Shown one piece after another: positions 1 through 34,234 of a DNA stretch of 34,234 nucleotides. The notes under the pieces were generated by a model. That model made no database searches, was not told where the DNA came from, and saw nothing but the letters and a program-made list of their open reading frames with translations. The position numbers and the translations under genes were made by a program. Position 1 is the first letter of the stretch, and the number at the start of each line of letters is the position of its first letter. The DNA is from Kiritimatiellia bacterium (GTDB lineage Bacteria; Verrucomicrobiota; Kiritimatiellia; RFP12; UBA1067), in contig JAHBAE010000056.1 in NCBI GenBank assembly GCA_018384485.1, positions 1 to 34,234 on the forward strand, given 5' to 3'.

Positions 1-118
1 ATTCTCCTATTTTAACTTGGTGTCGCGTATTTGGCAAACGGGCTATGTGTAAATTCGAGGTACTTTGAAATCGGGTGTCGTTTATTATGGCAAACTGCGG
101 GGTGACTTTGTAGTGGGG

Positions 119-148
119 TTGACAATGGAAGCGGGAAAAGGATATACT
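119..148 (+). promoter_or_regulatory. sigma70-type promoter of rplU-rpmA
   Basis: TTGACA (119-124), 18-nt spacer, TATACT (143-148), upstream of rplU. Confidence 0.75.
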
Positions 149-153
149 ACATG

Positions 154-195
154 CTCCCAGTTTTTCGTGGAGGGTTTCCACAAGGAAAACGGGAG
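154..195 (+). promoter_or_regulatory. 5'-leader stem-loop of rplU mRNA (candidate ribosomal-protein leader)
   Basis: CTCCC-a-GTTTTTC-GTGGA-(gggtt)-TCCAC-aa-GGAAAAC-GGGAG; 17 bp (one G-U) with two small bulges; sits at the predicted TSS and ends just before the SD. Confidence 0.6.
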
Positions 196-209
196 TGAAA
201 GGAAGAAAA

Positions 210-524
210 ATGGAAGCATACGCAGTACTCGAAACCGGCGGCAAGCAGGTGCTTGTTAAGGTCGGTGACAAGGTCGAGATTGAAAAGCTCTCGGTCGAAG
301 CGGGTCAGGATGCCGTGCTTGAAACTGTTTGCGCAGTTTCCGACGGCACTACCCTTAAGGTTGGCAAGCCCTACGTTGAAGGCGCGAAGGTCACTCTTTC
401 CGTTGCAGGCGTCGTTAAGGGTAAGAAGGTCATCAACTTCAAGGCGAAGCGTCGTAAAGGCGAGCGCCGGAAAGTCGGTCATCGCCAGCAGTTGACCGTC
501 GCCACCGTCACGGCAATCGCGTAA
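210..524 (+). CDS. rplU: 50S ribosomal protein L21
   Basis: MEAYAVLETGGKQ...VKVGDKVEIEKL...FKAKRRKGERRKVGHRQ, L21 signature; ATG at 210 preferred over GTG at 195, with SD GGAAG. Confidence 0.97.
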   Translation: MEAYAVLETGGKQVLVKVGDKVEIEKLSVEAGQDAVLETVCAVSDGTTLKVGKPYVEGAKVTLSVAGVVKGKKVINFKAKRRKGERRKVGHRQQLTVATVTAIA

Positions 525-537
525 GGAGGATTAGAAA

Positions 538-771
538 ATGGCTACTTCCGCATCTGCTCGCAACGGCCGCGATTCCAACCCTAAGTATCTCGGCGTCAAA
601 GCTTACGACGGTCAGTTCCTCAAGGCCGGCTCCATCATCGTCCGCCAGCGCGGCACGAAGATCCGCCCCGGCAAGAACGTTGGCCTCGGCCGCGATTTCA
701 CCCTCTTCGCCCTTAAGGACGGCAAGGTGAAATTCATCAAGGACGGCAAGTTCGTCACGATTGCAGAATAA
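538..771 (+). CDS. rpmA: 50S ribosomal protein L27
   Basis: [19 protein letters not shown]...[29 protein letters not shown]; strong SD AAGGAGGA; follows rplU. Confidence 0.96.
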
Positions 772-816
772 GGCAATCGTTTGCGCCGCGCTCGTCGCAG
801 CGCACGAATGACAAAT

Positions 817-855
817 GACTGATTCTTCGCGCAGGAAGTGCGCTTAGAATCAGTC
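817..855 (+). terminator. hairpin downstream of rpmA, possible terminator or RNA-stabilising structure
   Basis: GACTGATTCT-tc-GCGCA-(ggaag)-TGCGC-tt-AGAATCAGTC perfect inverted repeat (10+5 bp); only a weak U-rich tail (gttgtattt). Confidence 0.5.
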
Positions 856-905
856 GTTGTATTTAGAGCTTTTACTGAAGCAACTGGCAGCCTCAAGAGA
901 CCGCT

Positions 906-934
906 TTCACAGCAAGCGCGTTCTATGGTATAAT
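906..934 (+). promoter_or_regulatory. promoter of rho
   Basis: TTCACA (906-911), 17-nt spacer, TGG-TATAAT extended -10 (929-934). Confidence 0.7.
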
Positions 935-1009
935 ACACGCACATCTGCGTTGGAGTACTTTTCTTTTAGGTGCCGCAGATTTTTAATCTCCCCAAGAAAC
1001 TAAAACGAA

Positions 1010-2542
1010 ATGTCTGAAGAATTCGATGTATTCGCCAATGCGCCCGCTCCCAAGGCGGACGCTTCACGTCAAGCCGCAGCTGCAAAGCAGAAGAAATTCC
1101 GCACTTTTAAGAAGTTCACCCGCCCAGGGATGAAGCAGAATAATTCTCCCTTGCGCGGTGCTACCGGGGAGGAGTCGGTAAATCCTCTTCTCAACCCGCC
1201 TTTGCCTGCGGAGCAGCAGTCGGCGGCGGAGCAAGAGAAGTCGCAGCGCGTCAATCGCAATCCAGAGCTTCAGGAATACCGCCTTGCGGATATTCAGATT
1301 TGGCCCGCGCCGCAGATTGTCGAGCGCATGATGCCAGGGGCCGATCCTGAAGAGCTCGGCTCCTACAGGAAACACGAGCTTATCTTCGCGGCGATACGTT
1401 CCTACCTCGCTTCTGGCGGAGCCGTCCGCGCTTCCGGCTGTCTTGAAATCGTGCGCGAGGGGCACGGCTTCCTTCGTTCGGCGAAGAATAACTTCCTTGC
1501 ATGCCCTGAAGATGTCTTCGTCACGCAGCAGCAGATACGCAAGCATGCCCTGCGCACGGGCGATATTGTGGAAGGGCCGATTCGCGATCCTCGCGACAAG
1601 GACCGTTTCTTCTGCCTCGGCAATGTCGTTACGGTGAACGGCAAGGAGCCTTCTGTTGCGGCCCGCGTTATCCATTTTGAAAACCTTACGGCCACATTTC
1701 CTACGCGCCGCATTATTTTCGAGACTGATCCGAAAGAATATTCCACGCGCGTTGTCGACCTTTTTACGCCGGTCGGTTTCGGTCAGCGCGGGCTAATCAT
1801 CGCGCCTCCTCGAGTGGGGAAAACCGTACTTCTCCAGAAGATGGCCAATGCCATCTCCACCAACCATCCTGAGGCGATGCTCATCATTCTGCTTATCGAC
1901 GAGCGCCCCGAGGAAGTCACCGATATGCAGCGCAATACGAAGGCGATGGTTCTTTCCTCGACCTTTGATGAAGAGCCGCAGCACCATGTTAATGTCACCG
2001 AGATGGTGCTTGAAATGTCGAAGCGTCAAGTTGAAAACGGGCGCGATGTGATCATTCTTATGGATTCGCTCACCCGTATGGCTCGCGCTTACAATACCGT
2101 TCAGCCCCATTCCGGCAAAATTCTTACCGGCGGCGTTGACGCGCTTGCGATGCATCGGCCGAAGCGTTTCTTCGGCGCGGCCCGCAACATTGAAGGCGGC
2201 GGCTCGCTCACGATTATCGCGACGGGGCTTGTCGACACAGGCTCGCGTATGGATGAGGTTATCTTTGAAGAGTTTAAAGGCACCGGCAACATGGAAATCG
2301 TCCTTGACCGCAGCCTTGCCGACAAGCGCATTTATCCGGCGATAGATATTGAGAAGTCTGGTACGCGCAAGGAGGATTTGCTCTTGGATCCTCTTGAGCT
2401 TGAAAAGACATGGGGCTTAAGGCGTTTCCTGGCTCAAGCAGGCTCGGAAAACGCGATGAAGAGCGTTCTTAATTCGCTTAAAAAGACGCAGTCGAATCCG
2501 CAGTTCCTTCTCGCGCTTGACATTAAAAACAAGGATGCTTGA
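1010..2542 (+). CDS. rho: transcription termination factor Rho
   Basis: [14 protein letters not shown] Walker [67 protein letters not shown]. Confidence 0.97.
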
Positions 2543-2568
2543 TCGAGGAGCGCCCGCCGCGTGCGAAT

Positions 2569-5394
2569 ATGGATATTTCGATAAAAAAAGCGTCGGTCCA
2601 CAATCTCAAGGGGATTGATGTCGTAATTCCTCGGAATTCCCTCACTGTCGTGACGGGGCTTTCCGGGAGCGGCAAGTCGTCTCTTGCGTTCGATACTCTC
2701 TATGCCGAGGGTCAGCGGCGTTATGTGGAATCACTCTCGGCTTACGCCCGTCAGTTTCTTGAACGGATGCAAAAGCCTGACGTCGAAAAGATCGAAGGGC
2801 TTTCACCTGCAATTTCTATCGAGCAGCACACTACTAGCGGCAATCCTCGTTCAATTGTCGCGACGGTGACGGAGATACACGATTATTTGCGAATACTCTA
2901 CGGCTCTGTCGCCGTGGCGCACTGCCCACACTGCGGCAAGGCCGTTTCACGGCAGTCGGCTGAGCAGATCGTGGACGCGCTTCTCGCCGAAGGTGAAGGA
3001 CGCAAGATTATATATGCGCCTGTTGTTGCGGGCAAGAAGGGACGGCACGAATCTGTTTTTGAGATGCTCGGCCGCGCCGGTTTTGCGCGCGTGAGAGTTG
3101 ATGGGCAGATGTATCCGATAGAGGAAGCCCCCGCGCTCGACAAAAAGAAAGCGCATACGATTGATGTGGTTGTCGACCGCCTTTCCTTCCCGTGCGACAA
3201 AACGCGCCTTTCCGATTCTGTAGAGCTCGCGCTCAAGACGGGCAAGGGAGTCCTTTTTGTGGAAACGCTCAGCCAGGACGGCGCTCCTTCAAGGATGCGC
3301 TCGTTTTCCGAGCTTAACGCCTGCGTTGATTGCGGCATCTCGTTCGATGAGTTGCGTCCGCGTTCGTTCTCCTTCAATTCTCCGTTTGGAGCGTGCCCTA
3401 CATGCGCAGGGCTTGGGCAGCTTTACTATTTCGATGAAGATCTCGTTGTCCCCGATAAATCGCTCCCTCTGCGCGAATGCATCCACCCGTGGCGGCGCGC
3501 GGGGCATAACGCGATAATGTATTACAATGCTCTTCTCGAGCAGATTGCCAAGCAGTACAATGTGAAGCTCTCCACGCCTTACGAGAAGCTGCCCGCCTCA
3601 TTCCGCCGAGGCCTCATGCACGGCTTTAAGGATGATCTTGTCCTTCCCTGGCGCAGCGTCGACAGGCCTTTCGAGGGTGTGCTTGCCGTTCTTCAAAAGC
3701 GCCTTGAAGAGGCGGAGGACGAGGAGACGCGCGCTAAGTACGAATCGTATCAGAGCGACCGCACGTGTCCTGATTGCCGCGGTGCGAGGCTTAATGAATT
3801 CTCGCGTGCCGCGAAAGTCTGCGGCAAGACTCTCGTCGAAGTTATGCAAATGCCTGTGACGGAGGCGCTTGCGTTTTTTGTGGCGCTTGAGAAAGGGCAG
3901 TTTTCTAATGACTTCGATTATGCCCGCGCGAAGATGGAAGGGCTTAAAGATGTAGTTGCGGAAATAATCCGCCGCTTGCAATTCCTTCTTGATGTAGGGC
4001 TTGATTATCTTACGCTCTCGCGGCCTTCGGCTACGCTTTCCGGCGGCGAGATGCAGCGCATTCGCCTTGCAACGCAAATCGGTTCGGGGCTGACCGGCGT
4101 TCTTTACGTTCTCGATGAGCCTACGATCGGGCTGCACCCTAGGGATAACGAGAGGCTCATTTCCGCGCTCAAGGGGCTGCGCGACCGCGGCAATACAGTC
4201 GTTGTCGTGGAGCACGATGAAGAGATGATGCGCGCCGCTGATTACATTGTCGACCTCGGCCCCGGCGCAGGGCGCGAAGGCGGGCGCTTGATGTATCAAG
4301 GGCCTTTTGAGGGGCTTTTGGGTTGCAGCTCGCTGACAGCCGATTATCTTGCCCACCGCAAGAGCGTTGTGCCGGAGAATCTCAAGGTAAGACATCTCCA
4401 GCCGCCCGGAAAAGGAGCGTATCTTTCCGTTCACGGTGCAGCGGGGCACAACCTTAAAAATGTGACGGCGCATTTCCCCGTCGGTGCGTTTACCGTTGTC
4501 ACGGGTGTGTCGGGCTCGGGCAAGTCAACACTCGTCGACGAGACTTTAAAGCGCGCTCTCATGCGCAAGTTTTATAATTCAAAGGAGCGGCCTGAGAAAT
4601 ATCTGCGAATTTCAGGCGCTGAAAATTTCGACAAGATAATCGAGATCGATCAGTCGCCCATCGGCCGCACCCCGCGTTCCAATCCTGCAACTTACGTGGG
4701 CTTTTTCTCGGAGATTCGCTCGCTTATGGCGATGACGGAAGAGGCGAAGGCTCGCGGCTATGCGGCGGGAAGGTTTTCCTTTAACGTAAAAGGCGGGCGT
4801 TGTGAAGTCTGCGGCGGCGACGGCGTGCAGAAGCTTGAGATGAGTTTTCTTCCCGATGTTTACGTCAAATGCGATCAATGCGGCGGGCGCAGGTTCAATT
4901 CTGAAACGCTTGAAGTGACTTACAACGGAAAGAGCATTGCCGACATTCTCGACATGACGGTTTCGGAGGCGTGCGCGTTTTTTGCGAAGGTTCCGTCTCT
5001 TGCGCGCAAGTTGAAGACGCTCGAAGATGTGGGGCTTGGGTATATCGGCCTAGGGCAGCCGGCCACAACTCTTTCAGGCGGCGAGGCGCAGCGCATTAAA
5101 CTTTCGACTGAGCTTTCGCGCCGCTCAACAGGGAGGACGTTATACCTTCTTGACGAGCCTACCACAGGGCTTCACTTCGATGATGTCGCAAAGCTGATGA
5201 AGATTCTTCTTTCGCTTCGCGATCAAGGCAATACGGTCATCGTCATCGAGCATAACATCGACGTTATGAAGTGCGCCGACTGGATTGTTGATATGGGGCC
5301 TGGCGGCGGCGATGGCGGTGGGCGCGTAGTGTGCGAAGGGCCTATTGAAAAAATCCGCGCCTGCAAGGAATCGTTTACCGGGCGGTTTATCTGA
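2569..5394 (+). CDS. uvrA: UvrABC excinuclease subunit A
   Basis: [35 protein letters not shown], two ABC signature motifs, CxxC zinc motifs; ATG at 2569 ([17 protein letters not shown]) preferred over TTG at 2539. Confidence 0.97.
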
Positions 5395-5412
5395 TTTGTT
5401 GACAAGGAGGCA

Positions 5413-6987
5413 ATGATGAGCGAGAAGCGCACTGTAATAAGAGGAGGCACGATTGTCGATGGCACCGGGCGCCGCGCTTTTAAAGGTGATGTCGTGATAG
5501 AAGGCGACAAAATCGCCTCCGTTCTTCCGTCTGAGCAGGCGCCTCGCGACGGATACGCCGCGGATGAGACGCTTGATGCCGCCTCTTGCCTTGTTACGCC
5601 AGGCTTTATAGACGCACACGCCCATTCCGACGCGTATTTGATTCTTGAGCCGGATGCGCCGTCGAAAATTTCGCAGGGCATCACCACGGAGATAAACGGC
5701 CAGTGCGGCGGAAGTGCAGCTCCGCGTTACGGGGAGGCGCGCCTTTCTTCCGATTGGGCGTCGCTTCTCGGCGAGAAACTCGTGTGGAGGTCGTTCGCCG
5801 AATATAGAAGTGTGCTTGAGAAATCCCGCCCCGCAATCAACTCCGTCCAATTTGTGGGGCACAACACTTTACGCTCTTCAGTCGTCGGGTACGCGCCGCG
5901 TGAATCGACCGAGGAGGAGCTAAATAAAATGAGGTCGCTCCTTGACGAGGCTCTTGATGCGGGCTGGTACGGCATTACCACGGGCCTTATCTATCAGCCG
6001 GGCAAGTACGCTTCGAAGCAGGAAGTTTTTGCCCTTGCGAAGGCGGCGGCGGGAAAAGGCGCATTCTACGCCACTCACATGCGCTCGGAAGGCGATGGAG
6101 TCTTAGAGGCGATAGATGAAGTTCTGGAACTTGTAAAAGCGACGAACGTGCGCGCCGAGATTTCTCATCTTAAAACGAGCGGCGAGAGAAATTGGAATAA
6201 GATCGACGCCGTCCTTGAAAAAGTCGAAAGCGCGGTGGACGAGGGCCTGCTTCTCGGCGCCGACCGCTATCCATACTGCGCCGCGGGGACCGATCTTGAC
6301 ATAGTTCTCCCCGATTGGGCGCAAGCAGGAGGCGTTACGGCGGAAATCGCGCGCCTTTCCGACAGACAAACGCGCTTGCGGATTATCGATGAGATTGAAA
6401 AATCCGGCCGCGATTGGTCGAAGGTGATGATAGGCGGAACTTGGACGCAAAAGACGAAGGCGATGTCGGGCAAGACCATCGCGGAGATTCTTCAAGGCGG
6501 CGCATCATCAAGCGCAGGCGAGATAGTGTGTGAAATCTTAGAGGCAGACGAATGTCGTACGGGCGCTTTCTTCTTTGGAATGAGCGAAGACAATCTCGAT
6601 AAGATCCTCGCAAAAGACTGGGTGGTGCCAGGCTCAGACGCATCGCTCCGCGCTCCGTGGGGGCCGCTTGGCGCCGATCATCCTCATCCGCGCGCTTACG
6701 GGACGATGCCGGAATTCTACCGCCGCCTTCGCAAACTCGGCTTTTCTCTTGAGGAGGCCGTTTCAAGGATGACATCATCTCCTGCGCGCCGCTTTGCCAT
6801 TCGCGACCGCGGCGTTATAGAAAGAGGAAAATTTGCAGATGTGATCGTTTGGAAGGAGGATGAATTTGCGTCAACTTCCACATATCTAAAGCCGCACAGC
6901 TTTGCAAAGGGGATGAAAGCAGTTTTTGTAAACGGCATTCTTCATGGGAAAGGCCGCGAGAATGCAGGGAGATTTATTGAGCGATGA
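5413..6987 (+). CDS. N-acyl-D-amino-acid deacylase / D-aminoacylase family amidohydrolase
   Basis: GGTIVDGTG...VTPGFIDAHAHSD...ISHLKTSGERNW...SDASLRAPWGPLGADHPHPRAYGTMPEFYRR. Confidence 0.87.
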   Translation: MMSEKRTVIRGGTIVDGTGRRAFKGDVVIEGDKIASVLPSEQAPRDGYAADETLDAASCLVTPGFIDAHAHSDAYLILEPDAPSKISQGITTEINGQCGGSAAPRYGEARLSSDWASLLGEKLVWRSFAEYRSVLEKSRPAINSVQFVGHNTLRSSVVGYAPRESTEEELNKMRSLLDEALDAGWYGITTGLIYQPGKYASKQEVFALAKAAAGKGAFYATHMRSEGDGVLEAIDEVLELVKATNVRAEISHLKTSGERNWNKIDAVLEKVESAVDEGLLLGADRYPYCAAGTDLDIVLPDWAQAGGVTAEIARLSDRQTRLRIIDEIEKSGRDWSKVMIGGTWTQKTKAMSGKTIAEILQGGASSSAGEIVCEILEADECRTGAFFFGMSEDNLDKILAKDWVVPGSDASLRAPWGPLGADHPHPRAYGTMPEFYRRLRKLGFSLEEAVSRMTSSPARRFAIRDRGVIERGKFADVIVWKEDEFASTSTYLKPHSFAKGMKAVFVNGILHGKGRENAGRFIER

Positions 6988-7733
6988 GACTTTACGATAC
7001 GCATTGCCATTTTGAATCGTGCAATGAGAATGATGTTTTGGAAATTCTTCTCCGCGCGAAGGAAGCGGGGGTTGAATCGCTTGTTGCGATAGGAGGCTCG
7101 GAAGAACTTAATAAAGCCGCCGTTTTCGCCGAGCGCGTGGCCTCGGAGCATGAAGGAACGCCTTCCGTCAGGTGTGCCGTAGGTTACGATCGCGATCAAA
7201 TAGGAAAGGCGAGAATTGAAATTCCTCCCTCCGTTACTCCCATCGCGTGGGGAGAGATTGGGCTCGACTATTATTATTCGGCCGATACGAGAGAGAAGCA
7301 GCTGGAGCTTTTTGCTCATGAGCTCGAAGAGGCGCGTTCGCGCAATCTTCCCGTCATCATCCATACGCGCGAGGCTGATGATGACACTCTCGCGCTTCTG
7401 CGTGAGATACCCTCTCGCGGAATCATCCACTGCTACACGGGAACACCCGAAAGCGCTCGCGCGTTTCTTGACGCAGGCTTTTACATTTCATTTTCAGGCA
7501 TCATAACTTTTCGTTTGGCCGATAACATCCGCGCCGCGGCGGCCGTCGTCCCGAATGATATGCTTCTCATAGAGACGGATTCTCCTTTCCTCGCTCCCAT
7601 TCCGATGCGTGGAAAGAAAAATGAGCCTGCCTATATCCGCCATACGGCAGAATTCATCGCCAAGGCGCGCGGGATGTCGCTTGAGGCTTTTGCCGAGCTT
7701 ACCTACGCCAACGCAGAGAGGGCATTTTCATGA
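6984..7733 (+). CDS. TatD family metal-dependent hydrolase
   Basis: YDTHCHFE...WGEIGLDYYY...PVIIHTREA...GIIHCYTG...LIETDSPFLAP; ATGA overlap with upstream gene. Confidence 0.92.
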   Translation: MRLYDTHCHFESCNENDVLEILLRAKEAGVESLVAIGGSEELNKAAVFAERVASEHEGTPSVRCAVGYDRDQIGKARIEIPPSVTPIAWGEIGLDYYYSADTREKQLELFAHELEEARSRNLPVIIHTREADDDTLALLREIPSRGIIHCYTGTPESARAFLDAGFYISFSGIITFRLADNIRAAAAVVPNDMLLIETDSPFLAPIPMRGKKNEPAYIRHTAEFIAKARGMSLEAFAELTYANAERAFS

Positions 7734-8479
7734 ACCGCATTCTTTTCGACAAGAGCGAGATTATTTCCGGCGTCGCGACTTTCGATGATGTTCGCGCCGA
7801 GCATGCGGTGAAGGTTCTGCACGTGGAGAAGGGACAGATTCTAAAGACCGGCGAGATTGACGGCTGCATCGGCACTTCTGAGGTTTTGTCCGTTTCGGAA
7901 GAAGGCGGCAAATATTCGGTGAGCGTAAAAGTTTCGCATCAGATGCCTTCAATGAAGCCGTGGGCCGATCTCGTCCTCGCCCCGCCCCGCCCGCGTGTAA
8001 TGAAGAGGCTTCTGCCGCAGCTTGCCGCGCTTGGAGTCGGGAAAATCGTCCTCGTTGGCGCGAAGAAAGTAGAGAAAGATTTTTGGGGCGCGACTCTTCT
8101 GAAAAGCGAAGTGTATAAGCCTCTTCTCATAGACGGGCTGATGCAATCCGGCTCGTCGTTGATGCCCGAGTTGCTCGTTCGCCGCGCATTCAGGCGTTTC
8201 CTTGCAGATGAGCTTGATGTTCTTTTCCCGTCACACTTGCGATATGTAGCCCACCCTTCGGCCTCAGCCACGCCTCCGCTTGCGCCGGCACAGGGAGGAA
8301 AGAGAGTCCTTCTTGCCGTCGGGCCGGAAGGCGGCTGGACAGATGATGAGGTTGCGTTACTTGAGGAGAAGGGGTTTGCCCGCTATTCATTAGGGCCGAG
8401 GATACTGCGCACCGACACGGCTCTCGTAGCTCTTATCGCAAGGCTTATGGAGCGCTTTGATCCTGCAGGGCTTGGTTGA
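7730..8479 (+). CDS. rsmE: 16S rRNA (uracil(1498)-N(3))-methyltransferase
   Basis: HAVKVLHVEKGQ...LLAVGPEGGWTDDEVALLEEKGFARYSLGPRILRTDTALVALIA. Confidence 0.92.
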   Translation: MNRILFDKSEIISGVATFDDVRAEHAVKVLHVEKGQILKTGEIDGCIGTSEVLSVSEEGGKYSVSVKVSHQMPSMKPWADLVLAPPRPRVMKRLLPQLAALGVGKIVLVGAKKVEKDFWGATLLKSEVYKPLLIDGLMQSGSSLMPELLVRRAFRRFLADELDVLFPSHLRYVAHPSASATPPLAPAQGGKRVLLAVGPEGGWTDDEVALLEEKGFARYSLGPRILRTDTALVALIARLMERFDPAGLG

Positions 8480-8494
8480 CGGGCGAGGAAAACG

Positions 8495-9598
8495 TTATTC
8501 GGCGGTTGGGTCGAAAACGAGAATTTGCGGCGCGTTTATATAATCCGTCTTGAAGACTTTAAACTTAACCGATAGCGCGCCTTTAGGGATTTTAACGGCT
8601 GACGAGAATTTTTCTTTCACTTTCTTAGAGCTCGTCTCTACGGTATTTCCTCCCGCGTCTAAGAAAACAGTTTCGACTTGAGCGCTCGGAGAGCCTTTTT
8701 TAAGCTTGAGGTTAGCGCGTACCGTTTTGTAGGAGGGCGCGAGAGTCAGAGTCTTTTCGGCGACTTTCCGGTTCTCTTCCGCGGTAATTGCGGCAACCGG
8801 ACGCCCTTCGGGGGAGGGAAGGCCTTTTCCACGGGAATAAAAAAGGGCGAGGACGGCTGCCGCCGCAAGTGCGCCTGAGATGGCGATAGGCAGCGCAACT
8901 GCACGTGGCTTCACTCTTCCCCTTTGCATGACCGATGAGACCGAGAAGGGAAGAAAGCGGAATTTTACCGTCTTTTCCGACGAATCGTAAATGATGTATG
9001 AAGAGAGGCACTTCCCTCCCTCCTCGCGGGGATAGCCGACGGAGCCGGGGTTGACTATGTAGCGCTTTCCCTCTTCAACGACGAAATCCTGCGCGGCAAG
9101 GCTGTAAACGCGCCCGCTGTTGCCGGTTATGTGGATTGACGGTGTGTGAGTATGGCCGACAAAAATAAGTTGCGCGGAAGAACACGCGAAATTTGCCGCC
9201 GCGGCCTCCTCGCTGTCTATGTAGTTGAATGCGTCAGGCTGCGTCAAATCGCCGTGGGAGATTACCGCTCCTTCGATTTCGGCCGAGTGAGGAAGGCTTT
9301 TCAGGTAGGAAAGCGACTCCTTTGAAAGCTGACGGCGGTGACGCTCTGCAGCCTCGTACGCAAGATCGATGAAGGATGACGCGTCTAACCTGCCAGATAC
9401 GGCATCGTCGTGATTGCCCGACACTGCCAGGAAAAGAGTTTTACGCGCAAGAAGGAGCGTCTCCTCGGGAAGGGGACCGTAGCCTACAATATCGCCTAAA
9501 CATACCACAGCCTCGGCTCCGCTTTCAGCGGCGTCCTGAAGGACTTGTTTGAAAGCTGCAAGGTTCGCGTGCAGATCAGATATGATGGCGAATTTCAT
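8495..9598 (-). CDS. metallophosphoesterase (YfcE/MJ0936-like) with C-terminal transmembrane helix and extra domain
   Basis: MKFAIISDLHANLAAF...CLGDIVGYGP...SGNHDD...VISHGD...VGHTHTP; TM segment AVALPIAISGALAAAAVLALFY followed by ~110 aa. Confidence 0.88.
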   Translation of the reverse strand: MKFAIISDLHANLAAFKQVLQDAAESGAEAVVCLGDIVGYGPLPEETLLLARKTLFLAVSGNHDDAVSGRLDASSFIDLAYEAAERHRRQLSKESLSYLKSLPHSAEIEGAVISHGDLTQPDAFNYIDSEEAAAANFACSSAQLIFVGHTHTPSIHITGNSGRVYSLAAQDFVVEEGKRYIVNPGSVGYPREEGGKCLSSYIIYDSSEKTVKFRFLPFSVSSVMQRGRVKPRAVALPIAISGALAAAAVLALFYSRGKGLPSPEGRPVAAITAEENRKVAEKTLTLAPSYKTVRANLKLKKGSPSAQVETVFLDAGGNTVETSSKKVKEKFSSAVKIPKGALSVKFKVFKTDYINAPQILVFDPTAE

Positions 9599-9663
9599 AG
9601 TTGGTTTTTGTGGATATTATAACATAACGGTCAAAAGTCAGACGCCACAATTTGCGGCTTTTT

Positions 9664-9672
9664 TGGTATAAT
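9664..9672 (+). promoter_or_regulatory. extended -10 promoter of argB
   Basis: TGG-TATAAT, same TGGTATAATACAC string as the rho promoter; no clear -35. Confidence 0.5.
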
Positions 9673-9682
9673 ACACTGAAAC

Positions 9683-10543
9683 ATGGAAAAGTTGGATTCA
9701 GCACAAATGAAGGCGGCCGTGCTCGCAGAAGCGTTGCCGTATATTCAAAATTTCAAAGGTTCGGTCATATTGATCAAACTTGGCGGTTCCGTTATGGAGG
9801 TGGAGGCAAATCTCGATTCCATAGCGTGTGATATCGCTTTCCTCAATGCCGTAGGGATAAAGGTGGTTCTTGTCCATGGCGGCGGCAAGGCAATTTCAAG
9901 GGCTATTAGGGAATCTGGGCACGAGCCGTCATTTGTCGACGGGCAGCGCGTTACTGACGCGCCGACCATGGAAATCGTCAGGCGCACGCTTAATAACTCA
10001 GTCAATCCCGATATCGTCAGGCGCCTTTGTCAGTTCGGAGCGAACGCAAAGCCCCTGCACGGCAACTGGATTTTCTTGGCGCGCAAGATAGAAAACCCCG
10101 ATCGCGGATATGTGGGGGAGGTGGTTGAAGTTTCCACCCGTTCTGTCTGCGAGATGCTGGATGCGGGAATAATTCCCGTTGTAACCCCTCTTGGCACTGG
10201 CGTGGAAGATGCCCATCTTTACAATGTCAACGCAGATTTGGCGGCGGCTGCGCTCGCTAAGGCTCTTAAAGTGCGTAAATTCGTCCTCGTCTCAGATGTG
10301 CCCGGGCTTATGAAGGATCCGTCTGACGCTGCGACGCTGATTTCAACTTTGAATCTTGGCGAAATAGAAGGCCTCAAGAGGGATGGCGTAATTTCAGGCG
10401 GCATGCTTCCGAAGATTGCCAGCTGTGCAGATGCCATCCGTGAAGGAGTCCGCAAGGTGCACCTCGTTGATGGGCGCATGGCACACTCGCTTTTATTGGA
10501 AATATTCACGCGTCAAGGCGTGGGAACGGAGATAACTGAATGA
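9683..10543 (+). CDS. argB: acetylglutamate kinase
   Basis: ALPYIQNFKGSVILIKLGGSVM...VLVHGGGKAISRA...FVDGQRVTDAPTMEIVRRTLNNSVN...GGMLPKIASC. Confidence 0.95.
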   Translation: MEKLDSAQMKAAVLAEALPYIQNFKGSVILIKLGGSVMEVEANLDSIACDIAFLNAVGIKVVLVHGGGKAISRAIRESGHEPSFVDGQRVTDAPTMEIVRRTLNNSVNPDIVRRLCQFGANAKPLHGNWIFLARKIENPDRGYVGEVVEVSTRSVCEMLDAGIIPVVTPLGTGVEDAHLYNVNADLAAAALAKALKVRKFVLVSDVPGLMKDPSDAATLISTLNLGEIEGLKRDGVISGGMLPKIASCADAIREGVRKVHLVDGRMAHSLLLEIFTRQGVGTEITE

Positions 10544-11736
10544 GCAACAAGACTAAGGATATTCTTGATCGCGGTAAAGCCGTGATGATGCCTACGTACA
10601 ATCCGTCAATAGCGATAGCTTCGGGCAAGGGGCTTACGGTGCGCGATGTCGACGGAAGAATGTATTACGATTTCACAAGCGGCATAGGCGTGCAGTCGGT
10701 GGGGTATGGCGACAAGAGAGTTGTTGAAGCCATTCAGAAGCAGGCGGCGGCCTTTACTCACTGCTCCAACCTTTACATCAACGAGCCTGAAGTCGCCCTT
10801 GCTGAGAAGCTCGTTAAGATTTCTGGGCTCGGTGGCAAAGTGTTCTTCTGCAATTCCGGCGCCGAGGCTAACGAGGCGGCCATCAAGCTCGCCCGTAAAT
10901 GGGGCGCTGCAGAGGGGCGTTACGAGGTTGTCACTTTCCGCCAGAGTTTCCACGGCCGCACTCTCGCTACTGTCGCGGCCACTGCGCAGGCGTGGTGCCA
11001 GGAAGGGTATAATCCTCTTCCCGTCGGTTTCGCATATGCCGATTACAATGATCTTGAAAGCGTGAAGGCTGCTGTTAACGGCAAGACCGTTGCCATTATG
11101 CTCGAGGCTGTTCAGGGCGAAGGCGGCATCACTCCCGCTACGAATGAATTTATGCGCGGCATTCGCAAGATTTGCGACGAGAACAATCTTCTTATGATTG
11201 TTGACGAAGTGCAGTCTGGCATCGGGCGCACCGGCACGTGGTTCGCATGGCAGGGTTACGGTGTTGCTCCCGATCTTTTCACTTGCGCCAAGGCTCTTGG
11301 CGGCGGCATTCCGATCGGTGCGCTTATCTCCAACGCCAAGACTGCCGATGTATTCACGCCAGGCGCCCACGCCTCCACTTTCGGCGGTAATCCCGTTGCG
11401 GCGGCGGCTGCGCTCGCTGTCATCGACGCTATCGAGTCAGACGGCCTTATGGAAAACGCCTTGAGAATCGGCGAGCTTTTCCGTGAAGGGCTGCAGGCTT
11501 TTGTTGATAAATACGACGCTCTCCTCGAAGTGCGCGGCAAAGGCCTCATGCTCGGGCTCGTCTGCGAAGGCCCGGCGAAGGATCTCGTCGCCGCTTTCAA
11601 GGAGCTTGGGCTTCTCGCGCTTACGGCTGGCGAGCATGTGGTGCGCTTCCTCCCGCCGTTGACGCTCGGAGAGGGCGATCTTGAAGATGTCATCGATATG
11701 ATTTCCGATGCATTGAGCGGCGTATACGGCGATTGA
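10540..11736 (+). CDS. argD: acetylornithine aminotransferase
   Basis: FTSGIGVQSVGYGD...FCNSGAEANEAAIKLARKWG...VDEVQSGIGRTGTWFAWQ...FTCAKALGGGIPIGA; ATGA overlap with argB. Confidence 0.93.
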   Translation: MSNKTKDILDRGKAVMMPTYNPSIAIASGKGLTVRDVDGRMYYDFTSGIGVQSVGYGDKRVVEAIQKQAAAFTHCSNLYINEPEVALAEKLVKISGLGGKVFFCNSGAEANEAAIKLARKWGAAEGRYEVVTFRQSFHGRTLATVAATAQAWCQEGYNPLPVGFAYADYNDLESVKAAVNGKTVAIMLEAVQGEGGITPATNEFMRGIRKICDENNLLMIVDEVQSGIGRTGTWFAWQGYGVAPDLFTCAKALGGGIPIGALISNAKTADVFTPGAHASTFGGNPVAAAAALAVIDAIESDGLMENALRIGELFREGLQAFVDKYDALLEVRGKGLMLGLVCEGPAKDLVAAFKELGLLALTAGEHVVRFLPPLTLGEGDLEDVIDMISDALSGVYGD

Positions 11737-11750
11737 ACGCGTAAAGAAGG

Positions 11751-12677
11751 ATGGCTTTTGTGAAGAACCGTATGTTTGCATTTTTGAGGGCCGCGTCTTT
11801 AGCGCTTGTCGTTTTTGCCGCAGGCTGCTGCAGTGTTTCGAAAGTTGATTCATCACGTATCGGCGTGTGCAGCTGGAGCTGGCGCGAGCCTATCGCTAAG
11901 GTTGCCGAAGAGATGGATCGCTCAGGTGTCAAGGGTGTCCACCTCGCGCTTGGGCCATTCATAGCTCCCGACGAGCGCCATGGTTCCGCAGAAGGTGAGG
12001 CGGCGTGGAAGCTTGTCAAAGAAAAAGTCGCCAAGGGCGAGTGGGTTGTCATGTCGACGATGGTCGGCACTGTTGGGGAAGATTATTCAACTCTTGAGAC
12101 TATCAAGAAGACAGGCGGAATCGTTCCCGATCAGCATTGGAAGGCCAATCAGGAGATCGTGACGAAGGGCGCGAAGTTGACGCAGGAGCTCGGCTGCCGC
12201 TATATGTCGACTCACGCAGGTTTTCTTGACGAGTCTGACAAGACGGCATACGCCAAGTTCGTCTCGCGCATTTCCTGGATGCGTGATGAATGCAAGAAGT
12301 ACGGCGTTGAGCTTATTCTCGAGTCGGGTCAGGAGTCGGCAGAGGACCTTGCGAAGTTTATGGCCGACGTTCCTGGAGTCGGCATCAATTTCGATCCTGC
12401 CAATATGATTCTTTATGATAAGGGCCAGCCTCTTGCCGCGCTTAAGCTTCTCATGCCTTGGATCCGTCAGGTCCATGTTAAGGATGCTTGCGCGACTAAA
12501 GTCCCCGGCACTTGGGGAACGGAAGTTCCCTGGGGCGAAGGCCAGGTTGGCGGCGAAGAATTCGTAAAGCGTCTTGAATGCCTTGGCTACAAGGGCAATT
12601 ATGTCGTAGAGCGTGAAGGCGGCAACAGCCGCGCCGCCGACATCCGCAAGGCTATTGGGGAGATTGTTGAAAAATGA
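11751..12677 (+). CDS. lipoprotein with sugar phosphate isomerase/epimerase (xylose-isomerase-like TIM barrel) domain
   Basis: lipobox-like ...ALVVFAAGCC signal; VGINFDPANMILYDKGQP...RQVHVKDACATK...GGEEFVKRLECLGYKGNYVVERE. Confidence 0.82.
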   Translation: MAFVKNRMFAFLRAASLALVVFAAGCCSVSKVDSSRIGVCSWSWREPIAKVAEEMDRSGVKGVHLALGPFIAPDERHGSAEGEAAWKLVKEKVAKGEWVVMSTMVGTVGEDYSTLETIKKTGGIVPDQHWKANQEIVTKGAKLTQELGCRYMSTHAGFLDESDKTAYAKFVSRISWMRDECKKYGVELILESGQESAEDLAKFMADVPGVGINFDPANMILYDKGQPLAALKLLMPWIRQVHVKDACATKVPGTWGTEVPWGEGQVGGEEFVKRLECLGYKGNYVVEREGGNSRAADIRKAIGEIVEK

Positions 12678-13885
12678 GTGTCTTGCGCGCCATAATTCTT
12701 GGAGCTGGATATCGCGGCCGCGCTTACGCGGAATATGCGAAGGATCATCCTGATCAGCTTGAGATTGTTGGCGTGGCTGATCCCGTCCAGGCTCAGTCGA
12801 TCCCTGCAAAAAGGTATTGGAACGATTGGCGTGAATGCCTTGAAAGCCACCCTGAGGCTGATGTGGTGATGGTGACGATGCCCGACAATCTCCATTACGA
12901 GCCGTCGCTTATGGCGTTAAAGGCGGGGTATCATTTGCTCCTTGAAAAGCCTATCGCTCCCACTGAGGAACAGTGCCGTGAGGTGATTGAATGCGCGCTG
13001 GAGCAAAAGCGCCTTGTGGTAGTGGGGCACATCTTGCGCTACACGGCGTATTTCGCTCATATCAAAGCGCTTATTGATTCCGGCGAGTTGGGAGAGGTTG
13101 TCTCCATTTCACATCAGGAGTCGGCTGGCTTCTGGAAGGTCGCCCATTCGTACGTTCGCGGCAATTGGGCTAATTCCAAGAAGAGCTCGCCCATCATCCT
13201 TGCCAAGTGCTCGCATGATTTCGATCTTTTCGTGTGGTGGATCGGCAAGAAATGCAAGAAGGTCACGTCCTTCGGCTCCATCAAGCTTTTCCGTCGCGAG
13301 ATGATGCCCAAGGGTGCGGCATTGCGGTGCATCGATTGTCCTCCCGCCGTGGAGAGGCGCTGCATCTGGAGCGCCAGAAACATGTATGTCGAGCATGATG
13401 AGCTTAAATACCTTTTTGCCGACCGTTCCGATGAAGCGATGCTCAAACTCATTGAAGAGACGGAATACGGCAAATGCGTCTATCAGGCCGACAATGATGT
13501 GCCTGACCACCAGACGGTGACGATGGAATTCGAAGGAGGCGCGACGGTGAGTCATGTGATGACAGGCTTTACCGCTCAGAACATCAGAACTACGCGCATA
13601 GCTCTTACCCGCGGCGAGATCGTCGGTGATGGCGAAAATCTTGATATCTGCAGGTTTGACGGCAATGCCGTCGCGACAGGAGTTCCAGTCAACTACCGCA
13701 TCCCCAACCGCTCGCGGCACGGCGGTGGGGATTTCAACCTCGTCTCAGAGATGGTCCGTATGCTTCGCCGCGCCGATCCTGATGAAATAAGGGAGACGAC
13801 GGAGCAGGCGTTGCAAAGCCATCTTATCTGCTTTGCCGCCGAGAGGAGCAGGCTCGCCGGAGGCAGGATAGTGGAAATCGACTGA
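12674..13885 (+). CDS. Gfo/Idh/MocA family oxidoreductase
   Basis: AIILGAGYRGRAYAEYA...VMVTMPDNLHYEPSLMALKAGYHLLLEKPIAPTEEQC. Confidence 0.9.
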   Translation: MSVLRAIILGAGYRGRAYAEYAKDHPDQLEIVGVADPVQAQSIPAKRYWNDWRECLESHPEADVVMVTMPDNLHYEPSLMALKAGYHLLLEKPIAPTEEQCREVIECALEQKRLVVVGHILRYTAYFAHIKALIDSGELGEVVSISHQESAGFWKVAHSYVRGNWANSKKSSPIILAKCSHDFDLFVWWIGKKCKKVTSFGSIKLFRREMMPKGAALRCIDCPPAVERRCIWSARNMYVEHDELKYLFADRSDEAMLKLIEETEYGKCVYQADNDVPDHQTVTMEFEGGATVSHVMTGFTAQNIRTTRIALTRGEIVGDGENLDICRFDGNAVATGVPVNYRIPNRSRHGGGDFNLVSEMVRMLRRADPDEIRETTEQALQSHLICFAAERSRLAGGRIVEID

Positions 13886-14595
13886 TGCTTGATGTAAGGA
13901 ACATCGCTTTCGCATATGGGCGCAAAAGCGTTCTGCGTGATGTGTCCTTTAGCGTATCACCCGGCGAGGTCGTCGGGGTTGTCGGTTTGAACGGTGCGGG
14001 GAAAACGACTCTTCTGAAAATTTTAGCTACGCTCTCTATGCCCGATTCGGGGAGTGTCCTTTTTGATTCGTCTGACGTTTTTTCGCGCTCTTTGCGTTAT
14101 CGCAGGCAGGTCGGCTATCTTGCCGAGACTCCGCCTTTGTACGATGATATGACGGTAAAGGAGTTTCTCGAATATCGTTCGAAGCTCAAAGGCGAATCCC
14201 CAAAGCGCGTGCGTCGCCGAGTAAGCGAGGCGATGGAAGTTTGCAAGATACTTAGTTACGCGCGATATTCTATCAAAGGGCTCTCCGCCGGGCTTCGCCG
14301 CAGGGTGGCGCTCGCCGATGCGCTGATGCTGCGCCCGAGAATCCTTCTTCTTGATGATTTTCTATCAGGGCTCGATCTGACGTTCAGAGAGCGCTCGTCT
14401 TCCATTCTTTCGGAGGCTGCCGCTTTTTCGGCGACGATTGTCACAGGACATGAGATTGCCGATCTTGCCGGGTGCGTTACGAGGTTTCTTGTTTTGAAGG
14501 ACGGCGTTGTTGCATCGTCCATTCCAGTTAAAGGGCTGAGTGTGCAGGAAACGTGTGCGTTAGTGAAGAAGGCCATGGAAGGAGGGCTTAAATGA
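13885..14595 (+). CDS. ABC transporter ATP-binding protein (GldA/ABC-2 type)
   Basis: GLNGAGKTTLLKIL Walker A, YDDMTVKEFLEYRSKLKG, GLSAGLRRRVALADAL signature, ILLLDDFLSGLD Walker B. Confidence 0.92.
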   Translation: MLDVRNIAFAYGRKSVLRDVSFSVSPGEVVGVVGLNGAGKTTLLKILATLSMPDSGSVLFDSSDVFSRSLRYRRQVGYLAETPPLYDDMTVKEFLEYRSKLKGESPKRVRRRVSEAMEVCKILSYARYSIKGLSAGLRRRVALADALMLRPRILLLDDFLSGLDLTFRERSSSILSEAAAFSATIVTGHEIADLAGCVTRFLVLKDGVVASSIPVKGLSVQETCALVKKAMEGGLK

Positions 14596-16652
14596 GCGCT
14601 TCCTTCATCACGATGCAACGCACCGCAATTCGCCTGTTCAGGTCTGTCCAGGCGACTTTATCGGTGACTGCGATCCTTGCGGCAAGCGCGGCGCTTTTCT
14701 CGTACAATCTTTTGTCCGCCGAGGGCACGGCATCTTCGCTCGTCGAGCTCTGGGCTTCTTCCGTTGCCGTATTCCTTCCTCTGCTTGCAGCGTTTCTTGG
14801 CATGGACGTGTGGAGCGAGGAACGGCGCACGGGAATGATCGACGTTCTTCTTTCAACTTCCGTCCGCGAGCGTTCGTTGGCGATAGGCAAGTTTCTTGGA
14901 GTGTTTTTGACGCTAACGTTCGCGCTTATCGTTTCGTGCGCGGTGACGGGCGCAACGCTATTGTATTACGCCCCTCAATCGTTTTCCGAGGTGCGCATCT
15001 TTTCGCTCGCATCAGCATTTGCCGCGCTCTTGATTCAAGGAGCGTTCTGGTGCGCGGCGGTGACGGCGATAAGCGCATTCTTTACTCATGCCGCCGCGTC
15101 ATTCTGCACTTCTGCTATTTTGCTTGCGGCTCTTCCGCGTGCGCTTTGGCTTTCGCTTATGGCGTTTTCTCCTTCGGGAAGAGTAGTGTACGGCAACTTT
15201 CCGCTTGATTCGCATGTGGAAGATTTTGCTTCAGGAGTCTTTTCCGTCGGTGCTACCTTGGCGTTTTTAGTTCTCACAGTGCTTTCGCTCTTTGTCGCTT
15301 CAAAGAAAATTGCATCACTGAGGTATAGAGGCAGGAAGGCCGTTTCTTTTCGCGCGATGACGGCGCTTGAGCTTTCTCTTGCTGTCGTTTGCGCAGTGTT
15401 GACCGCTCTGCTCGCCATGCGCCTCGACTCGGTGCTTGAGCTTCCTCTTTCTCCGAAAAACGCGCTCTCCCCGCGCATGCGCCAGATTATCGCCGATTCC
15501 GACGATACGGTGATTGTGACGGCATTTCTTTCAAGGCGCGATTCGCGTTTTAGAACTACTGCCCGTCAGTTGCGCGCGCTAAAACGCCTTGCCGATCCTC
15601 TTGGAGGAATGTCGGTCGAATTGCGTTATGTCGATCCCAAATGGGATATAGGGCCAGCGGCAAAGCTCGTCGGCAAAGGGGCGCGCGAAGGAAGCGTTGT
15701 TCTTGAGAGCGGCAGGCGCTGCGTGTCGATAGATCTTACCGAGGGAGTGGGCGAGCGCGATATGGTTTCGGCGATGCGCCGCCTTGTGAAGCCTCCGCAG
15801 CGCAAGGATGTTTGCTGGGTTGCAGGGCATGGCGAACTTCGGACTGATGTGTACGGCTCGTGGGGCATGAGCGATATTGCAAGGGAGCTTGCGCGCGAGG
15901 GGTACAGAAATGTGACTGTCGATTTGTCTGCCTCTCCCATTCCTGCCGATTGCGCGATGATGGTAGTGGCGGGCGCGAAAGACGATTATTCACGCGCCGA
16001 GCTCGGTAAAATAAACGAGTACCTCAAGAGTGGCGGAAGGCTTCTCGTCATGATGGGGCGGCCTGGGCAGGGAGGCGTCTCTTCGTTGCTTCCGTCCTGG
16101 GGAGTGCGTCCCGTTGCGAAGCCTCTTACAGGCGCCAAGACTCTTTCCGGCTCAGATGTTGTCGTTTCGCTCTTTGCGGACCATCCCATATCGTCTGCGC
16201 TTTCAGGTTCGAGGATTGTTCTTGAAAGTCCTCTGGCATTCGACACTGCAGCAGTTGTGGAGAGCGGGGCGGGATCCGCTCGCATTGAGTTCACTCCTCT
16301 TGCGAGCGTCGGGGGAGACGCCGTTGCTGTCGCAGTCGAGCGCGGCGCCGATGCAGGAGGCGATCTTGCAATCCGTCCCACGCGCATCGTCGTCGTTGGC
16401 GACGGCGCATTCGTATCTAATGGCGCTCTTGCCGTGCGCTCTTGTGCGAACAGAGATTTCCTTCTCAATGTTGTGGCGTACCTTTCCGGTACTGATGCGA
16501 TAGGTGCAAGCGGTGTTGAGCCGCATGTCCTTATAACAGGTTTCGACAGGCATTCACGTTTTGAATTCACGCTTGTGCATGTGCTTGGTATTCCGCTGTT
16601 GTTTTTTGCCTGCTGTTCTTTGGTTGTTTTTGTGCGGAGGAGAGGCAAATGA
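14592..16652 (+). CDS. ABC-2 permease fused to GldG-like soluble domain (GldF-GldG-type fusion)
   Basis: N-terminal multi-TM with GMDVWSEERRTGMIDVLLSTSVRERSLAIGKF, then TM and extracytoplasmic domain VCWVAGHGELRTDVYG...LGKINEYLKSGGRLLVMMGRP, C-terminal TM; ATGA overlaps on both sides. Confidence 0.83.
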   Translation: MSASFITMQRTAIRLFRSVQATLSVTAILAASAALFSYNLLSAEGTASSLVELWASSVAVFLPLLAAFLGMDVWSEERRTGMIDVLLSTSVRERSLAIGKFLGVFLTLTFALIVSCAVTGATLLYYAPQSFSEVRIFSLASAFAALLIQGAFWCAAVTAISAFFTHAAASFCTSAILLAALPRALWLSLMAFSPSGRVVYGNFPLDSHVEDFASGVFSVGATLAFLVLTVLSLFVASKKIASLRYRGRKAVSFRAMTALELSLAVVCAVLTALLAMRLDSVLELPLSPKNALSPRMRQIIADSDDTVIVTAFLSRRDSRFRTTARQLRALKRLADPLGGMSVELRYVDPKWDIGPAAKLVGKGAREGSVVLESGRRCVSIDLTEGVGERDMVSAMRRLVKPPQRKDVCWVAGHGELRTDVYGSWGMSDIARELAREGYRNVTVDLSASPIPADCAMMVVAGAKDDYSRAELGKINEYLKSGGRLLVMMGRPGQGGVSSLLPSWGVRPVAKPLTGAKTLSGSDVVVSLFADHPISSALSGSRIVLESPLAFDTAAVVESGAGSARIEFTPLASVGGDAVAVAVERGADAGGDLAIRPTRIVVVGDGAFVSNGALAVRSCANRDFLLNVVAYLSGTDAIGASGVEPHVLITGFDRHSRFEFTLVHVLGIPLLFFACCSLVVFVRRRGK

Positions 16653-18331
16653 TGCGTGCTCGCACGATACTTTGGCTTGCGGTTGCCTCGATACTGTTGG
16701 CAGCGGCGAATCTGTATGTTGAGTTTGCCTCGTCTAAAGTGCGTCGTCTGCCGCGTACAACGCTTATGGATATTCCGTTTGAGCCCGTTAGGCTTAAGAT
16801 GGAACGCCCCGGCAAACCGCTTACGGAACTTGAGCTTAGAGGAGAGTGGTGTTTAGTTGCGCCGTACAATGCCCGCTCCGATTCTCAGAGAGTACTGCGT
16901 CTTATCGATGCCCTTGCCTATTCAATCCCTGAAGCTACGATAACGGAAGGGGAACTTCTTAAGCTTGGGCGCGATAAATCTCAATATGGTTTGGATTCTC
17001 CCGGTCTAAAGGTGACAGTGGAGAATCCCGATTCCAAAATGCGCAGCGCAACGATTTGTTTCGGCGAATTTACACCGTCTAAAACAGGAGTGTATGCTAT
17101 TGTGGAGGGTTCTGATGTAATCTGCGTCGTCCCCAGTGCAGTATTCTCGGTTATTGATTTATATGATTCTGATTTCAGGTCGCGTGAAGTCTTTCCGACC
17201 AAGGAAGAGGCAGTCATTTCATTTGGCGTGAAGCTGCCGGGAGCACCGCTGCTTGAATTCAAACGCGATACGGCGGGCGGCTGGAAAACTGAGGAAGGGC
17301 CTGCGTCTTCATCGAAGATCAACGCATACTTGTCAAAGCTTTTTGAAGCGGAGGCGAAGTCATTTGTTTGGCCTGTTGGCGCGACGAACGAATCCTCCAG
17401 CATTTCAACGGCGTTGCTTTCAGGTTACGGCCTCGATTCTGAATCTGCTCTCACTATAGTGCTGCGCGGATATGACGGGGAGGTTAGGCGCGTGTCTTTC
17501 GGAGCGGCTGCCGATGAGTCTAAAGTGTATGCGCTTGTTCAGAACGGCGGCGCTGTCGTCACCGTCGATTCTTCCGTCCGAGATGCCGCTAAAGTGCCTC
17601 CAGTGCATTCGGCAGGCTCACGCCTTTTCCCGTTTGAAGCATCTTCCGTTTCGGCGTTTTCTCTTTCAAAGAATACTCTTACTTGCGCCCTTGCTCGCGG
17701 CAAGGACGGGGTTTGGTCTCTTGAATCTCCCGTGGTGGCCCCTGCGGATCAAAAAACAGTAGAAAGCGTCCTTGCAAGAATTCTTGCTCTGTCCCAGCCT
17801 GCAGGGCCGGACGTGGAAGATTCTATGGCAGTTTCTTTCGGAACAAACACATCTTCCATCGCGCTTTCCCATTCGAAGATTTTTGGCAACGGCAGGCTCG
17901 AAGATTTGCGTTCAAAGGAAATGGTGAAGTTTGACTCGGCCGTAGTTACGCGCCTTGTTTCTACGGTAAACGGCAAGACTTCCTCAGTCGTATATTCAAG
18001 GGAGAAAAATGTGTGGATCCCAGAAGGAGATACGGCATCTAACGTGAATGTGGCAGGAGTGAAAAAGATTCTTGCGGCGATTAATCCGCTTGTGGCGGTC
18101 AGAGTTGAAAATCTCAGAGCGTCAGCTTCCGCACTTTCGCGGTATGGTCTTGATTCTCCGAGGCTCGTGCTCGCTATCGACAGGGGTGACGAAGGCTCGG
18201 TAAGGCGCAATATTCTCGTCGGCGCACCGACAGCAGGAGGCAACTATGCAACGGTCGGTTCGGCCGACGCGATTTTTGTCATTTCTCATTCCGCGGTAAA
18301 CGCTCTTATGTCACAACTGTTAAGTAAATAG
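16649..18331 (+). CDS. DUF4340 domain-containing protein
   Basis: N-terminal TM anchor; repeated YGLDSP...VYAIV.GSD.ICVV modules; immediately 3' of the GldFG-like gene. Confidence 0.78.
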   Translation: MMRARTILWLAVASILLAAANLYVEFASSKVRRLPRTTLMDIPFEPVRLKMERPGKPLTELELRGEWCLVAPYNARSDSQRVLRLIDALAYSIPEATITEGELLKLGRDKSQYGLDSPGLKVTVENPDSKMRSATICFGEFTPSKTGVYAIVEGSDVICVVPSAVFSVIDLYDSDFRSREVFPTKEEAVISFGVKLPGAPLLEFKRDTAGGWKTEEGPASSSKINAYLSKLFEAEAKSFVWPVGATNESSSISTALLSGYGLDSESALTIVLRGYDGEVRRVSFGAAADESKVYALVQNGGAVVTVDSSVRDAAKVPPVHSAGSRLFPFEASSVSAFSLSKNTLTCALARGKDGVWSLESPVVAPADQKTVESVLARILALSQPAGPDVEDSMAVSFGTNTSSIALSHSKIFGNGRLEDLRSKEMVKFDSAVVTRLVSTVNGKTSSVVYSREKNVWIPEGDTASNVNVAGVKKILAAINPLVAVRVENLRASASALSRYGLDSPRLVLAIDRGDEGSVRRNILVGAPTAGGNYATVGSADAIFVISHSAVNALMSQLLSK

Positions 18332-18394
18332 CATTTGACAGGTATGGCATTTCGTTCTCACAGCATGTAATCGCTTAACAAAAAGGATAATACT

Positions 18395-19195
18395 ATGGCA
18401 GACAGCAGAATTTCAAATTTTGATATGGCTACACGCGCTTGGCTTTTTCCTGTTGTGGCTTTTATCTGTGCGTTTTCTTGTCTGATTGTACTTTGGGCGG
18501 TGATGGAGCCTGCAGCGCTTGTCGCAATGTTCGATTCGGATGGCCGCTCGCCGTTTGAACTTGCCACGTTGCCGTTTTTTGCTGCGATAATTCCTCTTGT
18601 TTGGTGGAAATGTCCTTTTGAGGGTACTCCTTTGCGCCGTTGTATTTTGTCGACCATGGTTACTGTGGTTGTTATCATGGCGATAGTAAAACAGCTTGAT
18701 TTTCATAACTATTTGTTAAGCATTGCTTATCCTGATTGTGTTGGAGAAGACGGTACTTTGATAAGCGGCAAATTTACAAGGCCTAACGGCAAGCCACTTG
18801 GAGGAACGCCTTTTAAAATGCGTGTTATTACGAATGGGGCTGTTCCATTAGGCATGAAGGCGTTGATAGTAGGTTATTTTACCTTGTTCTTCGGTTTTTT
18901 CTTTGCTGGATTAGCTTATCTTTTTCCGGCGTTCATCAAGGGGGTTTTCCGTTTAGAACCTGCTGCTTGGTCGATAGGTTGTTTCGGAGCTGCAGGTGTA
19001 ATTGTACAAGTAGCAGACCGTCTTCCTGCATGGTTTAAGCGTGCGGGATTTAATTTTTTCTATTCTCAAGATGGAGATGTAAGTTCTTCAAAGGCGCTTT
19101 GTACGGTTCTGGAAGAGGGCGGCGAGATGTTGATAGCTCTCTTCGCTTTAGCGGCGATATTTTTTGCTCACCGTGCACTCGAGAGAGAGGGTTGA
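18395..19195 (+). CDS. multi-pass membrane protein of unknown function
   Basis: about six hydrophobic segments; KQLDFHNYL and VLEEGGEML motifs; ORF tightly followed by a glycosyltransferase. Confidence 0.65.
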   Translation: MADSRISNFDMATRAWLFPVVAFICAFSCLIVLWAVMEPAALVAMFDSDGRSPFELATLPFFAAIIPLVWWKCPFEGTPLRRCILSTMVTVVVIMAIVKQLDFHNYLLSIAYPDCVGEDGTLISGKFTRPNGKPLGGTPFKMRVITNGAVPLGMKALIVGYFTLFFGFFFAGLAYLFPAFIKGVFRLEPAAWSIGCFGAAGVIVQVADRLPAWFKRAGFNFFYSQDGDVSSSKALCTVLEEGGEMLIALFALAAIFFAHRALEREG

Positions 19196-19197
19196 TT

Positions 19198-20259
19198 ATG
19201 AGGAGAGTTCTTTTTTGGGGGCGGTTTGATCACGGGTATTCCAAGACTCGAGTGAATATTGCCACATTTCGGGCGCTCGGTTGGGATGTTGATTTCTTTG
19301 ATGTGAAATGGTGCTGCAAATTCGGTGATATCGAAGCCTTCTTCCGGGGGGTTGACCGTCGCGGCAAGTATGATCTTGTTTTTGTTCCTGTTTGTAGACA
19401 ACGAGATATTGCGGCAGCTTGCCGTTGGGCGCACCGCCGTGGAATTAAGGTGTTGTTCGATCCGATGATATCTGCATGGGATAAGAAAGTCCTTGAGCAG
19501 AAAAAATGGAAAGCCTCAGAGCGCCGTGCTAAAAAGTTACTCGCATGGGAAAAGAGATTGATGGCGATGCCTGATTTTATCGTCTGGGATACGAGTTGCC
19601 ATGTTGACTTTGCGGCAGAGTATCTTGATGTGCCGCGCGAAAAAATGAGTCCTCTTTTCACAGGCACTGACGAGGCCGTGTTCAAGCCTGTTGTCGATAA
19701 GGATTTGCCAAGCGAAGTCTTCAGAGTACTCTATCATGGAGCGTATCTTCCGCTTCACGGCACGGAGACCATTGTGGAAGCGGCACGCCTTACCCAGCAT
19801 CTGCCCATTAGATGGGATTTCCTCGGCTGGGGAGCGTACAAGGAGGCGACGGAGAAAAAAGCGGAGGGGCTTGCGAATGTGAGATTTCTTAACAAGGTTC
19901 CCTACGCTGAAGTGCCAAGCGTCATCTGCAGTCATGATATCGTTCTCGGTGTTTTTGGCACGACGGCAAAAGCCTCCCGTGTAATCGGTAACAAGGTCTA
20001 TGAGTCGCTTGCTTGCGCAAGGCCGACAATTAATGAATTTTGCACAGGGTATCCTCCTTCCGCAAAGGAGTGCAAGGCGATTAAATTTATTCCTGCAGGC
20101 GATGCCCAGGCCTTGGTTAATGCCGTTGAGGAATACCGTGCAGACTGGGCGAACAAGGAGCTTTATTTCAAGTCAGCACGTGAATTTTTTGAGCGGGAAC
20201 TTTCAATGGATGTTGTCAAACGTCAGCTTGCCGGCGTTTTGGAACAAATGGGTTTTTAA
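19198..20259 (+). CDS. glycosyltransferase (GT-B fold, family 1/4-like)
   Basis: RVLYHGAYLPLHGTETIVEAARLTQ...VRFLNKVPYAEVPSVICSHDIVLGVFG...NKVYESLACARPTI; ATG at 19198 two bases after the upstream stop. Confidence 0.82.
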   Translation: MRRVLFWGRFDHGYSKTRVNIATFRALGWDVDFFDVKWCCKFGDIEAFFRGVDRRGKYDLVFVPVCRQRDIAAACRWAHRRGIKVLFDPMISAWDKKVLEQKKWKASERRAKKLLAWEKRLMAMPDFIVWDTSCHVDFAAEYLDVPREKMSPLFTGTDEAVFKPVVDKDLPSEVFRVLYHGAYLPLHGTETIVEAARLTQHLPIRWDFLGWGAYKEATEKKAEGLANVRFLNKVPYAEVPSVICSHDIVLGVFGTTAKASRVIGNKVYESLACARPTINEFCTGYPPSAKECKAIKFIPAGDAQALVNAVEEYRADWANKELYFKSAREFFERELSMDVVKRQLAGVLEQMGF

Positions 20260-20271
20260 TGGGAGGAAATT

Positions 20272-21027
20272 ATGATAAATGTCGGAATAGTCGGTTGCGG
20301 TTTTGTCGGCGGTGCTCTTAAGGCATGGCTTGAAGAGAACAACAAGGATGTGAAAATTTTTGTAAGCGATCCGCCGAAGGGTTACAATGACGACCTCTCG
20401 TCGATTGATATAGCTTTCGTCCAGATTCACGTGCCTACGGAGGATGACGGGACGCAGGATCTCACGCTCATGAAAGAAATTATTTCAAAGCTTCCAAAAG
20501 TTCCCGTCTTCGTGCGCACGACGATTCTTCCCGGGACGAGCGATATGCTATCGCGCGAGACGAATCATCAAGTTTGCTATATGCCTGAATTTCTCACAGA
20601 GCGCACGCACATCGAGGATTTCAAAAAGCAGACCATGGTGTTCACTGGAGCCGTTGATCTTCTCATAAAGGTATTTCCCGGCAAGAAGTTTACCGTCATG
20701 AGTCCGCTTGAGGCAGAGGTTACGAAATATGCCCATAATGTCTTTGGCGCGTATAAGGTCATTTATTTCAATGCCGTCAGGGAATATTGCCAGAACATGG
20801 GTGTCGATTGGGCAAAGGTGCATACAGGAGTTCTTCTTTCCGGCTATATAAATGATACGCACACTTACGTTCCCGGGCCCGACGGCAAGCTGGGCTACGG
20901 AGGCAAATGTTTCCCCAAAGATGTAAACGCCTTTGCGAAACTTACCGAGGGGCAGAGTCTCGGCAGGTTGCTCGCTCCCCTTCATGAGCTTAATGTTCAT
21001 TTCCGCGGCGAAGAGGAGCACATTTGA
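20272..21027 (+). CDS. short UDP-glucose/GDP-mannose dehydrogenase family protein (apparently lacks the C-terminal domain)
   Basis: INVGIVGCGFVGGAL Rossmann motif; AEVTKYAHNVFGAYKVIYFNAVREYC; active-site GYGGKCFPKDVNAF; only 251 aa. Confidence 0.83.
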   Translation: MINVGIVGCGFVGGALKAWLEENNKDVKIFVSDPPKGYNDDLSSIDIAFVQIHVPTEDDGTQDLTLMKEIISKLPKVPVFVRTTILPGTSDMLSRETNHQVCYMPEFLTERTHIEDFKKQTMVFTGAVDLLIKVFPGKKFTVMSPLEAEVTKYAHNVFGAYKVIYFNAVREYCQNMGVDWAKVHTGVLLSGYINDTHTYVPGPDGKLGYGGKCFPKDVNAFAKLTEGQSLGRLLAPLHELNVHFRGEEEHI

Positions 21028-22187
21028 AGATTGTTCAATTAGTTCCCGCAATGGATCAAGGCGGTGTTGAGCGCGGCATCGTCGAGATGAACCGCGTTCT
21101 TGTTGCGGCGGGGCATGACAATCTCGTAGTTTCAGCGGGAGGTCGTCTTGAAGAGCAGGTTCTTGCCGCGGGCGGCCGCACCGCACGAGTGGATATAAAA
21201 TCAAAAAATCCGCTTACGGCGTTTTCCCGCGCGCGAACTCTCCGCGCACTCCTTGAGCGAGAAAAGCCAGATGTAGTCGTTGCCCATTCGCGTGTGCCGG
21301 CATGGCTTTTTATTCTCGCCAACCGCAAACTCAGGTTGAAGTGGATCACATTTGCGCACGGGGCAAATTCAGTCTCCGCTTATTCGCGCGTTATGACGTA
21401 TGGCGATGTTACGGTGACGCCAAGCAAGTATATCGCCGATTACTTGACGGAGCATTACAAGATCGCCCCTTCGCGCCTGAGAGTCATCCCTCGTGCAATC
21501 GATCGTGAAAAGTTCAATACTGAAAAGCTCGACGCGTCTTTTATGGACGAAAAGCGCCGTGAGTGGAAGATTGACGGGTTCAGAGTGGTGATGGGGCTTG
21601 GGAGAATAACGCAGCTTAAAGGGTACGATGTTCTCATCCGCGCAGTCGCTCGCCTTCATTCCGAGCATCTCGCTTCAGGTGTTTCTTCTCCCGACTGGAA
21701 GCTTGTTATAGTCGGCGAAGCGGAAGCGCTCCGCAAAGAATATGAAGAGTCTCTCCGCAGGCTCGTCGAGAGCGAGGGCATTTCGGATAATGTCGTCTTT
21801 GCAGGAGCGGCGAGCAAGGTTGCCGAATGCCTTTCGCTTGCTGATATCGTAGTAAGCGCAAACTATAAAAAACCTGAGGCGTTCGGTCGCTCTATGGCCG
21901 AGGCGCTTGCGATGGGCAGGCCCGTTGTTGCGGCAGCATTCGGCGGAGCGCTTGATATAGTCGAGGACGGCGTCAACGGTGCTCTTGTCGATGTCGATCC
22001 AAAGGCAGACGCCGCGGAAATGGCTGTTAGATTTTCTGATGCAATTCGCTCGGTCGCAAGTTCTGATTTCAAGGATTTGCGGCCTTCCGCGCTCGAGAAA
22101 TTTTCTTTTGAACGCATGGCGGCGCGTTCGCTCGCCGTCTACGGCGAATTTGAGAACCTTGAGAAGAAAAGTGACATTCGTGGATGA
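21024..22187 (+). CDS. glycosyltransferase family 4
   Basis: TTG start in TTGA overlap; MKIVQLVPAMDQGGVERGIVEM...FGRSMAEALAMGRPVVAAAFGGALDIVEDGVNG. Confidence 0.9.
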   Translation: MKIVQLVPAMDQGGVERGIVEMNRVLVAAGHDNLVVSAGGRLEEQVLAAGGRTARVDIKSKNPLTAFSRARTLRALLEREKPDVVVAHSRVPAWLFILANRKLRLKWITFAHGANSVSAYSRVMTYGDVTVTPSKYIADYLTEHYKIAPSRLRVIPRAIDREKFNTEKLDASFMDEKRREWKIDGFRVVMGLGRITQLKGYDVLIRAVARLHSEHLASGVSSPDWKLVIVGEAEALRKEYEESLRRLVESEGISDNVVFAGAASKVAECLSLADIVVSANYKKPEAFGRSMAEALAMGRPVVAAAFGGALDIVEDGVNGALVDVDPKADAAEMAVRFSDAIRSVASSDFKDLRPSALEKFSFERMAARSLAVYGEFENLEKKSDIRG

Positions 22188-22337
22188 AGAGGCGTTGTGA
22201 GATAATATGCGAATTATCCTGACGTGGCGGTATTATCTATCGTTAAAGGCAAAGGAATATGGAAAGGGTTGCGAACAATGGACAACAACACTTATTGCAC
22301 TAAGGACGTTATCAGTATAATAAAAGTAGGTAAGTAT

Positions 22338-24344
22338 ATGAAAAAATATTCTAAGTTAATTCTCGCCGCAGTTACCGGCTTTGTCTGGTGTTTTGAATGT
22401 CTCTCCGATGTTATCGTCCGGTCGCCTGACGGGCGCAACGCAATAAAAGTTTTTTCGTCTCCTCTTTCGTATGAAGTCATCCGCGACGGAATTATGGTAG
22501 TCGCGCGTTCCGAAATTTCAATGACGATAGAGAGCGAGACTCTTTCTGGCGAAGGCAAGGCTCCTGAAATTTCTTACGGGAAGTATGCAGGAGAAGAGGC
22601 GGCTAAGGTTTACAAAAAATCGTCTGTAAATCTCGCCGGAAATTGGCTGTACGTCGATTATGGCGATTGGGGCGTGCGATTTGCGGCGCGAAACGACGGC
22701 GTCGCATATAGGTTCGAGACGGCGAAACAAGGCAAAATCAAAGTTCTCGCAGAGGCTTCTCAGCTTTCGGTTCCCGATCCCGCCGCCAAATGTTGGGTTA
22801 ACTTCACAGGCAATCCGGGGTGTGAAGAATCGTATCCTCTCGCTATGAAAGCGCATGAAATTGTCACTCATTCCAAGGGTGAAATATGCGGGTGGGTAGG
22901 CAGGCGTTATATTTATCTGCCATTTGTTTATACGGTCCGCGGCAAAGCTGTAGCGGTGACGGAGTCTGATATATACGATTATCCTGTGTGGAATCTCGTT
23001 CGTCCAAATGATGACGGGAAAGGAGTGTTCAAATCGTGGTTTTCTCCGTGGCCCTTGAAAACTTCCGTAAATGGGCGTTATCTTCCAGTGGAGAAACGGG
23101 CAAACTATCTTGTGGAGACCGACGGTACGCGCACCTTCCCGTGGCGCACGTTCGTTCTTGCCGATGAGGGCGAAATGTCTAAATTCGCCGAAGCGGACAT
23201 CGTCTACGCGCTTGCGCGTCCCAAGGGAAAAGGCAGGGATTTCTCATGGGTAAAACCTGGGAAGGTTGCGTGGGACTGGTGGAACGCTTTTGATAACAAG
23301 GGAACAGAAAAAGGCTGCACGACTGAGACGTATCTGCGTTTTGTCGATTTCGCCGCGAAAAACAATGTGGAATACATTATTCTCGACGAAGGCTGGAGCG
23401 AGAAGCTTAACATCTGGAAATACCATCCCAATGTCGATGTGCCGCAGATAGTGGAGCACGCGTGCGCGAAAGGAGTGGGGATCATCCTCTGGATGGCATG
23501 GTCGCAGGTGAAGGGGAATGAAGAACGAGTCGTCGAGGAGTTTGGGAAGCTCGGAGTGAAGGGCTTTAAGGTTGATTTCATGGATCGCAGCGATGCGGAA
23601 TGCGAGCGTTTCCTCTGGAAGTTTGCAGACGCGTGCAGCAAAGCGAAGTTGCTCGTCGACTATCACGGTGTCCATCGCCCCGCCGGCATGAGCCGCGCAT
23701 ATCCGAATGTCATCAACTACGAGGCGGTGCACGGGCTTGAGCAGACAAAGTGGTATCAGCAGGATTACGATTTCATGGCCAACGATGTGCGCGTGTTTTT
23801 CTTGCGTATGACGGCAGGGCCGATGGATTATACTCCTGGCGCGATGGACAACTATCCGATAGGCGGATACAAAGGCGATATGATAAATCCGGGTTCTGTC
23901 GGCACACGCGCAAGGCAGATGGCATTGATGGCCTTGTATGAAGCTCCTCTGCAGATGCTTTGCGATTCGCCCACGAAATACGAGAAAAATATGGAATGCT
24001 TTACATTCATGGCCGCAACTCCCGTAGTTTGGACGGCGACGGTAGGTCTAGGCGGCTGTCCCGATACGTACGCGGCGGTGGCGCGTAAGGCGGCTGACGG
24101 TTCTTGGTATGCTGCGGCGATAACTGACGCTTCCCGGCGTGAGATAGTCATAGATTCTGCTAAATTTCTCGAAAGTGGCGAATGGGAGGCTGAAATTTTC
24201 CGCGATGCGCCAGATGCCGACAAAAAGCCTACAAACTTCATTCATGAGAAAAAGATTGTCAAGGCAGGCGAAACTCTTTCGTTTACGGCTGCGCCTGGCG
24301 GCGGCTTCGTGGTGAAATTTGTCCGAAAGGGAGCAAAGAAATAA
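22338..24344 (+). CDS. glycoside hydrolase family 97 protein with signal peptide
   Basis: MKKYSKLILAAVTGFVWCFECLS signal; VAWDWWNAFD...YIILDEGWSEKLNIWKYHPNVD...GFKVDFMDRSD...INYEAVHGLE...GPMDYTPGAMDN. Confidence 0.9.
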   Translation: MKKYSKLILAAVTGFVWCFECLSDVIVRSPDGRNAIKVFSSPLSYEVIRDGIMVVARSEISMTIESETLSGEGKAPEISYGKYAGEEAAKVYKKSSVNLAGNWLYVDYGDWGVRFAARNDGVAYRFETAKQGKIKVLAEASQLSVPDPAAKCWVNFTGNPGCEESYPLAMKAHEIVTHSKGEICGWVGRRYIYLPFVYTVRGKAVAVTESDIYDYPVWNLVRPNDDGKGVFKSWFSPWPLKTSVNGRYLPVEKRANYLVETDGTRTFPWRTFVLADEGEMSKFAEADIVYALARPKGKGRDFSWVKPGKVAWDWWNAFDNKGTEKGCTTETYLRFVDFAAKNNVEYIILDEGWSEKLNIWKYHPNVDVPQIVEHACAKGVGIILWMAWSQVKGNEERVVEEFGKLGVKGFKVDFMDRSDAECERFLWKFADACSKAKLLVDYHGVHRPAGMSRAYPNVINYEAVHGLEQTKWYQQDYDFMANDVRVFFLRMTAGPMDYTPGAMDNYPIGGYKGDMINPGSVGTRARQMALMALYEAPLQMLCDSPTKYEKNMECFTFMAATPVVWTATVGLGGCPDTYAAVARKAADGSWYAAAITDASRREIVIDSAKFLESGEWEAEIFRDAPDADKKPTNFIHEKKIVKAGETLSFTAAPGGGFVVKFVRKGAKK

Positions 24345-24355
24345 AGAAGCAGATA

Positions 24356-24364
24356 TGCTATAAT
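24356..24364 (+). promoter_or_regulatory. possible extended -10 promoter of parC
   Basis: TGC-TATAAT about 60 nt upstream of the ATG; no convincing -35. Confidence 0.4.
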
Positions 24365-24425
24365 ACTGAAATAACAAACTGTGAACAAAAAAAGCATGTC
24401 TCCAAGGCCTTGTATTTGAGAAAAG

Positions 24426-26618
24426 ATGGGAAAAAAGAAAGAATCAGACGGCGCACAGCCGCCGAGCATGTTTGACAATTTGGACCTTTTTGGTATTGCG
24501 GGTGCTGACAAAGCCGTTGCGCCTCAAGAAGAGGCTCAAAAGAAGTTGTCGCCTTCTGTCGCCGCGCTCACCGGCTCAGGGCCGATGCGCGATCTTTACG
24601 ATTTTAATTTCCGCCAGTATTCGGCATACGTTATCTGCTCGCGCGCGATTCCTGCGCTCGAAGACGGGCTTAAGCCCGTTCAGCGGCGCATAATGCATTC
24701 GCTTTGGGAGGAAGATGACGGCAGGTACACAAAAGTCGCCAATATTGCAGGTCATACGATGAAGTATCATCCGCATGGCGATGCGTCAATCGTCGACGCC
24801 ATAGTTGTCCTTGCAAACAAGTTGTGGGGCGAGGGGCGCGGGTATCTCGTTGACGGACAGGGAAACTACGGCTCTCTCTTCACAGGCATGCCTCACGCTG
24901 CGGCACGGTATATCGAGTGCCGCCTGACGAATCTTGCGCGTGAACATGTGTTCAATCCTAAGACCACTTCGTACATCCCGAACTACGATGGCCGCAAAGA
25001 AGAACCCGTATATCTTCCGGCTAAAATCCCACTTCTTCTGATGCTTGGTGCCGATGGTATCGCCGTAGGTCTTTCCACGGCAGTTCTGCCGCACAATTTC
25101 ATTGAGCTTCTCGAGGCGGAGATTGCGGCCATTCAGAAAAAGCCATTTGAACTTCTGCCTGATTTTCAGCTTGGCGGAATAATGGATGCGAGCGAATATC
25201 AGGACGGCCTCGGAAAAGTTAAAGTCCGCGCGCGCATCGATACTTCCGAGAAGGGCAAACTCGTCATAACGGAGCTTCCCTGGGGCGAGACTACTGATTC
25301 GCTTTCGGAGTCAATCGAGGAAGCGGTTAAAAAGAAAAAAGTGGGCGTGCGCAAGATTCACGATCTTACCAGCGAATCTGTGCGGATAGAGCTTGAGCTT
25401 GCGGCGGGTGCATCTCAGGAAAAGACTGTAACGGCGCTTTACGCTTTCACGAATTGCGAGAAGTCGATTTCTTCCCGCCCGATAGTTCTTGACGGCGGGC
25501 GCCCGAAACTCATGCGAGTTTCGGAGATTCTCCGCGCCAATGTCGACCGCCTTCTTGAGCTTACAAAGAAAGAGCAGGAGATTCGTTTAGGCGAGCTTGA
25601 TGACCTTTACCACGCAAGAACTCTTGACCGCATCTTCATTGAGGAGCGCATCTATAAGCGGATTGAAAAGGAGAAGACGTTCGACGGCGTCAAAGCCGCG
25701 GTCAGGTCCGGGTTTGAGCCTCACATGGCCGAGCTGAGAAGGAAGGTTATCACCGATGAGGATATTGAAAGGCTTCTTAAACTTCAGATCCGCAGAATCT
25801 CGCAGTTTGATATCGACAAAAACCGCAAGGAGATTGAGGAGATTGAGGCCGAGGAGCGCGCCGTGCGCGACAATCTTGCCCATTTAAGGGCGTTTGTCGT
25901 CAAATATCTCAAAGGCATCATCAAGCAGTATCAGAAGAGCTACCCGAGATGCACGGAAATTTCCAAGGGCGCATTCGGCGAGGTGGATGTACGCGCGATT
26001 ACAGCGAGCGAGCTTACTATCAGATGGGACAGGGAAAACCATTACATCGGCTCCGGCATCAAGAATGGCGACGACCTCTTCAAATGCTCTTCGCTCGACG
26101 AGCTTATTCTCGTTTGGAAGAGTGGTCGCTTCCGCAAGGTGCAGCCTGAGGAGAAGATATTCGTTGATAAGGATCTTCTCGCCGTCATGCGCTACAATCA
26201 GGAGAAGGATCGCGAAGCGCTCGATTTCACCTGCGTCTACGAAGAGGGTTCGTACGGGTTTAGCTACATCAAGCGCTTCCGTTTCGGTGGCCTTATCCGC
26301 AATAAGGATTACTTCCTCGCCCCTGAAAAGCCGAAGTCAAAGATTCTTCTTTTCCAGAAAGGCTGTCAGGAAACGTTGTATGTGAAATACAAGCCCGCGA
26401 AGGGTCAGAAGATTCATCAGCAGTATTTCCTTCCTCTTGAATTGGTCGACCGCATAAACCGCGAGACGGGCAAACTCGAAAAGCAGGAGGTCGTGCCGAT
26501 ACGCTCCGCCACGGCAAAAGGGAAGCAGCTGACGACAAAGCCGATTTCGCGCATATCCTTCAGCAAGGGGTCGTGGTGGGATGATGCGGAGGCTCCGTCG
26601 AAAGGTGTTCTTGATTGA
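24426..26618 (+). CDS. parC: DNA topoisomerase IV subunit A (ParC/GyrA family, Bacteroidetes-like C-terminus)
   Basis: YVICSRAIPALEDGLKPVQRRIMHSLWE, NIAGHTMKYHPHGDASIVDAIV, catalytic Tyr in AAARYIECRL; no GyrA-box seen. Confidence 0.88.
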   Translation: MGKKKESDGAQPPSMFDNLDLFGIAGADKAVAPQEEAQKKLSPSVAALTGSGPMRDLYDFNFRQYSAYVICSRAIPALEDGLKPVQRRIMHSLWEEDDGRYTKVANIAGHTMKYHPHGDASIVDAIVVLANKLWGEGRGYLVDGQGNYGSLFTGMPHAAARYIECRLTNLAREHVFNPKTTSYIPNYDGRKEEPVYLPAKIPLLLMLGADGIAVGLSTAVLPHNFIELLEAEIAAIQKKPFELLPDFQLGGIMDASEYQDGLGKVKVRARIDTSEKGKLVITELPWGETTDSLSESIEEAVKKKKVGVRKIHDLTSESVRIELELAAGASQEKTVTALYAFTNCEKSISSRPIVLDGGRPKLMRVSEILRANVDRLLELTKKEQEIRLGELDDLYHARTLDRIFIEERIYKRIEKEKTFDGVKAAVRSGFEPHMAELRRKVITDEDIERLLKLQIRRISQFDIDKNRKEIEEIEAEERAVRDNLAHLRAFVVKYLKGIIKQYQKSYPRCTEISKGAFGEVDVRAITASELTIRWDRENHYIGSGIKNGDDLFKCSSLDELILVWKSGRFRKVQPEEKIFVDKDLLAVMRYNQEKDREALDFTCVYEEGSYGFSYIKRFRFGGLIRNKDYFLAPEKPKSKILLFQKGCQETLYVKYKPAKGQKIHQQYFLPLELVDRINRETGKLEKQEVVPIRSATAKGKQLTTKPISRISFSKGSWWDDAEAPSKGVLD

Positions 26619-26639
26619 TGTTTCTCAAGGGGAGGATTT

Positions 26640-27347
26640 ATGCCGGCTGAGGATTTAAGAACGACAGTTGTTATACCGACGTACGACGAGCGTGAAAATG
26701 TGGAGCGGATGGCCAAAGCCGTTCTTTCAGTGCCGGGCGTCAAACTCCTCTTTGTCGACGACAACTCTCCTGACGGAACCGGCGAGATAATCGATTCCAT
26801 CGCCGCTCGCGATGAGCGCGTCTCATGCCTTCATCGCGCAGGAAAGGAAGGGCTTGGGCGCGCTTATGTCGCAGGTTTTGCGGCGGCGCTTGAAGACGGC
26901 GCCGAGAAGGTAATCCAGATGGATTGCGATTTCTCCCACAATCCGGAAGATATTTCGCGCCTCATCAGTGAGGATGCGGAGCTTGTGATAGGCTCGCGCT
27001 ATGTGTCTGGCGGCGATACGCCGGGATGGCCGTTCAAGCGCAGGCTCATTTCGCGCTGTGGCGGAATTTTCATCCGCACGGTAACGGGGATGCCTCTCAG
27101 AGATCCGACGGGCGGCTTTAAGTGCTGGCGCGCTGAAACGCTCCGCAAAATAGATTTTGCTTCAGTCGCCTCTGCAGGTTATTCTTTTCAGCTTGAGATG
27201 AATCACCGCGCTTGGAAGCGGGGCTGTTCGATAAAAGAGATTCCGATCGTCTTTACCGACCGAGCGGCAGGATATTCGAAAATTTCTGCCAACATCGCAG
27301 TAGAATCTATTAAGATAGCACTGAAACTGCGCTTTGAAAGAAAATGA
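26640..27347 (+). CDS. polyprenol-phosphate mannosyltransferase-like GT2
   Basis: TTVVIPTYDERENVERM...LLFVDDNSPDGTGEIID...QMDCDFSHNPEDISRL...GSRYVSGGDTPGWPFKRRLISR...DPTGGFKCWR. Confidence 0.9.
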   Translation: MPAEDLRTTVVIPTYDERENVERMAKAVLSVPGVKLLFVDDNSPDGTGEIIDSIAARDERVSCLHRAGKEGLGRAYVAGFAAALEDGAEKVIQMDCDFSHNPEDISRLISEDAELVIGSRYVSGGDTPGWPFKRRLISRCGGIFIRTVTGMPLRDPTGGFKCWRAETLRKIDFASVASAGYSFQLEMNHRAWKRGCSIKEIPIVFTDRAAGYSKISANIAVESIKIALKLRFERK

Positions 27348-27880
27348 CGGAGCAAGGAGAGATGCCTACTGAGGAAGAGCTTTTTGACGAATATTTTATG
27401 CGTATCGCTCTCGAGGAAGCGCGTAAGGCCGTCAAAGAGGGAGAGGTGCCCGCTGGATGTGTGATTGTAGATGCCTCCACCGCTTTCCCTTCAGATCCTT
27501 CATCTGCGCGCATTCTCGCCGTAACCCACAATAGAACTGAAACTCTCGCCAACGCCACTTCTCACGCTGAAATGCTTGCCATATCTGAGGCGTCCGAAAA
27601 GTTAGGCGCCTGGCGGCTTTGCAATACTCGGATTTATGTCACGAAAGAGCCGTGTCCGATGTGCGCCGGGGCAATTATTCTTGCGCGCATTGGAAGCGTC
27701 GTCTGGGGCGTTTCCGATCCCAAGCGCGGCGGCGGCACAGAATTTGGAATTTTCAGACATCCTGGCATAAATCATCATCCCGAGATTATTACGGGAGTAT
27801 TGGAGGAGGAGTCGAGAGAAGTTCTGGTGGATTTCTTTCGTTCCCGCCGTGCAGTGAAGGACAAGGAGAAAGAGATATGA
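27344..27880 (+). CDS. tadA: tRNA-specific adenosine deaminase / nucleoside deaminase
   Basis: MRIALEEARKAVKEGEVPAGCVIV...HAEMLAI...VTKEPCPMCAGAIILARIGSVVWGVSDPKRGG. Confidence 0.9.
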   Translation: MTEQGEMPTEEELFDEYFMRIALEEARKAVKEGEVPAGCVIVDASTAFPSDPSSARILAVTHNRTETLANATSHAEMLAISEASEKLGAWRLCNTRIYVTKEPCPMCAGAIILARIGSVVWGVSDPKRGGGTEFGIFRHPGINHHPEIITGVLEEESREVLVDFFRSRRAVKDKEKEI

Positions 27881-28476
27881 AAACGAAACCATTATTCATT
27901 GTTATATCGGCACCGTCCGGCTGCGGAAAGAGCACGCTTATAGATATGCTCCTGCAGCAGTATTTCGACATCGAGTATTCCATTTCCTGCACCACGCGCG
28001 CGCCTCGCGGCGAAGAAGAGGATGGGCTTGATTACCACTTCAAGACGAAAGAGCGTTTTGAGGAGCTTGTCGCTCAAGATGCGTTTCTTGAGTATGCGTG
28101 TGTGCACGGCAATTATTACGGCACTCTGCGCGAGCCCATTGAAGACGCTCTCGCTCACGGAAGTTCCGTCATTCTTGATATCGATGTTCAGGGCGCTGCC
28201 AAGGTGCGCGAACGCGTGCGTGCGCTTCCCGATACCGATCCGATGAAAATCGGGTATGTCGATATCTTTATTACGCCTCCCTCGATGGAGGAGCTTCGTG
28301 ACCGACTCGTCGGCAGAGGCACCGACTCCGCGGCGGAAATCGAGAAGCGTCTCGCGAATGCCGAAGGCGAAATGGAGAAAGCTGGCGAGTATATGTTCCA
28401 GGTGACAAACGATGACCTTGGCATGGCTTACCGTAGGCTCTGTGATTTGATAGATGCCCTTTCGGGCCGCATGTGA
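27877..28476 (+). CDS. gmk: guanylate kinase
   Basis: MKTKPLFIVISAPSGCGKSTLID...YSISCTTRAPRGEEEDGLDYHF...FLEYACVHGNYYGT...VILDIDVQGA; ATGA overlap with tadA. Confidence 0.94.
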   Translation: MKTKPLFIVISAPSGCGKSTLIDMLLQQYFDIEYSISCTTRAPRGEEEDGLDYHFKTKERFEELVAQDAFLEYACVHGNYYGTLREPIEDALAHGSSVILDIDVQGAAKVRERVRALPDTDPMKIGYVDIFITPPSMEELRDRLVGRGTDSAAEIEKRLANAEGEMEKAGEYMFQVTNDDLGMAYRRLCDLIDALSGRM

Positions 28477-28489
28477 AACGGAGAGTGAC

Positions 28490-29641
28490 ATGAAGCATTT
28501 GACTTATGCCATGGTCGGAGGGGCGAGAGGCTCTTTTATCGGCCCGGTGCACCGGATGGCGCTCAGGCTTGACGATTTGGCCCGTCTTACGGCCGGTTGC
28601 TTCTCGCGCAACAAGGTGACTAACGCCGCGAGCGCAGAGAAGTTTTCAGTAGATCCTTCGCGTGTCTATCACGATTGGCGCAGTCTTATAGCGGCGGAAG
28701 CGGGCAAGGTCGATTTCCTGACAATATGTACCACGAATGAATCGCATTATGAAATAGCCAAGGCGGCTCTTGAGGCGGGGATGGATGTTTTTTGCGAGAA
28801 GCCTCTTTCGCTTTCTCTTGCGGAGGCGGAGGAACTTTCGAGTATCGCTCGTCGCCGCCGTCGTATCCTCGGCGTGCCGTTTACTTATGTCGGCTTTCCG
28901 ATGGTAAAGCTCGCGCGCGATCTTGTGCGCCGCGGAGAGCTCGGCAAAATCGACAAAGTCGTAATGGAATATTCCCAAGGCTCTTTCCGCAAGGTTGATC
29001 CCGCAAAAGCGCTGGAGTTTTCACGCTCGTGGAAGCTGGATCCTAAAGTTGCAGGTCCGAGCTGCGTCGTAGCCGATATCGGGGTGCACGCGTTTACGCT
29101 TGTCGAATATGTGACGGGGCTGGAAACGAAGTCCGTTCTTTCCGATCTTTCTTCGTTCTCAGCAAACACTAAGTTGGAAGACGACGCATCAATCCTCATG
29201 CGCCTTGGCGCGGCGGCGGGGCTTCCTCAGGCGCGCAAGATAACGGCGAAAGCCGTTCTCAATGTTTCAAAGGTTGCGACAGGCGAAGAAAACGGAGTGA
29301 GGCTAAGAGTGTACGGCGAGAAAGCTTCCTTGTATTGGGATCAGGAGTCTCCAAATTATCTCACGGTGAAATATCCTTTCCGTCCCGATGCGGTGTATAA
29401 ACGGAAGGCTCCGTATATTGCCGACGTGTCGCAGTCGTCCGTACGCTCTTCGCGCATTCCTGCCGGCCATCACGAAGGTTTCATTGAGGCGCTCGCCAAC
29501 ATATACTGCGAGTTTGTTGCGGCCGTCGTTTCCCGCCGCTCCTGTGATTTTCCCGGCCCGCGCGAAGGAGTGCGCTCGATGCGGTTTGTCGAGGCGGTTC
29601 TTGAATCTTATCGCAATTCAAGCGCGTGGACCGCGCTTTGA
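28490..29641 (+). CDS. Gfo/Idh/MocA family oxidoreductase
   Basis: YAMVGGARGSFIGPVHRMALRLD...FLTICTTNESHYEIAKAALEAGMDVFCEKPLSLSLAEAEEL. Confidence 0.9.
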   Translation: MKHLTYAMVGGARGSFIGPVHRMALRLDDLARLTAGCFSRNKVTNAASAEKFSVDPSRVYHDWRSLIAAEAGKVDFLTICTTNESHYEIAKAALEAGMDVFCEKPLSLSLAEAEELSSIARRRRRILGVPFTYVGFPMVKLARDLVRRGELGKIDKVVMEYSQGSFRKVDPAKALEFSRSWKLDPKVAGPSCVVADIGVHAFTLVEYVTGLETKSVLSDLSSFSANTKLEDDASILMRLGAAAGLPQARKITAKAVLNVSKVATGEENGVRLRVYGEKASLYWDQESPNYLTVKYPFRPDAVYKRKAPYIADVSQSSVRSSRIPAGHHEGFIEALANIYCEFVAAVVSRRSCDFPGPREGVRSMRFVEAVLESYRNSSAWTAL

Positions 29642-29674
29642 AAGGTAAATACATAAAAAAGGAAGGAGATCAAA

Positions 29675-31567
29675 ATGAAGAGTGTTGCAACAGTTACGTT
29701 TTTTCTGAGTCTGCCTTTTATCGTAGAGGCGTCAGAAATGGTCAAGCTTAAAGGTTATCTCGGAGAGCGTCTTGACGCGATGATCGAGAAGAGTGTCGTT
29801 AGAACGGATGTTGATTATCTGACGGTTCAGTTTTCTGCTGATGCCGATACGCGCCAGTGGTGGCAGACGGAATTCTGGGGCAAGTGGATGCATTCGTCCG
29901 TGCCTTACGCCTCCTACGTCCGCTCGCCGCGTCTTAATGCTTCAATTGAGCGAAGCGTTTCCGATATAATTTCATATCAAAGGCCTTCTGGGTATATTGG
30001 AAATTATAAAGACGAGGCGCGTTGCGATCGCGGCTGGGACGTCTGGGGCATGAAGTATACGATGATGGGCCTTATGTTTTACAGCGATGGAGCCAAGGAT
30101 CCTGAAAAAAAGGAAAAAGCCCTTGATGCATGCTGCAAACTTTGTGATTACGTAATAGGAGAATTAGGGCCGAACGGAAGACGTAAGCGCAATATCTGGC
30201 ATACAGGTTCGTGGTCCGGTATGGCGAGCTGCTCTATTCTCGAGCCTGTCGTATGGCTCTATCGCCGCACGAAAGAGCAGAAATATCTTTCGTTCGCTTC
30301 ATACCTCGTCAAATGCATGACGGAAGAGCCCGACGGGCCGAGGCTAGTCGATTTAGCTCTTAAGAAAATTCCGTTTGCCAAGCGCACAGGCATAGGGCAT
30401 AATTTCACGCCCGGCAAAGATTGGGATTATCTCGGAAAGTGCGGAAGGGCGAAAGCGTATGAGATGATGAGCTGTTATCAGGGGCTCCTCGAATATGCCG
30501 AGGAAGTTAAAGGATGCGACAATCTCCGTGAGGCCGCGCTCTTGACGGCTAAGGCTATTGTCAAGGATGAGATAAATCTGGCGGGCGGCGCCACCAGCTT
30601 GGAGCAGTGGCACGAAGGCGCTAAAAAGCAGCATCTTCCATATAAGCACCAGCAGGAGACTTGCGTCACGACCACATGGATGCGTTTTTGTCAGAAACTT
30701 CTTGAGGTCACCGACGATCCGCAATGGGCAGATCAGATCGAGCGTTCCTTCTACAATGCGTATTTAGCTTCGCTTGAAGCGGACGGCTCCGAGTTCGCCG
30801 CCTACACCCCCCTTACGGGAAGCCGTTATCATGGGCATCACCATTGCAGGATGCACGCGAGCTGCTGCGATGCGAACGGGCCGCGCGGCTTCCTCTGTTT
30901 CCTTTACGATTTCTTCCGCGTCAAGAACGATGTCGCTACGTTCAATTTCTATTCGTCTGCGCTGGCAAAAGGGAAACTCTCAAACGGCAAGAACGTTTCG
31001 TTTGAAATGTACTCTCTTTATCCGCGCAACGGATATGTGCGCATCGTAAGCAGAACTGCGCTCGCAGGGTCGTTTCCGATGAGGCTACGCATCCCCGCGT
31101 GGTGCAATTCCGCAACCGTAAAGCTTAACGGCGTCTCGGCGGGCGCGGCAAAGGGCGGCACTTACTTTACCATTCCTTCTCGTGAATGGACTCATGGTGA
31201 TGTTGTTGAGATTAAGTTTTCAATGGAGGTTGTCTCACACATCGTTGACAAGCACGTCGCCTTTACATATGGGCCTATTCTTCTTGCGCGCGACAGCCGT
31301 TTTGGCGACGGCGACATTGCCGAGGTCATGCGGTGCGAGTTTGAGGACAAAGGCATCGTAAAGAGTTTCACGCCGGTGCGCACGACAGGCGATGATTTTT
31401 GGATGCTCTTTTCAGCCGTTCTTCCTCTTGGCTCGCACGATGAAAATCCAGAAGGGCAGCTTCCCACGGCCGTCACTTTCTGCGATTACGCCTCTGCGGG
31501 CAATACGTGGAATCGCAAGGACTATTACCGCACATGGTTCCCGCTTGAACAGAATGATTTGTTTTAA
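29675..31567 (+). CDS. glycoside hydrolase family 127-type protein (beta-L-arabinofuranosidase-like) with signal peptide
   Basis: GYLGERLDAMIEKSV, PSGYIGNYKDE, WDVWGMKYTMMGL, HHHCRMHASCCDANGPRGF; SD AAGGAGA. Confidence 0.88.
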   Translation: MKSVATVTFFLSLPFIVEASEMVKLKGYLGERLDAMIEKSVVRTDVDYLTVQFSADADTRQWWQTEFWGKWMHSSVPYASYVRSPRLNASIERSVSDIISYQRPSGYIGNYKDEARCDRGWDVWGMKYTMMGLMFYSDGAKDPEKKEKALDACCKLCDYVIGELGPNGRRKRNIWHTGSWSGMASCSILEPVVWLYRRTKEQKYLSFASYLVKCMTEEPDGPRLVDLALKKIPFAKRTGIGHNFTPGKDWDYLGKCGRAKAYEMMSCYQGLLEYAEEVKGCDNLREAALLTAKAIVKDEINLAGGATSLEQWHEGAKKQHLPYKHQQETCVTTTWMRFCQKLLEVTDDPQWADQIERSFYNAYLASLEADGSEFAAYTPLTGSRYHGHHHCRMHASCCDANGPRGFLCFLYDFFRVKNDVATFNFYSSALAKGKLSNGKNVSFEMYSLYPRNGYVRIVSRTALAGSFPMRLRIPAWCNSATVKLNGVSAGAAKGGTYFTIPSREWTHGDVVEIKFSMEVVSHIVDKHVAFTYGPILLARDSRFGDGDIAEVMRCEFEDKGIVKSFTPVRTTGDDFWMLFSAVLPLGSHDENPEGQLPTAVTFCDYASAGNTWNRKDYYRTWFPLEQNDLF

Positions 31568-31585
31568 AGGCGGGGTGAGGCAGGG

Positions 31586-32527
31586 ATGATTCAAAAGCCT
31601 ATTTCCCGTGAGGAAGGCGAGTCGTCTCGTCTAAAGGGGGCGCTTGCGATTACTGCAAGCGCTCTCGGCTTTGCCGGTATGGCCGCGTGTGTGCGCCTTG
31701 CCGATGATTTCGGCGGCGAAATTTCAAGTTTTCAGAAAAGTTTTTTCAGAAATATCGTCGCCCTTGTCGTTGCGCTCGTGGTTTTTCTGCGCTCTTCGTT
31801 CGCTTCGAGGATTTCCGCAGGCGTTGAGCTCGGCAGGCTCTTTTCTTCTCCCGCGTCCACGCTTATTCTTTTACTGCGCTCGGTTCTCGGGACGTGCGGA
31901 ATTTTTGCGAATTTCTACGCGCTTTCAAAAGTGTCGATCGCCGATTGTCAGACTCTCAATAAAACGGCGCCTTTTTTTACTGTCCTCTTCGCCTGGTTTT
32001 TCCTCGGTGAGAAGGCGTCGAGGAGAGGAATGTGCGCTCTTGCCGTAGCTTTTTCAGGTGTTCTCTTTGTTGCGAAGCCTGCGTTCGCCGGAGTTTATTC
32101 TTTCCCTCTTCTTATCGCTCTTTCAGGAGGCGCTTTTGCGGGTGGCGCCTATGCGGCGGTTAGGGCTCTTAAGCACCGCAATATTAACTCCTCTCTGATC
32201 GTTCTTTTTTTCAGCGCGTTTTCTTCGCTTGCTTCCATTCCTTTCATCGCATTTGATTTCGCCCCGATGACATTGATGCAGGTTCTCATCCTTGTTGCCG
32301 CAGGCTCCTTCGCCGCGCTCGGGCAGTTCGGCCTTACTATGGCGTACGGATATTCTGCGCCCCGTGATATTGCGGTGTACGACTATTCAAATATTCTTTT
32401 TACGGCGGCTTTCGGCTTGATGCTCTTTGGCCAAGTTCCGGACATTTTCTCAATTGTCGGTTTCGCGCTTATTCTTACGGCTGTCTTGATTCTCAATTCA
32501 AAGGGAGGCAAGAAGAGTGTCGCGTGA
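31586..32527 (+). CDS. DMT superfamily transporter (EamA family)
   Basis: repeated TM segments; SIADCQTLNKTAPFFTVLFAWFFLGEKASRRGMCALAVAFSGVLFVAKP. Confidence 0.88.
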   Translation: MIQKPISREEGESSRLKGALAITASALGFAGMAACVRLADDFGGEISSFQKSFFRNIVALVVALVVFLRSSFASRISAGVELGRLFSSPASTLILLLRSVLGTCGIFANFYALSKVSIADCQTLNKTAPFFTVLFAWFFLGEKASRRGMCALAVAFSGVLFVAKPAFAGVYSFPLLIALSGGAFAGGAYAAVRALKHRNINSSLIVLFFSAFSSLASIPFIAFDFAPMTLMQVLILVAAGSFAALGQFGLTMAYGYSAPRDIAVYDYSNILFTAAFGLMLFGQVPDIFSIVGFALILTAVLILNSKGGKKSVA

Positions 32528-33689
32528 AGGATGTAGAGTCTTAGCTTTCGTTTTCGCGCTCTTTTTCTCTTATGTCACGGCATTCGCCGCGCCGCGCCTC
32601 GCTGTGCCGAAAGACGGTTTTGAGCTCGGCGAAATTCCTGCTGGAGTGCAGACTTCAAAGACGATTGAGCTGAAAAATCTCTCAAAGTCTCCTCTCTGTA
32701 TTTTTAAGGTAAGAGCGTGCTGCGGAGCTAAGGCAACGCTCTCGTCTATGCGCATCGAGCCTTCATCTTCCGCTAAACTTACACTTTCTCTCAAGCCGTC
32801 AGTTCCGGGGCTCATCACTAAGCAAGTTGAAATTGTCTGTGACGACGGCGAAAATTCAGTTGTCGTAATCCCCGTGACAGGTGAAGCGGTTGAAGTTTAT
32901 AGCGAAAATTTAGCTTCTCATTGGACAGTCCTTACAGTTCTTTCCGCTGGTTTCGCCGACGGGTTCAATCCTTGCGCGTTTTCAATTGTCATTGCTCTTG
33001 CCGGTATTCTTGCCGCAGGAGGGCGCACGAAGAAGGGGCGTCTTTTAGGCGGCATTGCATTTTCTTTAGCTTCATTTCTCACCTACATGGCGATGGGAGT
33101 AGGGCTGATGAGCGCCTTGCGCGCAATGGATGAAATGCGAATTGCGCATGATGTTTTTATGGCGGCGCTTTCAACTCTTCTTTTCATTCTCGCTTTCTTG
33201 AGCGTAAGAGATGCGTTCCGCTACCGCCGACTGAAAGAGCCATCCGCCATTTTTCTTCAACTCCCCGATTGCGTAAAAAGGCTCATCCGATCTGTTGCAG
33301 AGGCAAGTTGGAGCGGCTCTGCCGTAGTGGCATCAGGCTTCTTTTGCGGTTTTGCTGTTACTCTTCTTGATTCGCTTTGCACGGGGCAGATATACGTTCC
33401 CGTTCTTGCCCTTATCTCACGCGAGAGCGGCGGGGGCGTTCGTCCGTTCGCGCTTCTTGCTCTTTATAATTTAGCTTTCATCGCTCCCTTGATAACTCTA
33501 TTTGTTCTTGCCGCTTCAGGGGCCTCTTCCGACAGGCTGGCGCATTGGTCTAAACGCAATGTATTCCCGTCGAAGATTGCCATGGCTTTTGTATTCGTCA
33601 TTCTCGGAGCGTTGATTATGCCGCGGTTTGGAGGTTTTCTCGCTAAAATTGTCGGTGATGTTTTCGCACGGCGTGTTATCGGAGTTTGA
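32517..33689 (+). CDS. DUF1573-like domain fused to CcdA/DsbD-like membrane domain
   Basis: signal, FELGEIPAGVQTSKTIELKNLSKSPLCIFKVRACCGAK..., then GFADGFNPCAFSIVIALAGILA and DSLCTGQIYVPVLALI membrane Cys motifs. Confidence 0.78.
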   Translation: MSREGCRVLAFVFALFFSYVTAFAAPRLAVPKDGFELGEIPAGVQTSKTIELKNLSKSPLCIFKVRACCGAKATLSSMRIEPSSSAKLTLSLKPSVPGLITKQVEIVCDDGENSVVVIPVTGEAVEVYSENLASHWTVLTVLSAGFADGFNPCAFSIVIALAGILAAGGRTKKGRLLGGIAFSLASFLTYMAMGVGLMSALRAMDEMRIAHDVFMAALSTLLFILAFLSVRDAFRYRRLKEPSAIFLQLPDCVKRLIRSVAEASWSGSAVVASGFFCGFAVTLLDSLCTGQIYVPVLALISRESGGGVRPFALLALYNLAFIAPLITLFVLAASGASSDRLAHWSKRNVFPSKIAMAFVFVILGALIMPRFGGFLAKIVGDVFARRVIGV

Positions 33690-33830
33690 TTGCTTTTCCA
33701 CGCTTCTTAAGCGGGCTTTCCCCGTAAAAGGCGGTAGATGAGCGCGTGAAATGTTGCGGCGTAGAAAAGCCTGACATTTTTGCTATTTCTGAAAATTGAA
33801 CTTAGATTCGTCAGTAGAGCGGGTTCTTTT
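33676..33830 (-). pseudogene. C-terminal remnant of an AraC-family transcriptional regulator
   Basis: Reverse-strand frame reads ...ESKFNFSEIAKMSGFSTPQHFTRSSTAFYGESPLKKRGKAIKLR*, matching the AraC second HTH; an in-frame TAA at 33831-33833 bounds it 5' and no full domain is present. Confidence 0.75.
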
Positions 33831-33866
33831 TTAACGCAGAGACGCAAAGGGGCAGAGAAAAGAGAG
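33830..33866. repeat. degenerate dispersed repeat of the 'ACGCAGAGACGCAAAGGGGCAGAGA' type
   Basis: ttttttaacgcagagacgcaaaggggcagagaaaaga; in one frame gives the familiar (L)TQRRKGAEKRE peptide. Confidence 0.5.
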
Positions 33867-33967
33867 TTTATTATGTTTTTTGAGAGTTATTTTCATTTTT
33901 TGCAACACCATTCAAGCGACACCCCACCCATTCCACAATCGATTACACCCCACCTTAAGAATTTTCC

Positions 33968-33995
33968 GCATAAAATTCTCATTTTATGCTATACT
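33968..33995 (+). promoter_or_regulatory. perfect 9-bp palindrome abutting an extended -10 box
   Basis: GCATAAAAT-tctc-ATTTTATGC (33968-33989) followed directly by TATACT (33990-33995), TGC extended -10. Confidence 0.55.
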
Positions 33996-34143
33996 ACTCA
34001 TGCCTTCCAAAAATAAAGTTCTGCGAAAAGGGGGAAATAGGACAAAAAAAGAGTTCTAAAAAGAAAAAAGTTTAGAGTCAAAATAAATACTGCTGATAAG
34101 TAAGAATTATATTATATGATTGTCAACTCCGGGAAGAGACTAA

Positions 34144-34234
34144 ATGGCTAAAAAATATCAACATTCAGCTTATTATTACGCATATCACTATGGTTGGACT
34201 CATAGCGATGCTTGTACTTTTGCCGGAAAATATC
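34144..34234 (+). CDS. 5' end of an unknown Tyr/His-rich ORF truncated by the window edge
   Basis: MAKKYQHSAYYYAYHYGWTHSDACTFAGKY..., open to the window end; GGGAAG SD-like sequence ~6 nt upstream. Confidence 0.45.
   Translation, partial: MAKKYQHSAYYYAYHYGWTHSDACTFAGKY

Follow-up and report, generated by a model that had tools for sequence, protein, structure and literature searches.

Ribosomal protein leaders and the rplU-rpmA operon

One known way in which ribosomal proteins (r-proteins) are regulated is through leaders that respond to r-proteins (PMC10931766). Directly before rplU, which encodes r-protein L21, a structured RNA is annotated in Bacillus (PMC4342826), and a prediction for Shewanella lists a structured rplU leader, with no detail given (PMC2659441). 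The Firmicutes element, RF00559 (L21_leader), occupies this position in Bacillus and Peptoniphilus, is 77 nt long, and carries the conserved sequences CAACCGCAC...GGCGAGUCUUA. The rplU-rpmA operon of Escherichia coli, with the gene pair and gene order found in the window described below, is reported to lack feedback by its products, being unresponsive to an excess of them (PMC10931766, citing Aseev 2016); on that report, L21 autoregulation is not universal. The leaders associated with L10, L13, L19 and L20, together with the 20 new candidates of Eckert et al. 2020 (PMC7247131), are 5' UTR cis-elements of r-protein operons that combine a conserved structure with a conserved irregular core. The main text of the latter study is silent on L21, Kiritimatiellae, Lentisphaerae and Verrucomicrobia, and no r-protein leader in this lineage was found in the literature searched.

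The window analyzed here is the whole 34,234-nucleotide stretch of contig JAHBAE010000056.1 (assembly GCA_018384485.1) from a Kiritimatiellia bacterium. The host genome comprises 1.82 Mb in 117 contigs, and most of its close relatives in GTDB are Kiritimatiellae from the guts of ruminants. By Pfam, the gene order is L21, L27, then Rho. The first gene, rplU (bL21, 104 aa; PF00829, E 5.5e-30), spans 210-524, and the second gene of the operon, rpmA (bL27; PF01016, E 4.5e-32), spans 538-771. A sigma-70-type promoter at 119-148 consists of a -35 TTGACA at 119-124, an 18-nt spacer and a -10 TATACT at 143-148, matching 11 of 12 positions. These features, like the hairpin and Shine-Dalgarno (SD) sequence described below, are on the plus strand. 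Between rpmA and rho, at 811-860, is a strong hairpin (MFE -30.5 kcal/mol, z -4.5) with no clean U run, which may be an operon terminator or a rho-leader element.

A bulged hairpin between the promoter and the Shine-Dalgarno sequence

Directly downstream of the promoter is a candidate rplU (L21) leader hairpin, at 153-196. The original prediction described a stem at 154-195 with 17 pairs, one of them G-U, interrupted by a 1-nt and a 2-nt bulge and ending just before the rplU SD. Sequence and RNAfold bear out both the structure and its position: the 17 nested pairs form an outer stem (C154-C158 with G191-G195), a 1-nt bulge (A159), a middle stem with a single wobble, U165.G185 (G160-C166 with G184-C190), a 2-nt bulge on the 3' side (A182-A183), an upper stem (G167-A171 with U177-C181) and a GGGUU loop (172-176). 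RNAfold adds G153.U196 at the base. The SD, AAAGGAAG, follows at 198-205, before the ATG at 210.

The predicted MFE of the hairpin is -22.2 kcal/mol, as against -13.9 +/- 2.65 in dinucleotide shuffles (z -3.14), with 2 of 200 shuffles equalling it. The z-score is only moderate for a single sequence, falling to -1.98 once more of the flanking sequence is included, and it is on comparative evidence, rather than on this measure, that the hairpin is judged to be beyond chance.

Three other readings of the region were rejected. An intrinsic terminator or attenuator does not fit, as no terminator-like site occurs in 1-1010 and the hairpin is followed by UGAAAGGAAG, with no U run. A switch in which the 5' strand pairs with the start region, AUGGAAGC, fails on comparison: changes in the 5' strand track those in its hairpin partner (as in L059, GCCGAUC/GGUCGGC), yet most members retain ATGGAAGCA, or something close to it, at the start of rplU. 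Finally, the AAGGA of the stem might be read as a hidden SD. The second bulge base, adjacent to GGA, is however not always A: 20 of 63 sequences have U or C there, so the conservation here is not for a second SD.

Conservation and covariation

A search of 115 genomes from the same family identified rplU in 102 of them, and more relatives were added from the genome collection. A simple anchor-and-pairing test on upstream regions found the hairpin in 75 of 78 distinct regions whose L21 is at least 73% identical; a 76th carrier (G032) was overlooked solely by the anchor pattern. Shuffled upstream regions passed the same test once in 3160 trials. Because sequences were picked partly by pairing, the percentage of paired cells among them is biased upward, and the covariation measures are less affected.

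The alignment A1, made with MAFFT, comprises 63 distinct sequences. Within it, both partners have changed in 12 of 16 pairs, and double-change cells number 159 (47 +/- 9 in shuffles). The covariation score of 0.431 compares with 0.157 after shuffling, a value of this size being reached in 0 of 500 shuffles, and all slid registers score far worse than the true pairing. RNAalifold, unaided, recovers the core of the same helix. A tree-based null in the manner of R-scape was also used, in which each column was evolved on its own along a tree inferred with FastTree from the rplU genes. Under this null, significance at E<0.05 is reached by eight structural pairs (4-54, 8-51, 9-50, 10-49, 11-48, 16-41, 18-39 and 19-38) and also by the upper-stem pair 21-36. 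Non-structural pairs score in a few cases as well; these link only columns 8, 16, 41 and 51, which co-segregate with a GUGG/GAGG split between genera.

Covariance models lead to the same place in the window. Model R1 matches 153-197 (E 1.4e-12), and no second copy above background was found in the bacterium's own genome. Model R2, trained solely on other genera (18 GAGG-type sequences), locates the hairpin as its sole match in the window (E 2.7e-7). The compensatory covariation that the original prediction would have required among relatives is thus present, and, on these alignments and models, the hairpin is a member of a conserved, covarying RNA family.

An invariant core

Most stem columns of A1 undergo 5 to 21 changes on the rplU tree. 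Eight columns never change (U13, C14, G15, G17, C42, A43, G45 and G46), corresponding in the window to U165, C166, G167, G169, C181, A182, G184 and G185. They form a core whose 5' side is U165 C166 G167 N168 G169 (165-169; columns 13-15 and 17, zero changes) and whose 3' side is C179 N180 C181, the bulge A182 N183, then G184 G185 (179-185; columns 40-46). In order, the core consists of a U.G wobble, a C-G pair, a 3'-side bulge A-N, and then G-C, N-N and G-C pairs. The wobble U165.G185 and the pair C166-G184 are invariant, as is the bulged A; the base next to it is A, U or C. The loop region, on the other hand, ranges from 5 to 20 nt among relatives. As aligned, the core looks like a recognition site and not merely part of a fold.

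This pattern bears on the idea that the inverted repeat is a DNA operator for a transcription factor. Its position immediately after the -10 box, which is +1 in most of the genomes, would suit an operator. The stem letters vary with compensation, however, the loop region is of no fixed length, a DNA palindrome would not contain an invariant U.G wobble, and the element is retained where the promoter is gone; the probability of an operator is close to negligible.

Relation to known leader families

Searching Rfam, as had been suggested with the original prediction, produced no family match to the hairpin, even at lax thresholds of cmscan. RF00559 was absent by cmscan from both the window and its relatives; two Peptoniphilus controls scored 36.7 bits (L100) and 35.7 bits (L101). 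Conversely, model R1 does not match the Firmicutes L21 leader. The two elements are alike in being structured RNAs directly before rplU, but unlike in sequence and architecture. Compared with the r-protein leaders as a group, including those for L10, L13, L19 and L20, the Kiritimatiellae element is much simpler, consisting of one bulged hairpin. It has two features of r-protein leaders, namely a compensatory structure and a 5' UTR position specifically before an r-protein gene. Given the lack of an RF00559 match, the silence of the main text of PMC7247131 on L21 and on this phylum, and the lack of detail in PMC2659441, we therefore class the hairpin as a new family of RNA that belongs to a known type, most likely the r-protein leaders.

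Distribution and genomic context

Across the 115 family genomes, R1 gives a single strong match per genome, and in essentially every case this match lies 12-25 nt upstream of rplU. In G090, whose copy lies at the end of a contig, the initial codons of rplU follow it. In G050, two copies of hairpin plus rplU occur about 2.1 kb apart (C152:1029-1249 and 3168-3538), one rplU match spanning only the first 54 residues of L21; this is possibly a duplication or an assembly artefact. The sole other match below 0.01 in the family genomes that is not before rplU precedes a guaB-like gene in G071 (E 0.0016), and was judged to be due to chance; a TATAAT box lies inside its loop. At E<=1, R1 has matches in 8 of the 19 genera of the family; that in g9 is weak (E 0.69), leaving seven genera with convincing matches. 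Beyond the family, neither the order nor the phylum gave a convincing R1 match, and inspection by eye likewise found no similar hairpin in relatives from the order's other families.

Among relatives, 57 of 67 distinct cases have a promoter at a similar distance that ends a few bases before the hairpin, which thus begins at or near the predicted transcription start. Other arrangements also occur. In four genomes (L008, L014, L016 and L024), the hairpin separates rplI (L9) from rplU and lies 2-5 nt beyond the rplI stop codon, with no promoter between rplI and the hairpin. The identity of the upstream gene was established by Pfam on the L008 protein. The upper stem of the hairpin is longer in these four genomes. 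In two others (L054 and L068), the rplU leader starts about 11-13 nt after a tRNA-Ser gene, again with no promoter between, and the 5' end of the mRNA could be made by tRNA processing. The retention of the hairpin after rplI or tRNA genes points to selection on an RNA element that is independent of the promoter and the 5' end.

Stem-loops of the ompA type stabilize mRNAs at their 5' ends. The original prediction raised such a function, and a stem at the predicted +1, blocking 5'-end-dependent decay with no specific ligand, would suit both the stability of the hairpin and its predicted place at the start of most of these transcripts. Unlike ompA-type elements, however, the Kiritimatiellae hairpin has an invariant core and persists inside longer transcripts. 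A stabilizer needs only a stem, leaving the unchanging U.G, C-G, bulged A and G-C without a purpose, and the six genomes just described provide no promoter-defined 5' end. Because the hairpin is kept away from predicted 5' ends and its bulge and wobble bases never vary, stabilization is disfavoured as its sole function, and we consider it distinctly unlikely.

A positive role is a further alternative, in which the hairpin is a standby or spacer structure that aids ribosome loading, or a processing site, rather than a site for a repressor. It does adjoin an exposed SD, and in the two genomes with tRNA genes directly upstream processing would make the 5' end, but the invariant bulge core is unexplained unless a protein reads it. 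This alternative seems very improbable.

A possible L21 leader

The reading that we favour, with moderate confidence, is that the hairpin is a lineage-specific r-protein leader, probably bound by L21, which blocks rplU-rpmA translation. Of the original suggestion of a lineage-specific L21 leader, the conserved, structured rplU cis-element stands, on the basis of covariation, a single copy per genome, a position in nearly every case before rplU, and the invariant bulge core. From these features we infer a protein ligand, most plausibly L21, and repression at the level of translation.

In this model, the rplU-rpmA mRNA would carry, at its 5' end or close to it, a hairpin whose fixed core serves as a binding site and whose 3' edge abuts the rplU SD. 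An r-protein in excess over rRNA would bind the core and hinder loading of the 30S subunit, and synthesis of L21 (and L27) would fall; plentiful rRNA would titrate the protein off, and translation would go ahead. In most relatives an AAGG-type SD occurs at -14 to -11, and the last core pair is a median of 21 nt before the ATG. Both are inside the span covered by the 30S subunit. The SD is exposed in the predicted fold rather than sequestered, so that repression would need occlusion or entrapment.

L21, as the product of the first gene, would be the most likely binding protein. A leader of the same kind might instead respond to L27, L9 or a non-ribosomal RNA-binding protein. L27 is also encoded in the operon, and the L9 gene is upstream in some genomes. 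Regulators of r-protein leaders are, however, usually encoded in the operon, and L21, whose gene is first and always adjoins the element, would seem the better candidate. A ligand other than L21 is rather unlikely.

Leaders commonly, though not obligatorily, resemble the rRNA site of their protein. When the UCGNG / CNCANGG pattern was sought in the bacterium's own 23S rRNA, which is incomplete, only CCCAAGG was found, at about model position 1343, where the consensus does not pair the two strands with each other. Inspection of the 23S domain II consensus found no obvious copy of the core. The incomplete 23S thus yielded no convincing copy of the core that would speak for rRNA mimicry.

If the E. 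coli operon is not autoregulated, as reported, and given that the Firmicutes leader differs in structure, a minimal leader in Kiritimatiellae would suggest that control by L21 evolved more than once. We regard it as an evenly balanced question whether this is an independent invention of L21 autoregulation, in which L21 reads a minimal hairpin that is unrelated to the Firmicutes leader and belongs to an undescribed RNA family. A minimal leader of this sort would also offer a compact system in which to study RNA recognition by L21. The hairpin is a candidate r-protein leader, well defined and backed by covariation, from a rumen lineage without cultured members, and is small enough to be synthesized and tested at once.

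Other leader forms before rplU in the family

Other structures occupy the same place elsewhere in the family. Hairpins termed 'Type II', in genera g3, g5-g10, g16, g17 and g19, have 81.8% pairing; they are no more than a lead, as they have no consensus fold and their double-change pairs number 3, as against 2.8 expected by chance. Loci L157, L159-L164, L234, L236, L238 and L240, which are likewise from other genera of the family, carry a different leader that is strongly conserved in sequence, UUCGUUCCGG..AAGGUUUCCGGA..CGAAUUCCUCAUCGAUGAAGGA. In several of its members the SD GAAGGA can pair with UUCCUC, and covariation is weak. A third form, found in genus g2 (L123 and L144), is a simple hairpin, GCGUUUCG/CGAAACGC or GCGCUUCG/CGAGGCGU, enclosing a conserved GGAUAGACU loop.
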